DNA of 64,000 bases from the NCBI RefSeq assembly GCF_015169395.1, contig NZ_CP063458.1:2170001-2234000 (forward strand). Direction: 5' to 3'. The notes under the pieces were generated by a model that was given only the letters and a program-made list of their open reading frames with translations, did not search any database and was not told the DNA's origin. Source of the DNA: Humisphaera borealis. GTDB lineage: Bacteria > Planctomycetota > Phycisphaerae > Tepidisphaerales > Tepidisphaeraceae. The translations under genes were made by a program, and so were the position numbers. Positions 1-64,000 of this stretch are shown one piece after another; position 1 is the stretch's first letter, and every line of letters starts with the position of its first letter.

Positions 1-975
1 GCCGAGGTTGATCGTCGCCTTATGGCGAATCTCGCGGTAGTCGTCGTCGATCACTTCGCACGCGTACATGTCATACGTGCCGGCGAACACGACGAAGAAC
101 TTCTTCCCATCGGGTGTGATCGCCGTCTCCCACGGGTTGGCGGTCACGTGGGTGCTGACAAAGCTGTCCATCGGGATGCGCTTGCGGCGTTTCTCTTCGG
201 GCTTTGTCGCCGCGTGTGTATCCAGCACCGTGACGTACGGGAAGATCGACCCTTCGCCGTGCGCCCGTTCCGTCGCCGAGCGGATGTGCGGGATGTACGC
301 CTTGTCGCGTGTCGGGTGCAGCACGACCTGCCGCGACAGGTTATCGCTGGAGATTCCGTCCCAACGGTCGGCTACTTTGCCGGTGGCGGTGTCGAGCGAG
401 ATCACGTTCGCCGTGTAGTACTCGGTCACATAGAGCCGAGCGTCGTCGTTCGAGATCGCCAGCCCGCGGACAGACCGGCCGGCGTCCATCGCGCGGGTCT
501 GCTTGAAGGTCGTCACGTCGATTTCAACCACCTGGCCGGGATAGCTGAGCGTGACAAAGACGCGCTTGCCCGCGGCATCGGAGACAACACCGTAGGGCTC
601 GTCGAACACGTCCGTTCGGCCGAGTTCCTTACCCGCATCGGCGTCGAAGAAGACGACGACGTCGTCGGCAAAAGACGCGACCGCAATCTTGTGGCTCTTG
701 CCCAGGAACGCGACGCCTTCGGGCTTATGCCCGACCGGCATCTCGCGGAGCTTCTTCTGCGACTTGAGATCGACAATCGTGACGGTACCGCTGTCGCGAT
801 TCGAGCAGGCCAGCAGCATGCCGTCGGCGGAGATGTCCATCAGGCTCGAAGAGCCGGCGAACGCCGATGGCGTCGCGCCGAGTGTGACGATGATCAGCAA
901 TAGGAGTCCGGCAGCTGTCCGTGACACGGCTTTCCAAGCCGTACGAGGTGCTTGCGACGTAGGCGTTGCGTTCAT
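1..975 (-). CDS. Secreted beta-propeller (YVTN-type) protein, 3' part outside the window
   Basis: The reading frame is open from the ATG at 975 to base 1 (325 codons, no stop), so the C-terminus lies outside the window. An n-region is followed by a hydrophobic stretch (LLLLIIVTLGA) and a cleavage-like PSAFA, which suggests export. The rest has repeated blade motifs: LACSNRDSGTVTIVDL, then a similar VGHKPEGVAFL, then ISNDDARLYVTEYYTANV. These are typical of YVTN/YncE-like propellers. In planctomycetes such proteins often carry a C-terminal cytochrome c part, which cannot be checked here. GAGGGAG lies about 11 nt before the ATG. Residues 9-20 (APRTAWKAVSRT) are encoded by one arm of an inverted repeat, so a GTG at 927 is an alternative start. 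The specific function is unknown. Confidence 0.75.
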   Translation of the reverse strand, partial: MNATPTSQAPRTAWKAVSRTAAGLLLLIIVTLGATPSAFAGSSSLMDISADGMLLACSNRDSGTVTIVDLKSQKKLREMPVGHKPEGVAFLGKSHKIAVASFADDVVVFFDADAGKELGRTDVFDEPYGVVSDAAGKRVFVTLSYPGQVVEIDVTTFKQTRAMDAGRSVRGLAISNDDARLYVTEYYTANVISLDTATGKVADRWDGISSDNLSRQVVLHPTRDKAYIPHIRSATERAHGEGSIFPYVTVLDTHAATKPEEKRRKRIPMDSFVSTHVTANPWETAITPDGKKFFVVFAGTYDMYACEVIDDDYREIRHKATINLG

Positions 976-1082
976 CCTCTGTGACTCCCTCTTGTTCCTC
1001 GTTCACTCTGAGAAGGCGGCTGAGGATTTACAGCCATCGACTCCGGCGCACCTTGCACGGCTTGGGAAGCCGTGTCACGGAC
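917..1082. repeat. Inverted repeat pair, arm 917-951 inside a gene start
   Basis: Arms 917-951 and 1048-1082 (35 nt each) are reverse complements with 3 mismatches. Each arm contains its own mini-palindrome around ACGGCTT...AAGCCGT. The left arm lies in the coding 5' end of the beta-propeller gene and the right arm lies in the intergenic space. The motif (GTGACACGG-CTT-CC-AAG-CC) resembles the 14351-14466 repeat, so both probably belong to one dispersed family. Confidence 0.8.
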
Positions 1083-1116
1083 GCCCGTTCGGCGCAATCC
1101 ACGCCGCCCCGATTCG

Positions 1117-1150
1117 GGAAAAGGCCCGCCCTCGTTTCCGAGAGCGGGCC
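1117..1150 (-). terminator. Intrinsic terminator of the 1227-1787 gene
   Basis: A GC-rich hairpin (arms GGCCCGCCCTCG and CGAGAGCGGGCC, one mismatch) has a TTTC loop. On the minus strand it is followed by TTTT. It lies about 75 bp past the stop of the minus-strand gene. Confidence 0.6.
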
Positions 1151-1226
1151 CAATGACATTCGTCGCACAGACCACGCCGGCAGCGTCTGCTTCGCGATCC
1201 TTCGTGCTACTTCGTGGACAGCATCC

Positions 1227-1787
1227 TTAGTTCAGGATCTTGGCGGTCTCACCGGCGAGCTTCTTGACTTCGCCTTCCGGAAGCTTCGCGGCGGCGTAGG
1301 CCTGGTTGACCGCGATGCGGCTCTTGTTCCACATCATCACGGTGACGGCGGCGTCCTTCGAGATCTGGTACTTCTCGGGGCCGGCAACGCCGTCGAACAC
1401 CGTCAGCGGCACGTTCTTGATGCCCTTGTCCTTGGCGACCGCGAGCAGCTTCTTGGCGCCTTCATCGGCGTTGTCGGTCAGCAGCACGACGAACGCGCAC
1501 ATCTTCTTGTCGCCGTTCTCGCCAACCTTGGTGTCGATCTCCTTGATCAGGGTCGCGACTTCCTCGGTGATCTCACGGGTGAAGATGCATGCCACCGGCT
1601 TGGCGCCGTACTGGCAACGGTAGCACAGGCTCTTGCCGGCGCTGGGACCGGTGATGTCCTTGACGTTGAAAGCCGTGGTCGGCGTGCCGAGCGGCAGGCC
1701 CGACTTGACCTCGGCGGTCTTCTCGGCGGCGAACGCGAAACCAGCCATGGCGATCATGGCGAACATGGGGACGATGAAGCGCTTCAT
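1227..1787 (-). CDS. Secreted thioredoxin-like protein of unknown function
   Basis: A 186-residue protein with an N-terminal signal peptide (MKRFIVPMFAMIAMAGFAFA-AE). The mature part has CYRC at residues 55-58 and another Cys at 67. Alternating hydrophobic strands follow (ACIFTREI, CAFVVLLTD, NVPLTVFD, VTVMMWNKSRI), which fit a thioredoxin/peroxiredoxin-like fold. The CxxC position after the first loop supports a periplasmic redox role (inference). The ATG at 1787 was chosen over an upstream in-frame ATG because GGAGG lies 7 nt before it and the signal peptide starts there. The next gene upstream on the same strand encodes a DsbD-N-like protein, so both may work in thiol chemistry outside the cytoplasm. 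No finer function can be assigned. Confidence 0.75.
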   Translation of the reverse strand: MKRFIVPMFAMIAMAGFAFAAEKTAEVKSGLPLGTPTTAFNVKDITGPSAGKSLCYRCQYGAKPVACIFTREITEEVATLIKEIDTKVGENGDKKMCAFVVLLTDNADEGAKKLLAVAKDKGIKNVPLTVFDGVAGPEKYQISKDAAVTVMMWNKSRIAVNQAYAAAKLPEGEVKKLAGETAKILN

Positions 1788-1943
1788 GCGGACCTCCGGA
1801 CGTGTCTGAGGAGGAGCGGATCGCCCGGCGGCAAACGCCGCCACAAGAGGCCTACCGCTCCACGCGGTCAAAATGTGCTGTCGTGTCATCTGCGACCTGA
1901 ACAACTGGATTTCAGATCGCGAAAGATCAGATCATGGACCAGT

Positions 1944-2846
1944 CTACTTCTTCAGCGAGACGACCACCGGTGCGGCAACGGCAATCCGCTGCCCCGACTC
2001 GGTTGTCCACACCAGGACGCCATCGACTATGCCGCCAGTCAAAGGCGAAGCCTGACGGGGCACTTCTTTGGCATCGAAGACATTAGGCTTGAAGTGTACC
2101 GTCGTCCGGTTGCCGTCGTGTTTGATTTCGATGTTTTCGATCGCGACGGCGGGCGTCGCCACCGGAAACCATTCGACCTTTTCCGGCCGCTGTTTCCAGG
2201 CGATGTTCAGGCGGGCATCGTACTCGCCGCCCGGCATGGCGGGCTGCTCGATCTTCTCCACCGCAGCGGCGGACGGATGATCTCGCCCCACCGTCAGCCG
2301 GCTGGCCCACTTGCCGAACAAATCGCCGTTGGCCGGTTTAGTCGTCGCCGCGGCCGCCAGATTGATGCTCAGCTTGGCACTGCCCTCAATGCAGGTGTCT
2401 TTGCAGGACAGCCATTCGACATCCGCGTCGATCGTCACCGCTCCCGACAGATCGGCATCCTTCGCCACCGAAACCGGCACACGAAGCAGGACTTCGTCTT
2501 CGTAGCCGTAGGTGATCGCACCGTCCATCACGATCTTCGTCGGCGTCGGCCATTGAATCTTGCCGAACGAGAACCCTTTCGGCCCTGTCAGCTTGATGGA
2601 CGTCGGCGTGCCCGTTTCGCCGGGATTGATCCAGTAGGTGTGCCAGTGGGGCGCCATCTTCAACACAACGCCGACATGAAATGCCGAACCGGCCGAGACC
2701 GTTTCGACGTCGGCGAAGAGCGTGGCTTTGACGAGTTCTTTAGGAACCCCCGGGGCACCAAACGCTAATGATCCACATGCAAGAAGCATGGCGCAAGCCA
2801 GGAGAATCGATCGGAAAGCCGGGGATGAAACTGCTGCCATTTGCAT
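1944..2846 (-). CDS. Secreted DsbD N-terminal-domain-like protein (protein-disulfide reductase domain only)
   Basis: A 300-residue protein. The segment KMAPHWHTYWINPGETGTPT and the paired cysteines in WLSCKDTC (about residues 148 and 152) are hallmarks of the alpha domain of DsbD-type thiol:disulfide interchange proteins. In that domain the cysteines pass electrons to periplasmic partners. The eight-helix membrane domain and C-terminal thioredoxin of full DsbD are absent, so this is a stand-alone domain. The N-terminus is hydrophobic. LLAC at residues 21-24 could be a lipobox, otherwise a signal peptidase I site follows. The start at 2846 has GGAG 11 nt upstream; an ATG at 2840 is also possible. 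It lies upstream of, and on the same strand as, the CxxC protein. Confidence 0.75.
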   Translation of the reverse strand: MQMAAVSSPAFRSILLACAMLLACGSLAFGAPGVPKELVKATLFADVETVSAGSAFHVGVVLKMAPHWHTYWINPGETGTPTSIKLTGPKGFSFGKIQWPTPTKIVMDGAITYGYEDEVLLRVPVSVAKDADLSGAVTIDADVEWLSCKDTCIEGSAKLSINLAAAATTKPANGDLFGKWASRLTVGRDHPSAAAVEKIEQPAMPGGEYDARLNIAWKQRPEKVEWFPVATPAVAIENIEIKHDGNRTTVHFKPNVFDAKEVPRQASPLTGGIVDGVLVWTTESGQRIAVAAPVVVSLKK

Positions 2847-3061
2847 TCGTCGTGAGTCTCCTGCGCCTACTAACTGCCGTCGACTGCACAGTATTCCCGA
2901 TCGTGCCCTTGAAATGCTATTGAGTCGCAACGAAGGACCGGGACCTCCGCTACGTCAGGCTACCTCGTGCGTGGAACTATGTTGAAGGGCGGGGATGAAC
3001 CGCACGGTCACGTCGAATCGCAACCGAGGTCAGGCGTGTCAGCACCCACCGTCCAAACGCA

Positions 3062-3094
3062 AACCGCCGCGACCGGTGTAAGGTCGCGGCGGTT
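3062..3094. terminator. Perfect 13-bp hairpin terminator downstream of HU
   Basis: Arms AACCGCCGCGACC (3062-3074) and GGTCGCGGCGGTT (3082-3094) pair perfectly around a 7-nt loop, 33 bp after the HU stop. On the minus strand the right arm is followed by a T-rich TGCGTTT. It would end HU transcription. Confidence 0.7.
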
Positions 3095-3126
3095 CTGCTT
3101 AAAAGCGTTCTGAGATGCCGAAGGAT

Positions 3127-3456
3127 TTACTTAGTGAAATCCTTGAGCGTCTTCAGGGGGCGAATCTTGATCGCCCGGCTGGCCGGCTTGGCCTTGAACA
3201 TTACTTCTTCCTTGGTGAAGGGGTTGATCCCCTTGCGGGCCTTGGTGGCCGGCTTGTTGATCACCTTGATCTTCATCAGTCCGGGGACCGTGAAGATGCC
3301 GGGGCCCTTCTTGCTCACGCCCTTCTTGATCTGCTCGGACAGGCTCTCAAGAACGGCTGCCGCCTGCTTGCGGCTGATGCCCGCGTGCTCCGCGGCCGCG
3401 GCCAGAATTTCGCCCTTCGACGGGCCCTTTGCGGTGGCCTTTGCTGCGTCTGCCAT
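3127..3456 (-). CDS. HU/IHF-family histone-like DNA-binding protein
   Basis: A 109-residue basic protein that should bind and bend DNA as a dimer in the nucleoid. It shows the family pattern: a short Ala/Lys-rich N-terminal extension (MADAAKATAKGPSKG), two helices with KQAAAVLESLSEQIKKGV, and the beta-arm region with GIFTVPGLMKIKVINKPATK. A C-terminal segment ends in Lys-rich KIRPLKTLKDFTK. The arm differs from canonical HU (GRNPxTG becomes KGINPFTKEE), as in many divergent planctomycete HU paralogues. The ATG at 3456 follows AAGGGAG; the longer upstream frame has no such site and non-protein-like composition. The gene is monocistronic with its own terminator. Confidence 0.9.
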   Translation of the reverse strand: MADAAKATAKGPSKGEILAAAAEHAGISRKQAAAVLESLSEQIKKGVSKKGPGIFTVPGLMKIKVINKPATKARKGINPFTKEEVMFKAKPASRAIKIRPLKTLKDFTK

Positions 3457-3737
3457 GCTACTCCCTTGCTTGGATTTACCTCTCACACGAGAAGCGTGCA
3501 CACATCTTTCAGGGCCGCAACACAATACGCAAGTGCTCAAACACGCGAATTTCTCGGGAATTCTGTGGAAAACTTGTCCGAAACCCCCATTTTTCTCGCA
3601 ATTCGGGTCCCTCGGACCCCGCGTCCCCTCTCCGAACCACCCCATTGCACTGGTAGAACCCCCGGAAAACGCCGATATATGAAGCACGTTCCCGCGGATG
3701 TCTCTTCGCAATGATTGCCCTTTGACGGAGCTCACTG

Positions 3738-4916
3738 ATGCACCGCACGCGCTTCGCACGGCTGACCGCACTCGTGGTCCTGATCCTCGCCACACACACC
3801 GCCGTCGCAAAACCACCTGACGAAGCCGACCTCCGCCCGCTGTTCTACCCCGTGCGCAACCAGCTCTTTCGCGGCTCGTGCGCAGTCTTCTCCAGTATCG
3901 CCGCGATGGAGTTTTACGCCGGCGTGCCACGGCTCTCCGAGGCCTACGTCTACTCGCTGATTAAGCAGAACACACTCGACATCGAAGGCGCCAACTTCCT
4001 GGAGATGAAGAAGTTCCTCGACGCCAATCCGCTCGTCAGCGCCGAAGTCTTTCCGTATGAGTTCGTCGGCGTCTTCGGGTTCAACCCCAACAACGCCGAC
4101 GAAGTTCGTGTCGCGCAGGCGTTCAACCGCGTGAAAGGTGAACAGGCCAAGCTGCTCCGCGACCGGGCCATCTTTCAGGCCGCCGACATCAAGGTGTTTA
4201 CGGCCAGCCAGATGTCGTTCGACTGGCTGAAGGAACAGATCGCGTCCGGCGTTCCGGTCGTGCTGGGCATGGGCCTTAACAGCGAACAATGGAAGTACGC
4301 CCCGCGCGGCCGGGTCGATTCGGCGATCGGCCCCAACGCCCAGGGCATCAAAAACATCTGGGCCGACAACGGCAACCACGCCGTGCTCGCCGTCGGCTAC
4401 ACCAAAGACGGTTACGTCATCATCCGCAACTCATGGGGCATCGAATGGGGCGAGCAGGGCTACGGCTACCTGCACTGGGATCACTACGTAAAACATAAGC
4501 TCAAGAGCGGCATGACCATCGGCGGCGTGAAAACCGTCCCCACGATGGACATCGCCGACCGGCCCGACTTCGACATCCGCGCCCAGGGCAAGAAGCTGGA
4601 CGACGGCACCTTCTCGGCCAACCTCAGCTTCGTCCTTAAGAGCAAACACATGCCCGAAGGCGGGATTCGCAAAGTGACGTACTGGGTCTACGCGCCCGAC
4701 GTCGATGTCAACGGCGACCCGCGAACCTTCCCCCCGCCGCTGGCACGGCTCGTCGGCACCGATGCCCTCAACGGCTTTCGCGTACAGGTGACCGACCTGA
4801 AGGTTCACAGCCTGAAGGTGATCGTCGAGATCGAACACCTGCGCGGCGGCATGACGACCGGCTCGCGACCCATCCCCGAGATCATCGCCTGGTCGGCGAC
4901 GCCGATTCTGAAGTAG
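3738..4916 (+). CDS. Secreted papain-like (C1 family) cysteine protease
   Basis: A 392-residue protein with a signal peptide (LTALVVLILATHTAVA). The catalytic elements of family C1 are visible: oxyanion-hole Gln42 and nucleophile Cys48 in NQLFRGSCAVFS, His214 in NHAVLAVGY, and Asn231 in IIRNSWGIEWGEQGYGY. There is almost no propeptide between the signal peptide and the Gln/Cys motif, so the usual inhibitory pro-region is missing. Residues from about 265 form a separate beta-rich C-terminal domain of unknown role. GSCW is replaced by GSCAVF. It diverges from the HU gene, leaving a shared 281-bp control region. Substrate unknown. Confidence 0.88.
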   Translation: MHRTRFARLTALVVLILATHTAVAKPPDEADLRPLFYPVRNQLFRGSCAVFSSIAAMEFYAGVPRLSEAYVYSLIKQNTLDIEGANFLEMKKFLDANPLVSAEVFPYEFVGVFGFNPNNADEVRVAQAFNRVKGEQAKLLRDRAIFQAADIKVFTASQMSFDWLKEQIASGVPVVLGMGLNSEQWKYAPRGRVDSAIGPNAQGIKNIWADNGNHAVLAVGYTKDGYVIIRNSWGIEWGEQGYGYLHWDHYVKHKLKSGMTIGGVKTVPTMDIADRPDFDIRAQGKKLDDGTFSANLSFVLKSKHMPEGGIRKVTYWVYAPDVDVNGDPRTFPPPLARLVGTDALNGFRVQVTDLKVHSLKVIVEIEHLRGGMTTGSRPIPEIIAWSATPILK

Positions 4917-4964
4917 AGGAACGCTGGCCACGGATGAACACGAATAGTCCCGAGTCCGGTGCCA

Positions 4965-5171
4965 AAGAGAACGCGAAGGCGCGAAGACACGAAGCAAACG
5001 CGAAGGGATTCAGCCTGGGATCGAGCGAACTTCGCGAGTTAGCGTCACGGTCACAGGCAAAAACCACTCACCGGCCGATTTCTAACATCCGTGGATGCCC
5101 TTTCAGAAGAGCCAATGGCGCTGAAACCCCCTTCGCGTTTCCTTCGTGTCTTCGCGCCTTCGCGTTCTCTT
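4965..5171. repeat. Long inverted repeat of CGCGAAG-type units (copy A)
   Basis: Arms 4965-5007 and 5129-5171 (43 nt) are reverse complements with one mismatch, around a 121-bp spacer. Each arm is a string of near-heptamer units (GCGAAGG, CGCGAAG, ACACGAAG). It fills most of the 318-bp gap between the protease and aldolase genes; no gene is visible there. Related pairs occur at 6446-6629 and 37211-37334. Confidence 0.85.
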
Positions 5172-5234
5172 CGGGCATCGAACTCGGGCATCGAACTGGG
5201 GCTAATTTATCTGCATCCGGACTGATTCAGTCTC

Positions 5235-6302
5235 TCACGCTACGGTGATCTCTTTGTCCAGATACACGTCCTGAATCGTCTGCAGCAGTTTGGCGCCTTC
5301 GGCGATCGGCCGTTGGAACGCCTTGCGGCCGCTGATGAGGCCCATGCCGCCCGCGCGCTTGTTGATGACCGCCGTTCGCACCGCCTCGGCAAGGTCGGTC
5401 GCGCCTTTGCTCTCGCCGCCGGAGTTGATCAGCGGCGACCGGCCCATGTAGCAGTTGGCGATCTGGTAGCGGGTCAGCTCGATCGGGTGATCGCCGGGCG
5501 TGAGTTTGGCGTAGACGTCCTTGTGAGTCTTGCCGAACTTCAGCGCGTTGTAGCCGCCGTTGTTGGTGGGCAGTTTCTGCTTGATGATGTCGGCTTGGAT
5601 TGTGACGCCAAGGTGGTTGGCCTGCCCGGTCAGGTCGGCGGCGGTGTGGAAGTCCTTATCGGGGGTTTTGAATGCCGAGTTTCGCAGGTAGCACCAGAGG
5701 ACGGTGACCAGCCCCAGTTCGTGCGCCTTCTCGAACGCTGCCGACACTTCCTGGATCTGCCGGGTGCTTTCGTCCGATCCGAAGTAGATGGTCGCCCCGA
5801 TCGCGGTCGCGCCCATGTCGAATGCCTGCTTCACCTGGCCGAACATGATCTGGTCGTAGCGGTTGGGGTAGCTCAGGAACTCGTTGTGGTTCAGCTTCAC
5901 CAGGAACGGGATCTTGTGGGCGTACTTTCGGCTGACCGCCCCGAGGACGCCGAGCGTGCTGGCGACCGCGTTGCAGCCGCCTTCGATCGCGAGTTTGACG
6001 ATATTCTCCGGGTCGAAATAGATCGGGTTGGGCGCGAAGCTGGCGCCGGCGGAATGCTCGATCCCCTGGTCCACCGGCAGGATCGACACATAGCCGGTCC
6101 CGGCGAGTCGACCGGTGTTCAAAATCTGGTGGAAGTTCCGCAACACATTCGGTGTGCGATCGGTTTGCGACACCACGCGATCGATGAAGTCAGGCCCCGG
6201 GAGATGGAGCGTCTCGCGGGGAAAGCCAGTGGCTTTGTAGCTCAGCAGCGCGCTGGCTTCGGGGCCGAGAAGTTCGACGAGGGCAGCGTGATTCGTGCTC
6301 AT
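5235..6302 (-). CDS. fbaB: Class I fructose-bisphosphate aldolase (DhnA/FbaB type)
   Basis: A 355-residue cytosolic enzyme that cleaves fructose 1,6-bisphosphate to dihydroxyacetone phosphate and glyceraldehyde 3-phosphate (glycolysis/gluconeogenesis) through a Schiff base. DhnA-family blocks are clear: [13 protein letters not shown] (73-85), [16 protein letters not shown] (140-155), [16 protein letters not shown], and [15 protein letters not shown]. The last holds the expected Schiff-base lysine, Lys241. [17 protein letters not shown] and [15 protein letters not shown] form the phosphate-binding end of the TIM barrel. Length matches the family. It stands alone between two repeat-filled gaps, so it is probably transcribed by itself. 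Confidence 0.95.
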
Positions 6303-6445
6303 GTGATGACTCCCTAATGCGGCAAGCAGGCGTTTGCCCGGCGACTACGGGGACAGGATGGAAGCCTGCGCTACGGATCCAGACGCAAAAGAACGGTAAC
6401 CGCGTTCGAGCCGGAAAAGATTAACGCGGCCGAGCCGCTTTCAGA

Positions 6446-6629
6446 ACGAAGAGAGCACGAAGGCGCGAAGGCACGAAGCGGGGAGGAAGGCAATCGATGA
6501 CCGGTGCTTATCAATGGACATTTGGCGCGAGCGGCGATCCCGTGCCACCCTGCAGGAATCAAAACACGCGAATGACCGACCGCGAATCAATTCCTACGCG
6601 ATTCCTTCGCGCCTTCGCGTTCTCTTCGT
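6446..6629. repeat. Long inverted repeat of CGCGAAG-type units (copy B)
   Basis: Arms at 6446-6474 and 6601-6629 are reverse complements with about 4 mismatches in 29 nt. They carry the same GAAGGCGCGAAGG core as copy A. The element lies in the 353-bp gap 6303-6655, where no gene is visible. Confidence 0.75.
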
Positions 6630-6655
6630 CCGCACAGATGCGAGAGCATCTCAAG

Positions 6656-8083
6656 TCATGCCAGGATTCCCTTGATCAGATGTCCGTGCACGTTCGTCAA
6701 CCGCCTCTGGATGCCGTTGTGATAGTACGTCAGCTTTTCGTGATCGATGCCGAGCAGGTGCAGGACGGTGGCGTGGAAGTCGTACCAGGGGGTGGGATTG
6801 ACGACCGACTTGTAACCGATGTCATCCGTCGCGCCGTACGCCAGGCCGTGCTTGAGTCCGGCACCGGCCATCCAGATGCTGAAGCCGTTCTGGTTGTGGT
6901 CGCGGCCCTTGCCGACGACATCGGCCGCCGACTGCGTGAATGGCGTTCGGCCGAATTCGGTGGTGAACAGCACCAGCGTGTCGTCGAGCATGCCACGGGC
7001 TCGCAGGTCCTTCAGCAACGCCGCGACGGGCTGATCAATGCGCAGCGCTTCCTGAGAGTGGTTGGCGACCATGTCTTCATGGCCGTCCCAGTTGCGGCGC
7101 GGACTGCCGAACGTGCCGCCGGAGAAAAGCTGCACAAACCGCACGCCCCGCTCGAGCAGTCGGCGGGCCATCAATGCACCCCGGCCGAAATCGGTGGTCT
7201 CCTTGCGGTTCAGGCCGTACATCTCGCGCGTCGCTTCGGACTCGCCGGCAAGGTCGGTCACCTCCGGGACGGCAAGCTGCATCTTCGCCGCCAGTTCGTA
7301 GCTGCGAATGCGGGCCGATAGTGCATCCCCCCCGCCGGCGGCGACGAGGTGCCGGCCGTTCATGGTCGCCAGCAGGTCGCGCGTCGCCGCATCCGCCCCC
7401 GCCGCCAGTGGACGGGAGGGGAACAGGTCGTCGATCGGCGTGCCGCTGCTGCGCATGACGACGCCTTGGTGTCGCGCCGAAAGAAAACCGTTGCTCCAGT
7501 TGATCGATCCGCCGGCCGGCAGTTCACGGGCGTCGGGGATGACGACATACGACGGCAGGTTGTCCGTTTCGTTGCCCAGGCCGTAGCTTAGCCACGCGCC
7601 CATGGTCGGAAAGCCGTTCAGGCGGAAGCCCGTGTTTTCCTGGAAGGTTGCCGGCGTATGGTTCGATGTCTCGGCGAACATGGAGTTGATCACCGTCAGT
7701 TCATCGGCGCACCGGGCGATGTGCGGGAACAACTCCGAAATCCAAAGTCCGGACTCGCCACGCTGGCGGAACGCCCAGTCGTTCTGGCGGAGCAGGCCGA
7801 CTTTGCCGAAGAAGACGTCCGGCTTTTCGTCCGCCGACAGCGACTTGCCGTGCATCTTTCCCAGCATCGGCTTGTAGTCGAAGGAATCGACCTGGCTCAT
7901 CGCCCCGCAAAGACAGATGTGAATCGCTCGCCGTGCCTTGGGCGCAAAGTGCGGGGCCGAAACGCCACCCGCCACCGGCGCAGCGAGTGCGCCATCTTTC
8001 ATCAGCAACGACGCAACGGCCGCGCTACCGAGACCCTGGCCGACCCAGGACATGAAATCGCGACGGGAGGGGTTGAAGTTCAT
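6656..8083 (-). CDS. DUF1501 family secreted protein (PSD1 partner 1)
   Basis: A 475-residue protein. The N-terminus has a twin-arginine-like SRRDFMSWVGQGLGSAAVASLL, suggesting Tat export. DUF1501 proteins have an alkaline-phosphatase/sulfatase-like fold: CLCGAMSQVDSFDYKP near residue 60, TLVLFTTEFGRTPFTQ near 380, GKGRDHNQNGFSIWMAG, and the C-terminal LLGIDHEKLTYYHNG. The biochemical role of the family is not established. It follows a PSCyt/PSD1 gene on the same strand, a pairing typical of planctomycetes; the two are separated by a repeat of about 170 bp but probably co-transcribed. Confidence 0.9.
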   Translation of the reverse strand: MNFNPSRRDFMSWVGQGLGSAAVASLLMKDGALAAPVAGGVSAPHFAPKARRAIHICLCGAMSQVDSFDYKPMLGKMHGKSLSADEKPDVFFGKVGLLRQNDWAFRQRGESGLWISELFPHIARCADELTVINSMFAETSNHTPATFQENTGFRLNGFPTMGAWLSYGLGNETDNLPSYVVIPDARELPAGGSINWSNGFLSARHQGVVMRSSGTPIDDLFPSRPLAAGADAATRDLLATMNGRHLVAAGGGDALSARIRSYELAAKMQLAVPEVTDLAGESEATREMYGLNRKETTDFGRGALMARRLLERGVRFVQLFSGGTFGSPRRNWDGHEDMVANHSQEALRIDQPVAALLKDLRARGMLDDTLVLFTTEFGRTPFTQSAADVVGKGRDHNQNGFSIWMAGAGLKHGLAYGATDDIGYKSVVNPTPWYDFHATVLHLLGIDHEKLTYYHNGIQRRLTNVHGHLIKGILA

Positions 8084-8102
8084 GGCGTTACTCTCGGTAT
8101 CC

Positions 8103-8275
8103 CCTCTCCCCCGTACTCGGGAGAGAGGGCCAGGGTGAGGGGCCGGACGTCAGGCTTCGTGATTCGCAAAGGAAAACTGCTCCACCGCGAAGCCGTGCAA
8201 TCCTCTCAGGCGAGGCACGTCGTCTCACGTTCGGCCCCTCACCCCAACCCTTTCCCCTGAGTACAGGGGAGAGGG
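8103..8275. repeat. Inverted pair of CCTCTCCC hairpins with TACT/AGTA loops
   Basis: Hairpin 8103-8128 (stem CCTCTCCCCCG / CGGGAGAGAGG, loop TACT, one mismatch) and hairpin 8248-8275 (12-bp stem, loop AGTA, one G-T pair) are in opposite orientation. Their flanks (GGGTGAGGGGCCG and its complement) also pair. It lies between the PSD1 gene and its DUF1501 partner. Confidence 0.85.
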
Positions 8276-8280
8276 AGTCG

Positions 8281-11256
8281 TCACTCGACGAACAAAAACT
8301 CATTGCTGTTCATGATCGCCCGGGTCACTACGGCCAAGCCATGCGCTTCGACCACCTTTTTCGCCGCGGCGACCTCATCATCGCCGGGGACGCGACCGAC
8401 ACTCAGGCGATAGACCTCTTTGATTCGCGCTTCGACGTCCGTCGTCTCGCGTTCGATGCGTGCCGCCATCGCCTGGGCCGATCGCAGCATCGTCGCGTTG
8501 TTAAGCAGCGCCAGCGCCTGCAACGGCGTATTGCTCACGGCACGCCTCGGCGAAGTCGCCGACGGATCGGGGCAGTCGAGGGCGTCCAAAAGGCCGCTAC
8601 GGGCACCCCGGGCGATGGCGCGGTACAGCGTCCGCCGATTGGACCCCGGTGCGTTCTCCATCGGCGCGTACTCGTGCGTGATCGTTCCCCTGGCCTTGCT
8701 GATGACAAAATCGCTGAAGCCCGGCCCGCCCACTTGCAGGCCCAACTCGCCCGACAACGCCAGCACGGTGTCGCGCACTGTCTCGGCGTCCATGCGGATC
8801 GGTGACTTGCGCCAAAGCAGGCGGTTGTCGGCGTCGATCGCCAGCGCGGCGGGGTTGGTTCGCGACGACTGGCGATAGGTCGCCGACGTCACGATTAACC
8901 GATGCATCGCCTTGAGGCTGAACTTCTGGCGGACCAGCTCGTCGGCAAGGTAGTCGAGCAACTGCGGGTGCGACGGCCGACCGCCACTGAAACCAAAGTC
9001 GTTGGGCGTATCGACGATGCCTACCCCGAAATGGTAGTGCCACAGGCGATTGACGATCACGCGCTTGGTCAGCGGGTTGGCCGGGTCGGCGATCCAGTTG
9101 GCCAGGGCCGCTCGGCGGTCAACGTCAGGGGTATCGGCGGCGAGCGCGAAGTCGGCCTTCACACCCGCGACGGCTGCCAATCCGCCGGGAAGCGCCGGCT
9201 CGGCCGGTTGCTGCGGATTGCCGCGAACCAGCAGGAACGTCGGCTCCGGCGGCCTGGGCGAGACTGCATACACCTTGCCGCCGGTGCCTGACGACAGCTT
9301 GGCGTCCTGTTCGATCTGCTGCACGAGGCCGCGCCGGCGGTCACGCTGCGCCGGCGTCAGTTCCGCCTCGACCTGGGCCACCGAAATAAAATCACTGCCG
9401 GCTTGAGACGAAGCTTCGACCTCGGCCTCGGTCAGCGCCCGATCGTAAATCGCCGCCCGCTGGATGACACCGGCGAGCATCCGATTCCCGCCAGCCGGAC
9501 TGTGGCGCATGCCGAACAGAATCTCCGCCTCCCCGGCCTCGTAGTCGGCGACGTTCGAGGCACGGTAGCCGCGGCCGTAAGGTTTGCCGTCGCGGTACGC
9601 GGTAATCGTTCCGTCATCGGCGTAGGTGATCGCAACGTGAACGAATCGCTGGGCGGCATCAGTATCTGCCGGGCCGCCATTGTCCTGGGTGCGCTGGAAA
9701 TTGTTACTTCCGGCCATCCATCGGCCGGCCTGCCGTTCGCCGTAAACGACAGAATCGAATACCGCACCGGAGGTCTGAATCCCGATCACCCCGCCCCCGG
9801 ATTGCTGCAGGTTCGACAGCTTGACCCAGGCCTCCAGTGTTTTGGCACGCAGGTTCTTCCCGATCGGGCCGGCCGCGGCGAACGCGGCTTTACCGTCGAG
9901 CACCAGCCCTTCGTCCGACAGTCGCGCCCCCGGCGACAGATGGATGTTCAAGTTCCCGTACTGGTCTTTGCCGCCGGTACGAAAGTCCCACCGCGCAAGT
10001 GCCGGCGGCGGCTCGGCCGGTCGGCCGCCTCGCGCGGCGAGAATCTTCTGCCGTGCCGGCGTTTCGATCGACGCCAGTTCTGCGGTGGCCGCCGCCAGCC
10101 GTGCTTTGGCTTCGGCGACCTGTTCGCGCGGCAACGGCAGGTCACGCACGCCGTGTCGCACGCCCGCGACGGCCGCCGTCAATTGGTAATACTCTTTCTG
10201 CGATACCGGATCGAACTTGTGGTCGTGGCAGCGGGCGCACTGCACAGTCAGGCCGACGAACGTCTGGCCGATCGTGCCCACGATGTCTTCGAGCTCGTCC
10301 TGCCGGACCACCTTCCGCATGACCTGGCTGATCTGGCCCTGGCCGACGGAATCGAACGCGCCGGCGACCAGAAACCCCGTCGCCGACAGTGCCGCCGCGT
10401 CGCCCGGCTGCAGGACGTCGCCGGCGATCTGCAACTTCACGAACTGGTCGTAAGGCAGGTCGCTGTTGATCGCATCCACCACCCAGTTGCGATACGGCCA
10501 GGCATCGGGGCGGAACTCATCGTGCTCAAAACCGTTGCTCTGACCGAAGCGGACGACATCGAGCCAGTGCCGCGCCCACCGCACGCCATGCTGCGGCGAA
10601 GCGAGCAGGCGATCGACGAGTTTTTCGTACGCGTCGGGAGCGGGATCGGCGACAAAGGCATCGACTTCGGCAGGCGATGGCGGCAAACCGGTCAGGTCGA
10701 ACGACAGTCGCCGGATCAGCAGCCGCTTGTCGGCCTCGGGGCTCGGCGGCAGTCCCTTTTGCTCGAGCGTGGAAAGCACGAAAGGATCGATCCCGTTCCG
10801 AACCCACCCGCCCTGCTTGACCGCAGGGACACTCGGCCGCACCACCGGTTGCAACGACCACCAGTCGCGGCCGGCGCGCTTGTCGGTGCTTCGGGAAAAC
10901 GGATCGATCGGATCGGTGCCCCAAGTCGCCCCCGCATCCACCCATGCTCGCAGAATCGCCCGTTCTTCCGGCGGAAGCGGCTTCTTGGGCGGCATTTCGT
11001 TTTCGGCGATGACTTCCCACAGCCTGCTCTTGTCGGCTTTGCCGGCAACGATGACAGGGCCTTCGTCAGTCCCCGCCATCGCCCTGGCCTTGCGCGACAG
11101 GTCGAGGTGGCCCTTAGGATCGGCTCCTCCGTGACAGTCGATACACCGCGACAGGAGTATCGGCGCCACATCGCGGTCGAAGTCCGGCGCGGCGGTTGCC
11201 GCCTGCCCGGCGAGCAACAGCAACGCGAAAATGGCAAATCGTTTGAGTTGCGGCAT
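8281..11256 (-). CDS. PSCyt1-PSCyt2-LamG-PSD1 planctomycete cytochrome protein
   Basis: A 991-residue exported protein. Domains in order: signal peptide; PSCyt1 with heme motif CIDCH (Cys38, Cys41, His42) and the partner-Met region MPPKKPLPP; PSCyt2 (about 135-340) ending in the second heme-like motif CARCHDHKFDP near 338; a concanavalin/LamG-type insert (about 424-605, with RFVHVAITYADDGTITAYRDGK); and PSD1 (about 715 to the end, with LANWIADPANPLTKRVIVNRLWHYHFG). These proteins are planctomycete hallmarks with no proven activity; a role in extracellular carbohydrate oxidation or binding is inferred. The ATG at 11256 starts a good signal peptide; an ATG at 11289 is the alternative. It is divergent from a second PSD1 gene. 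Confidence 0.9.
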   Translation of the reverse strand: MPQLKRFAIFALLLLAGQAATAAPDFDRDVAPILLSRCIDCHGGADPKGHLDLSRKARAMAGTDEGPVIVAGKADKSRLWEVIAENEMPPKKPLPPEERAILRAWVDAGATWGTDPIDPFSRSTDKRAGRDWWSLQPVVRPSVPAVKQGGWVRNGIDPFVLSTLEQKGLPPSPEADKRLLIRRLSFDLTGLPPSPAEVDAFVADPAPDAYEKLVDRLLASPQHGVRWARHWLDVVRFGQSNGFEHDEFRPDAWPYRNWVVDAINSDLPYDQFVKLQIAGDVLQPGDAAALSATGFLVAGAFDSVGQGQISQVMRKVVRQDELEDIVGTIGQTFVGLTVQCARCHDHKFDPVSQKEYYQLTAAVAGVRHGVRDLPLPREQVAEAKARLAAATAELASIETPARQKILAARGGRPAEPPPALARWDFRTGGKDQYGNLNIHLSPGARLSDEGLVLDGKAAFAAAGPIGKNLRAKTLEAWVKLSNLQQSGGGVIGIQTSGAVFDSVVYGERQAGRWMAGSNNFQRTQDNGGPADTDAAQRFVHVAITYADDGTITAYRDGKPYGRGYRASNVADYEAGEAEILFGMRHSPAGGNRMLAGVIQRAAIYDRALTEAEVEASSQAGSDFISVAQVEAELTPAQRDRRRGLVQQIEQDAKLSSGTGGKVYAVSPRPPEPTFLLVRGNPQQPAEPALPGGLAAVAGVKADFALAADTPDVDRRAALANWIADPANPLTKRVIVNRLWHYHFGVGIVDTPNDFGFSGGRPSHPQLLDYLADELVRQKFSLKAMHRLIVTSATYRQSSRTNPAALAIDADNRLLWRKSPIRMDAETVRDTVLALSGELGLQVGGPGFSDFVISKARGTITHEYAPMENAPGSNRRTLYRAIARGARSGLLDALDCPDPSATSPRRAVSNTPLQALALLNNATMLRSAQAMAARIERETTDVEARIKEVYRLSVGRVPGDDEVAAAKKVVEAHGLAVVTRAIMNSNEFLFVE

Positions 11257-11394
11257 AAGAAGTGAAACCGGATCGCAGAATGGTCGCATCAACCTGCGAA
11301 CGTGACAAGGGAAACCTAAAACGCGTCGGGGATAACGTCGCCAGGAGTTGGGCGTATTGAATTGGCGTCGATCTTGGTCGAACTGGCGAGCAAC

Positions 11395-14334
11395 ATGAAT
11401 CACCCCCGCTCGATCTACGCCTGCACAGCTCTGGTCATCACCCTGGTGACCGCTGCAACCGCCGTGGTCGCCGAAGCGCCCAAACCCGATCCCGCCGGCG
11501 TGGCGTTCTTCGAGCAGAAAGTCCGGCCGGTCCTCGTCGAACACTGCTACGAATGTCACAGCGCCTCGGCGAAGAAGGTCCGCGGCGGCCTACTGCTCGA
11601 TTCCCGCCCGGGCTGGCAAAAAGGTGGCGACTCGATGACACCGGCGATCGTGCCGGGCGACCCCGCCAGGAGCCTGCTCATCCGCAGTATTCGCCACGAA
11701 ACCGAAGACCTGGCGATGCCGCCGAAGAAGCCGAAGCTGCCCGACGGTGTGATTGCCGACCTGTCGGCGTGGGTGAAGATGGGCGCGCCCGACCCCCGCG
11801 ACGGCACAGCCGCTACCGCCAAGCGGGCTGACAAGGATTGGTGGTCGCTGCAGCCACTGTCCAAGCCCGTGCCGCCCGCCGTCGCCGATGTTCCGGCCGC
11901 GTGGGCCGAAAGTCCGATCGACAGTTTCATCTTCGCGAAGCTCGCCGCGGAAGGGCTGAAGCCCAACCCGCCAGCCGATGCGCGTGTGTTAGTCCGCCGA
12001 ATGACGTACGACGTCATCGGCCTTCCGCCGACCCAGGCCGAGACCGATGCGTTCATCGCCGCGTACACGATCGACCCGCGGAAGGCCGTTGAAGCGCTCG
12101 CCGACCGATTGCTCGCCTCGCCCCACTACGGCGAACAGTGGGGCCGCCACTGGCTTGATGTCGTCCGCTTCGGCGAAAGCAACGGGTTCGAACGCAACTT
12201 CATCATCGACGACCTCTGGCCGTTCCGCGATTACGTGATTCGATCGCTCAACGAGGACAAGCCGTTCAACCGGTTCATCGTCGAGCATCTTGCCGGTGAC
12301 GTCGTCGGGAAGGACGACCCGAGCGTCGAAGTGGCGACGGCGTTTATCGTCGCCGGGCCGTACGACGACGTCGGCAACCAGGACCCGGTCGCAAAGGCCA
12401 ACATCCGCGCGGCGACACTCGACGACCCGATCACAGCAACCGCCAGCGCGTTCCTGGGCCTGACGATCAACTGCGCCCGCTGCCACAACCACAAGTTCGA
12501 TCCGATCCCGGCGGAAGACTACTACCGCATTCGGGCGGCGTTTGAGGGGATCGAGCATGGCCGACGGGTGGTGGCTTCGAAACAGGAACGGGAAGAGTAC
12601 ACAGCCGCGACGAAGACTCTGAACCAGGACCGAGCCCGACTGACAGCAGAGAAGACGAAGATCGAGGCTGAGATCAACGCCCGCGCGGCGACGGCGGCCG
12701 CCGGCCGCAAGTTCAGCCGGCCCAAGGTCGACCCGCGCGAGACGGCCGATCGCTTTACGCCGATCGAGGCCCGCTACGCGAAACTGATCCTGCACGCCCA
12801 CACCGGCAATCCCCGCAGCGCGGCCGGCTCGCGGCTTGGCGAAGTGGAGATCTGGACGGCCGAAAGCCCGGCCGGCAAGAGCTTCAACGCCGCAGCGGCC
12901 TCGGCAGGCGCGACGGCAACAGGTGCCCGGTCGCGGCAGGCCGCCGACTTCCCCGATGCCTACGGTCCGCAACTGACGATCGACGGCAAGCTCGGCGAGC
13001 AGTGGTTCATCGGCACCCCCGCCGAGCTGACGATCACCTTCGCCAAGGCCGAATCCATCGATCGCCTGGTGTTCATCAACACCCAGAGCGTTGACCCTTC
13101 GCAGAAAAAGGCGACCGGCGAAACGCCTTGCGAGTACGAGTTGCAAACGTCGCTGGACGGCAAACAGTGGGTCACCGTCACGTCCGGCGCTGACCGGGAA
13201 CCCTGGTCGCCGGAACACGGGCTCCAGCGGCTCAGGCGGGAAGTGACGACCGAGAACGAACGCACAGCATTGGCGAAGCTCGATCGGGACTTGGCCGCGG
13301 TGCAGGCCAAGCTCGATGCCGTTCCGCCGCTGCGGCAGGTGTGGGCCGGCAAGTTCAACCAGCCGAAGGACAAGACGTTCCTCCAAAAGGGTGGCGACCC
13401 GATGAAGCCGGCGGCGGAAGTCACCGCCGGCAGTCTTGCGGTACTCGACCGTGTCGCGCCGGCGTATTCGTTGTCCGCCGAAACGCCCGAATCGCAGCGC
13501 CGATTGGCGCTGGCCAACTGGATCGCCAGCGACAGCAACGCACTGGTGCTGCGCGTGCTGGCCAACCGCGTCTGGCACTACCATTTCGGCACGGGCATCG
13601 TCGATACCCCCGGCGATTTCGGCTACCTCGGCGGACAGCCGACCCATCCCGAACTGCTCGACTGGCTCGCCGGCCGCCTGCTGCATCACGGCTGGAAGCT
13701 CAAACCGCTGCACCGCGAGATTCTGCTGTCACAGGCGTACCTGCAATCGTCGGCATCGCGCGACGACGGCTCGAAGAAGGACAAGGACGCCCGGTTGCTC
13801 TGGCGCTTCCCGCCACGGCGACTGGCGGCCGAGGAAATCCGAGACACCATGCTCGCCGTCAGCGGCAAGCTGAACACGACCCCCGGCGGTCCAGGGTTCC
13901 GGCTTTATCGCGTTATGCAGGACAACGTCAGCACCTACTTCCCCCTCGACAAGCACGGCCCGGAGACGTACCGCCGGGCGGTTTATCACCAGAACGCGCG
14001 AGCGAGCGTGGTCGATCTGCTGACGGAGTACGACCTTCCCGATACCGCATTCGCCGCGCCAAGGCGGGCCAGGACGACCAGCCCGCTGCAGGCGCTGACG
14101 CTGCTGAATCACAGCTTCACCATCGACATGGCGGCCGCGCTCGCCGACCGCGTAGCCGGCGATCTCGATCGCCGTTCGACTGCGGAGAAAGTCGATCGCG
14201 TTTACTCCTTCGTCTTCCAACGAGCACCGACCGATGACGAACGCGCAGCTGCGGTCAAGCTCGTCGAGATGCACGGACTGAAGGCGCTATGCCGAGCGAT
14301 GCTGAACGCGAATGAGTTGCTGTTCGTCGAATGA
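11395..14334 (+). CDS. PSCyt1-PSCyt2-discoidin-like-PSD1 planctomycete cytochrome protein
   Basis: A 979-residue exported paralogue of the preceding gene. Signal peptide at 1-27; PSCyt1 with CYECH (Cys51, Cys54, His55); PSCyt2 with [11 protein letters not shown] near residue 360. A middle domain (about 462-598: [44 protein letters not shown]) resembles an F5/8-type carbohydrate-binding beta sandwich rather than the LamG insert of its neighbour. PSD1 occupies about 698 to the end. A Lys/Glu/Ala-rich helical stretch near 405-440 looks like a coiled coil. The start was moved to the ATG at 11395, because the longer frame begins with TTG and adds no signal sequence. The 138 bp to the divergent gene must hold both promoters. 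Confidence 0.9.
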
Positions 14335-14350
14335 TGTTTCCAACGGGATT

Positions 14351-14466
14351 GTCAGTGACACGGGCTTCCAGCCCCCTGCGAGCGACGCAGGACGCAGAAA
14401 ACGATTCGTCTCAACGCCACCAGTTCGGGACGCACCCAGCACGGGCTGGAAGCCCGTGTCACTGAC
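14351..14466. repeat. Perfect 24-bp inverted repeat pair
   Basis: Arms 14351-14374 and 14443-14466 are perfect reverse complements, 68 bp apart, each with an internal GGGCT-TCC-AGCCC mini-hairpin. The element lies between a PSD1 gene and its DUF1501 partner, the same relative position as the 8103-8275 element. Confidence 0.9.
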
Positions 14467-14496
14467 AGAGCCGCCCGTCCATGCAGAGGTCATCGA

Positions 14497-15930
14497 ATGT
14501 GGTCATCCGGAATAAACCTCGCCCGTCGTCGCCTGCTCGGTCAGATGTCCACCGGTCTGACCGGTGTCGCCCTCGCTCGACTGCTGGGCGGCGACGTCGC
14601 AGGCGCGGCCGATGCCGCCGAGGCGGCCCGCAAGCCCCACCATCCCGCCAAAGCGAAGCAGGTGTTGCAGATCTTCTGTCCCGGTGCGGCGTCGCATGTC
14701 GACCTTTGGGACTACAAGCCGTCGCTCTGGAAGTACAACGGCAAGCCGCTGCCCGGCGATCCGGGCATTCCCAGCTTCCAGGGCAAGAACGGCAATCTCA
14801 TGCAGTCCCCGTGGCCATTCGCCCCGGCGGGTAAGAGCGGGAAAATGATCTCCTCGATGCTGCCGAACATGGCGGCGCATGTGGACGACATCGCGTTCGT
14901 TCACTCGATGACATCGCGAACCAACACCCACGGTCCGGGGTGCATTTTCATGAACTCCTGCTTTACGCGGGAAGGTTTTCCTTCGGCCGGGTCGTGGGTG
15001 AGTTACGCACTGGGCAGCCTGAACGACAACCTGCCGACGTACATCGCGATCCAGGACGTCCGCGGCGAACCGCCCAACGGCAAGGCCAACTGGAACAACG
15101 GTTTTCTGCCGGCGCAGCACCAGGCCGTCGCCATCGCGGCGCAACAGAACCTTCGCAATCTCGCGACGCCGGCTGGCATCAGCCGGGACGAAGAGGCGGC
15201 GACACGCGACTTTCTGCGGACCATCAACGCCAAACACGCCGAGGCCCGTGCGGGCAACGATGAACTGACTGCGCGCATGTCGGCATACGAACTGGCTGCC
15301 CGCATGCAGATGGCGACCCCGGAGGTCGCCGACCTGTCGCGCGAGCCGGCGGAAGTTCACACCCTCTACGGCACCGACGACAAGAACGCCCTTAAGGCGG
15401 CGTATGCCCGCAATTGCCTGCTCGCCCGGCGGTTTCTGGAGAAGGGTGTGCGGTACGTCAGTCTTTACTGCGCCTCTCGCGCCAGTGCCGTGGACGGCCT
15501 GCTCAACTGGGACGCGCACAAGACGCTCAAGAGCGACTACGAGCGGCACTGCCCCGTTTTCGACCAGCCGACGGCGGCGCTGCTGACCGACATGAAACGC
15601 CGGGGCATGCTGGACGATGTGCTGGTGATCTGGTGTACCGAGTTCGGCCGCATGCCCACGCACCAGGAAGGCACATCCGGCCGCGACCACAACCCCGACG
15701 CATTCACGGCGTGGATGATGGGTGCGGGCATCAAGGGTGGCGTCAGCTACGGCGCGACGGACGAATTCGGCCGTCGCAGCGCCGAGAAGATCGCCACGCC
15801 CTACGACTTCTATGCCACCATCCTGCACCTGCTGGGGCTCGATCACGAGAAGCTGACGTACTACCACAACGGCGCGGCCCGCAGGCTGACGGATGTCCAT
15901 GGCCATGTCATTGGGGATGTGCTGGCGTAA
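14497..15930 (+). CDS. DUF1501 family secreted protein (PSD1 partner 2)
   Basis: A 477-residue protein with a twin-arginine-like start (ARRRLLGQMSTGLTGVALARLL). Family blocks: IFCPGAASHVDLWDYKP (about 59-75), HGPGCIFMNSCFTREGFPSAGSW, VLVIWCTEFGRMPTHQEG, GRDHNPDAFTAWMMGAGI, and C-terminal LLGLDHEKLTYYHNGAARRLTDVHG. It is clearly paralogous to the DUF1501 protein at 6656-8083. The ATG at 14497 follows AGAGG at good spacing. It lies downstream of the PSCyt/PSD1 gene on the same strand, so the two loci form a mirror-image pair of two-gene modules. Confidence 0.9.
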   Translation: MWSSGINLARRRLLGQMSTGLTGVALARLLGGDVAGAADAAEAARKPHHPAKAKQVLQIFCPGAASHVDLWDYKPSLWKYNGKPLPGDPGIPSFQGKNGNLMQSPWPFAPAGKSGKMISSMLPNMAAHVDDIAFVHSMTSRTNTHGPGCIFMNSCFTREGFPSAGSWVSYALGSLNDNLPTYIAIQDVRGEPPNGKANWNNGFLPAQHQAVAIAAQQNLRNLATPAGISRDEEAATRDFLRTINAKHAEARAGNDELTARMSAYELAARMQMATPEVADLSREPAEVHTLYGTDDKNALKAAYARNCLLARRFLEKGVRYVSLYCASRASAVDGLLNWDAHKTLKSDYERHCPVFDQPTAALLTDMKRRGMLDDVLVIWCTEFGRMPTHQEGTSGRDHNPDAFTAWMMGAGIKGGVSYGATDEFGRRSAEKIATPYDFYATILHLLGLDHEKLTYYHNGAARRLTDVHGHVIGDVLA

Positions 15931-15943
15931 CGCGAGCCACGGC

Positions 15944-17107
15944 TCAGGAAGCGACGGCCGCCGTGATCGCCTTCATCGCCGCCAGGTAAGCGCCGGCGGT
16001 TTCTTCGCCCTGACCGCCGTACGAGGCAAACTGGACGACCGCCAGTTCCGCCGCCGGATTGATGTGAACCCGCTGCCCGAACCGCCCGCTCAGTTGCAGT
16101 GACCCGTCACCGTCATTGACGTGAAAGACGCCATTGCGATAGCTGAAGCCCGGTCGGCCGATCGCGATGTTGCCGCGGGCGAACCGTTCGGCCGCGGCGG
16201 CATTGTCGGCGTGGGGGGCCAGCCACCGCTCGATCGCGCCGGCAGCGATCGCCTGGCGGCCGCCGGTCATTCCCCGGTTGCGAATCAGTTCGGCGAAGCG
16301 GGCCAGGTCGGCGACCGACGAACTGAACCCGCCGCTGGCCTGGGCGGATTGGGCCGAGTCCACGATCACCGTCGCTTCATGCTCCATGCCCGCTTTCGAC
16401 CAGATCTCCTCGCCGACCAGTTGCGGCCAGTGCTTTCCAGTCGCATTGCAGATCGCCCAGGCGACCGATTCGGAGGGGCTGTTGATGTAACGAAAGGTCG
16501 TTCCGTGCGGGGTCGGGGAAGGCCGGCCGATGCGGGGGAGAAAGTCGCGAATAGTCGTCGGAACGCCCCCGGCGTTCGGCAGCAGACCGACCGCCATCAT
16601 CCAGTGCATCTCCGTCACCTCTGCCGGCCAATCGACGGCCACTTCCATGTCCAGGTTTTGCTGGATTGTCGCCACGCCGAACGGAGAGCCCGACAGTTCC
16701 GGCACGTACGCCGACAGCGGCTTGCCCAGGTCGAGAACCCCGCGATCGGCCAGGATCAAAGCCAGCACCCCGTTGATCGACTTGGTCATCGACGCCCACT
16801 GGTGGGGCTGGTCGATCGTCATCCCTTCGAACCATCGTTGGTAGACGATCTGCCCGCGGTGCAGCACCAGGAAGGCGTCGATCTTCGATCGGTGAAGGAA
16901 GTCGATCAGGCGGAGTGTTTGCCCGTTGTCGGCGAATGTCAGTTCATCCAGCTCGAACTCCGGACCGGCAGGCAGGGGATCGGATCGGGTAGCACCGCGT
17001 TCCACTATTGCGTACGGAACGACCTGCCGGCTGTGGCGAAGTGCCCAGCGGAGGTTTTGCGGCAAGAGCCAGTTGTCGCGAGTGACGGTGGAAGGATCGT
17101 GCGGCAC
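15944..17107 (-). CDS. Serine hydrolase, beta-lactamase class C / penicillin-binding fold
   Basis: A 387-residue enzyme of the esterase/beta-lactamase-C superfamily. The SxxK nucleophile motif is Ser106-Met-Thr-Lys109 (WASMTKSINGVLALIL), and the YxN motif is Tyr207-Ile-Asn209 (FRYINSPSES). The C-terminal beta strand HINPAAELAVVQFASYG is where the third motif sits. No signal peptide is evident. It starts with GTG at 17107, preceded by AGAAGG. It is convergent with the DUF1501 gene (13 bp between stops). Physiological substrate unknown; esterase or D-aminopeptidase activity is possible. Confidence 0.85.
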   Translation of the reverse strand: MPHDPSTVTRDNWLLPQNLRWALRHSRQVVPYAIVERGATRSDPLPAGPEFELDELTFADNGQTLRLIDFLHRSKIDAFLVLHRGQIVYQRWFEGMTIDQPHQWASMTKSINGVLALILADRGVLDLGKPLSAYVPELSGSPFGVATIQQNLDMEVAVDWPAEVTEMHWMMAVGLLPNAGGVPTTIRDFLPRIGRPSPTPHGTTFRYINSPSESVAWAICNATGKHWPQLVGEEIWSKAGMEHEATVIVDSAQSAQASGGFSSSVADLARFAELIRNRGMTGGRQAIAAGAIERWLAPHADNAAAAERFARGNIAIGRPGFSYRNGVFHVNDGDGSLQLSGRFGQRVHINPAAELAVVQFASYGGQGEETAGAYLAAMKAITAAVAS

Positions 17108-17176
17108 CGATGCCTTCTATACGCGGACTTGAGCTCGCCGAAAAGTGAACTCCCCCGACGCGGCAGTCTACGAAAT

Positions 17177-17221
17177 GAGCCCCGAGGCCCTCGACACACG
17201 CAGTGTCTTGACCCGGGGCTC
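17177..17221 (-). terminator. Hairpin terminator downstream of the TPR lipoprotein gene
   Basis: Outer arms GAGCCCCG (17177-17184) and CGGGGCTC (17214-17221) pair perfectly, with an inner ACAC/GTGT pair. The element lies just past the minus-strand stop at 17260 and is followed by ATTTCG on that strand. Confidence 0.5.
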
Positions 17222-17259
17222 TATTCGTCAGCGACGCGCTGCGTCGCGTGGCAGTTCAT

Positions 17260-17988
17260 TCAGTGCATCGCGTCGAGCCGGGCCTGCGCGTCGCGCAGGT
17301 TGGGGGCCAGCTCGATCGCCTTCTTGTATTCGATCTTTGCCTGCTCCTTGCGGCCCATCGATTCGTAGACGCTGGCGAGGTTGTAATGGACTTCGCCTTC
17401 GCCGAGGACCGTCTGCATCTGCAGGATTGCCTCGTTGAAGCGCTCCTTGCGGGCGAGCATCAGGCCGTAGTTCACGCGGCAGGCGGCGTTGGTCGGCTCA
17501 CGCTGGATGCCTTTGCGGTAGGTGTTCTCGGCCTCGGTCGTGCGTCCGGCCAGCTCGTAGGCGAACCCGAGGTTGGCATAGGCCGTTGCTTCGCCTTTGG
17601 ATGCTTCGACGTACTTGCTGAACGTCTCAATGGCGCTGTTGAACTGCCGCTGCTTCACCTGCACGATACCGGTCCGGTACAGCGAGTCTTTGTGCCTGGG
17701 GTCGAGCTTGAGCGCCTTGGCGTACTGGTCCATCGCCATCGGCAGGTTGCCCTGACCTTCGGCGAACTGGCCGGCGGCGAAGTGGGTGTCGGCGTTGATC
17801 GGCACTTCCTTGCCGGCTTCGAAGTCGTCACGCGGCGCCTGCCGCTGCCGCAGTTCCTCGGCAGATGCCGATCCGGCCTGCCGGCCGGAGGGGGCGGCCC
17901 CGCCGCAACCGGTCAACAGCCCGGCGGCGCTGGCGACAGTGAAGGTTGCCAGGATGAACTTTGCGAAGATGGGCAGGCGATGGGTCAC
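17260..17988 (-). CDS. TPR-repeat lipoprotein
   Basis: A 242-residue protein with a lipoprotein signal (FAKFILATFTVASAAGLLTGC, lipobox L-T-G-C), followed by at least four tetratricopeptide repeats. Examples are GNLPMAMDQYAKALKLDP, RQFNSAIETFSKYVEAS, GRTTEAENTYRKGIQREP and GRKEQAKIEYKKAIELAP. It is probably a membrane-anchored protein-interaction scaffold. No ATG precedes the signal peptide; the GTG at 17988 has GAGG 8 nt upstream and gives a proper signal. It is divergent from the oxidase locus across a 390-bp gap, so it could help oxidase or cell-envelope assembly, but that is only positional. Confidence 0.82.
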   Translation of the reverse strand: MTHRLPIFAKFILATFTVASAAGLLTGCGGAAPSGRQAGSASAEELRQRQAPRDDFEAGKEVPINADTHFAAGQFAEGQGNLPMAMDQYAKALKLDPRHKDSLYRTGIVQVKQRQFNSAIETFSKYVEASKGEATAYANLGFAYELAGRTTEAENTYRKGIQREPTNAACRVNYGLMLARKERFNEAILQMQTVLGEGEVHYNLASVYESMGRKEQAKIEYKKAIELAPNLRDAQARLDAMH

Positions 17989-18378
17989 GGCGTTGCCTCG
18001 AAAAAGCGGGTTCGTTCGGCAGGACGATCCACCAGGGCGATCTGCCTGCAGGGGATTTCGCGCCGGCCCGTAAGACGGGCGATTCGGCAGGCGACAAACC
18101 TTCACGAACCGACTATCGGTCTCGCGGCAGGGGCGACTCAAGTAGTGGCCCCACCGACCGATAAGGGGTCGCTCCGCAAGACTGTTAAACTGTCGCCCGG
18201 TCGCAAGTCGGCAACAGTCGGCGATGTTCGATCCGGTTCCATCGTTGAACAACGTGACGTGTCCATTACAGTATGAGCCGTGCGGGAACGACGCCTGTCA
18301 GCGTCCCACCGCCGCCGACACCATTGGTGAAGGGTCGGCGATTCGACCCCTTTGATCCCCCTCGCAGGAGTGAAACTC
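17989..18378. other. 390-bp divergent control region before the oxidase locus
   Basis: No convincing ORF. It holds a small hairpin GCCCGT-AAG-ACGGGC and the candidate promoter listed at 18245-18272. Nothing else is recognised. Confidence 0.5.
18245..18272 (+). promoter_or_regulatory. Candidate sigma-70-type promoter of the cytochrome oxidase locus
   Basis: TTGAAC (18245-18250), a 16-bp spacer, then TACAGT (18267-18272). It would start transcription near 18279, about 100 nt before the first cupredoxin-like gene. It is identified from consensus alone. Confidence 0.35.
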
Positions 18379-19239
18379 ATGGTCCGCAAGTTCTTTACAG
18401 CGCTGGCCCTTTCGGCCGGCATGACGACCGCCGCCTTCGCCCAGGTTGAAGGCAAGGTCACGTTCGACGGACAGGCACCGGCCCGCAAGCCGGTTCCGGG
18501 CATCACCAACGATGCCAACTGTTCCAAGCTGCACAAGACCGCCCCGCTGGATGAATCTGTCATTGTGGGCAAGGGTGGCGAACTGGCGAATGTCGTCGTC
18601 TATCTCAAGGGCGACCTGAAGGGCGACGCCCCCGCCGACGAAGTGCACCTCGACCAGGTGAACTGCATCTACACGCCCCACGTGGTCTCGGTCACGGTCG
18701 GCCAGAAGCTGATCGCGATGAACAGCGACCCGTTCCTTCACAACGTTCACACCCTTCCCGAGAACAACGCCCCGATCAACAAGGCGCAGCCGGTGAAGGG
18801 CCAGAAGGACACGATCCCCACCAAAGCCGCCGAGACCTTCAAGGTCAAGTGCGACGTTCACCCCTGGATGGCTGCCTGGGTGGCGGTGTTCGATCACCCG
18901 TTCCATGGCGTGACGGGTGAAGACGGCGTGTTCTTCTTCGAGACCAAGGGCCTCAAGGACGGCGACTACGACGTCGTCGCCTGGCACGAGAAGTTCAAGG
19001 AATGCGCCACCGGTAAGGTGACGATCAAGGGCGGCAAGGGCAAAGTCGACCTGAAGGTCACCCCCAAGGCCGCACTCGCCCCCGCCAACGAGCGCGAAGT
19101 GCTCGTCTCGACGGTCGTCAAGGGCCCCACCTGCTGCACCGACGGCAGCAAGTGCGCCGAGACCGCCGCCAAGGCCAAGGCAGAAGCCGAAGCCAAGGCC
19201 AAGGCCGATCCCAAGACCGCCGGCGCGACCGCGCAGTAA
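18379..19239 (+). CDS. Exported cupredoxin-like protein, first gene of the oxidase locus
   Basis: A 286-residue protein with a signal peptide (FFTALALSAGMTTAAFA). A plastocyanin-like copper site is suggested by His121 (FLHNVHTLP) and Cys158, His161 and Met164 (FKVKCDVHPWM). This is the His...Cys-x2-His-x2-Met spacing of type 1 copper or related sites. The following VTGEDGVFFFETKGLKDGDYDVVAWHE looks like a carboxypeptidase-regulatory-like beta sandwich. The C-terminus has CC (about 251-252) and a Lys/Ala/Glu-rich helix. AGGAG lies 8 nt before the ATG at 18379; a longer TTG-initiated frame is unlikely. It is paralogous to the lipoprotein at 25757-26494. Its role may be electron transfer to, or copper supply of, the oxidase (inference). 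Confidence 0.8.
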   Translation: MVRKFFTALALSAGMTTAAFAQVEGKVTFDGQAPARKPVPGITNDANCSKLHKTAPLDESVIVGKGGELANVVVYLKGDLKGDAPADEVHLDQVNCIYTPHVVSVTVGQKLIAMNSDPFLHNVHTLPENNAPINKAQPVKGQKDTIPTKAAETFKVKCDVHPWMAAWVAVFDHPFHGVTGEDGVFFFETKGLKDGDYDVVAWHEKFKECATGKVTIKGGKGKVDLKVTPKAALAPANEREVLVSTVVKGPTCCTDGSKCAETAAKAKAEAEAKAKADPKTAGATAQ

Positions 19240-19274
19240 GCCTGCCGTCTCGTTGGAAATGTTTCAGAAATCCG

Positions 19275-19313
19275 AGCGGCGGGCCTTCGCCCTTTTGACG
19301 AAGGCCCGCCGCT
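19275..19313 (+). terminator. Perfect 15-bp hairpin after the first cupredoxin-like gene
   Basis: Arms AGCGGCGGGCCTTCG (19275-19289) and CGAAGGCCCGCCGCT (19299-19313) are perfect complements, 36 bp after the stop. There is no clear T-run, so it may attenuate or protect the mRNA rather than fully terminate. Confidence 0.5.
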
Positions 19314-19328
19314 GCATTAAATCACTCG

Positions 19329-19352
19329 CTCTCCCCTGTACTCAGGGGAGAG
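19329..19352. repeat. Solo CTCTCCCCTG hairpin with TACT loop
   Basis: A perfect 10-bp stem around TACT, in the coxB leader 37 bp before its start. It has the same stem and loop as the pair at 8103-8275, but no inverted partner nearby. Confidence 0.85.
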
Positions 19353-19388
19353 GGAATAGTCTCCTGCTTCTTCTTCAAGGGATCGTCG

Positions 19389-20696
19389 GTGATCAACATC
19401 TCTCATCACCTTGCAACAACGCTCTGCCCCACCCTTGCCCAGGCCCAGGGCTGGCGAAAGTGGTGGCTGCCCGAAAACTATTCCGAGCACGGCGGCGGCG
19501 TCGACCTGCTGTTCAACGTCATCTTCTGGGTGACCGGCGTGGTTGGTGTGGTCGTGCTGCTGCTTCTCCTGAAGTACTGCATCCAGTACCGCTACCGCCC
19601 CGACCGCAAGGCCCATTTCACCCACGGCAACAAAAAGGTCGAACTGATCTGGACCATCATCCCGGCGATCCTGTTGATCGCGCTGGCCATCTGGACCAAG
19701 GGCGCCTGGGACGAGTTCCGCTACGGCACCAAACGCGACAAGGCGGGTGCCGCCAAGATCCTGGTGATCGCCGAACAGTTCAACTGGAACACGATCTACC
19801 CCGGCCCCGATGGCAAGCTGGGTCGGTACCTGGTGTTCCCCAAGACGACCGATGCCAGGTGGCCGGCCCTGCCGCCCGGCCAGGAGACTTTCTTCCAGGA
19901 CGGCTACTCCGGGATGTCGGGCGGCAAGACGCTGCCCCCCGGGCCGGCTTTCCTGCCGAAGGAGATCTCGGTCAAGCTGATCAACGATTACATCGGCATC
20001 AACAAACTCGGCAAAGACTTCTCCGACCCCGCCGGCGAAGACGACGACTGGCGTGAGGCGCTAGGCCGCCCGGTGACCATTCCCAAGGGACGACTGGTGG
20101 AGGTGGAACTGACGAGCAAGGACGTCATCCACGACTTCTTCCTGCCCCACTTCCGGGTGAAGCTCGACGCCGTCCCGGGCATGCGTGGCCTGCTCTATTT
20201 CACGCCGACACAGACGTCTGCCGAGTACCAGAAGGCTTCCGAAGCCGCCAACAAGCGCGAGTACACGATTGACGAAGCGAAGGACCTGGTCGCATACGGG
20301 TTGAACCTTCGCATCCTGGTGCCTGAAGACCCTGCCCAGGCTGCCGAATACGCCTATTCGACCGAACGCGAAGTCACCAAGCGTGTCCGCGGGAAGATGG
20401 AGAAGGTGATCGAGAAGGTCGATGTGCAACTCGCCAACGGCGACCGCCTGACCAACGCGCTGATTGAAGGCCTCAAAGCCAAGGGCACGCTTAAGAAGTT
20501 CAATGCCTACGCCTATCAGGAATGGGAACTGGTATGCGAAGAGCTGTGCGGCAACGGCCACACGGGCATGCGTGGCTCGGTGCTGGTGATCGACGCGAAA
20601 GAGTACTCGGAAAAGTTCGAAGGCAAGGCCCCCGCCGCCGCGCCCACGACGGCGCTACCGGCCACGCCGGTTGTTGCCAGGGCCGCCGCCGAATGA
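19389..20696 (+). CDS. coxB: Cytochrome c oxidase subunit II, enlarged
   Basis: A 435-residue membrane protein that accepts electrons from cytochrome c through its CuA centre. Two N-terminal helices (about 41-62 and 88-104) flank the conserved KKVELIWTIIPAILL. CuA ligands are His248 (VIHDFFLP), Cys383, Cys387, His391 and Met394 (CEELCGNGHTGM). Two segments are far longer than in typical CoxB. Residues about 140-215 lie between the early beta strands. Residues about 275-378 lie between YFTPTQT and EWELVCEELCG, where few residues normally occur. There is no fused cytochrome c domain. The start is GTG at 19389, with AAGGGAT upstream. It is followed by coxA. Confidence 0.95.
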   Translation: MINISHHLATTLCPTLAQAQGWRKWWLPENYSEHGGGVDLLFNVIFWVTGVVGVVVLLLLLKYCIQYRYRPDRKAHFTHGNKKVELIWTIIPAILLIALAIWTKGAWDEFRYGTKRDKAGAAKILVIAEQFNWNTIYPGPDGKLGRYLVFPKTTDARWPALPPGQETFFQDGYSGMSGGKTLPPGPAFLPKEISVKLINDYIGINKLGKDFSDPAGEDDDWREALGRPVTIPKGRLVEVELTSKDVIHDFFLPHFRVKLDAVPGMRGLLYFTPTQTSAEYQKASEAANKREYTIDEAKDLVAYGLNLRILVPEDPAQAAEYAYSTEREVTKRVRGKMEKVIEKVDVQLANGDRLTNALIEGLKAKGTLKKFNAYAYQEWELVCEELCGNGHTGMRGSVLVIDAKEYSEKFEGKAPAAAPTTALPATPVVARAAAE

Positions 20697-20837
20697 TCGG
20701 TCAAAGTCGAAGCCTGACCGCTCCGGATAACGCTCGTGAAAGTCAATGTTTGTGAAACCGCGACCCTTTGTCGCCGACCGCCTTACGATTCGCCACAAGC
20801 CGAACTCGGTTTGTGTTAACGCCTGTAGAGAGTCTTC

Positions 20838-22994
20838 ATGACCGCTATTCCTCTACCGCTTGAAAAACCGACGCACGGCCACGCTCACGTCGAGCATGAC
20901 CACGCCCATCACGCGCCGAGCTTCATCAAGAAGTACATCTTCTCGACCGACCACAAGGTCATCGGGTTGCAGTTCCTGTTTGTGGGACTGGCGTTCCTGG
21001 TCGTCGGCGGGTTGCTCGCGATGGTGGTCCGCTGGCAGTTGGCGTGGCCGAACCCGGCAATCCCCGGGTACAAGCCGCTGCCGCTGGGTTCGTTCATCGG
21101 CCAGAACGGCCCGATGGACCCGAACTTCTACAACGCCGCGTTCAGCATGCACGCGTCGATTATGATCTTCCTGGTCATCATCCCGCTGCTGGTCGGCACC
21201 TTCGGCAACTACCTGATCCCGTTGAAAATCGGCGCGCCGGACATGGCCTTCCCGTTCCTGAACGGCGCGGCGTTCTGGCTGTCGGTGCCGGCGGGCATGC
21301 TGCTGGTCGCGAGTTTCTTCCTCCCCGGCGGCGCGGCCGGCGCGGGGTGGACGAGCTATCCGACGCTTAGCTCCCTTTGGCAGGGGTCGGCGGTGCCGAT
21401 CAATGACGCCAAGGCAATGCTGCACATGGCACCTGTCTACCTGGCCGAAAGCGCCAGCTCAACTCAGCTGGAGCTCTGGTGGATCAGGGTTCAAAACGGT
21501 GCCACTTGGTTTGCCGACATCCTTCGTCTGACGGGCACCAATCCCGCCGGCGAAAAGACGATGAGCTCCTGGCCTGACCGCGCGATGTTCTCCGTCTTTG
21601 GCGGCCTGTTCATGCTCTTCCTGTACCTGTGTGCCTACCAGATTCGCCTGGGCTTTCGCCCGCTAAACTGGATTCTCGGCATCGCACTGTCGGCCGTCAC
21701 TGCGGTCTACGCCGGCAAGCTCTTCCAGTTCCTGTGCTTCGACGGGCAGTCCTGCTGGTTCTTCGCGGTCTTCCTGATCGGCTTCTCCAGCATCATGGGC
21801 GCGGTCAACTACCTGACGACGATCGTCAAGATGCGCGCCCCCGGCCTGACCTTCTTCCGCATGCCCCTCAGCGTCTGGTCGCTGTTCATCACGTCGCTCA
21901 TCGTGCTGCTGGCCACGCCGGTGCTTGCGGCGAGCCTGTTCATCAACCTGCTCGACCACCACCGCTTCACGACCTTCTTCCTGCCGTTCAACTGGACGGT
22001 GTCGGGGCAGATTCAGCCCGATGTCGCCGGCGGCGGATATCCGATCCTGCACCAGCACCTGTTCTGGTTCTACAGTCATCCTGCGGTGTACATCATGATC
22101 CTGCCGGCGATGGGCATGGTCAGCGACGTGATCGCGGTTTTCGCCCGCAAGCCGATCTTCGGCTACAAGCCGATGGTCTACGCCATGGGCGGCATCGCGT
22201 TCCTGGGCTTCATCGTCTGGGCCCACCACATGTTCCAGAGTGGCATGCAGCCGACACTGGCGACCGCGTTTGCCGTCAGCACAATGCTGATCGCCGTGCC
22301 GTCGGCGATCAAGACGTTCAACTGGCTCGGCACGCTCTGGAAGGGGAACATCCGCTTCAAAACGCCGATGCTCCACGCCGTCACGTTCGTGGCGATGTTC
22401 GTCATCGGCGGGCTCAGCGGCATCTTCATGGCCAGCACGGCGGTCGACATCGTCATCCACGACACCTACTTCATCGTCGCCCATATTCACTACGTTCTGT
22501 TCGGCGGATCGCTGTTCGGCATCTTCGCCGCCATCACGTTCTGGTACCCCAAGATGTTCGGCCGGATGATGAACGAGACTCTCGGCAAGCTGCACTGGGT
22601 GCTGTCGTTCATCTTCTTCAACTGCACGTTCTTCCCGATGCACATGCTCGGCATGCGGGGCATGGCGAGGCGCGTCTACGACTACAGCAACTACAGCAGC
22701 TTCGCCGACCTGGTGCCGATGAACCAGTTCATCACCTACGCCGCGCTGGGCATGGGGGCGACGCAGATCATCTTCGCGCTGAACTTTGTCGGAAGCTGGA
22801 TCTTCGGCAAGAAGGCCGGCCGCAACCCCTGGGAAGCGACGACGCTGGAATGGGAAACCGCCAGCCCCCCGCCACACGGAAACTTTGAAAAGACGCCGGT
22901 CGTCTATCACGGGCCCTATGAATACAGCAGCCCGCTGGTGGAAGAAGACTGGCTGGCGCAGACGAGGAAACTGCCCGGACCAACGACGGTCTAG
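20838..22994 (+). CDS. coxA: Cytochrome c oxidase subunit I, A2-type, enlarged
   Basis: A 718-residue heme-copper oxidase catalytic subunit that reduces O2 and pumps protons in the inner membrane. Low-spin heme a ligands are His105 (AFSMHASIMI) and His551; the heme a3 ligand is His549 (HDTYFIVAHIHY). CuB ligands are His414, His463 and His464, with Tyr418 of YSHPAVY as the cross-linked tyrosine. The usual D-channel glutamate (GHPEVY) is replaced by FYSHPAVY, the A2-type signature. The N-terminus is His-rich (HGHAHVEHDHAHH). About 130 extra residues between WTSYPTLSS (172-180) and FLIGFSSIMGAVNYL (312) add soluble sequence and roughly two hydrophobic segments. Typical length is 520-560. Confidence 0.97.
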   Translation: MTAIPLPLEKPTHGHAHVEHDHAHHAPSFIKKYIFSTDHKVIGLQFLFVGLAFLVVGGLLAMVVRWQLAWPNPAIPGYKPLPLGSFIGQNGPMDPNFYNAAFSMHASIMIFLVIIPLLVGTFGNYLIPLKIGAPDMAFPFLNGAAFWLSVPAGMLLVASFFLPGGAAGAGWTSYPTLSSLWQGSAVPINDAKAMLHMAPVYLAESASSTQLELWWIRVQNGATWFADILRLTGTNPAGEKTMSSWPDRAMFSVFGGLFMLFLYLCAYQIRLGFRPLNWILGIALSAVTAVYAGKLFQFLCFDGQSCWFFAVFLIGFSSIMGAVNYLTTIVKMRAPGLTFFRMPLSVWSLFITSLIVLLATPVLAASLFINLLDHHRFTTFFLPFNWTVSGQIQPDVAGGGYPILHQHLFWFYSHPAVYIMILPAMGMVSDVIAVFARKPIFGYKPMVYAMGGIAFLGFIVWAHHMFQSGMQPTLATAFAVSTMLIAVPSAIKTFNWLGTLWKGNIRFKTPMLHAVTFVAMFVIGGLSGIFMASTAVDIVIHDTYFIVAHIHYVLFGGSLFGIFAAITFWYPKMFGRMMNETLGKLHWVLSFIFFNCTFFPMHMLGMRGMARRVYDYSNYSSFADLVPMNQFITYAALGMGATQIIFALNFVGSWIFGKKAGRNPWEATTLEWETASPPPHGNFEKTPVVYHGPYEYSSPLVEEDWLAQTRKLPGPTTV

Positions 22995-23023
22995 GGAGCT
23001 TCGCCGGCAACCGAGATTCGAAC

Positions 23024-23116
23024 GAAGAATGAAGAATCAAGAATGAAGAACGGTGAACGACTGGGGTCGGCTTAGCCACTCTCCGTTCTTCATTCTTGAT
23101 TCCCTGTTCTTCATTC
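23024..23116. repeat. Inverted repeat of GAAGAATGAAGAATC units
   Basis: Left arm 23024-23053 and right arm 23083-23116 are near-complementary, made of GAAGAAT/GAATCAA steps. They occupy almost the whole coxA-ctaA gap and end 12 nt before the ctaA start, so no normal ribosome binding site is seen there. Confidence 0.8.
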
Positions 23117-23128
23117 CTGTCTGCTTCT

Positions 23129-24556
23129 ATGAACCACCCGTCGTACAACCGCTCGCTCCACCGCATCGCGATCGCCACGGCGCTGGCGACGTTTCCGCTG
23201 ATCTTCATGGGCGGCCTGGTGACGACCAAGGGCGCGGGAATGTCGGTTCCCGACTGGCCCAACAGCTACGGGTACAACATGTTCCTGTTTCCGCCGAACC
23301 AATGGGTCGGCGGGATTCTTTACGAACACACCCACCGCCTGATGGGCACGGTGGTGGGTTTTCTTTCGATCGTGCTGGCGTTGTTCGCGTTCGGCCCGGC
23401 GCGGACTCTGGCGTCCCGCCGGCGGCTGCGCATCGCGACGGTCATCACGTCGATCGCGGCGTTCGTACTCCTGCTAATATTGGTTGTCATCAAGGGCGCA
23501 CGGGCACCCCACGTCGCCGACGTGTTCACGCGGGTGTCGCACGCGTTCGTCGTTGCGCTCGGTGCGGCACTGGTGCTCGGCGTCGCCAGCCTGGCCCGCC
23601 ATCGTGAGCCACGCCGCTGGCTTCGGTGGGTCTGCGTCGGCGTGCTGGCCGCCGTCATTTTTCAGGGCGTGCTCGGCGGCCTTCGCGTGGTGCTGGTCGA
23701 ACTCGACCTTGCTGTCATCCACGGCTGCTTCGCACAGGCGTTCTTCTGTTTTGTCGCGTTCGTCATCCTTGCGACGAGCCGGCTGTGGGACCGGCTGGCG
23801 AACGTGCTTTCGACCGATGCCCCCACGCCGGTGTCTGAGCGTATTCACGAATACCCGGATCCTTTGACGCGCGGCACCGCAACTGCAGGACGTCCAACTG
23901 CAGAATCTGGCGTTCTGGACTACGTCCGACCCGGCGTCTTCAATTCCGCGTCGAACTTCCATGTTCCCCGCTCGTTCGCCCGGCTTGCCGTGGTCGCTGT
24001 CGCAGTCGTCTACCTCCAGTTGATCATCGGCGCCACGATGCGCCACTACGACGCCGGCCTGGCGATCCCCGATCTGCCGCTGCACTACGGCAAGGTTCTT
24101 CCGCCCACGAACGATACAACTCTGGCAGAGGCGAACCTGATGCGGGCCAATTCCGGGTCGCCCGACCTGCGGCCCGTGACGCTGACCCAGATCTGGTTCC
24201 ATGTCGGTCACAGGGCCGGCGCTGTCCTGGTGACGATCGTGCTGGGCCTGTTGATCTGGCGATCGCTCCGGGACCGGGAGCTGCACTTTGCCGCGCGAAA
24301 CCCGGCCCTGATCCTGATCCCCCTGCTGCTGACGCAACTGACGCTGGGCATTCTGACCGTTTTGCTGCATAAGCCCGCTGATATCGCGAGTTTACACGTC
24401 GCCGTCGGTGCGCTGGTGCTGGTGACGACGTTCAGCCTGGCGGTACGGGCGGTGATCGCGTCGCGGGGTGCTCCGAGTGGCGTTTCGGCCGGTCATACTG
24501 GACGCGCTGCCGTTGATCGCCAGAATGTGAACGGGTACCGGGCCGTGACCACCTGA
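23129..24556 (+). CDS. ctaA: Heme A synthase (COX15/CtaA family)
   Basis: A 475-residue polytopic membrane protein that oxidises the C8 methyl of heme O to the formyl group of heme A. It shows the two-fold symmetric four-helix bundles of the family. The first half has GGLVTTKGAGMSVPDWP (about 28-44), His67 and His69 in LYEHTHRLMG, and later VSHAF and VIHGCFAQ. The second half has GLAIPDLPLHYGKVLPP, FHVGHRAGAVLV and SLHVAVGALVL. A long hydrophilic linker (about 238-285) joins the halves. The ATG at 23129 was chosen because the preceding codons are repeat sequence. It lies in the cox cluster before ctaB. Confidence 0.93.
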   Translation: MNHPSYNRSLHRIAIATALATFPLIFMGGLVTTKGAGMSVPDWPNSYGYNMFLFPPNQWVGGILYEHTHRLMGTVVGFLSIVLALFAFGPARTLASRRRLRIATVITSIAAFVLLLILVVIKGARAPHVADVFTRVSHAFVVALGAALVLGVASLARHREPRRWLRWVCVGVLAAVIFQGVLGGLRVVLVELDLAVIHGCFAQAFFCFVAFVILATSRLWDRLANVLSTDAPTPVSERIHEYPDPLTRGTATAGRPTAESGVLDYVRPGVFNSASNFHVPRSFARLAVVAVAVVYLQLIIGATMRHYDAGLAIPDLPLHYGKVLPPTNDTTLAEANLMRANSGSPDLRPVTLTQIWFHVGHRAGAVLVTIVLGLLIWRSLRDRELHFAARNPALILIPLLLTQLTLGILTVLLHKPADIASLHVAVGALVLVTTFSLAVRAVIASRGAPSGVSAGHTGRAAVDRQNVNGYRAVTT

Positions 24557-24610
24557 ACGTGCCGGGATGTTCGCGATCCTGGGTTCCATGGTGACTTTTG
24601 CGAATCCACG

Positions 24611-24649
24611 CCCACGGCGCTGCCGTGGGTCCCACCGCGGCGCGGTGGG
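24611..24649. repeat. Two tandem 8-bp GC hairpins in the ctaA-ctaB gap
   Basis: CCCACGGC-GCT-GCCGTGGG (24611-24629) and CCCACCGC-GGC-GCGGTGGG (24631-24649) are both perfect. They resemble half of one of the paired palindromic elements. They show that codons upstream of 24661 in the ctaB frame are not coding. Confidence 0.75.
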
Positions 24650-24684
24650 CGTTCGGCGACATGTCGCCGGCTGCGAGTCATTTT

Positions 24685-25662
24685 ATGAAGCTTGACCAAG
24701 ACCTGTCCGATCTCTCCCCCGCCCTGGTGCTGGATGGTGCCGTCGCGCTGCCCGCGGCACCCTCGGCAGACCTGCTGCCCGAAGAGATCGCCGCCCACGC
24801 CAAACAGCCGACGCTGATGCACGACCTCGTCGAGCTGTCCAAGCTCCGCCTGAACTTTATGGTCCTGGTCACGACGATGGTCGGCTACGCCATGTCGAAC
24901 CCCGTCTGGTCGAACTGGGGCCTGCTGCTGCACACATTGATCGGTACGGCGCTGACGGCGGCGGCGGCCAGCATCCTCAACCAGTACATCGAGCAGCCCC
25001 ACGACATCCTGATGGTCCGCACCAAGCGGCGTCCGCTGCCGGCGGGTCGCATTACGCCGATCGCCGCGTTGTCGCTGGGCGTTGTAGCCGGTGTAGTCGG
25101 GCTGCTGGAACTGTACTTCTGGGTCAATCCGCTGACGGCGTCGATCGGCGCGGTCACCACCGCGATTTACATCCTGGTCTATACGCCGCTGAAGCGGGTC
25201 ACCACCCTCAACACTGTCGTCGGGGCGATTCCCGGTGCCCTGCCCCCGGTAATGGGTGTCGCCGCCGTTTCCGGCGAAGTCACGCCGATCGGCTGGGCTC
25301 TGTTCGGCATCCTGTTCTTCTGGCAGATGCCCCACTTCCTGGCGATCGCGATCCTCTACCGCGAAGACTACGCCCGTGGCGGATTCAAGATGCTGCCCGT
25401 CGTCGACCCCGAACTCATCGCCACCGGCCGGCAGATGATCTTTTACGCCTTGGCGTTGATTCCGGTATCGATGCTGCCCAGCGTGCTGCGAAGCACCGGG
25501 CCGTTCTACTTCATCGCCGCGCTGGCGATGGGATTGGCGTTCCTCGGATTCGTGTCGGTCGCCGCGGTGACGCGCCGCCGGGGCGACGCCCGCCAGGTGT
25601 TCCTGGCGTCGATCCTGTATCTGCCCTGCCTGCTGGCGGCGATGATCGTCGACAAGCTGTAA
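24685..25662 (+). CDS. ctaB: Protoheme IX farnesyltransferase (heme O synthase)
   Basis: A polytopic UbiA-superfamily membrane enzyme that adds farnesyl to heme B to make heme O, the substrate of the heme A synthase encoded just upstream. Conserved blocks: KLRLNFMVLVTTMVGY in helix 1; the Mg-diphosphate motif NQYIEQPHDILMVRTKRRPLP (split here as NQYIEQPHD and MVRTKRRPLP); PLKRVTTLNTVVGAIPGALPP; and FFWQMPHFLAIAILYREDYARGGFKMLP, read as two consecutive blocks. About 325 residues, close to family length. The start is uncertain: ATG at 24685 or 24661, neither with a strong ribosome binding site. Confidence 0.93.
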   Translation: MKLDQDLSDLSPALVLDGAVALPAAPSADLLPEEIAAHAKQPTLMHDLVELSKLRLNFMVLVTTMVGYAMSNPVWSNWGLLLHTLIGTALTAAAASILNQYIEQPHDILMVRTKRRPLPAGRITPIAALSLGVVAGVVGLLELYFWVNPLTASIGAVTTAIYILVYTPLKRVTTLNTVVGAIPGALPPVMGVAAVSGEVTPIGWALFGILFFWQMPHFLAIAILYREDYARGGFKMLPVVDPELIATGRQMIFYALALIPVSMLPSVLRSTGPFYFIAALAMGLAFLGFVSVAAVTRRRGDARQVFLASILYLPCLLAAMIVDKL

Positions 25663-25667
25663 ACCGT

Positions 25668-25797
25668 AGGGCGGGCACTGCCCGCCGGAGAGAGCTAGCC
25701 CGTTGCCGTCGATCCCGAGAGCCGAACTCCAGTGTCAGACCCGAGATTCGGGTTGCGTGCGCGACCGACACTTTCTACGGCGGGCAGTGCCCGCCCT
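25668..25797. repeat. Inverted pair of GGCGGGC-ACT-GCCCGCC hairpins, right arm coding
   Basis: Arms 25668-25687 and 25778-25797 are perfect 20-bp reverse complements. Each is itself a 7-bp hairpin with an ACT/AGT loop. The left arm follows the ctaB stop. The right arm encodes the RRAVPAL part of the next gene's signal peptide. Confidence 0.9.
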
Positions 25798-26494
25798 GCT
25801 AGCCCTGGTGCTGGCCTTCTCCGGTTGCAAGAGCGAGCCTGCGAAGGTGCCCGCCAGCAAACCGGTCGTGGCGGCCGGCATGGCGATCGTCCGCGGCAAG
25901 GTGACGTTTGAAGGCACGCCGCCGGCCCGGGCAACGCTGGGTGACCAGATCTGCGGCGTGACGAAGCAGCCGATCAAGGACGAATCAGTGCTTGTGTCGG
26001 CAACTGGCGCGATGGAGAACGTCGTCGTCTATCTGGAAGACGGCCCGAATGTCGAAAGTAAGACGGAGCCGGCCCTGCTCGACCAGCAATACTGCAGGTA
26101 CGTGCCACACGTCGTGGCGGTGCGAACCGGACACACGCTGAAGGTGAAGTCCAGCGACCCGACGCTGCACAACGCACATTCGGACAAGGGAACGAACAAG
26201 CCGTTCAACCTGTCATTCGCCGACGCCGGCCAGACGCGCGACGTGACCTTCGCCGTCCCCGAGGTGGCGATCCGCGTGCGGTGCGATGTGCACCAGTGGA
26301 TGAATGCGTACGTCGCGGTGTTCGATCACCCGTTTTTCGCCGTCACCGGCGAGGACGGGCAGTTCGAGCTCAAAGGCGTGCCGGCCGGAACCTACACGCT
26401 TGTCGCGTGGCACGAGCGGTACGGTCAGAAGAAAACCCCGGTGACTGTCGGTACCGACGGAACGGCGACGGCCGGGTTCGTGTTTGGAAAGTGA
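25757..26494 (+). CDS. Cupredoxin-like lipoprotein within the oxidase locus
   Basis: A 245-residue protein with a lipoprotein signal (LLALVLAFSGC, lipid Cys24). It is a paralogue of the first gene of the locus. Putative copper ligands are His138 (TLHNAH), Cys176, His179 and Met182 (VRCDVHQWM), followed by the same VTGEDGQFELKGVPAGTYTLVAWHE domain. A strand segment GKVTFEGTPPARATLGDQICG precedes the copper region. It would be anchored on the outer face of the membrane, where it could donate electrons or copper to CuA (inference). No ATG precedes the signal sequence; the GTG at 25757 is the best start. Part of the signal peptide is encoded by a repeat arm. Confidence 0.78.
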   Translation: MRDRHFLRRAVPALLALVLAFSGCKSEPAKVPASKPVVAAGMAIVRGKVTFEGTPPARATLGDQICGVTKQPIKDESVLVSATGAMENVVVYLEDGPNVESKTEPALLDQQYCRYVPHVVAVRTGHTLKVKSSDPTLHNAHSDKGTNKPFNLSFADAGQTRDVTFAVPEVAIRVRCDVHQWMNAYVAVFDHPFFAVTGEDGQFELKGVPAGTYTLVAWHERYGQKKTPVTVGTDGTATAGFVFGK

Positions 26495-26498
26495 AGGA

Positions 26499-26575
26499 AG
26501 ATAGAGGATTGAGGTTGGACGATAGAAGATCGAGGATGGACCATTTATCTCTATCCTCCATCTTCAATCCTCACT
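26499..26575. repeat. Short imperfect inverted repeat of GATAGAGGATTGAGG type
   Basis: GAAGATAGAGGATTGAGG on one side and ATCCTCCATCTTCAATCCTC on the other are partly complementary. It fills the gap before the small membrane ORF and resembles the 23024-23116 repeat in composition. Confidence 0.55.
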
Positions 26576-26586
26576 GACGCCGTCTC

Positions 26587-26775
26587 ATGCGAATCCCCCG
26601 AACCATTCGCTGGCTATTCATTCTGATCGCGCTGGTGTTCGGGTGGCTTGCCGGTGGATACCTGCAGGAAACGCGGGCCGAACGGGAGTGGCAGCAGGAA
26701 CGTCTGCGGCAGCACACCGCACCGGCGACGCGGCCGGATTCGCGCGGTGGACCCGCAACGTCGCCCGCGGATTGA
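26587..26775 (+). CDS. Small single-pass membrane protein in the oxidase locus
   Basis: A 62-residue ORF with one N-terminal hydrophobic helix (WLFILIALVFGWLAGGYL) preceded by Arg residues, then a charged helical tail and a Pro/Thr-rich end. Its position between cupredoxin and coxC genes suggests an accessory subunit or assembly protein. There is no clear ribosome binding site and no family is recognised. It could also be chance coding. Confidence 0.45.
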   Translation: MRIPRTIRWLFILIALVFGWLAGGYLQETRAEREWQQERLRQHTAPATRPDSRGGPATSPAD

Positions 26776-26851
26776 GCGGATTGAACAGGCGAAGGATTGG
26801 ACTTTTCGGCCTTGAGCCCTCATCCTTCGGCCTTACTCATCTGGAGAGATC

Positions 26852-27682
26852 GTGTCCGAATACGCCGTCCAGTTCGTCGCCGAAGAGCACGCCCCCGACC
26901 CGGTTCACAGCCGGGGCGACCCGACGCTGCCCGGCAAGATCGGCATCTGGCTGTTCCTGGCCAGTGAGATCATGTTCTTCGTCGCGATCCTCGGGTCGTA
27001 CATCGTGTACCGCTCGGGTGCCGCGCCCCTGTTCGAAAAGAACGCCCAGACGCTCAGCATCCCCATGGCGGCGGTCAATACCGTTGTGCTGATCTTCAGC
27101 TCGCTCACCATGGCGTTGGCGGTCGATGCCTCCCAGAAGGGCAGCCCCGGCAAGGCAGCCCGGTACCTGGCGATCACGCTCCTGTGCGCTTTCGGCTTCC
27201 TCGGCATCAAGTTCTTCGAATACAAGTCGAAGTTCGAACACTTCACCTTCCAATACCGTGTCAGCGATACGCAGGTGGATGTGTACGACGCCCATGTCCA
27301 CAAGGGCGAAAAAGAGTGGGAGATCACCCACGCCTACAAGATGCCCCTGCCCGACAGCAAGGCCAAGTTCGACATGAACCAGGTCGTGCTGACCGACATC
27401 AAGGCCGCCGGCCAGCCCGTGCCCGACGGCAAGATCGACCCGGCGAATGTCACGAACATCCTGAACTACGGCCCGTCGCGGAATATCTTCTTTTCCAGCT
27501 ACTTCACGTTGACCGGCATTCACGGCCTGCACGTGATCGGCGGCATCATCCCGCTGTTTTTCCTGCTGGTGCATGCACTGCGGGGCAAAGTCTTCCCGCG
27601 GCACACAGAGTACACCGGCCTCTACTGGCACTTTGTGGACCTGGTCTGGATCTTCCTGTTCCCGCTGCTGTATTTGATCTAG
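26852..27682 (+). CDS. coxC: Cytochrome c oxidase subunit III, enlarged
   Basis: A 276-residue membrane subunit that stabilises the oxidase core and proton uptake. Family features: PGKIGIWLFLASEIMFFVAILGSYIVYR, with the conserved Glu in SEIMFF (shown in parts: PGKIGIWLFLASEIMFF); FGFLGIKFFEYK; FTLTGIHGLHVIGG; and the C-terminal YWHFVDLVWIFLFPLLYLI. About 80 hydrophilic residues (roughly 131-210) are inserted between FEYKSKFEH and FFSSYFTLTG, in a loop expected on the P side. The start is GTG at 26852, preceded by GGAGAG. It belongs to the five-helix form that lacks the first two helices of the seven-helix type. Confidence 0.95.
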   Translation: MSEYAVQFVAEEHAPDPVHSRGDPTLPGKIGIWLFLASEIMFFVAILGSYIVYRSGAAPLFEKNAQTLSIPMAAVNTVVLIFSSLTMALAVDASQKGSPGKAARYLAITLLCAFGFLGIKFFEYKSKFEHFTFQYRVSDTQVDVYDAHVHKGEKEWEITHAYKMPLPDSKAKFDMNQVVLTDIKAAGQPVPDGKIDPANVTNILNYGPSRNIFFSSYFTLTGIHGLHVIGGIIPLFFLLVHALRGKVFPRHTEYTGLYWHFVDLVWIFLFPLLYLI

Positions 27683-27686
27683 TAGG

Positions 27687-27762
27687 GTCCGCCTTGGCGG
27701 ACGCGATCGCCGGGACGATATCCCTGACCTCAACGACGTTCGACGGTCCGCAAACGCGGACC
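27687..27762. repeat. Pair of GTCCGC hairpins in opposite orientation
   Basis: GTCCGCC-TT-GGCGGAC (27687-27702) and GGTCCGC-AAAC-GCGGACC (27745-27762) lie between coxC and the subunit IV gene. Each is a perfect 7-bp hairpin. Confidence 0.7.
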
Positions 27763-27779
27763 TCACGGAGACGCAAGCA

Positions 27780-28202
27780 ATGGCATCCAACGCAGCCGTA
27801 AGCCGACTGGGAGAGGGCGACGCCGAAGGCGGCGCTCCGCGCGGGCACACTGAAGCCGCGCCGCATCACAAGGTCAACTACATCCTGATCTTTGTCGTGC
27901 TGATCATCCTGACGGTCGTCACCGTCGCCGTCGCGTTCAAGCGATTCCACGACGAGTGGATCAACCTCGGCATCGCGCTGCTGGTGGCGTCGGTCAAGGC
28001 GTTGCTGGTCGCCCGGTACTTCATGCACCTGAAGTTCGAAGGAAAACTCATCAAGCTGACGTTGATCTTCCCGATCCTGCTTTGCGTGATCATGATCGCG
28101 GCGTTGATTCCCGACATCGTCGCCGAGAAGACCGGAAAGACCGCCGTGGAAGACTACAACAAGCCAGTGCCCACAAACGCCGCCCCCGCCGCCGCGCATT
28201 GA
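27780..28202 (+). CDS. coxD: Cytochrome c oxidase subunit IV (caa3/aa3 type)
   Basis: A 140-residue protein with three predicted helices (about 35-53, 60-80 and 89-110). It carries the family pattern VNYILIFVVLIILTVVTVAVAF and SVKALLVARYFMHLKFE (given in parts). The short soluble N-terminus has HKVNY before helix 1 and the C-terminus is Ala/Pro-rich. It is the small accessory subunit of A-type oxidases. GGAG lies about 10 nt before the ATG. The stop is 10 nt before the ABC ATPase start, so the two are likely translationally coupled. Confidence 0.9.
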   Translation: MASNAAVSRLGEGDAEGGAPRGHTEAAPHHKVNYILIFVVLIILTVVTVAVAFKRFHDEWINLGIALLVASVKALLVARYFMHLKFEGKLIKLTLIFPILLCVIMIAALIPDIVAEKTGKTAVEDYNKPVPTNAAPAAAH

Positions 28203-28212
28203 TCAGACCCCA

Positions 28213-29127
28213 TTGAACGCCGTCGATATCCAGCACCTGACGCACAACTACGGCCAGCGCGTCGCGCTGGCCGATCTTTCTTTGCAGATTGCGCCGGGTG
28301 AGGTGTTCGGCTTGCTCGGCCCCAACGGCAGCGGCAAGACGACGCTTTTTCGCGTCCTTTCGACCATTATTCTGCCACCGGTCGGAGCGGTGAAGGTGTT
28401 CGGTCGCGATGTTGCCACCGACCAGGCCGCCGTCCGATCGCTCATCGGCGTTGTGTTCCAGTCACCGAGCCTCGACAAGCAACTCACCGCCCGCGAAAAC
28501 CTGACCCACCACGGACACCTGTACGGCCTGCGAGGCCGGGATCTCGCGCAGCGGGTGGAAGAAACCCTGGCCGCTTTCAAACTCGCCGATCGGGGACGTG
28601 AGCGCATCTCAACCTTCAGTGGCGGCATGCGCCGGCGGGTCGAGGTGGCGATGGGATTGCTGCACCGCCCCCGGCTCCTGCTGATGGACGAGCCCAGCAC
28701 CGGGCTCGATCCGGCCGCACGAATCGACCTCTGGTCGATCATCGCCGACCTGCGCCGGCAAGGCGTTTCGGTGATCGTCACAACACACCTGATGGAGGAA
28801 GCCGATCTATGCGACCGGCTGGCAATCCTCGAACAAGGCAAACTTCTTGCCTGCGATACGCCTGCTGCACTGAAGTCGTCTGTCGGCGGCGACGTGGTCG
28901 CCATGACCTCGCGCGAGCCCGAGCGTCTTCAGCAGACGCTGGCGGAACGACTCGGGCTTCGCAGTCAGACAATCGACCGGACGGTGCGCCTCGAGATGCC
29001 CGACGCCCACCTGGCGGTGCCGAAGATCATCGAAGCTGCTCCGGGCCTGGTCGAATCGATCGCGGTCGGCAAGCCGACGCTCCAGGACGTGTTCATCAGA
29101 CTGACCGGCCGAAGCCTGGCCGATTAA
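28213..29127 (+). CDS. ABC transporter ATP-binding protein (DrrA/NatA type)
   Basis: A 304-residue ATPase. Walker A GPNGSGKTT (36-44), Q-loop region VFQSPSLD, signature FSGGM (135-139), Walker B LLLMDEPSTGLDP (155-167) and H-loop TTHLMEEAD are all present. A C-terminal extension of about 90 residues is typical of the daunorubicin-resistance/NatA subfamily. The start is a TTG at 28213, with no strong ribosome binding site, consistent with coupling to the subunit IV gene. No ABC-2 permease lies next to it, since the downstream gene is convergent, so its membrane partner must be elsewhere. The substrate is unknown; a link to oxidase assembly or heme handling is only positional. Confidence 0.93.
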   Translation: MNAVDIQHLTHNYGQRVALADLSLQIAPGEVFGLLGPNGSGKTTLFRVLSTIILPPVGAVKVFGRDVATDQAAVRSLIGVVFQSPSLDKQLTARENLTHHGHLYGLRGRDLAQRVEETLAAFKLADRGRERISTFSGGMRRRVEVAMGLLHRPRLLLMDEPSTGLDPAARIDLWSIIADLRRQGVSVIVTTHLMEEADLCDRLAILEQGKLLACDTPAALKSSVGGDVVAMTSREPERLQQTLAERLGLRSQTIDRTVRLEMPDAHLAVPKIIEAAPGLVESIAVGKPTLQDVFIRLTGRSLAD

Positions 29128-29169
29128 CAGGAGAGCCGTCGGTTATTCGGAGCAGCGGCATGGCTCACA

Positions 29170-29514
29170 TCATGACACGGTTGACATCGCTTCGGCCGGG
29201 CCGCAGATGCGCAGCTTGTAGCCGTCGGAATTGATGACCAGGCATTGCCCGTCGCCAACAGTGACCTGCCCGTCGAGCCCGTAGAACACCTGTTTCCCGT
29301 TACGTCGATTGCTGATGATGTTCCGCATCCGCAGCAGCCCGAGGTGATGGCTCACCGTCGGCTGAGGGAGCTGAAGGTCCTGGCACAGACTGGTGACGTT
29401 CCGCTCGCCCTTGGCGAGCAACGACAGAATCCGAAGGCGGGTGCCGTCGGACAACAACTTGAAAATGTCGGCCAGGGGTTCCAAAGCATTGGCCTCTAAA
29501 GACGTATTAAGCAT
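29170..29514 (-). CDS. ArsR/SmtB-family winged-helix transcriptional regulator
   Basis: A 114-residue protein. The winged helix is clear: LADIFKLLSDGTRLRILSLL (15-33 region), VTSLCQDLQLPQPTVSHHLG with the recognition helix at about 51-63, and the wing IISNRRNGKQVFYGLDG. The arsenic/zinc box ELCVCD is replaced by SLCQDL, keeping only Cys44; Cys91 and Cys104 lie in the C-terminal tail. Metal sensing is therefore possible but not shown. The ATG at 29514 was chosen from domain length; GGAG is 13 nt upstream. It is convergent with the oxidase locus. Confidence 0.88.
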   Translation of the reverse strand: MLNTSLEANALEPLADIFKLLSDGTRLRILSLLAKGERNVTSLCQDLQLPQPTVSHHLGLLRMRNIISNRRNGKQVFYGLDGQVTVGDGQCLVINSDGYKLRICGPAEAMSTVS

Positions 29515-29740
29515 GAGCAACGTCACTCCGGTCGGGAAGGCTGGTGGATGCGGCAATCGGTCGGAGAAATATAGGTAGGTCAATTCGACGGGGTCAAAAT
29601 AGAGGCCGTTAGAACTTGCGCTCGCTTCGATAATTGTTATTTCAGATGCTGGCGAAACTTGGGGCGGCGAATGTCGCTCTTTTCGGGGCATCCCTCGACC
29701 GCGATTTGGCAGGCCATCCCGCCTGACTTACGATCGTGCC

Positions 29741-30859
29741 ATGAGCACCAAGCTCCTGACCGAACTCTGTTCCATTCCGACCGCCCCGTTCGTCGAACAT
29801 CGCATCGTCGCGTTCGTCGAGAAGTTCGTCGCCAAACGCCCGAAGTTGTCGCTCGACCGCGATAGCTACGGCAACCTTCTGATGGAACTGCGAGGCACCG
29901 GCGACCCGAAGCTTCCCCGATGGGTCTACACCGCCCATATGGATCACCCCGGCTTTGTCGCCCGGCGGATGCTCGAAGACGGCCTGCTAGAAGCCGATTT
30001 CCACGGCTGGGTGATGGAAGAGTTCTTCAAAGGTCAGAGCGTGCGGTTCTTCGACGGGGACGTCGAATCGGTCGGCAACATCGTTGACTATCGCATTGGC
30101 GAGGAACGGAAAGTACCCGAGAAGGTTCGCCTTCGCGTGAAGAAGCCCGTCACCCCCGGCACCATCGGCATGTGGGATCAGGGCACCGGCCGCGAGAAGT
30201 CCGGCAAGTTCTATAGCCGGGTCTGCGACGACCTGGCCGGTGCCGCCGCGGCACTGGTGATGATGGACCAGCTCCACCGCAAGCCGCCGGCTTCGACGGT
30301 CGCGCTCCTGCTGACGCGGGCCGAAGAGGAGGGGTTCATCGGTGCGATCGCCGCCAGCCTCAAGCCCAAGCTGCTGAAGAAGTCCGACAACATCATCGCG
30401 ATCGAAACCTCGGCGATGCAGCCCTACGCCCCGCAGGGCGGCGGCGCGATCATTCGTACCGGCGACAAGACCAGCGTCTTCAACTCCGACCTGACCTACT
30501 TCATCACCCAGCAAGCCGAGGCACTGAAGAAGATCGCCGAGAAGAAGAAGGACGACACCTTCAAGTTCCAGCGATCGCTCATGCCCGGCGGCACCTGCGA
30601 GGCAACCATCTACGACGCCTACGGCTTCAAGGCCGCCAGCATCTGCGTGCCGCTGGGCAACTATCACAACATGGACCGCGCGAAGATGAAGATCGGCCCG
30701 GAGTACATCGACCTCGGCGACTGGCATAGCATGGTCAAGCTGTTCGTACGGGTGGCGCGGGAGGGGCACACCTGGGAGCCGGGCATGAAGCCGCTGAAGG
30801 AGCGGGTGGAAAAGCGCTTCCGGCAGCTGGAGAAGCTGCTTTCCGATCCGATCGCGTAA
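29741..30859 (+). CDS. M42-type zinc aminopeptidase
   Basis: A 372-residue metallopeptidase of the M42 (glutamyl/deblocking aminopeptidase) or closely related M20 group, probably cytosolic. Candidate metal and catalytic residues: His66 and Asp68 (YTAHMDHPG), Asp163/164 (RVCDDLAGAAAAL), the Glu triplet 196-198 (TRAEEEGFIGA), Glu222 (AIETS) and His309 (GNYHNMD). Between 75 and 150 there is a small PDZ-like/beta domain, as in M42 enzymes. No signal peptide. It would trim N-terminal residues from peptides; substrate preference is not predictable. It is followed by tRNA-Cys. Confidence 0.88.
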   Translation: MSTKLLTELCSIPTAPFVEHRIVAFVEKFVAKRPKLSLDRDSYGNLLMELRGTGDPKLPRWVYTAHMDHPGFVARRMLEDGLLEADFHGWVMEEFFKGQSVRFFDGDVESVGNIVDYRIGEERKVPEKVRLRVKKPVTPGTIGMWDQGTGREKSGKFYSRVCDDLAGAAAALVMMDQLHRKPPASTVALLLTRAEEEGFIGAIAASLKPKLLKKSDNIIAIETSAMQPYAPQGGGAIIRTGDKTSVFNSDLTYFITQQAEALKKIAEKKKDDTFKFQRSLMPGGTCEATIYDAYGFKAASICVPLGNYHNMDRAKMKIGPEYIDLGDWHSMVKLFVRVAREGHTWEPGMKPLKERVEKRFRQLEKLLSDPIA

Positions 30860-30915
30860 GCAGTTCCGTGCGATTTGCCCGAGCCGCTTTGATACGCTAT
30901 TCTCTGTAAACCCTT

Positions 30916-30989
30916 GGCCGGATACCCAAGTGGACTAAGGGAACGGATTGCAAATCCGTCTTTCGTGGGTTCGAATCCCACTCCGGCCT
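30916..30989 (+). tRNA. tRNA-Cys (anticodon GCA)
   Basis: All arms fold: acceptor GGCCGGA/TCCGGCC, D stem CCC/GGG, anticodon stem ACGGA/TCCGT with loop TTGCAAA, T stem GTGGG/CCCAC with loop TTCGAAT. The discriminator is T, as expected for cysteine tRNA. It is 74 nt long. CCA is not encoded. Confidence 0.97.
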
Positions 30990-31149
30990 TTCTCGCTCCC
31001 ATCTTTCCGCCTGCTCATTCGAGAGATTTCTGACAACAACCTATGAAGGCGTATGGCCCGGCACGGCGGCATCGGCGATAATGCCTCCACGCCGCCGGTG
31101 GGGACTCACGTACACAACCCGACGGCCGGAAAGGATGCCTCAACCCGCG

Positions 31150-34100
31150 ATGCGTTACCCCGCGGAACAATCCGCACCGGACGCCGGCGATGCCTCCACG
31201 CGCATCCCGGCGCTGCCACCGGTTGAATTGCGCCGTGACGCCGTACCGGAAGTCGGTCTTGCCGCCGCATTGCCGGCTGAAATCGGAACCTCCGCCGCCG
31301 GCGCCGACGTATCTTCACCAGCCCCCCGCCTCGGCCCCAACGACGAAACCCTCGACGCCTTCCTGCCCGCCGCGACCGGCGGTCACGACCCCACGCCAGA
31401 GCGCATCGGCCAGTACCGCATCGTTCGCAAAGTGGGCGAAGGCGGTATGGGCGTGGTCTACGAGGCCGAGCAACTGGCGCCCGTCCGGCGGACCGTCGCA
31501 CTGAAGGTCATCAAGGTCGGGATGGACACCAAGGAGGTGGTCGCCCGGTTCGACGCCGAACGCCAGGCGCTGGCGCTGATGAGCCATTCAGGCGTCGCGC
31601 GGGTGTTCGATGCGGGCATGACCGCCGCGGGCCGGCCCTACTTCGCGATGGAGTTCGTTCAGGGTGTACCGCTGGTCGAATACTGCGACCGCAACCGCCT
31701 GACCACCCGCCAGCGGCTGGAACTGTTCGTCGCGATCTGCTCGGCCGTTCAGCACGCGCACCAGAAGGGGATCATTCACCGGGACCTTAAGCCGTCGAAC
31801 ATCCTCGTCACCACGGTGGACGCCAAACCGGTGCCGAAGGTGATCGACTTCGGCATCGCCAAGGCGACCACGCAGACGCTGACCGACCAGTCGATCCACA
31901 CCATGCACGGTGCGCTGATCGGCACGCCTGAGTACGCCAGTCCCGAGCAGGCGATGACCGGCGGGCTGGACGTCGATACGCGTGCGGACATCTATTCGCT
32001 GGGCGTGATCCTTTACCAGTTGCTCACCGGTACGCTGCCGCTGGACAGCCGAACGCTGATGCGCGACGGGCCCGGCGGGATCGCGCGGGTGCTGCGCGAA
32101 GTCGAGCCCCCGAAGCCGAGCACGCGGCTCAATCAGCTTCGGAGGGACGATCCGACGCTGTCGGGCGGAACGACGTTCGCGCATGTCGCCCAGTCGCGCG
32201 GGGCGGACCACAAGTCGCTGACACGGCAGCTTCAGGGTGACCTGGACTGGATCACGCTTAAGGCGATGGAGAAGGATCGGTCCCGGCGTTACGCCACCGC
32301 CGCCGAGCTGGCCGACGACATCACCCGCCATCTCGCAGACGAGCCGGTCCTGGCCCGCCCGCCGAGCACGCGTTACCGGGTCGTCAAGTTCATGCGAAGG
32401 CACCGGCTGGGGGTGGCGGCGTTCGTCACAATGCTGGTGCTGCTGGTGGGCGGGATCGTCGGCACCAGCGCGGGCATGATCCGGGCGTGGATCAGCCAGG
32501 CTCAGGCCGAAAACGCACAGGCCGACGCCGAAGGCCAGCGCAAACACGTTCAGGCGACGCTCGAGCAGCTCCAGCGGGCGCGGGCCTTCGCGCAGCAGGA
32601 AACCCGAAAGTCGATCGTCGCCGGCCTGGAAGCAGCCGAACGACTGCTTCCGGGCAAGGCGTTCGATGCCGAACGGCTGGCCGAGCCGGCCTACCGGGCG
32701 GCGGCGGCGGCGCTCGGCGAGGACGACCCGCTGACGCTCGACGCGGCCGACGTACTGGCCCGCGTGCGCCTCGCCCGTGGCATGCCCGCCGACGCCGAAA
32801 AACTCCTGCGCGACGTCGTCGATCGAACCCGGCGTCTGTCGTCGGCAACGCAGCCGGCATCGGCCGGATTGGCCGCCGTCGCCGCCAACCCCGCCGGCGG
32901 ACGCATCACGCCGCGGGGGCGATTCTTTGCCGATCTCGCCCAGGCCCTTCGGGCACGCGACGCCGACGGTCCACGCTCGTCACCGGCCAAGCAGGAAGTG
33001 GTCGCGCTCTACCGCGAGGCGCTGACGGCGTTCCGCCAGGACGCCTCCGACAAATCGCACCTGCGGCTCGATGTCGGCACGGCTCTGGCATCCATGCTCG
33101 TTGCCGACGACGACCTGCCCGCCGCCGAACAGGCCTATCTCTCTTCCCTCGCCGATCATCGCGCCCTGCTCGGTGAGAAGCACGAACGCACCCGCAGCAT
33201 CGCCGACCGCCTGACCACCGTCAGGGTGTCGGCCGGCAACTACGCGGCGGCCCTAGAGACGTCTCGCGATCAACTTCGACTGGCCACATCGATCGACGCA
33301 CCGTCCGAGGAGCGCATCACCCGGCAACTGGACATCGCCGATCTGCTGCTGCGTCAGAACCGCAAGAATGAAGGCAAGCAAGCATTCGATGCCGCCGTTG
33401 CCGAGAGCCGGAGGCTGCGGACCGGGGCCGACGGACCCAACCAGATTCGCTGGCGATACCTGCTGCTGCGGTCCGGTCTGGGCGACGCACGGCGATGGGC
33501 GAGCCCCTATCTCCGGGCCCATGCGTGGGTGGCCGTCAACGAATCGCTCGGCCGCAACTCGTCGCGCCATTTCGGCGCCGACGAGGTCGATCTGGCCTCG
33601 GCAACCTTCTCGCTCGAACGATGGGACGGAACGGGGACGGACAAACCGGCGTCGACATCAGTCGCCGGTGGAACGCTGGACGACCTCCGAAAGCTCCAGG
33701 ACCCGCCGCGGGGGCTGTACCTGCTATCCATCCAGTGTCCCCGACCCGGCTACGCCGACATGCGAGCCGCCGCCTGGGTCATGATGGCCGACTGGAACGT
33801 TTCGCTGCACGCCGCACAAGGTGCGATTCCGCCCGGCAGTCGGTCGAGCGCCCTCTGGACCGCACTGCACAGCAAGCCGTTCGAGCAGTTCCACACGCCC
33901 ACGCTGTTCATGCTCGACGAAGGCAACTACGGCGAGCGCGTGCTGGGCCTTCGGCTCGGCGGCGGGCCCGGCGGGCGGACGACCGATTTTGCCGTCCGCG
34001 CCACCACCGACATCTCCCTGCCGCCGGGCAGGTATCTGTCGGCGGTGACGGCCGATGACGGGGTCAACCTGCACGCCGACGAGGCCATCGTCGTGAACGA

Positions 34101-36126
34101 CTGGCGGGCCCGGGTTATCCAGACCGACATCGTGCCGATGCAGTTCGCCGGCTCGCCCCGCCACCTGCGCGTGGAATTCTTCCAGGCCTTCGGCGAGTAC
34201 TCGCTGCGGGTGCAGTTCGAACCGCTGGCGCCCGAGGCCGATGCCATGGTCGCCCGGGCGCTGGGTGCCGATTCGTCCGACAATCGCCGCTGGCTGCTGC
34301 GTCGCGGGCAGTGGTGGGAACGGCTCGGCCAGTGGCGCGAATCGGCCGACTGCTACCGCAAGGCGGTCGAGACGGGTGTCTCGTTGCCGTGGACCGAGCT
34401 CGAAATCCACCTTCAGGCGCTGCGGGGTTTCGGACGAGCGTCAGCCCAGGCTGATGAAGCCGCCGAGGTGACCACCGTGGTCGAGCAGGCGGCGGCCCGA
34501 GCCCGGTCACCCGAAGTCGCCGCCGAGAGCCTGCTCTATGCCGCCCGCCAGCACAGCCTGGCCGGTCGCGACGAACCCGCCGGCGACCTCTGCACCCGCG
34601 CGATCGACGCCCTGGCGTCCAAGAAAATGCTGGCCGAACCGCGCGGCGCAGAACTCGGTCGCCGGGCAATCCTTACGCGCCTGGGCGCGCCGCGCGTCCC
34701 CAACGACGGCGGGATTGCGGCGCAGGTGCTGTCATCGCTCGATGAAGCGATGATCGAAGACCGCTCGCTCATCCCAAAGCTCAGGAACATCAATGCCGCC
34801 GATCTGCAGTGGACGCTCGTCCGCTGGCAGCCGCCGGGCAATCCTGTCGTCGGTCACGGCACGTTCGCGGGCATTGCCGGCACCGCGGCGCCGCCGCACG
34901 ACATCTACCTGCTGCAGCTTCGCGTGCAGACGCCAGAAGTGTCTCACACGTCGGCCCACTGGGTGCTGTTTGCGCGGTGGCAGTGGTCAGCTTTCGTCCC
35001 CGAGGCCGAAGGCATGTTCGACCGGTTTGCGCTGAACGGGTTGATCACAAACCCCAACCGGGCCGTGGGGCAAGGCGAGTCAGACTCACTGGCGATGTTG
35101 GATTGTCTTGCCGCCGAACCCATCCCCGACACGCCCGACATCCGCTACGCCATGGTCGCCGACGCACGCCTGCGACTGCCCACAGGCCGGTACCGCGTGA
35201 TCGGCTCGGCCGCCGACGGTTTGAAGGTGCTCTTCGACGACAGGCGCGTGATCCACGTCTGGCCTTCGCGGCAGGCGGTACGGCAGGACTTGACCGATGT
35301 CATCCTCAGCGGGGCATCCTCGTGCACTGTTCACGTGGAACACTACCGAACCGGCGGCGACGACAAGTTGATGTTGCGGCTGCAGCCTCTCGACCCCGCG
35401 GCCGACGCCCTGGCCCGATCGCTCGGCCGCACAAGCCGGTCGGAGGAAAGCCTGCTGTCGGACCTGACCGAAGCCGTCCGCGAAGACTCGTTCCACGGCT
35501 GGGCCTTCGGCACGCGCGGCGCGCTGCATGCCCGCGCCGGCCGTCACGATAAGGCCGCCGCCGACTTTGCCGTCGCGACGGAAATCGACTCCACCGAGGC
35601 GCTCTGGCAGGCTCACCGGGCAGTCCTGGCGATGCGGACCGGCGGCGAACCGGCGTTTACATCGGTCGTCGCCGGCTGGCGGAGGCAGGCGCTTCCTGAA
35701 AAGGACCGGACCGCCGCCGCCCGGATGGCTGTCGTCCTGCTGCTGAAGCCGGGCAAGCCCGAGGCCGACCGCGACAAGCTCGACCACCTGATGGGCGTGG
35801 CGACGATGCCATCACCCCTCGGCGGAACACCGCCGGCCGCGCGTTTCTCCCGGGCGATCCTGGAGTACCGCCAGGGGCGACTCGATGCGGCCGAGGCCTT
35901 TGCACGGGGTTCGCCCGAGATGGTCTCCCCGCCGGGCCATGCCGTGATGTGCAACCTGCTGCTGGCGATGATCGAACGCGACCGGGGACATGCGGAAAAG
36001 GCCGCCGAGGCACGTCAGCGAGCCATCGCCGCCCAGGACGCCTGGTCGAAACAGCCCGAACTGTTTGATTCGTTTGACGCGCTGGACTGGATGATCTGCC
36101 AGGAGTTGCTGAAGCAGTCGCGATGA
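31150..36126 (+). CDS. Transmembrane Ser/Thr protein kinase with TPR and two PA14-like regions
   Basis: About 1658 residues. A Pro/Ala-rich N-terminus precedes a Hanks-type kinase (about 87-395): VGEGGMGVVYEAE, VALKVIK, HRDLKPSNIL, DFG near 232 and GTPEYASPEQ. One membrane helix (FVTMLVLLVGGIVGTSAGM, about 424-444) follows, then a coiled-coil-like segment. The outer part has TPR-like helices and two related beta domains near nt 33600-34230 and 34800-35400. Their PA14-like signatures are ADDGVNLHADEAIVVNDW with YSLRVQFEPL, and AADGLKVLFDDRRVIHVW with LMLRLQPLDP; each is followed by more TPR units. It probably senses an extracellular ligand. ATGs at 31081 and 31135 are alternative starts; none has an ideal ribosome binding site. 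Confidence 0.9.
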   Translation: MRYPAEQSAPDAGDASTRIPALPPVELRRDAVPEVGLAAALPAEIGTSAAGADVSSPAPRLGPNDETLDAFLPAATGGHDPTPERIGQYRIVRKVGEGGMGVVYEAEQLAPVRRTVALKVIKVGMDTKEVVARFDAERQALALMSHSGVARVFDAGMTAAGRPYFAMEFVQGVPLVEYCDRNRLTTRQRLELFVAICSAVQHAHQKGIIHRDLKPSNILVTTVDAKPVPKVIDFGIAKATTQTLTDQSIHTMHGALIGTPEYASPEQAMTGGLDVDTRADIYSLGVILYQLLTGTLPLDSRTLMRDGPGGIARVLREVEPPKPSTRLNQLRRDDPTLSGGTTFAHVAQSRGADHKSLTRQLQGDLDWITLKAMEKDRSRRYATAAELADDITRHLADEPVLARPPSTRYRVVKFMRRHRLGVAAFVTMLVLLVGGIVGTSAGMIRAWISQAQAENAQADAEGQRKHVQATLEQLQRARAFAQQETRKSIVAGLEAAERLLPGKAFDAERLAEPAYRAAAAALGEDDPLTLDAADVLARVRLARGMPADAEKLLRDVVDRTRRLSSATQPASAGLAAVAANPAGGRITPRGRFFADLAQALRARDADGPRSSPAKQEVVALYREALTAFRQDASDKSHLRLDVGTALASMLVADDDLPAAEQAYLSSLADHRALLGEKHERTRSIADRLTTVRVSAGNYAAALETSRDQLRLATSIDAPSEERITRQLDIADLLLRQNRKNEGKQAFDAAVAESRRLRTGADGPNQIRWRYLLLRSGLGDARRWASPYLRAHAWVAVNESLGRNSSRHFGADEVDLASATFSLERWDGTGTDKPASTSVAGGTLDDLRKLQDPPRGLYLLSIQCPRPGYADMRAAAWVMMADWNVSLHAAQGAIPPGSRSSALWTALHSKPFEQFHTPTLFMLDEGNYGERVLGLRLGGGPGGRTTDFAVRATTDISLPPGRYLSAVTADDGVNLHADEAIVVNDWRARVIQTDIVPMQFAGSPRHLRVEFFQAFGEYSLRVQFEPLAPEADAMVARALGADSSDNRRWLLRRGQWWERLGQWRESADCYRKAVETGVSLPWTELEIHLQALRGFGRASAQADEAAEVTTVVEQAAARARSPEVAAESLLYAARQHSLAGRDEPAGDLCTRAIDALASKKMLAEPRGAELGRRAILTRLGAPRVPNDGGIAAQVLSSLDEAMIEDRSLIPKLRNINAADLQWTLVRWQPPGNPVVGHGTFAGIAGTAAPPHDIYLLQLRVQTPEVSHTSAHWVLFARWQWSAFVPEAEGMFDRFALNGLITNPNRAVGQGESDSLAMLDCLAAEPIPDTPDIRYAMVADARLRLPTGRYRVIGSAADGLKVLFDDRRVIHVWPSRQAVRQDLTDVILSGASSCTVHVEHYRTGGDDKLMLRLQPLDPAADALARSLGRTSRSEESLLSDLTEAVREDSFHGWAFGTRGALHARAGRHDKAAADFAVATEIDSTEALWQAHRAVLAMRTGGEPAFTSVVAGWRRQALPEKDRTAAARMAVVLLLKPGKPEADRDKLDHLMGVATMPSPLGGTPPAARFSRAILEYRQGRLDAAEAFARGSPEMVSPPGHAVMCNLLLAMIERDRGHAEKAAEARQRAIAAQDAWSKQPELFDSFDALDWMICQELLKQSR

Positions 36127-36230
36127 CGCGGAACAATGAAGAGTGCTCCTGCGGTGCGACCGCTCAACAGTGACCCGTGTACGCGTCGCATCACAGGTGC
36201 ACTTTCGTCTCGAGCGACGCAACCGAAGCC

Positions 36231-37181
36231 ATGGCAGACCGAGTTCACCATCCACCGACACTGATCTACTCCCCGGGAACGCAGGTCGCCGCGCTCGTTG
36301 CCGTGCCCGATCAGAACGACTCGCCGCTGCATCCGCGCGGTGCCGTCGGCGTTGTCGTGCGGTCGCCGATCGACCTGGACCATTCGTACCGCGTCCGCTT
36401 TCCTGATGGCGTGGAGGCATCGCTCCGCCGCGACCAAATCACCATGCTCGCCGCCGCCAAGGAATCGCTGATCGGCGACCCCTCGCAGGGGGCGCCGCAC
36501 GCCGACCTCTTTCGCCGCGTCATTTTCCGCTGTGTGATCGGCTCGCAGGCCTACGGCCTGGCCGGCGACGGCTCGGACATCGACCGCCGCGGCATCTATC
36601 TCCCCCCTGCCGACCTGCACTGGTCGCTGTATGGCGTTCCCGAGCAGTTGGAGAACGACGCCACCCAGGAGGTCTACTGGGAATTGCAGAAGTTCATCGT
36701 GCTGGCGCTCAAGGCCAATCCGAACGTACTGGAATGCCTGTACTCACCGATCGTCGAGCAGGCCACACCGCTTGCTGCCGAGCTCCTGGCGATGCGGTCG
36801 AGTTTTCTCTCCCGGCTCGTCTACCAGACCTACAACGGCTACGTCCTCTCGCAGTTCAAGAAGATGCAGGCCGATCTCCGCAACCAGGGGCAGGTGAAGT
36901 GGAAGCACGTGATGCACCTCATCCGCCTGCTGATGTCCGGCATTCACGTGCTGCGGCACGGCGTGGTGCCGGTGCGGGTGGAGGAACACCGCGAGCAGTT
37001 GCTGGCGATCAAGCGCGGCGAGATCCCCTGGGAAGAAACCGAACGCTGGCGGCTCAGCCTGCACAAAGAGTTCGACGCCGCCGCCGTCGCCACCACCCTT
37101 CCCGAATTGCCCGACTATGCGCGTGCTAACGACCTACTATTGAAGGCCCGAAGACTCGCGACCGCGGGGGAGTTGCCATGA
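36231..37181 (+). CDS. YcgL-type predicted nucleotidyltransferase
   Basis: A 316-residue protein. The nucleotidyltransferase signature is GSQAYGLAGDGSDIDRRGIY (104-123), with the two metal-binding acidic residues Asp116 and Asp118. This matches the COG3541/YcgL group. Downstream segments (EVYWELQKFIVLALKANPN and KWKHVMHLIRLLMSGIHVL) are the conserved helical part. Residues 1-75 form a small extra beta-rich domain (GAVGVVVRSPIDLDHSYRV), possibly SH3-like. The ATG at 36231 was preferred over a GTG at 36177. The biochemical target is not known. Confidence 0.85.
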   Translation: MADRVHHPPTLIYSPGTQVAALVAVPDQNDSPLHPRGAVGVVVRSPIDLDHSYRVRFPDGVEASLRRDQITMLAAAKESLIGDPSQGAPHADLFRRVIFRCVIGSQAYGLAGDGSDIDRRGIYLPPADLHWSLYGVPEQLENDATQEVYWELQKFIVLALKANPNVLECLYSPIVEQATPLAAELLAMRSSFLSRLVYQTYNGYVLSQFKKMQADLRNQGQVKWKHVMHLIRLLMSGIHVLRHGVVPVRVEEHREQLLAIKRGEIPWEETERWRLSLHKEFDAAAVATTLPELPDYARANDLLLKARRLATAGELP

Positions 37182-37210
37182 CTTTTGGAGCATCTGCGGC
37201 TGGCGGAAAC

Positions 37211-37334
37211 AAGAGAACACGAAGGCGCGAAGACGCGAAGGAGCCACGAAGGAACTTTAGGCAGGTTGCCGCGTCCCCGATCTGCCTTTTGCTCTTCGCG
37301 TTTCCTTCGTGCCTTCGCGCCTTCGTGTTCTCTT
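37211..37334. repeat. Long inverted repeat of CGCGAAG-type units (copy C)
   Basis: Left arm 37211-37246 (AAGAGAACACGAAGGCGC...) and right arm 37299-37334 are nearly complementary. It is the same family as 4965-5171 and 6446-6629, and lies between convergent genes. Confidence 0.8.
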
Positions 37335-37360
37335 CGATGCCGTTACGGCTGGAGATCCGT

Positions 37361-37972
37361 TCACGCCACAGCCATCGCCGCGGCACGATTGGCGAGCTTC
37401 TGGCGGGCGGGGCAGGCTTCGCCGAGGCACTTGTGGCCGCATCGCTTCGAGACGCAGCCCATCGTCTTCGACTGGAAATCCGTCCGCAGCGGGATGTACG
37501 TGTAATAGCGGGCGATCGCGTCCTCCACCTGCTGCTTCTCGGCAAGCACGAACGAAATCGGCTTGGTGGTCTGCGCGGTGAGAATCTCGGTGGCTCGGGC
37601 CAGCGTGCCGTCTGAAGCGGCGATCACCAGCCGGTCTTCCATCGAACGCACCGGGACCACGCCCAGCGCCGCCGCCAGCCACGCCGGCACATCGGCCGTT
37701 GCCTGCGAGTCGATGCCGAACTCGGAAAGATTGACGCGGGGCGTACGGCCCAGAAGCTGTGCGCTCCAGGCCTGCCAGACATGAACCGGCTCGCAAAGCC
37801 CAAGCTGAAGGGCGATCTGCCCGAACTTCCGCCGCGTGCCCGACTGCTCTTCGAGCACTTCATAGACGTCGTGGCGGGAGATCGAAACGAACCGCGAGAG
37901 GAACTCGCCAAAGCGGTCGCCCCGGGGGTCCAACAGCGAGGCGGTCGACGGAATTTTGTGGTCGGCGGTCAT
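37361..37972 (-). CDS. MshEN/GspE N-terminal-domain protein with a C-terminal four-cysteine cluster
   Basis: A 203-residue protein. Residues about 35-155 match the type II secretion/pilus ATPase N-terminal fold (MshEN): LEEQSGTRRKFGQIALQLGL, VWQAWSAQLLGRTPRVNLSEF, VPAWLAAALGVVPVRSMEDRLVIAASD and VEDAIARYY. MshEN domains bind cyclic di-GMP in other proteins. The ATPase domain is absent. The C-terminus has Cys173, 178, 182 and 187 (GCVSKRCGHKCLGEACPAR), a possible zinc or Fe-S site. The ATG at 37972 has AGGAG at 9 nt. It is not linked to secretion genes here. A cyclic-di-GMP-responsive adaptor is a guess. Confidence 0.78.
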   Translation of the reverse strand: MTADHKIPSTASLLDPRGDRFGEFLSRFVSISRHDVYEVLEEQSGTRRKFGQIALQLGLCEPVHVWQAWSAQLLGRTPRVNLSEFGIDSQATADVPAWLAAALGVVPVRSMEDRLVIAASDGTLARATEILTAQTTKPISFVLAEKQQVEDAIARYYTYIPLRTDFQSKTMGCVSKRCGHKCLGEACPARQKLANRAAAMAVA

Positions 37973-38156
37973 GGCCAAGGGCTCCTGTTCTTCCTGTATG
38001 TTCTGGCTTGCGAGTGACTCGGCCGCCCGGATTCAGATCTCTCCGCTCGGCGGTCGCTTCCCTCGCATGACTAGACTTACGATTCGCCGCCGGGTTGGAG
38101 CAACCTGTTTCGGGCAATTCCCGGTTGACCGGTAAAACCCGCATTTTTCGAGCCTT

Positions 38157-39134
38157 ATGGACGCTTCAGGCAGCCCCGAGAACCTCCCAGCCGCCTCCGG
38201 CAGCCGCAAAGAGCGGCCGGGGGCGCATTGGAAAGTCGTCGCCGACTGGGCCAAGGCCCGCCCCTGGGCACTGGCGGCGGCGGATCGGCTCGGTCGCAGC
38301 CGCGGTCGCCTGGCCGTCGTCGACCGGCTCATGCCGCCGCCACCCGCGCCGCTGACGCCCGATCTGTCCGGTTGGAATGCCGCCGAGCTCGCCGCCGTAT
38401 GGATCGGCCATGCGACGATCCTGCTGCGCATCGGCGGGCAGACCGTCCTAACCGATCCGGTCTTCGCACATCGCATTGGATTAGGCCTGGGGCTGATCAC
38501 GGCCGGCCCGCGCCGCCGCTTCGCACCGGCGGTCGACCTAAGAAAGCTTCCCCCGATCGACCTGATCCTGATGTCGCACGCCCACTTCGATCACCTCGAC
38601 CGGCCGACCCTCGCCCGGCTGCCGAAGAAGACGCCCATCGTGACGGCGCCGCACACGCGCGATCTGCTGAAGGATCTCGGCTATGCGAGCATCACCGAAC
38701 TGCGATGGAAGGAGTCCACCGACATCGGCCCGCTGCGCATCACCGCCGAGCCGGTCCGGCACTGGGGCGCGCGCACCTTTCACGATGCCCACCGCGGGTA
38801 CAACGCGTACCAGATCGAGTCGCGCACCGGGCCGGGCCGCCGGGTGTTCTTCGGCGGAGATTCGGCGCACCAGGAACTCTGGCGCGATCTCCCAAGGGCC
38901 GATCTGGCGATCGTCGGCATTGGCGGCTACCGCCCGCATATCGGCGGTCACGCCAACCCCGAGCAGGCGTGGGAGATGATCGAACATCTGAAGCCCGACG
39001 CCGTGATTCCCATGCATCACAGCACGTTCAAGCTGAGCCACGAACCGTGGGGAGAGCCGATGGAACGACTGATGGCGGTGGCCGACGCGCGGCGGGTTGT
39101 GGTCGATCGGGTGGGGGGAATGTGGATGGGATGA
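38157..39134 (+). CDS. MBL-fold metal-dependent hydrolase (UlaG/NAPE-PLD-like)
   Basis: A 325-residue metallo-beta-lactamase-fold enzyme. The zinc motif HxHxDH is His141-Ala-His-Phe-Asp-His146 (LMSHAHFDHLD). Additional ligands are the His of PVRHWGAR, Asp in FFGGDSAHQELW and His in VIPMHHSTFKLSHEPWGEP. The ...AVWIGHATILLRIGGQTVLTDPVF start is typical of the group that hydrolyses phospholipid-like or lactone substrates. No signal peptide; the basic N-terminus is extended by about 75 residues. Physiological substrate unknown. Confidence 0.9.
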   Translation: MDASGSPENLPAASGSRKERPGAHWKVVADWAKARPWALAAADRLGRSRGRLAVVDRLMPPPPAPLTPDLSGWNAAELAAVWIGHATILLRIGGQTVLTDPVFAHRIGLGLGLITAGPRRRFAPAVDLRKLPPIDLILMSHAHFDHLDRPTLARLPKKTPIVTAPHTRDLLKDLGYASITELRWKESTDIGPLRITAEPVRHWGARTFHDAHRGYNAYQIESRTGPGRRVFFGGDSAHQELWRDLPRADLAIVGIGGYRPHIGGHANPEQAWEMIEHLKPDAVIPMHHSTFKLSHEPWGEPMERLMAVADARRVVVDRVGGMWMG

Positions 39135-39219
39135 AGTGAATCCCAGCCACAGAGGATCTCGAAGGAAGAGTTGCCCACATACGGATCGGGCGCGTGACAC
39201 AAAGGGCGGCAGATCTTTT

Positions 39220-39448
39220 GTGACACGGTGCTTCCAGCCCGTGGTCGCGGTACTCCGCGACATCGATCGGTACTCCGATCGAAAAAGCACGAGCGCAAGC
39301 GCTCAAACCGCACATCAAACCGCAGATCGAGCGCCGCAGCCCGAGATGCGCGGATCGCATACGAATCGCTTACGCTCTTGCTGCTTCGATCGGAGTACCG
39401 ATCGATGTCGCGGAGTACCGCGACCACGGGCTGGAAGCACCGTGCCAC
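39220..39448. repeat. Long palindromic element with four TACT/AGTA mini-hairpins
   Basis: Arms 39220-39281 and 39387-39448 (62 nt) are reverse complements with one mismatch. Each arm contains two perfect 7-bp hairpins, GTCGCGG-TACT-CCGCGAC and CGATCGG-TACT-CCGATCG. Weaker complementarity continues inward (AGCA-GAGCG-AAGCG) and about 10 bp outward, so nearly the whole 240 bp can fold as one hairpin. It lies between the MBL hydrolase and SGNH genes; no ORF is credible. Confidence 0.9.
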
Positions 39449-39575
39449 GAAAGACCGGCGGTGTGACTCACCCCGTCCATTCGTGGACGACGCCTCCTTC
39501 GTGAACCTTCGTGCTCCTTCGTGGTAAAAGCTTTTGGCCTGTTCGTCTTTGCTCCATGCTCATCAGGGAAGCCAT

Positions 39576-40418
39576 ATGAATTCGCTAACGCTCAAGTGTC
39601 TCGGACTTCTGTTACTCCTCGCGATCGCCGCCCGCGGTGCCGACGTCGCGAAGCCGCCGGCGCCTACCAAATCCGAGCCGACCAACGCCAGCGAAGCCGC
39701 GGCGCAGAAGGCGGTCGCCGACAAGCTTCGCGATGACAAATACGCCGCCTGGGTCGCAACCCTGCCGCCGGACGAGCAGGCGTGGGAAAAGGTTCTGCAA
39801 CAGAACCTCGGCAGCTTCTACCTGCCCATCCACAAGAACGAGAAGATCGCCGGTCGGTCCAACGCCTGGGACTTCGTGAAGGACGATCCGAAGCTGCCGC
39901 GCGTGCTGCTAATCGGCGACTCCGTCTCGCGCGGCTACACACAGTCGGTCCGCAAAGCCCTGGCCGGCAAGGCGAACGTTCATCGCGCCCCGGAAAACTG
40001 CGGCCCGACCGCCAACGGCCTGAAGAAGATCGACATCTGGCTGGCTGACGGCAAGTGGGATGTGATTCACTTCAACTTCGGCATTCATGAACGCGCCACG
40101 CCGATCCCCGACTACACGCAGCGGCTGGAACAGCTCGTCGAGCGCATGAAGAAGACCGGCGCGAAGGTCGTCTGGGCCAGCACCACACCCATTCCGGATG
40201 ATCTGCCCAAGAAACAGACCGCGGCGTCCATCGTCGAGCGAAACCAGGCCGCCGCCGATGTGATGAAGAAGCATGGCGTAGCGATCGACGACCTGTTCAC
40301 CGACATCACGCCACAGCTCGATAAGCTGCAGAACCCCAAGGACGTCCACTTCAATGCCCTCGGCTACGAGTTCCTCGGCAGCCGGGTGGCGGCCGCGATC
40401 GAGGCGGCGTTGAAGTAA
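39576..40418 (+). CDS. Secreted SGNH/GDSL-family hydrolase
   Basis: A 280-residue esterase-like protein with a signal peptide (LKCLGLLLLLAIAARGADVA). Block I Gly-Asp-Ser116 (VLLIGDSVSRGY) carries the nucleophile. Block II is around Asn141 (PENCGPTANG). Block III appears as HFNFGIHE rather than GxND. Asp256-x-His258 (PKDVHFNALGYEFLG) completes the triad. AGGGAAG precedes the ATG at 39576. The convergent neighbours are sulfatases, so it may remove acetyl or similar esters from a sulfated glycan (inference). Confidence 0.88.
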   Translation: MNSLTLKCLGLLLLLAIAARGADVAKPPAPTKSEPTNASEAAAQKAVADKLRDDKYAAWVATLPPDEQAWEKVLQQNLGSFYLPIHKNEKIAGRSNAWDFVKDDPKLPRVLLIGDSVSRGYTQSVRKALAGKANVHRAPENCGPTANGLKKIDIWLADGKWDVIHFNFGIHERATPIPDYTQRLEQLVERMKKTGAKVVWASTTPIPDDLPKKQTAASIVERNQAAADVMKKHGVAIDDLFTDITPQLDKLQNPKDVHFNALGYEFLGSRVAAAIEAALK

Positions 40419-40489
40419 TTCGGCAACCGATGCCTCAGGTGGGTAGCATACGAACAGTGATCCAATGAAGCCCGCGGCTCAAAGGGCTG

Positions 40490-41923
40490 CTACCGCCACA
40501 GCGGCTCGACCTGTTCGGCGTTCCAGGCGTCCCACAAGGCAGACATTTGCTGCACGCGGGCCGGTTCTTTGGCGGCCAGGTCGGCGGTCTCGCCGATATC
40601 GCGGGCCAGGTCGTAGAGCTGCCAGTCTTTGCCGTCGCGGATCAGCTTCCAGTCACCCACGCGCAAGGCGTTCTTTTTCCCTACCCGCCAGAACAATGGT
40701 CGCGGCGGCATCGGCGTGGCGTTGTCGGCAAGCAGCGGCATGAGGCCGATGCCGTCCAGCCGCCTGGTGCCCGACGCCGCTTCGGCGCGGGCCAGCGCGA
40801 TCGCGGTCGCCGTCACGTCGATGGAGGCGATCGGCGTATCGATGACCCGCCCGGCCGCAACGTGATGCTTCCACGAGATCACGAACGGCACGCGAATGCC
40901 CCCTTCGCGCAATTCGCCTTTGCCGCCGCTTAGCGGGGCGTTGCTGGAAGTGAGTTCCTTCGTCGGGCCGCCGTTGTCGCTCAGGAACACGACCAGGGTG
41001 TTGTCTTCAACGCCGATCTCGCGAAGTTGCGCGAGCACTTTGCCCACGCTGTCGTCGAGATGGGAAAGCATCGCCGCAAAAATGCGGCGGTGGACGTCTT
41101 CAATGTGCGCGAACTTCTTCATGTACGCGTCCGCCCCCTGCATCGGGCTGTGAACGGCGTTGTAGGACAGGTAGAGGAAGAACGGCTGAGCCCGATGCCG
41201 CCCGACGAAATCGCACGCTTCGCGGGTGAAGGCGTCGGTGAGATTCGCCTTCTCGTCGATCGGCTGGCTGCTGCGAAGCAGCGGGTTGTCGGTGTCGTAT
41301 TCGTGTTCGTTGCCGCCCAGGTGCGTGCTCCAGACGATACGGCCGTCGGGCGAGGTCCAGCGGCCTTTGCCGCCATCGGGCAATGTCTTGCGGCGGAGCC
41401 AGGTCGTCACACCCTGCCACGGCGCCGGCACGTAGTAGTGACCTTCGTGCAGAAAGCCGTAGAACTCGTCAAAACCGCGCCGCTGCGGGTGAAACTCCGC
41501 CGTTCCCCCGAGATGCCACTTGCCCACCAAAGCTGTCGCATACCCGGAATCGCGCAGGCGATCGGCCACGGTCTTTTCCGCGACGGGCAAGCCAATGCCC
41601 GGGGCCGCGTTTTTGGCGCCGATCGGATTGAACTCGAACCCGAAGCGAGTCTGATAGCGGCCGGTCATCAAAGCCGCACGGGACGCGGCGCAGAAGGGGG
41701 CCGTGACATACCCACTGGTGAAGCGCGCGCCACCGGCGGCCAGCGCATCAATGTGCGGCGTCGGGATCTCTTTACCGCCGTAACAGCCGAGTTCGCCGTA
41801 GCCCAGATCGTCGGCAACGATGAAGACGATGTTGGGGCGTTGCTCGGCCGCGACGGCTGAGCTGACGATGCAAAGGGTGCAGAGCACCAGAACAACGGCG
41901 AGGGTGGGTTGGGTGACTTTCAT
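40490..41923 (-). CDS. Secreted sulfatase with CAASR active-site motif
   Basis: A 477-residue member of the type I sulfatase family, which uses formylglycine to cleave sulfate esters. Signal peptide at 1-26. Metal site Asp38-Asp39 (VADDLGYGELGCYGG). The maturation motif is Cys78-Ala-Ala-Ser-Arg82 followed by AALMTGRYQTRFG; the usual Pro is Ala. VGKWHLGG, LYLSYNAVHSPMQ and VFLSDNGGPTKE are the remaining family blocks. The C-terminal WKLIRDGKDWQLYDLARDIGE is the typical end. The glycan substrate cannot be told. It is convergent with the SGNH gene and on the same strand as a second sulfatase. Confidence 0.93.
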   Translation of the reverse strand: MKVTQPTLAVVLVLCTLCIVSSAVAAEQRPNIVFIVADDLGYGELGCYGGKEIPTPHIDALAAGGARFTSGYVTAPFCAASRAALMTGRYQTRFGFEFNPIGAKNAAPGIGLPVAEKTVADRLRDSGYATALVGKWHLGGTAEFHPQRRGFDEFYGFLHEGHYYVPAPWQGVTTWLRRKTLPDGGKGRWTSPDGRIVWSTHLGGNEHEYDTDNPLLRSSQPIDEKANLTDAFTREACDFVGRHRAQPFFLYLSYNAVHSPMQGADAYMKKFAHIEDVHRRIFAAMLSHLDDSVGKVLAQLREIGVEDNTLVVFLSDNGGPTKELTSSNAPLSGGKGELREGGIRVPFVISWKHHVAAGRVIDTPIASIDVTATAIALARAEAASGTRRLDGIGLMPLLADNATPMPPRPLFWRVGKKNALRVGDWKLIRDGKDWQLYDLARDIGETADLAAKEPARVQQMSALWDAWNAEQVEPLWR

Positions 41924-42005
41924 GATTCAGATTCGGCACCAGTGCGCGTAACGGGGCTGGCACGGAACCAAACGTCTAACGGAGCGTCCTCGATTCGCGC
42001 CCATT

Positions 42006-42079
42006 CGCAGCCTGGGACCGCCGAGCGCCTGCTCGGCTCTTCGACATGCCGAGCAATCGCTCGGCGGTACCGGGGTGCG
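42006..42079. repeat. Palindromic element with CCGAGC...GCTCGG mini-hairpins
   Basis: Arms 42006-42037 and 42048-42079 pair with 5 mismatches in 32. Each arm contains a mini-hairpin, CCGAGC-GCCT-GCTCGG and CCGAGC-AATC-GCTCGG. It lies in the gap between two sulfatase genes. Confidence 0.8.
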
Positions 42080-42122
42080 AATCACGACCGACTACCTGGC
42101 GACCATTGTGAAGACCGAGGCT

Positions 42123-43742
42123 CTACTTTGCTGCCTTCTTCGGCGCGGCCGCGGCGGGGTATCGCTTCACGACGACATCATTCTTCTGCGGTACGCCGGG
42201 CGTGCTGCGCCCGTCGGTGATGAGCTTCTCCAGCAGTGCCTGCATCTCGGCAACCCTCTCCGGCATGGCGGCCGCGAGGTTCTTCGCTTCGGCAGTGTCG
42301 TCGGCGAGATTGTAAAGCTGTACCGGCTGCGACTGATCGCCGCCTTTGCCCCATCCGCCGGAGCCGGGTGCCGGGATGTACTTCCATGAGCCGCTGCGTA
42401 CCGCCGGCGAGCCCTGGATGGATGCGCTCACGCCATGCTCGCGGACCGGCTTGTCGTCGCCCTTCAGTAGCGGTATCAGGCTGAAACTGTCTTCACCGGC
42501 GTTGTCCGGGAGCTTCTGTCCGAACAGATCGGCAAACGTGCGTAGGAAGTCAGCCTGATACACGAGCTGGTTGCAGACGGTGCCCGGCTTAACCACGCCG
42601 GGCCAGCGGACCATGAACGGCACGCGATGCCCGCCTTCCCATGCGTCGGCCTTGTACCCGCGGTACGGGCCGCTCGGGTAGTGGCCCTGTTTCTCCAGAT
42701 CTTCCACGCCAACGTATGGAGCACAACCATTGTCCGCGGTGAAGATCACGAGGGTGTTGCTCGCCGCGCCGCTCTTTTCCAGCGCATCGAGCACCCTTCC
42801 CACAACGGCGTCGGTTTCCATCACGAAATCGGCGAAGAGATTGAGTTGGCTCTTGCCCTTCCACTGTGCATTCACGGCCAACGGCGTGTGCGGCGAGGTG
42901 AGCGGCATGTAGATCAGAAAGGGTTCCTTTTTCTGCACCGACTCGTCCATGAACCGGATCGTTCGGTCCTGGAGCGCCGGAAGGATGCCCTCGAGCTTCC
43001 AATCCTTCAGTGCCGGCCCCTGGTTGCTGGCCTGGTTTTTGGCCATGTACTCACGCGGCAGGAACTCGGTGGGAATGCCGAGCATGCGATCGTTTTCAAT
43101 AAAACAGAACGGCGGCCAGTTCGGAACATCGGTGCCAAAGTAGAGATCGAACCCGCGCGTGCTCGGGCCGCCCGCGATGGGCTTGGAGAAGATCTGCCGC
43201 CAGGCCGCGACCTGCTGCTCGGTGGCAACGGCTCCGGCAGCGGCGGCCTTCTTGTTCCCATTGCCGGCTTCGTCGGTCGGCTGCTTTAACGGCGCGAGCA
43301 ACGACCGCTGCTCCCGGGTGATCGGCCAGTCCCAACCCAGGTGCCACTTGCCGATGCACGCGGTGCGATACCCCTGCTGCCTGGCGAGCGTGCCAATGGT
43401 CATGCGATCCGGCGCGATCAGGGGCTCGCCAAACATGCCGACGATGCCCGACTGCAACTTCGTGCGCCAGTGATACCGCCCGGTGAGCAAGGTGTAGCGT
43501 GAAGGCGAACACACGCCGGACGACGAATGCCCGTCCGTGAAGCGCATGCCTTCGGAGGCAAGCTTGTCGATGTTGGGGGTGGGAATCTTCCCCCGATCAG
43601 GATTGTTGCAGTGCACGTCGCCGTAACCCAGATCGTCGGCAAGGATGATGAGGATGTTGGGCTTCGCGGCGGCGCAGAGCGAAGACCCGAGCACCAGGAG
43701 ACAGAAAACGGGAAGGAGATGGCGTAGGGTTGCAATACGCAT
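42123..43742 (-). CDS. Secreted sulfatase (arylsulfatase-like)
   Basis: A 539-residue type I sulfatase. Signal peptide MRIATLRHLLPVFCLLVLGSS, then KPNILIILADDLGYGDV with metal-binding Asp36/Asp37. The formylglycine motif is Cys78-Ser-Pro-Ser-Arg82 (SGVCSPSRYTLLTGRY). IGKWHLGWDWP, MPLTSPHTPLAV and VIFTADNGCAPYVGVEDL carry the remaining active-site residues. Two internal stretches (about 145-175 and 200-245) are longer than in minimal sulfatases. The C-terminus ends in a Lys/Ala-rich tail. It would desulfate an extracellular or periplasmic glycan. Confidence 0.94.
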   Translation of the reverse strand: MRIATLRHLLPVFCLLVLGSSLCAAAKPNILIILADDLGYGDVHCNNPDRGKIPTPNIDKLASEGMRFTDGHSSSGVCSPSRYTLLTGRYHWRTKLQSGIVGMFGEPLIAPDRMTIGTLARQQGYRTACIGKWHLGWDWPITREQRSLLAPLKQPTDEAGNGNKKAAAAGAVATEQQVAAWRQIFSKPIAGGPSTRGFDLYFGTDVPNWPPFCFIENDRMLGIPTEFLPREYMAKNQASNQGPALKDWKLEGILPALQDRTIRFMDESVQKKEPFLIYMPLTSPHTPLAVNAQWKGKSQLNLFADFVMETDAVVGRVLDALEKSGAASNTLVIFTADNGCAPYVGVEDLEKQGHYPSGPYRGYKADAWEGGHRVPFMVRWPGVVKPGTVCNQLVYQADFLRTFADLFGQKLPDNAGEDSFSLIPLLKGDDKPVREHGVSASIQGSPAVRSGSWKYIPAPGSGGWGKGGDQSQPVQLYNLADDTAEAKNLAAAMPERVAEMQALLEKLITDGRSTPGVPQKNDVVVKRYPAAAAPKKAAK

Positions 43743-43939
43743 ACGAATGCTCTCACGGTGACGGCGTCAGGCGATGTCACGCCAAATGGGGTTGGACGGG
43801 GCCGCTTCTCACAGACGTGCTGTTGGAACGCCGGGGTGGGCGGTGTATTGCCATGCCGTGGAGGGCTGGACGTCGGTGGTCACGGAACGGTGGCTTGGGT
43901 GGAAACGGTTGAGAAAAAGGTTGCAGAATTGCGCCACAT

Positions 43940-44165
43940 ACTTAACATATACCGTACCATTTGCCAGATCCTTCCCGGCCCCTTTTGGGTGCGGGCAAGG
44001 ATGGCTAAAGTCGCTTGATGCCTGGCTTTCGCGGGTGTGATCCGTCGTTGGCCGGGGTGTCGCGCGGGCGGCTTGGATGGCGTTGCACTGACGGCGCGTC
44101 GGCTCGCCTTGAGCGCCGGGCTGGTCGTCGCGCTGGTCGGCGGGACGTGGACTCGGACGATCTGG
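43940..44165. repeat. Diverged repeat, copy 1 (partner at 63768-63985)
   Basis: It begins with an 18-bp identity, ACTTAACATATACCGTAC, at 43940-43957. A second conserved block, CGCGGGTGTGATCCGTCG and onward, starts near 44030. Weaker similarity runs to ACTCGGACGA near 44155. The order and spacing of the blocks match copy 2. Confidence 0.75.
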
Positions 44166-44238
44166 AGGGGTCGAGCCGAGCGGTCTTGTTTCATCCAGTC
44201 GAGTGGAGGTGCAGGAGGCCAACGCCAACGGCTGGATC

Positions 44239-44473
44239 GGGTTCGTTCGGCAAAACGCCTCGGGTTCGTTTGGCGGCTGTGACTCTGGCATGGGCCTGTA
44301 CCCAAGCCCGTGTCTTCTGGCATCCGACGGTCACGGGCAAGCGTACTTGCCCTTTCCAAAACGGTCTGGCAACCGCAGGCGAGACGATCTCGGGTTCGTT
44401 CGGCGAAAAGCCTTGGGTTCGTTTGGCGGATCGGCTTGGGTTCGTTCGGACGAGTGACTTGGGTTCGTTCGGC
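44239..44473. repeat. Array of six 13-bp cores at 23-bp period
   Basis: GGGTTCGTTYGGC starts at 44239, 44262, 44392, 44415, 44438 (last base A) and 44461. Steps are 23 within the first two and within the last four, with a 130-bp gap between groups. The 10 bases between cores vary. The last copy ends 51 bp before the bioD start codon. Confidence 0.9.
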
Positions 44474-44524
44474 ACACGCGCTATCCGATGATCCCCGGCG
44501 GCGGCGCTGTGCTACCATTGCCAC

Positions 44525-45256
44525 ATGCTCGCACGTGTTCCGATTCCTTCGATCTTTGTGACTGGCACCGATACCGGCGTCGGTAAGACGGTTATCGCCG
44601 GGGCGATCGCCGACTGGTTTCGGCGGCGCGGGTCACGCGTTGCCGTGCTCAAGCCGGCGGCGACCGGGTGTGTGCACCGCCGGGAGGGACTGGTCAGTGA
44701 AGACGCGGAGTTTCTGGCGGCGTGTGCCGATGCCCGGTTTCCGCTCGACCTGATCTGCCCGCAGCGTTACGAGGAACCCTTGGCACCGGCGGTCGCGGCC
44801 GAGCGGGCGAAGCAGCCGCTGGATTGGGATGCGATCGATCGCTCGATCCGGCTCATGAGCCGCGAGAGCGACGTGATGATCGTCGAAGGCGTGGGAGGCG
44901 TGATGGTTCCGATGGACGCGAAACACACCGTACTGGACATGGCTGTCTGGCTTGGTGCGCCGGCGGTCATCGTGGCGCGGCCGCACCTGGGGACCATCAA
45001 CCACACCTTGCTGACCGCCGAGGCCCTGAGGTCGAGGTCGGTCAAGATTGCCGGCGTGGTAATCAATCAGTACCGCACCGACGGTGCGAGCGTCGCCGAG
45101 GAGACCAACGGGCGAGCGATCGAGAAGTGGGGGAAACTTTCGATTCTTGCGACCGTGCCGGCGGGACGAGCCTCGGCCGGCGACTTATCGCCGGACATCG
45201 TCGCTGCCGTGGAGCCCGTGGACTGGGAGGCGTTGGCCCGAAATAGAGCGTCTTGA
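44525..45256 (+). CDS. bioD: Dethiobiotin synthetase
   Basis: A 243-residue ATP-dependent carboxylase that closes the ureido ring of dethiobiotin from 7,8-diaminopelargonic acid and CO2, the penultimate step of biotin synthesis. P-loop Gly14-Thr22 (GTDTGVGKT), Lys43 in VLKPAATG (substrate binding), the acidic EDAEF segment, and IVEGVGGVMVP (catalytic Glu/Gly loop) are all present. A nucleotide-binding VVINQYRTDG motif lies near residue 180. No other bio genes are adjacent. The leader contains a 23-bp-period repeat array ending 51 bp upstream. Confidence 0.95.
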   Translation: MLARVPIPSIFVTGTDTGVGKTVIAGAIADWFRRRGSRVAVLKPAATGCVHRREGLVSEDAEFLAACADARFPLDLICPQRYEEPLAPAVAAERAKQPLDWDAIDRSIRLMSRESDVMIVEGVGGVMVPMDAKHTVLDMAVWLGAPAVIVARPHLGTINHTLLTAEALRSRSVKIAGVVINQYRTDGASVAEETNGRAIEKWGKLSILATVPAGRASAGDLSPDIVAAVEPVDWEALARNRAS

Positions 45257-45304
45257 TGCAAGTAAGTAGTCTGGCGATTCCGGGTGCGATACCTCTGGCG
45301 CGGC

Positions 45305-45507
45305 AGAGGGATCACCACGGAGGCACAGAGACACGGAGGGATGCCAGGCAACCCGAGATGCCAGGCGACCTGAGATGCCCGCGAGATAAAGGTCCATGTT
45401 TTTAGGAGAGTCGATTCTGGTCGAGTTCGCTCTGGCCATCACAGCGGTTAAAGCGTCGAGGATCCGAGGTGCCCTCCGTGTCTCCGTGCCTCCGTGGTGA
45501 TCCCTCT
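45305..45507. repeat. Inverted repeat of CACGGAG-type units (copy D)
   Basis: Arms 45305-45340 and 45472-45507 (36 nt) are reverse complements with one mismatch, around a 131-bp spacer. Units are CCACGGAGG-CACAGAG-ACACGGAGG, similar in layout but not in sequence to copies A-C. It lies between bioD and the sigma-54 activator. Confidence 0.85.
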
Positions 45508-45560
45508 TTTCGGCCAAGCGGAATGTTTCCACCCGGGATTCCCCCGGAACCGGATTGCGG

Positions 45561-45589
45561 TTGCCCCGAACCGAACACGTGCGTAGAAT
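45561..45589 (+). promoter_or_regulatory. Candidate promoter of the sigma-54 activator gene
   Basis: TTGCCC (45561-45566), a 17-bp spacer and TAGAAT (45584-45589). Transcription would begin near 45596, downstream of the ATG at 45590, which favours the ATG at 45617 as the true start. Confidence 0.35.
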
Positions 45590-45616
45590 ATGGGCGGAAC
45601 GCATCCATCAACGCTC

Positions 45617-47224
<1,608 letters not shown>

Positions 47225-47914
47225 GTCGCCTGACCGACCGTGCCCCGCCACGGCTCCGGATTCGGCATCGCATGATCGCGATGCTTTCAGGGCGGTCCTT
47301 CCAGATGCTTAATGAGATGACGCCGGGCATTACCAAGCGGTGCAGGGGCTGAGGGCGTCATCAACATCTTGCCTCACCGGCCGTGCGCGGTTGGGCCTTT
47401 GGCCACGCTACGGGGGTGGGGAATCGCGCCAAGTCTGCGCTCTCCCCTGCCACCTCTTTCTGCCATTTCACGTCCGGTTACAAGCCCAGCGTCCTCCCAC
47501 TTTCGTTAGCCCAGGTCAACTCCTCCCGGTTGCCAACTTGGGCACCCACCTTTCCTGACCGAAAGAGCATATAGCCGTGCGATCGGGCCAGGTGCCGTTG
47601 CGCCGCCTTGCGCCACATGTTGGCTCGCAAGAGCGGACGCAACGGTGTGACAAGCCACCGGTGGTTTGCCGTGCCCGACATTGCCGGACGTGAGGTTTAT
47701 CCGGCAGCCGTCAAGGCCCGTGACCGGGCTGACCTGAAGAGGGCATGTGCCTCAGGCAGCCAGCGCGTAACGGGCTGTGATTGCTGGGGTTTTCGGCGGT
47801 TTTCCCGCTGAAATCGGCGGTTCCGCCCCGCCCGTCGCCCCTGTGGGGGCGACGTATAGTTCGATCGGCCCCAGTCTGTTTTCCGGGGCCCTGTGATTTT
47901 CCGGGAGCGAAGCA
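47225..47914. other. 690-bp gene-free region
   Basis: No protein or RNA family is recognised. Near its end there are hairpins CGTCGCCCC-TGTG-GGGGCGACG (47837-47858) and GGCCCC...GGGGCC (around 47868-47891), which would lie in the leader of the giant secreted protein gene. Short ORFs in it lack any family feature. Confidence 0.5.
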
Positions 47915-50900
47915 GTGGCCGTGAAGAATTCCTTCGTCGTGGGTGACAGCCGTTCGTTGGTCGCGAGCCCCGCGGTGCGGCGCAAGCCGCGCGGACAGTC
48001 TTCTCTCGCCTCGGCCGCGAATGCCGTCGTCGAACTGCTCGAAGACCGCAAGCTCTTTGCCGGCGACGCTTCGATTATCCAGACGTTGCCCTATTCGCTG
48101 GATTTCGACACGTCCAGCGGCGGCGTCGTCGACAAGAACGGCCTGGGCACCGGCTTCACCTGGGTGATGCCGAACAAGAACAACAACGAATACGCGCCGT
48201 CACTGATCGACATGGTCGGCGGACGGTTGCGCGTCACCACCACCGGTACCTCCCTCGCCGGCGGACCGTGGGAAAACGACAACACCCTCGTTAACGGCCT
48301 GCAGACCCAGTTCAGCGCCGCCTCCGGCAGCTTCAGCATCAGCACGCGCCTCATCGGCCCGCTCGGTTACCTCAACAACGCCAGCGAGCAAGGCGGACTG
48401 CTGTTCGGGCCCGACCACGACAACTATGTGAAGCTCGTCGCCGTCGCACAGCCCAACGGAACCTTCCTGCAGTTCGTGGACGAACAAAAGCCGAGCACCG
48501 CGTTCGTTCACCAGATCGCCAGCGCCAACAGCTACACCAATATCGGTTCGTTCACGGCGATCAACACGCTCGATCTCACCATCGCCGGCGACGCCAGCAC
48601 CGGTCAGATCACCGCGTATTACCGGATAAACGGCGGCTCGCTCGTGCAGGTCAACCAGACGGTGACGCTAACCGGCGCGCAGAAGACCAAGTTCTTCGCC
48701 AGCAACGCCCGCGGCGGCATCATCGCGATGCAGAAGAACGACCTGGCCGCCGAGACGCTGGTGTTCGAGAAGTTCGAGATCGTCCCCGGCACCCCGCAGA
48801 TCGCCAAGCCGAGCGTGCGCGCCGACGAAGTCACGCCGGCCCCCAGCCAGACCAACGTCAAGCGGGACAGCTTCGTCTCGGCGGCGCTGAACCTGCCCAA
48901 CGTCGGCAAGGGTGTCGATACTTCCACGCTGAACACCACCACCGTCAAGCTGTATCGCAGCAGCGACCGCGTGGCGGTCTCCGGGCATGTCAGCACCAGC
49001 GGCGCGGGTGACACCATCACCTACCAGCCCTACGGCCCGCTCGATGCGAACACGCAATACACCTTTGAAGTGACTGCCGGCGTAAAAGACACCGGCGGTG
49101 CGACGTTCGTGCCGTTCTCGATGAACTTCACCACCGGCACGGAAATCACGCCGACCGACACCAACATCGCATTCCAGAAGGTGGAACTCACGACCGCCAC
49201 CGGTCAGCAGTATTCCAGCGTGCAGATCGGCCCTGACGGCAAGCTCTACGCTTCGTCACTGTCGGGACTGATTCAGCGGTTCACGATCAACTCCGACGGA
49301 ACGCTGGGCGCGGCCGAGAACATCACCACCGTGCAGACCGCCAACGGCGGGAACCGGTTCATCACCGGCATCGTCTTCGACCCGTCGAGCACGGCGAACA
49401 ACCTGATCCTCTGGGTGAACAACGCACAGTACGCTTTCGAAGGCGCCAGCGACTGGACGGGCAAGCTGTCGCGACTGAGCGGTGCCAATCTCGAAAACTA
49501 CCAGGACTACATCACCGGCCTGCCGCGCGCCGTTCGCGACCACCTGAACAACCAGATGACGTTCGGGCCCGACGGCAAGATGTACTTCGCCATGGGCTCC
49601 ATGAGCGCCATGGGTCAGGCCGACAACGCCTGGGGCCTGCGCGCCGAGCACCTTCTGTCTGCGGCCGTACTGCAGATTGATACCGCGGCGATCGCCACCC
49701 GCATCAGCAGCGGACTCGGGGCGCTGTCGGTCCGTACCGAAGGCGCTACGACCAACTACGACCCCTGGGCTACCAACGCCCCGGTCAAGATCTACGCCAC
49801 CGGCGTACGAAACGCGTACGACCTGGTCTGGACGCGCGGTGGAGTGCTTTACGCCCCCACCAACGGCTCGGCCGCCGGTGGCGCAACGCCGGCCTCCCCG
49901 GCCGGCGGATTCACCGGCACGCGTATCGATCAGGCCCAGAACGGCCCGTACACCGGCCCGACCGTTCCCGGCATCGCCCAGGTGAACGTCAGCGAACCCG
50001 ACTTCCTTTTCAAGATCGAGCAAGGCGGCTACTACGGCCATCCCAACTCGACCCGCGGCGAGTATGTCCTGAACGGCGGCAACCCGACCGACCTGGTCGA
50101 CTACCTGGAAACCAGCCAGTACCCGACCGGCACCCAGCCCGACCGCAATTACCGCGGCGCGGCCTGGATCTTCGGCAAGAATCACTCCCCCAACGGCGTG
50201 ATCGAGTACCAGGGCAACGCGTTCGGCGGCCGTCTCGATGGCAAGCTGCTGGTCGTCCGCTACAGCGGCGGTGCCGACGTCGTCGCGCTGACCCTCGACG
50301 CCAACGGCGCCGTCACCGAATCCACCAGCGGCATTTCGGGCCTGAGCGGTTTCGTCAACCCGCTGGACCTCACGCAGGATCTGTCCAACGGCAACCTGTA
50401 CATCGTCGACTACGGCGCACAGAAGATCGTCCTCGCCAAGCCGGTCGCCCCGGGCGCGCGGATCACCGTCGATACCACCACGCTGCGGTTCAACGACGAC
50501 TTCGCCAACAGCAACACCACCCCCAGCGCAACGCGGTACGTGAAGATCACCAACACCGGCACCGCGCCGCTGTCGATCCCCAATACCGGCCTGACGCTCA
50601 ACAACACCGCCAACTGGACGATCACGGTAAAACCCGGCCTCCCGACCACCGTCGCCCCCGGCGAAAGCGTGGACGTGGGCATCGCGTTCAAGGCAACGGT
50701 CGGTGCGGGCGCGGGCATCAAGACTGCCACCCTCACCATCACCAGCAACGACGCGACCAACCCGAGCATCGTGGTCAACCTGCGCGGCCTGGCGACCACG
50801 GGCACCGGCGGGATGAATGAGCCCTCGCTGCAGCGGGTTCTCGATCTCTACCAGATCCCCGTCGTCACCGGCGACGCCAACCCCGCCGACACCAACCTCC

Positions 50901-53900
50901 TGAGCAATACAGCGCCGCTGACGACCCCCAACGACGAAGTCGTCGCCCAGCGGTTCGTCAAAGCCGGCGCCGGGCCGATCACCATCGAGCCGCTGGCCGC
51001 GTTCGCCGGTGGAACGCCGGCGGTAAAGTTCGGCTATTACCAGGCGGGCACGGCGGGCAACCGCACGGAACTGGTTTCGATCTCTGCCGCCGACGCACAA
51101 AGCGTCAATCCCACGCTCAACGGCACTACCAGCTTCGACCCGGGCGCGAGCCGGTTCGGCCTGTACGCCTACTTCCCGATCTTCAGCAACTACGCGTACA
51201 GCGAAGACTCGCTGAACACGAAGGAAAACACGGTCGCGTTGCGGCGCAAGTTCCGGTTCTATCCGCTCAAGAATGCCGACGGCTCCGCCGTGCCCAACGC
51301 GTACATCTTCACGAACGAAGACTACAACAACGATCCGTCCGGCGGCACCGACTCCAACGACTTCGTCGGCATCATCCGCAACGTGTCGATCTCGAACGAC
51401 GGCGCGGAAATTGGCCTTGAAAACACCGACGCCGTCCCCTTCCCCGACCGCCTGGTATTCAGCCGCGTCCAGACGCAGCCGCCCGATACCAAGACCCTGA
51501 CCGACGGCACCGTCGTGCAGCCGCCGAACAATGTCACCCACGACACCGCGGTGCTGCGCCTGCGAAACACCGGCTCGGCGCCGTTAACGCTCAACAGCCT
51601 GGCCGTCAGCAACACCAGCGCCTGGACGATCGTCAATGCCCCGACCGCGGGCACGCAGATCGCCGCCGGCGGATTCCTGGACATCACCGTCAGGTTTGTC
51701 GCCCAGACGCTGCCCACTTGGCCGGGCTTCAACTCGACTGTGGACCCGACGGCGCAGGCGGCGAACCAGAGCGGCTTCTACACCGGCTCGCTCACCATCA
51801 ACACCAACGACGCCGACGAGGCCGTCACCACCGTGCAGTTGGCCGGCTGGTGGCAGAACAAGTCGGAGAAGAACCAAGAACCCAGCGTCCCGACGCTGGT
51901 CAACAACATCCTGGGCTACAGGACCAAGATTCTGAACAACGGCCAGACCATGGCCGACGGCTGGAATGGTGCCGGCGTTCTGGGCGAGGAAGTGCTCAGC
52001 AAGTACTGGGTGCGCGCCGACGGCAGCGCACCGGTCGAAGTAACGCAGCTTGCCGCTTGGCACGGCCAGGGCGACACCGCCCGCCTGCGCTGGGCGCCGT
52101 TCGCCTACCCCGGGTCGGTCGCGACGGTGTTCACCCACTCGGGCCCGTCGGGGCAGTCCATCCTTCCGCTCATCAACGGCGGCACGACCGTCGCCAGCGG
52201 CACCTTCAAGCCCGTGGCAGCGGCGGCCAACCCGCTGTCGGCGTTCCAGTTCCGCGTCGAGAACGAGTGGTCGGACGACGCGATGAACAGCGTGCCCGAC
52301 AACCCCCTCGACACCGGCCATCACATCCGGTTCTGGCCGGCCCGCGACAAGAACAACAACCTCATCCCCAACACCTGGATCATGGGGATGGACTACTTCG
52401 GCATCAACTACGACTACCAGGACAACCTGTACCTGGTCAGCAACATGAAGCCCATGCCCCCGGGTGCCCCGTCGGGCCTGGCCGCAACCGGCCAGCCCAA
52501 CGGCATTGCCCTGGACTGGGGCGATGTCACCGGCGCTCCGCTGCTCGCCGGCTACAACGTCTACCGCTCCACCACGACCGGCGGCACCTACACCAAGCTC
52601 AACGCCAGCCCGGTGACCGATTCGCTGTACATCGACACCAGCGCCGCCAGCGGCGTGACGTACTACTACCGCGTCACGGCGATCGATTCATGGGGTGGCG
52701 AAAGCGGAACGTCGGCGACGGTGAACGCGGTCCGCACGACCGACAACGTCCCTCCGGCCCCGCCGACCGGCCTGGCCGGAACCGGCGTCGCCACGGGCGT
52801 CACGCTGAACTGGTCGGCGAATAATGACGCCGACCTGGCCGGCTACCGTGTCTACCGGGCGATCATCGTCGGTGGCACCTACAGCCTGCTCAACACGTCG
52901 GCGTTGGTGACGCTCACCAGCTTCACCGACAGCACCGCCACGCCGGGCTCGACGGTCTACTACACGGTCTCGGCGGTGGACTTCTCGGGCAATGAATCGG
53001 CCCAGTCGACCTCCGCAACGGTTGTCGCCGGCGACACCACCGCGCCGGCCGTGCCGTCGGGTGTGGCCGCCAACACTGCCGCCAACGGCCTGACGGTCTC
53101 CTGGTCGGCGGTCGCCGACACCGATGCCGCCGGCTACCGCGTCTACCGCGCCTCCGCGATAGACGGCACCTACACGCAGATGTCCGGCGCGCTGGTCACC
53201 GGCACGACTTGGACCGATACGTCCGTCCTGGTCGGCGAAACCTGGTTCTACAAGGTCTCGGCGGTGGACACGAGCGGCAACGAATCCGCCCAGTCCGCCG
53301 CCGCCAGCGCCACCCGCAACGCGGTTGCCCTGCCGACCATCCGCATCAACACCGGCGGCGGCGCGTTCACCGATTCCAACGGCGTGACCTGGGCGGCAGA
53401 CCAGTACTTCACCGGCGGCACCGCGGCCGTAAGCAGCCACGACGTCACCGGCACGATCGACGATCCGCTCTACCTCGCCCGCCGCTGGGGCGCTTACACC
53501 TATGCCGTCCCCGCCGCCAACGGCGACTACGTGCTGAGCCTGCACTTCTCCGATCCGGTATACACCACGGCCGGATCGCGCAAGTTCAGCGTCAAGGCCG
53601 AGGGCCTGACGATCCTCGACAACTTCGACCTCGTCGCTAACGCCGGCGGCGGCAAGAAGAAGTTCGTGCGGTCGTTCAATGTCACGATTGCCGACGGCTT
53701 CCTGAACCTGCAGACGATCAAGATCCTGGACAACCCGATCATCTCGGCGATCGAACTCGTCCCCAACGCGCCGGACACCACGCCCCCGGCCGCGCCGGGC
53801 AACGCCGTCGCGACCGGCGCGGTATCGGGCAACTCCCTGTCGTGGACGGCCCCCGCCGACGCCGACTTGGCCGGCTACAACGTCTACCGGTCCGACTCGG

Positions 53901-54793
53901 TGGACGGGACCTTCGTCAAACTCAACACCACGCTCCTTACGGCGTTGAGCTATCTCGACACCACGGCGACCGCGGACGTGACCAGCTACTACCGCGTCAC
54001 GGCGATCGACACGGCTTTGAACGAATCGCTTCCGGCGACGGCGAGCGCCCTTCGCCCCGCCGGCGATACGGTGGCACCCGCCGTGCCCGCCAACCTGTCG
54101 GCCACCGCCGGGACGACGTCGGGCATTAACCTGGCCTGGACGTCGGTCTCCGACAGCGACCTGGCCGGCTACCACGTCTACCGCGCACCCGCCCCGGGCG
54201 GCCCGTGGACGAAGCTGACAACCGCGGCGATCACGGCGACGACCTACGCCGATACCGTCGCCCCCGAGAACACCGTGAGCTACTACTACGTCACCGCGAT
54301 CGACGTCAACGGCAACGAGTCGAGCGCGTCGGCGACGGCCAGCGCGACGGCGCCGATCTTCGCCAACGGCACCGGCCTGTACGGCAAGTACTACGCCGGC
54401 ACGAGCTTCAACACGCTGAAGCTCGGTCGCATGGACGGCGTCATCAACTTCGACTGGGGTGCCGGCACGCCCAACCCGGCCGTCCCGGTCGACAACTTCT
54501 CCGCCCGCTGGCTCGGCAAGATCAAGGCGGCGGTGACCGGAAACTACACGTTCACCGTCCGCGCCAGCGACGGCGTGCGGCTGTGGGTCAACGGCCAGCT
54601 CATCATCGACGCCTGGTCCGCCGGCGACACCGCCGACAAGATCTCCAGCACGATCGCACTCGTCGCCGGCCAGAAGTACGACATCCGCCTGGAGTACTTC
54701 GAAGGCACCGGAGCGGCCAACATCCGCATGCTCTGGGAGGCCGACGGGCTCAGCCAGCAGATCGTCCAGCGCGGCTACCTGTTCTCGGCGTAA
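47915..54793 (+). CDS. Giant secreted multidomain protein: propeller, FN3, malectin and PA14 domains
   Basis: A 2292-residue protein. The N-terminus has no classical signal peptide but carries VELLEDRKLFA near residue 40, a motif found at the start of many large planctomycete exported proteins. Domains, approximate: a concanavalin-like N-terminal part (50-290); an Ig-like segment; a glucose/sorbosone-dehydrogenase-like beta-propeller (about 415-840, with IGPDGKLYASS and GPDGKMYFAMG); two choice-of-anchor/ASH-like domains (about 850-960 and 1190-1330); fibronectin type III repeats (about 1512-1790 and 1955-2145, each with W/AGYNVYRS-type strands); a malectin-like domain (about 1808-1950); and a C-terminal PA14 domain (about 2152-2290, YGKYYAGTSF, SDGVRLWVNGQLIIDAW). 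GGGAG precedes the GTG start. It is probably carbohydrate-binding on the cell surface. Confidence 0.9.
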   Translation: MAVKNSFVVGDSRSLVASPAVRRKPRGQSSLASAANAVVELLEDRKLFAGDASIIQTLPYSLDFDTSSGGVVDKNGLGTGFTWVMPNKNNNEYAPSLIDMVGGRLRVTTTGTSLAGGPWENDNTLVNGLQTQFSAASGSFSISTRLIGPLGYLNNASEQGGLLFGPDHDNYVKLVAVAQPNGTFLQFVDEQKPSTAFVHQIASANSYTNIGSFTAINTLDLTIAGDASTGQITAYYRINGGSLVQVNQTVTLTGAQKTKFFASNARGGIIAMQKNDLAAETLVFEKFEIVPGTPQIAKPSVRADEVTPAPSQTNVKRDSFVSAALNLPNVGKGVDTSTLNTTTVKLYRSSDRVAVSGHVSTSGAGDTITYQPYGPLDANTQYTFEVTAGVKDTGGATFVPFSMNFTTGTEITPTDTNIAFQKVELTTATGQQYSSVQIGPDGKLYASSLSGLIQRFTINSDGTLGAAENITTVQTANGGNRFITGIVFDPSSTANNLILWVNNAQYAFEGASDWTGKLSRLSGANLENYQDYITGLPRAVRDHLNNQMTFGPDGKMYFAMGSMSAMGQADNAWGLRAEHLLSAAVLQIDTAAIATRISSGLGALSVRTEGATTNYDPWATNAPVKIYATGVRNAYDLVWTRGGVLYAPTNGSAAGGATPASPAGGFTGTRIDQAQNGPYTGPTVPGIAQVNVSEPDFLFKIEQGGYYGHPNSTRGEYVLNGGNPTDLVDYLETSQYPTGTQPDRNYRGAAWIFGKNHSPNGVIEYQGNAFGGRLDGKLLVVRYSGGADVVALTLDANGAVTESTSGISGLSGFVNPLDLTQDLSNGNLYIVDYGAQKIVLAKPVAPGARITVDTTTLRFNDDFANSNTTPSATRYVKITNTGTAPLSIPNTGLTLNNTANWTITVKPGLPTTVAPGESVDVGIAFKATVGAGAGIKTATLTITSNDATNPSIVVNLRGLATTGTGGMNEPSLQRVLDLYQIPVVTGDANPADTNLLSNTAPLTTPNDEVVAQRFVKAGAGPITIEPLAAFAGGTPAVKFGYYQAGTAGNRTELVSISAADAQSVNPTLNGTTSFDPGASRFGLYAYFPIFSNYAYSEDSLNTKENTVALRRKFRFYPLKNADGSAVPNAYIFTNEDYNNDPSGGTDSNDFVGIIRNVSISNDGAEIGLENTDAVPFPDRLVFSRVQTQPPDTKTLTDGTVVQPPNNVTHDTAVLRLRNTGSAPLTLNSLAVSNTSAWTIVNAPTAGTQIAAGGFLDITVRFVAQTLPTWPGFNSTVDPTAQAANQSGFYTGSLTINTNDADEAVTTVQLAGWWQNKSEKNQEPSVPTLVNNILGYRTKILNNGQTMADGWNGAGVLGEEVLSKYWVRADGSAPVEVTQLAAWHGQGDTARLRWAPFAYPGSVATVFTHSGPSGQSILPLINGGTTVASGTFKPVAAAANPLSAFQFRVENEWSDDAMNSVPDNPLDTGHHIRFWPARDKNNNLIPNTWIMGMDYFGINYDYQDNLYLVSNMKPMPPGAPSGLAATGQPNGIALDWGDVTGAPLLAGYNVYRSTTTGGTYTKLNASPVTDSLYIDTSAASGVTYYYRVTAIDSWGGESGTSATVNAVRTTDNVPPAPPTGLAGTGVATGVTLNWSANNDADLAGYRVYRAIIVGGTYSLLNTSALVTLTSFTDSTATPGSTVYYTVSAVDFSGNESAQSTSATVVAGDTTAPAVPSGVAANTAANGLTVSWSAVADTDAAGYRVYRASAIDGTYTQMSGALVTGTTWTDTSVLVGETWFYKVSAVDTSGNESAQSAAASATRNAVALPTIRINTGGGAFTDSNGVTWAADQYFTGGTAAVSSHDVTGTIDDPLYLARRWGAYTYAVPAANGDYVLSLHFSDPVYTTAGSRKFSVKAEGLTILDNFDLVANAGGGKKKFVRSFNVTIADGFLNLQTIKILDNPIISAIELVPNAPDTTPPAAPGNAVATGAVSGNSLSWTAPADADLAGYNVYRSDSVDGTFVKLNTTLLTALSYLDTTATADVTSYYRVTAIDTALNESLPATASALRPAGDTVAPAVPANLSATAGTTSGINLAWTSVSDSDLAGYHVYRAPAPGGPWTKLTTAAITATTYADTVAPENTVSYYYVTAIDVNGNESSASATASATAPIFANGTGLYGKYYAGTSFNTLKLGRMDGVINFDWGAGTPNPAVPVDNFSARWLGKIKAAVTGNYTFTVRASDGVRLWVNGQLIIDAWSAGDTADKISSTIALVAGQKYDIRLEYFEGTGAANIRMLWEADGLSQQIVQRGYLFSA

Positions 54794-54858
54794 GCCGTGG
54801 CGCTCGGCCCCGCAGGATCCGAGGGCGACATCGCCGTCGCGTGCGGATCGAATACGAC

Positions 54859-54896
54859 AAACGCAGCGGACACCGATCGGTGTCCGCTGCGTTTTT
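54859..54896 (+). terminator. Strong intrinsic terminator of the giant protein gene
   Basis: A perfect 17-bp stem (AAACGCAGCGGACACCG / CGGTGTCCGCTGCGTTT) with a 2-nt loop is followed by a TTTTT run. It lies 66 bp after the stop and is self-complementary, so it may act in both directions. Confidence 0.85.
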
Positions 54897-54964
54897 GCAT
54901 GTCATCCCGCCGCATTGGCGTTGTTAAGGAAAGCCGGGAGAAACTCACGTGGTCGGCAACTTCT

Positions 54965-55058
54965 GGGTGCCATGGGCTGGCGTACTCGCCTGCCCGTGGC
55001 CGTGCGACTGCAGTCAGGCGTCGCCACGGGCAGCGGAGTACCGCAGCCCATGGCACCC
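54965..55058. repeat. Palindromic element with covarying TACT mini-hairpins
   Basis: Arms 54965-55000 and 55023-55058 (36 nt) pair with 4 mismatches. All 4 lie in an inner mini-hairpin: GGCG-TACT-CGCC in the left arm and GCGG-AGTA-CCGC in the right arm. Each arm thus keeps its own pairing. It lies in the 390-bp gap 54794-55183, after the terminator. Confidence 0.85.
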
Positions 55059-55183
55059 GGAAAAAACGCCACTGCCAAGACACTGTGCTTCATCCAGAAA
55101 GGCTCTTCGTCCCACATTCTTCTCGATCGCTTTCGATCGGTGCGGTAGTATCTGCACGGCAAGGGGAGAGGGAGGGTCCGCCA

Positions 55184-57874
55184 ATGTCGTTTCGCGCCAA
55201 AACACCACGAGTCACGTACAGATTGTGCGTCTGGTCGGCCGCGCTTTCAGTGTGGGGTTGCTCCCCCGCTCCAAAGGCGGCCGTTCGGCCGGCGGAGCCG
55301 TTGGCGACAACAACCGGTTCGACAACGCAGTCTACGAACAACCTGGCGTTCCCGTCTCCCGAACTCATCCGGCTCTGGGATTCGGCTCTCCACGATGCCC
55401 ACGTACGCGGAGTAAAGCCACCGGACCCGGACCGCCAGCGGGCCGACGACATCTACCTTGCCGAGTTCGTGCTCGCGTCTTCCGACAGCCAGGTGATGGA
55501 CTGGGTGACGATTCCCCAGGTCGTCAGTGCGACGGAAGTGCTGATTGCCTGTGACGGCCTCAACGATCAGCTTCGCCGGTACGTGGTCAGACAACTGGCC
55601 AAACGAAAGCAGCAGGATGTCGGCGCAGTTCGACGGCTCATCGTGCAGCAGGGACCGGCGTTCGTTCCCACAGTGCTAGCCGAACGAACAACCCTTGGCG
55701 ACGACTACTCCGTCGCACTGATGCGTGACATCGGTAGCGCCAACGCCGCTGGGTTGACTGAGTTGCTGGCGATATGCCAGCGCCCGTCCGACACGGTTGA
55801 CGATCAAGTCTGGGCGGTCGAGTTGCTCGACCGGGCGACACGAGGCGACGAAGCACCGCCGCTTCCCGTCGGAGCGATCGAAGCATGGCGAAGGCTCTCG
55901 AAGGATCCCCGTCCAGAGATTGCGACGGCCGCCTCCCATGCCGTGGCCCGTCCGCCGCTCAAAGCACTGGCGGTCGCGATCCCACGGCAGCCCATTGCTT
56001 CCGATGCCCCGTCGCTCCCGACGTGGCCGACGTTTCCCAAGCCTGGCGAGTCGGCGTTTCCGAGAGCCCCTTCAGCAAATGAGATCGCAACGTGGGACGT
56101 GATGCTCTCGCAGGCCCGGTCTCGCGCCGTATACCTCCCGAACGTTCCCGGCCTGCCGACAACACTAGCCGACCTGGCGGGAACGCGCGACCAGGATACC
56201 GACCTGGCTGAGTTCTTCGTCCAGAATGCCGAGTGGAACCGTCAGGCGCTTTGGGTGACGCCACGACAACTCGCGATGGCTGCCGAGGTCATCGGTTTCC
56301 ACGGGGTAATCAGGGACTATCACCGCGGCATTCTGGTCCGACATCTGCGGGCACGTAACACTGGTGATGCAGGACCGGTCCGCCAGGTCGTCATCAGCCA
56401 GGGTGCGGATATCGTTGGTGAAATCGTTGCGTCAAAAGATGACCTGGGCTTTGACTATGCCAGGGACCTCATCAGAGACATCGCGATACAGACGCCGGCA
56501 GCCTTAAAGCAGCTTCTCGTTGTAAGTCTGGACCCGCAGCGACAGCCGAGCGAACGTTGGACGGCGATCATAGTACTTGACGAACTGACGTCGGGAAAAA
56601 GCCCGCTGCCCTTGCCTGCAGGAACCCTGGACGGTTGGGAGACGGTGGCACGGCGATCCGGGCGTTTCCTTGGAGATGCGGCGGCGGCCGCACTCATCCG
56701 GCGGCCGGAGAGCGGATTCACCGAGGCAGACCGCGCCGCCTTCGGGGTTCTCGCGGCGATCAATGAAGAGGTCCCGGCCAGTAACAGCAGGCCGGCGGAG
56801 CTCCTTCGCGCCATTCAGCCCGGCAAGGGGCGATCGCTCCTGATGTCGCAGTTGATCGAACGAATGCACTCGACTGAGGCACCAGAGCGGAGGTTTGCGG
56901 CCTCCTATCTCGTCAGGGTGCCAGACGCCGGCGAGGATGCCTCGGACGCGCTGGCTTGGTTTCTTGTCCTGGGGCCGCTGCCGGCGGCGTCGACGCCCAA
57001 CTACCGTGATGCGGACGAAGTATTGATCCTCGCTTGCGTCGACACCTTGGTGCGAAGCGGAAGAAAATCCATTAAGGCGGTGCCGGTCCTGGCGGGGATA
57101 CTGACCGATCCGATTCGAGGCGAGTGGGCGGAACGCGTCCTGAACGCGGTCGGACCCGACGCGGTGCCGCCATTACTCGCCGAATACCGTCAGGCGGCGG
57201 CGACGAATGAGCCGTTTCGCGTGCAGTACGTCCGGGCGATGGGACTGCGATCGATGGCCGGGCCGGCGGCGCGGGCTGCGCTGCTCGAGGTGCTCGGCGG
57301 CAAAGAGCCTTTCGTCGCCGTGCGGCTCGAAGCGATCGCCGGTATCGCCAACACCGCCAGCGGCGCGTCGCCGGAAGAACTGGCCGCGCTGCGATCGCAG
57401 CTCCTCACCGCATTGAAGTCCGATCTCCCGGGTATTCCGTTGGCCGCCGCGAACGCACTGGCCGAACTTCGCCCCGGCGACGACGCCGACCTGTCGCTGG
57501 CGGTCGACTGGGTGAAGAACGGCGACCGCGAACATCGGGTCGCCGGGGCCCGGCTGCTGGCATCGGCCGGGCCGCGGACGGCCGAGGCCGCCGTCGCCCC
57601 GCTGCTGCGCATGTCGGACAACGTCTGTTCCATTCAGCGCGGCGCGGCCGCCGTGGCGCTGGTCGCGATCGATCCCGAGGGCAAGCAGCTATCGCCGGCG
57701 GTGATCGCGAGTGTGTTCCACCACGATGCCGTCATGCGGAGCCATCTCGTCGCCGCGGCCAAGCGGGCGGGCGACGGCAAACTCCGTGATCGTCTGAAGG
57801 ACCTCGCCGCGAACGAGCCCGACCCCCAGGTGCGCGAATCGGCCAAGCAGATGCTGGAGGCGCTCTGGCCCTGA
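55184..57874 (+). CDS. Lipoprotein with a duplicated ~210-residue module and HEAT-like repeats
   Basis: An 896-residue protein with a lipoprotein-like signal (lipid Cys26 in LSVWGCSP). Residues about 57-262 and 292-508 are internal copies of one module. Matching segments: DIYLAEFVL and [30 protein letters not shown] and [21 protein letters not shown] (in parts); and [21 protein letters not shown] against [21 protein letters not shown]. The remainder (about 520-890) is alpha-helical HEAT/PBS-like repeats ([25 protein letters not shown]). The module family is not recognised. GGAGGG precedes the ATG at 55184; the longer frame contains terminator and repeat sequence. It is probably a scaffold on the outer side of the membrane. 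Confidence 0.8.
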
Positions 57875-58076
57875 TCGGCATTCATCGCTGCCCGACATCC
57901 GACGCGATTCGGTGGTAATCTGCGACCGGGGGAAGGTTCGCCACGATGCGGCGTTTGACAGTGACATGACGCCTGACACACGCCAGCAGCATCAGACAGG
58001 AACTGCCAGTCTGGTCACTTCTGGGCCGGCGGGCACATCCGCACAGCCTCCACGACTTCGAACAGGGAGAACTCGA

Positions 58077-60050
58077 GTGATTTCAGGTTCGCGAATGGTC
58101 TTTCGGGCGTTATCGCTGCTGGTACTGGCGAGCGTGATCGGGCCGACGGCGGCTCTGGCTGCTGGCGACAAGCCGGCCGCGACGAAGCCCAACGTGCTGT
58201 TCATCCTCGCCGATGATCTGGGCTGGGCCGACACGACGCTCTATGGACACACCAGGTACTACCGCACGCCCAACATCGAACGACTGGCCAAGCGCGGCAT
58301 GACGTTTACCCGGGCGTATTCGGCCAGCCCGCTTTGCTCGCCGACGCGGTCGGCGATCCTCACGGGGCTGAGCCCCGCGCGAACGGGGATCACCACGCCG
58401 AACTGCCACGTCCCGCAGGTGGTCCTGGACGTGAAGCCCGGCAAGGCTGCGCCGCCGGACAAGAAGTCGATCGCGCCCATTCCGCCGACCCGCCTGAAGA
58501 CCGAGTACCGCACCCTCGCCGAGACGCTCAAGGATGCCGGATACGCGACCGGGCATTTCGGCAAATGGCATCTGGGGGCCGATCCCTATTCGCCGCTGCA
58601 GCAGGGGTTTGATGTGGATGTGCCTCACTGGTCGGGGCCGGGCCCTGCCGGTAGCTATGTCGCGCCCTGGAAGTTCCGCGACTTTGATGCCGATCCCGGC
58701 GAGCCCAACCAGCACATCGAAGACCGCATGGCCAAGGAAGCGGTCAAGTTCATGGAGCGGCACAAGGCCGCACCCTTCTACCTGAACTACTTCATGTTCA
58801 GCGTTCACGCCCCGTTCGACGCCAAGAAATCCCTGATCGACAAGTACCGGGCCCTGGCCAACCCCGCCGACCCGCAGCGCAGCCCCACCTACGCGGCAAT
58901 GGTCGAGAGCATGGACGACGCCGTCGGCACCCTGCTCGATACGCTCGATCGGCTCGGTATTGCCGACAACACCATCGTGGTGTTCACCGCCGACAACGGC
59001 GGCAACATGTACAACGAGATCGACGGCACCGTGCCCACGAGCAATGCCCCCCTGCGCGGCGGCAAAGCCACCATGTTCGAAGGCGGCACCCGGGTTCCCG
59101 GCATCGTGGTCATGCCCGGCGTCACCTTGCCGGGCTCACGGAGCGATACGATCATCCAGAGCGAAGACTACTACCCCACGCTGCTGGAGGCGCTGTCCAT
59201 CAAGCCGGCCCCGGATCAGCGGTTCGACGGCATCAGCATCCTGCCCGCGCTCAAGGGCGGCGACCTCGTTCGCGACGGCGTTTTCCAATACTTTCCGCAC
59301 GACCCCGGCGTTCCTGACTGGCTACCGCCGGCGGTCTCGGTTCATCGCGGCGACTGGAAGCTCATCCGCATCTTCCACGGCGGTGAGAAGGGCGCGCACC
59401 GCTACCTCCTGTTCAACCTGCGCGACGACCTGGGCGAAAAGGTGAACCTCGCGGCCCGGAAGCCCGAACTGGTCGCCGAGCTCGACGCGCTGATCGAAAC
59501 GTTTCTCGCCAATACCAAGGCCGTTGTCCCGGTGGCCAACCCTGCTTTCGACCCGGCGAAATACCACCCGGAACTGGAGGGCGTGCAGACGAACAAGGAG
59601 AAGCCCAGGCAGAAACCCGCCACCAAGCCCGCCAATCCCGCCAACCCACCCAAGGGGAAAGACGACGGCGAAACGGTGCTCCAAGGGTGGAAGCCGCGGG
59701 GCTGCACGGCAACGGTGAAGGACGGCATCGTCACCCTGAACAAGACCGGCCCCGCGCCCTTCCTGGGCTTCGCCGCCGGCAAGTACAGCGGTCCCACCAC
59801 CGTGCGCCTGCGCATCAAGTCTGAAGCGGCCGTGTCACACATCGACTGGCTGCCCGACGGGCTCGACAAACCGGCCCGGTCGGCGGCGTTCAACTATCCC
59901 GGCGGTGACTGGCAGGAGGTGACCGTGCAACTGCCGGCGACCGGCCCCCTCGGCGTGGTACGCATTTACCTCCCCGCCCAGGCCCAGCCGCTGCAGATCG
60001 ACTGGATCGAACTGCAAAGCGGAAAGGAAAAGCACCGAACGGAGTTCTGA
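58077..60050 (+). CDS. Secreted sulfatase with C-terminal carbohydrate-binding-like extension
   Basis: A 657-residue type I sulfatase. Signal peptide [22 protein letters not shown]; metal-binding [12 protein letters not shown]; formylglycine motif Cys87-Ser-Pro-Thr-Arg91; [30 protein letters not shown]. After the sulfatase core (to about 500) come a Lys/Pro/Thr linker ([18 protein letters not shown]) and a 100-residue beta-rich domain ([36 protein letters not shown]). This resembles a carbohydrate-binding or jelly-roll module. The GTG at 58077 was chosen because GGGAG lies 8 nt upstream; the ATG at 58095 is the alternative. It is convergent with the DUF1552 gene. Confidence 0.92.
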
Positions 60051-60101
60051 TCTGCCGATGCTCCGACGCACCGATGTCCCGGACCTCGCCGGGACGCCAC
60101 G

Positions 60102-61490
60102 TCAGCTGGCGATCATTTCCGTCAGTTGCTTGGTCGCGATGCCGATCGGGCGGTCGAGCGGAATGCCCGCACAGGTAAGCAGCGTGCCCAGCAGGTCGCC
60201 CTGGTTACCCTTGACGTCGGGCAGGAACCGCCCGGTGTTGAGCGTGCCGCCGCCCTTGCCGGCAATGACGAACGGCAGATTGCTCCGGGCGTGCTTGTTG
60301 CCGTCCTCGAGCCCGGAACCCCACATCATGATGCAGTTGTCCAGCAACGTGCCCTCGCCCTCGCGCAGGCTCTGCATCTTCTTCACCATGTAGGCGAACT
60401 GCGACACGTTGAACGTGTTGATCTTTGCGACCTTGTTGAGCTTCACCGACTCGTAGTTGTGGTGCGTGCAGGAATGGTGCTGATCCGGGAAGCCCAGTTC
60501 CGGATACGACACCCCGTTGGGCGTCGAGCCGATGTACGTGCTGACGCGGGTCAGGTCGGTCTGGAACGCCAGCACGTTCAGGTCGCACATGACCTGCATG
60601 TATTCGCTGCGCTTGTCCCCCTCGGGCATCTTTACTTCGATCGGTGCGGAATCTTTGAACACCCGGCTGGTCGTCCGAACCCCCGCCGCCGCCTTGGCCG
60701 CTTCGACCTGGCGAAGCTGGATCGCGGCGATGCGGCGTTCGACCGAGCGAACACTGTCGAGGTATTCGTCGAGCTTGCGCTGGTCGGCGTAGCTCAGCGT
60801 GCCACGCAGATCGCGGGCCCCGCCGAGCACCAGATCGAGCATCGACCGGTCCAGCGCGTCGGCGGCGGTCGTGGTGTTGCCCGCCTGGCTCTTTTCGCGG
60901 CACTGGAACAGGCGTTTCAGAACCACCTTGGGATTGACTTCGGCCGGCAGCGGCTGGGTCGGCCCGCGGAAGCTGCAGTGCGAGTAGTAGGCCTCGTTCA
61001 GCCCTTCCTGATTCTCCTTGTGCGTCTGCGGCATCGTCGCCAACTCCAGCGACGGCAGCGGCGTAAACGCACCGACATAATTCGCCGCGATCTGATCGGC
61101 GGAGATTGCGATGTTAACCACGTCCCGCTTCTTCGAATCCGGCAGTGTCGCCGTCAGCCAGGTGGACAATTCCAGCGCGTGCGGGGCCCCGTTCATCGGA
61201 GAGATCGGCACCCCGCTGATGCCCTTGACCAGCAGGCACTGATCGAGGACCGGCCGCAGCGGTTCCAGGATCGGCGGCGGCGATTTCAGAAACGACTTGG
61301 GATCGCTCGGCCAGAACTGCTCCATGATCACGCCGTGCGGCATGTACATGAACCCCAGCCGTACCGGCGGTTTGTACGCGACGCCTTTGGGTTGATCGGC
61401 CCAGCCCATCCTCTCAAGCAAAGGGAGCCCGAGCGCCACGCCCAGGCCACGCAGGCAGGTCCGACGACTGATCATTCGTTCACTTCGCAC
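60102..61490 (-). CDS. DUF1552 family exported protein
   Basis: A 462-residue protein with a twin-arginine-like start ([24 protein letters not shown]). Family segments: [63 protein letters not shown] (in parts), [11 protein letters not shown] and [28 protein letters not shown] (in parts). DUF1552 proteins have no established activity and regularly follow DUF1592 cytochrome proteins, as here. The GTG start at 61490 has AGGAGG at 6 nt and overlaps the end of the upstream gene by 11 nt, indicating translational coupling. An ATG at 61475 is the alternative. Confidence 0.9.
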
Positions 61491-63423
61491 GAGAGGCCTC
61501 CTGCTGGATATTCACACGACGGTGCATGAAAGGATAACTGGTGACCACGCCAACCACTAGCGTTTGCATCCGATAACCATCCCCGGCGATCGTGTCGGCA
61601 AGCTGATCGATCACCACATCGTCATACCCTTCCAACTGCCTGCACAACGCATACGCCATCATCTTGCTCGTCAGGTTGCGGCTGAAGTCGGCCTTGCGGC
61701 CCGCGATGATGCGTTTGAGCTCGGCCGGTGTTTTAAAGTGACGGTTCCCCGGCAGTTCGCCGGTGGCATCGATCGGGCCGCCGGACTCGTCGCGGTCGCG
61801 CCAGCGGCCGATCGCATCGAAGTTCTCCAATCCGAAGCCGATCGGGTCGAGCACCTTGTGGCAGTTCGCGCACGCCGGGTTCACTCGATGCAGCTCAGTC
61901 CGCTGCCGGAGCGTCAGCGTGGCGACCTTCTTCTTGTCCTGCTTTTCCAGCGGCGGCACATTCGCCGGCGGCGGCGGCACGTGCTCGCCGAGCACCTGTT
62001 CCAGCACCCAGACGCCCCGATTCACCGCACTGGTGCGGTTCGGGAATGAACTGGTCGCCAGAACGCCTGGCATGGTCAGGATTCCACCGCGATTGGCGTC
62101 CGTCAGGGTGACCTTACGCATCTCCGGGCCGCGGACCTTGGCCTGCATGCCGTAGAGCGGTGCGAGCGTACCGTTGAGAAACGTGTAGTCGCTCTCGATG
62201 AACGACCCGAGGCTCTTGTTGTCGCGCAGAATGCTCTCGAACATCAGCCGGGCTTCGTCGTACATCGCCGAGCGAAGGGCCGCGGTCATCTGCGGAAACT
62301 TCTCCGTGTCGAACGCCTTGCCGGCTAGCTTGTCCACACCGAGCCACTGGGCACCGAAACCATCGAAGAATGCGCGGGATCTCGGGTCGGCGATCAGCCG
62401 TTTGGCCTGCGCGGCGAGTACCTTGGGATCACGAAGCTTTCCCGCGTCGGCGAGTGCCGACAGCTCGGCATCGGGCATGGTCGCCCAGAGCAGGTAAGAC
62501 AGCCGCGACGCCAGCTGGTAGTCGTCCAGCGGAACAATATCGCCGCCGCCGGTCGGCGATTGGGCCGCCGGCCCCGGCGTAATGAACAGAAACTGCGGCG
62601 ATACGAGGACTGCCTTGACCATCAACCGCAGCGATTCGGCGTGCGATTTCCCCTGGTCGGCCGCCAGCGCATACACGCGCACCAGCACGTCAACTTCACC
62701 TTCCGAAGCAGGCCGGCGATAGGCCTGGCGGGCGATCGACCGGGCCACCTTGCGGGCCGCAGCCTTTCGGTCGGCGCCGGGGGCGAGGTCCGGACCGAAC
62801 AGCTTCTGCTGCATCGCCGTCGGCGGCGAACCCGGCGACGCAACAACGCGCGACAGCACGTCATTGGCAACCGCCAGGTACTGGTCCATAAGCGTCGGCG
62901 AAAGCGAGTTGGTGAAGCCCGCGCCGAACACCTCATCGGGCAGCTCGCGGGCGATCTGCGGATCGACGCCGAACAGATCCCGCAGCGTGTTCCCGTACTC
63001 GACACGGTTCAACCGGCGAATGACGAACACACCGGGGTCCTTGCGACTCAGGCGTTTGATTCCCGCGACCCACTCGGTGACCGCCTTGCGCTCCTTGTCG
63101 GTCGGCTGCTTTTCCCCTTCCGGCGGCATCTCGTGCGTGTTGATCTGCGTCGCGGCCCGCTTCCAGAGCAGCAGGAACGACGGCGAATCCGGATTCTTGA
63201 GGACACTCTGGAACGTCACCCCGCCCTTTTGCTTGTTGCCACTGTGGCAAGCGGTGCAGTAGTTCGCCATGAAGGGCGCGACCTGATCCTTGTAGACCTT
63301 CAGCGCCTGGGTGCGGGCAGCAGCCGCGGCGGCGTCGTCAAGTTCCGCCCCCCGGGCGGCCGGCGCATACAGCTCTATCACGCAGACCAACGGCAACCAC
63401 AACAGCTTGAAAAATCGAGTCAT
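61480..63423 (-). CDS. DUF1592/DUF1588 planctomycete cytochrome-type exported protein
   Basis: A 647-residue exported protein with a signal peptide ([22 protein letters not shown]). A heme-binding-like CTACH lies near residue 56, followed by [20 protein letters not shown]. Then come DUF1587 ([16 protein letters not shown]), DUF1595 ([21 protein letters not shown]), DUF1592 ([21 protein letters not shown]) and DUF1588 ([22 protein letters not shown]). A second CANCH follows in [22 protein letters not shown], and DUF1585 ([19 protein letters not shown]). The order matches the planctomycete family. The ATG at 63423 starts the signal peptide. It forms an operon with DUF1552; role unknown. Confidence 0.92.
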
Positions 63424-64000
63424 TGGCAACGTACCTGGCTCCCGGAACACAAAATCACCCCTCACCGCAGAACTACGTTCCCCGCCGGAGGTTGTTTAAG
63501 TATTCGCGCGAGCCGGGCGAGCGAAACCTCCCCATTTTGTCAGGCGTTTGTTACTGCACTGCTTACCTCGCTTTCGGCCTGGACTCCCGATCGGTGAACT
63601 GCGGGCGTCCACCTCGTCCAAACCGAATCGCCTTGTGAACGGTTGGGTGTGATGAATGACGACAACCGGCGCAGGGCGTGAGGCCCGTCGGTCGGGTCGG
63701 AGGTGGTTGCCCGGATCGTTCGTCTCGCCCGGTTCCTGTGGATTCTGCTTGCAAATCTGATCGTCGCACTTAACATATACCGTACAGACAATTTGTCTCG
63801 GGTCGGATGCTCACAATCGTTCGGCCGTGGTTGGCTGGCGTTCCCTGGTGTCTGGTCTTCGCGGGTGTGATCCGTCGTCGGCCGGGGTGTCGGGCCGGGT
63901 GGCGCGTGTGGTGGGATGACGTTGTTCTTTCGGCGGGTCGCATGGCTCGCCGTGGTGGTCGCATGGGGTAACTCGGACGAACCGGCGGCGCATGACTTCT
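63424..64000. other. 577-bp right-edge region without a recognisable gene
   Basis: It holds the promoter side of the DUF1592 operon and the diverged repeat at 63768-63985. No ORF with family features is seen. A gene could begin just outside the window. Confidence 0.5.
63768..63985. repeat. Diverged repeat, copy 2 (partner at 43940-44165)
   Basis: It starts with the identical 18-bp ACTTAACATATACCGTAC (63768-63785). A short palindrome AGACAATTTGTCT follows. The CGCGGGTGTGATCCGTCG block is at about 63858 and the ACTCGGACGA block near 63970. Spacing of the first two blocks is 83 bp against 81 bp in copy 1. Confidence 0.75.

Follow-up and report, generated by a model that had tools for sequence, protein, structure and literature searches.

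Few REPtrons have been studied in vitro so far. The E. coli-type transposase TnpA-REP needs both a GTAG tag and a bulge in the stem, and in vitro is indifferent to the loop sequence (PMC8266576); particular loop bases are essential in two group 3 systems, REP-Sm of Stenotrophomonas and REP-Mb of Marinomonas, and the transposases of IS608 and ISDra2 contact a T in the loop (PMC8266576). Loop reading by RAYTs (REP-associated Y1 transposases) has thus been documented for two REP systems, and its kind is known. An earlier note on the DNA analysed here had proposed loop recognition for hairpins that share a G-TACT-C tip, and had contrasted them with REP elements. The first proposal holds in so far as a fixed loop sits on compensating stems, although such recognition is not new; the contrast falls, since these hairpins are themselves REP/REPIN elements, with a GTRG tag in most families, head-to-head pairs, and two families that flank RAYT genes. 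This identification is much safer than the mechanism favoured below. What is new is one loop common to three divergent RAYT lineages and to stem families without a known RAYT in one order. A literature search on this loop returned nothing relevant, and no precedent was found in it for one loop across several RAYT lineages.

The window, a stretch of 64,000 nucleotides from the soil planctomycete Humisphaera borealis (contig NZ_CP063458.1, positions 2,170,001 to 2,234,000), contains all the hairpins that had been listed. Hairpins of C type occur as a pair, at 8102..8129 on the + strand (CCCTCTCCCCC-GTACTC-GGGAGAGAGGG, with one mismatch) and at 8248..8275 with the GTACTC loop on the - strand, and singly at 19329..19352 on the + strand (CTCTCCCCT-GTACTC-AGGGGAGAG). 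An E-type REP at 54967..55000 (+ strand), GTGC-CATGGGC-(T.T)-GGC-GTACTC-GCC-GCCCGTG, belongs to the family of repeats flanking the RAYT gene L093, and is paired with a REP at 55023..55056 (- strand) that carries the same GTACTC loop on a GCG/CGC upper stem. Upstream of this pair, a perfect 16-bp hairpin followed by T-rich sequence (AAACGCAGCGGACACC-GATC-GGTGTCCGCTGCGTTT, 54859-54894) is likely an intrinsic terminator. Absent from the earlier list was a decayed A-type pair at about 44287..44352 (no strand assigned), with GTACCC and GTACGC tips: GGCATGGGCCT-GTACCC-AAGCCCGTG and, inverted, GGGCAA-GTACGC-TTGCCC.

The D element (39220-39448) is a REPIN of ~230 bp made of two inverted arms and a spacer, each arm consisting of a tagged hairpin (GTGA/GTGG with CACGG..CCGTG) followed by two GTACTC-tipped hairpins. 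In the left arm (39220..39282, + strand), read directly from the sequence, the tag GTGA adjoins hairpin 1, CACGG-T-GCT-TCC-AGC-C-CCGTG; hairpins 2 and 3 are GTCGCG-GTACTC-CGCGAC and TCGATCG-GTACTC-CGATCGA. The right arm (39386..39448, - strand) repeats these three hairpins in inverted orientation, behind the tag GTGG. Folding of the left arm as single-stranded DNA recovered all three (z = -5.2). In the spacer (39283..39385, no strand), the left arm is adjoined by the motif GAGCGCAAGCG and the right arm by the counterpart of this motif, which reads GAGCGTAAGCG on the - strand. A pattern based on D retrieved 17 arms in a relative, G005, and in the window's own genome (G000) only the two arms of the window; its reversed control had no matches in G000 or G005. 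The 17 arms of G005 keep the spacer motif, and their left and right stems differ (CCGCG and GCGTCG in hairpin 2; GGGCC, GGACG and GGATG in hairpin 3). Across 26 D arms scored in three genomes, the stems of hairpins 2 and 3 vary, and nearly all of the arms have GTACNC tips.

Such tandem hairpins, with one loop on varied stems, resemble a protein sponge, and GGA-loop hairpins titrate CsrA. A function at the RNA level, in which transcribed UACU/AGUA hairpins would stabilise mRNA ends or titrate an RNA-binding protein, is nevertheless very improbable: the sole Rfam match in the window was a tRNA, with no known structured RNA family for the hairpins, the association is with transposase genes, and, the elements being inverted pairs, transcripts of either strand would carry both versions of the loop.

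Hairpin 1 of D resembles the repeats around a RAYT located inside dinG (CACGGGCT-TCC-AGCCCGTG around L087 in G000, GCATGGGCG-TCT-CGCCCATGC around L277 in G005), so that D looks like a REPIN of that RAYT carrying extra hairpins. In two genera a dinG-type helicase gene contains the RAYT domain in frame (L087, G000:C1:3416068-3416292; L277, G005), and the REPs flanking the domain suggest that a RAYT-REP unit was inserted as a whole. For Humisphaera borealis, order Tepidisphaerales, a TnpA-like domain inserted into dinG has already been reported (PMC11981726). A second type of fusion, with the RAYT at the C-terminus of a putative thiamine-phosphate synthase (ThiE, named by eye), was observed in three genera (L094, G000:C1:930440-930601; L263, G021; L274, G005); REPs with T(T)CY loops lie on either side of the RAYT portion.

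Four of the six perfect TACT hairpins in the window come from one palindrome and are therefore not four independent cases. Loop statistics were taken from 1.65 Mb of the same genome, i.e. the window and 1.59 Mb more (23% of 7,189,892 bases, one contig), with whole-genome pattern searches in addition. This sample contains 394 perfect hairpins whose loop has 4 bases and whose stem has at least 7 bp. AGTA/TACT was the top tetraloop among them (38, the next loop reaching 16), so that the equal frequency which the earlier note would have taken as a refutation is not seen. Classified by closing hexamer, G-TACT-C was the commonest tip (37 of 394, on 11 different stems; shuffles, 0). When distinct 6-bp stems were counted per closing hexamer, which removes the effect of multi-copy repeats, GAGTAC ranked first with 11 stems and GCGTAC second with 7, against a mean of 1.6 per loop, and the count for GAGTAC was 0 in each of three shuffles. 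As a plain word, GTACTC is near expectation (544 seen, 511 expected), which locates the enrichment at hairpin tips. The idea that GTAC is an over-used word or a restriction motif was rejected, GTACTC occurring about as expected and the word GTAC being slightly depleted. Chance or a base-composition artefact, which the single palindrome could suggest within the window, is contradicted by the genome-scale counts and shuffles and by the recovery of such repeats in relatives with patterns whose loop was left free, and can for practical purposes be dismissed.

The fourth loop base is variable. In 58 hairpins the tip was GTACTC in 39, GTACGC in 11, GTACCC in 7 and GTACAC in 1, and the loop is more accurately written G-TAC(T>G>C)-C. 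The near-absence of A, counted over copies that are not independent, suggests that the first loop T, with which A would pair, must stay unpaired.

This tip is carried by several stem families, A (GTGG-CATGGGCA..GTACTC..TGCCCGTG), E (GTGC-CATGGGC-(T.T)-NNN-GTACTC-NNN-GCCCGTG), B (GTAG-GGTGGGC-GTACTC-GCCCACG) and C (CCCTCTCCCC-GTACTC-GGGGAGAGGG, then inward TTAGGGTGAGGGG). Pattern searches in G000 gave at least 178 matches for A/E, at least 37 for B (part of them with other loops) and at least 43 places for C. The tags are GTGG in A, GTAG in B, GTGC in E and GTGG/GTAG in D, with GTGA in one arm; C has none. Since A (GTGG-CATGGGC) and E (GTGC-CATGGGC) have a common lower stem and differ in the upper one, the earlier description of unrelated stems under a constant loop was too strong for A/E, as it was for the fourth loop base; the stems of B, C and the inner hairpins of D do differ from A/E, and the varied stems under one tip stand. 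A second B-type subfamily of G000 has the stem GTAG-GGTGGGC with a TTCA loop instead of GTACTC (C1:349950-349970, 377522-377542 and others).

Loop and stem variation were compared in 81 A/E copies among the matches listed, obtained with a pattern that left the loop free and fixed the lower stem, which is hence uninformative. The four positions on either side of the loop hexamer form 15 combinations, mostly paired, beside a loop T (T17) present in 81/81, a loop A (A18) in 80/81 and the closing G in 79/81. Changes on both sides affected 36 cells, compared to 13.5 in shuffles, with none of 500 shuffles as high. Stem variation is thus mostly compensatory while the loop and its closing G-C pair are fixed, in several stem families and genomes, and this combination points to recognition of the loop.

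Hairpin orientation is constrained as well. In opposite-strand pairs no more than 250 bp apart, the GTAC strand runs from outside to inside in 23 of 23 cases (head-to-head; 12 in G000, 6 in G005 and 5 in G020, whose stretches were partly chosen for B matches), and none is reversed. The profile Y1_Tnp (PF01797) has 12 matches in G000. Two of the genes, L093 and L095, exceed the cut-off of NCBIfam NF047646 (REP-associated tyrosine transposase), L089 scores below it, and L095 matches the solved TnpA-REP structure 4ER8 at 6e-33. The family profile, the HUH and Y motifs and a single copy per lineage, as characteristic of RAYTs, were all found, with one L095-type and one L089-type match in G000. The earlier note had envisaged a Y1 transposase next to such elements; indeed, L093 is directly adjoined on both sides by E-type repeats, and L095 by B-type repeats, all with GTACTC hairpins. 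Three imperfect GTACTC-tipped hairpins, of which only three copies were seen, flank the class-3-like L089. L093 and L095 are 26% identical, and L089 has no blastp match to either at E 1e-3. In relatives of the same order, where hairpins near RAYTs were called by simple rules that missed many loci, GTACTC hairpins with other stems are found on both sides of L278 and on one side of L281 (L095 relatives, G014), and flank L280 (an L093 relative, G005). The C-type repeats flank none of the RAYTs found. L091 was dropped as a RAYT with GTAC-loop flanks, its hairpin pair lying ~1 kb downstream. Two near-identical NHWH-type Y1 transposase genes in tandem (L084 and L085, G000:C1:4158951-4160170) are without adjoining GTAC-loop hairpins. 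The class 3 relatives L178, L180, L182 and L183 of other Planctomycetota have flanking hairpins with GNRA-type tips (GTAA, GCAA and GTGA on one strand), and this is a different loop rule.

The loop strictly follows neither genome nor RAYT. Patterns with a free loop found B stems with GTACTC in G000, G014, G016 and G020 and with other loops in G005, G008, G009 and G018, and A/E stems with GTACTC in G000 and with GTCTC/GTCCC in G014 and others; C stems with GTACTC occur in G000, G005 and G020. A loop fixed within each genome was rejected, since REP families with other loops occur in every one of G000, G005 and G014. Long-term fixation of the loop within a RAYT lineage was rejected too, since outside the order the relatives of L093 and L095 carry mostly other loops, the two exceptions, L108 and L110, being L093 relatives. 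The GTAC-loop families known so far occur mainly in this order. In a tree of 41 RAYTs, with loop labels assigned by hand from the flanking-hairpin results, the GTACB label requires ~6 changes to or from this loop, at least 4 of them forced by well-supported branches, and it is only slightly more clustered than expected by chance (33/500 shuffles as low). The tip has thus changed state several times in separate RAYT lineages. The RAYTs with T(T)CY loops, including the dinG and thiE fusions, form one clade; within the order, this clade of dinG-, thiE- and L090-type RAYTs has T(T)CY loops in 6/6, and L093 and L095 types have GTACBC in 5/6.

These distributions bear on a purely historical explanation, in which each family would keep the loop of its founder and loops would have passed between families by recombination or descent. 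Several families have GTACTC in two or more genera of the order, as expected under inheritance; A and E share their lower stem, and many copies within families are identical and may thus be young. Nevertheless, upper stems have turned over repeatedly beside an unchanged loop, and families differ in the inner stem adjoining the loop, leaving no obvious shared block to transfer. Moreover, the prevalence of other loops among RAYT relatives outside the order argues that at least part of the sharing arose separately, and history without function seems improbable.

That elements of quite different transposases have the same tip is the unusual point, and suggests that the tip itself is recognised. 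We favour, at a probability of roughly 0.55, direct recognition of the unpaired loop T/A/C by the RAYTs, the sharing of the loop being due to use in trans or to convergence. The REPs, mostly REPIN pairs, would be non-autonomous elements moved, now or formerly, as single-stranded hairpins by Y1 HUH transposases of the RAYT family. In this order of Planctomycetota the transposase would read both the tip G-TAC(T/G/C)-C and the GTRG tag immediately 5′ of the hairpin. For the stem, pairing would suffice, so that it could drift by compensatory changes, with the unpaired T-A-C and the closing G-C held and the first loop T kept unpaired, as in the loop T contact of IS608 and ISDra2. Families could have come to share the loop because one RAYT acts in trans or because separate RAYTs converged. 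Polarity, tag, neighbouring RAYT genes and a fixed loop on drifting stems all fit the loop-reading mode of the Sm and Mb systems; both the role of the RAYT as loop reader and the mobility of the elements are inferred from such patterns.

Several observations speak against reading by the RAYTs. The REPs of L283, which is 53% identical to L095, carry TC/TTCAT loops; B-type stems in related genomes bear a variety of other loops; in D the tag adjoins hairpin 1 and not hairpins 2 or 3, and C-type hairpins have no GTRG tag and flank none of the RAYTs found. Moreover, L095 resembles the E. coli-type RAYTs, which ignored loop sequence in vitro (PMC8266576). The participation of the E. coli-like L095 and the other loops of L283 keep a host factor as a live, if unlikely, rival: a protein other than a RAYT (a binder of single-stranded DNA or RNA hairpins, a nuclease or a nucleoid protein) would recognise the GTAC loop, and REPs of different origin would have been selected to carry it. 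Such a factor would suit a loop common to three RAYT lineages whose identity to each other in G000 is ~26% at most, its presence in C-type hairpins without a known RAYT and in the inner hairpins of D, and the repeated, partly forced label changes on the tree. It is, however, a putative protein with no named candidate, further abundant REP families in these genomes retain TTCA, TCC, TTCT and GTCTC loops, and a fixed polarity relative to the tag is expected of a transposase and not required of a host factor.

It is tempting to speculate that one loop-binding activity, either a RAYT acting in trans or a host protein, reads G-TACB-C tips on any stem and for any RAYT lineage, so that unrelated REP families of one order keep one loop code. 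We hold this only as a tentative possibility; if true, the four such tips of a D-type element would make it a multi-site substrate. Besides a means of finding such elements in Planctomycetota, the loop offers a ready-made comparison, several REP families of one genome having differing tags, stems and RAYTs with one loop. This bears on the spread of REPs and on the limits to which RAYT acts on which REP, and opens both loop recognition and cross-mobilisation between REPtrons to direct testing.

Compared to the class 3 TnpA-Y1 transposases described from Planctomycetes (PMC6006769), L089 is similar in its Y motif of class 3 type (Y----Q) and its atypical flanking hairpins; it differs in that a CnGA foot was described there, whereas GTACTC lies here in an imperfect hairpin (GCGCACGAAGCG-GTACTC-CGCG) whose stem has no CnGA foot. 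The end hairpins of the IS200/IS605 elements IS608 and ISDra2 are alike in that the transposase contacts a loop T, together with an unpaired stem base (PMC8266576), but the hairpins described here are non-autonomous repeats scattered through the genome, and the RAYT lineages studied best are each represented by a single gene in a genome. In the group 3 REPtrons Sm and Mb, specific loop bases are likewise required, with a critical loop T (T13 in Mb), yet each loop belongs to one REP family and the loops are GCT and TTTA, not TACB (PMC8266576); moreover, L095 resembles group 2 (E. coli). A likeness in overall organisation is seen with REP/REPIN/BIME elements and their RAYTs (TnpA-REP), i.e. short, dispersed, multi-copy palindromes in head-to-head pairs, flanking Y1 transposase genes, with a GTRG tag at the 5′ foot in most of the present families. 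Unlike those systems, the C family has no GTRG tag, D contains extra loop hairpins inside the pair, and a single loop spans the REPs of three RAYT lineages as well as families without a known RAYT.
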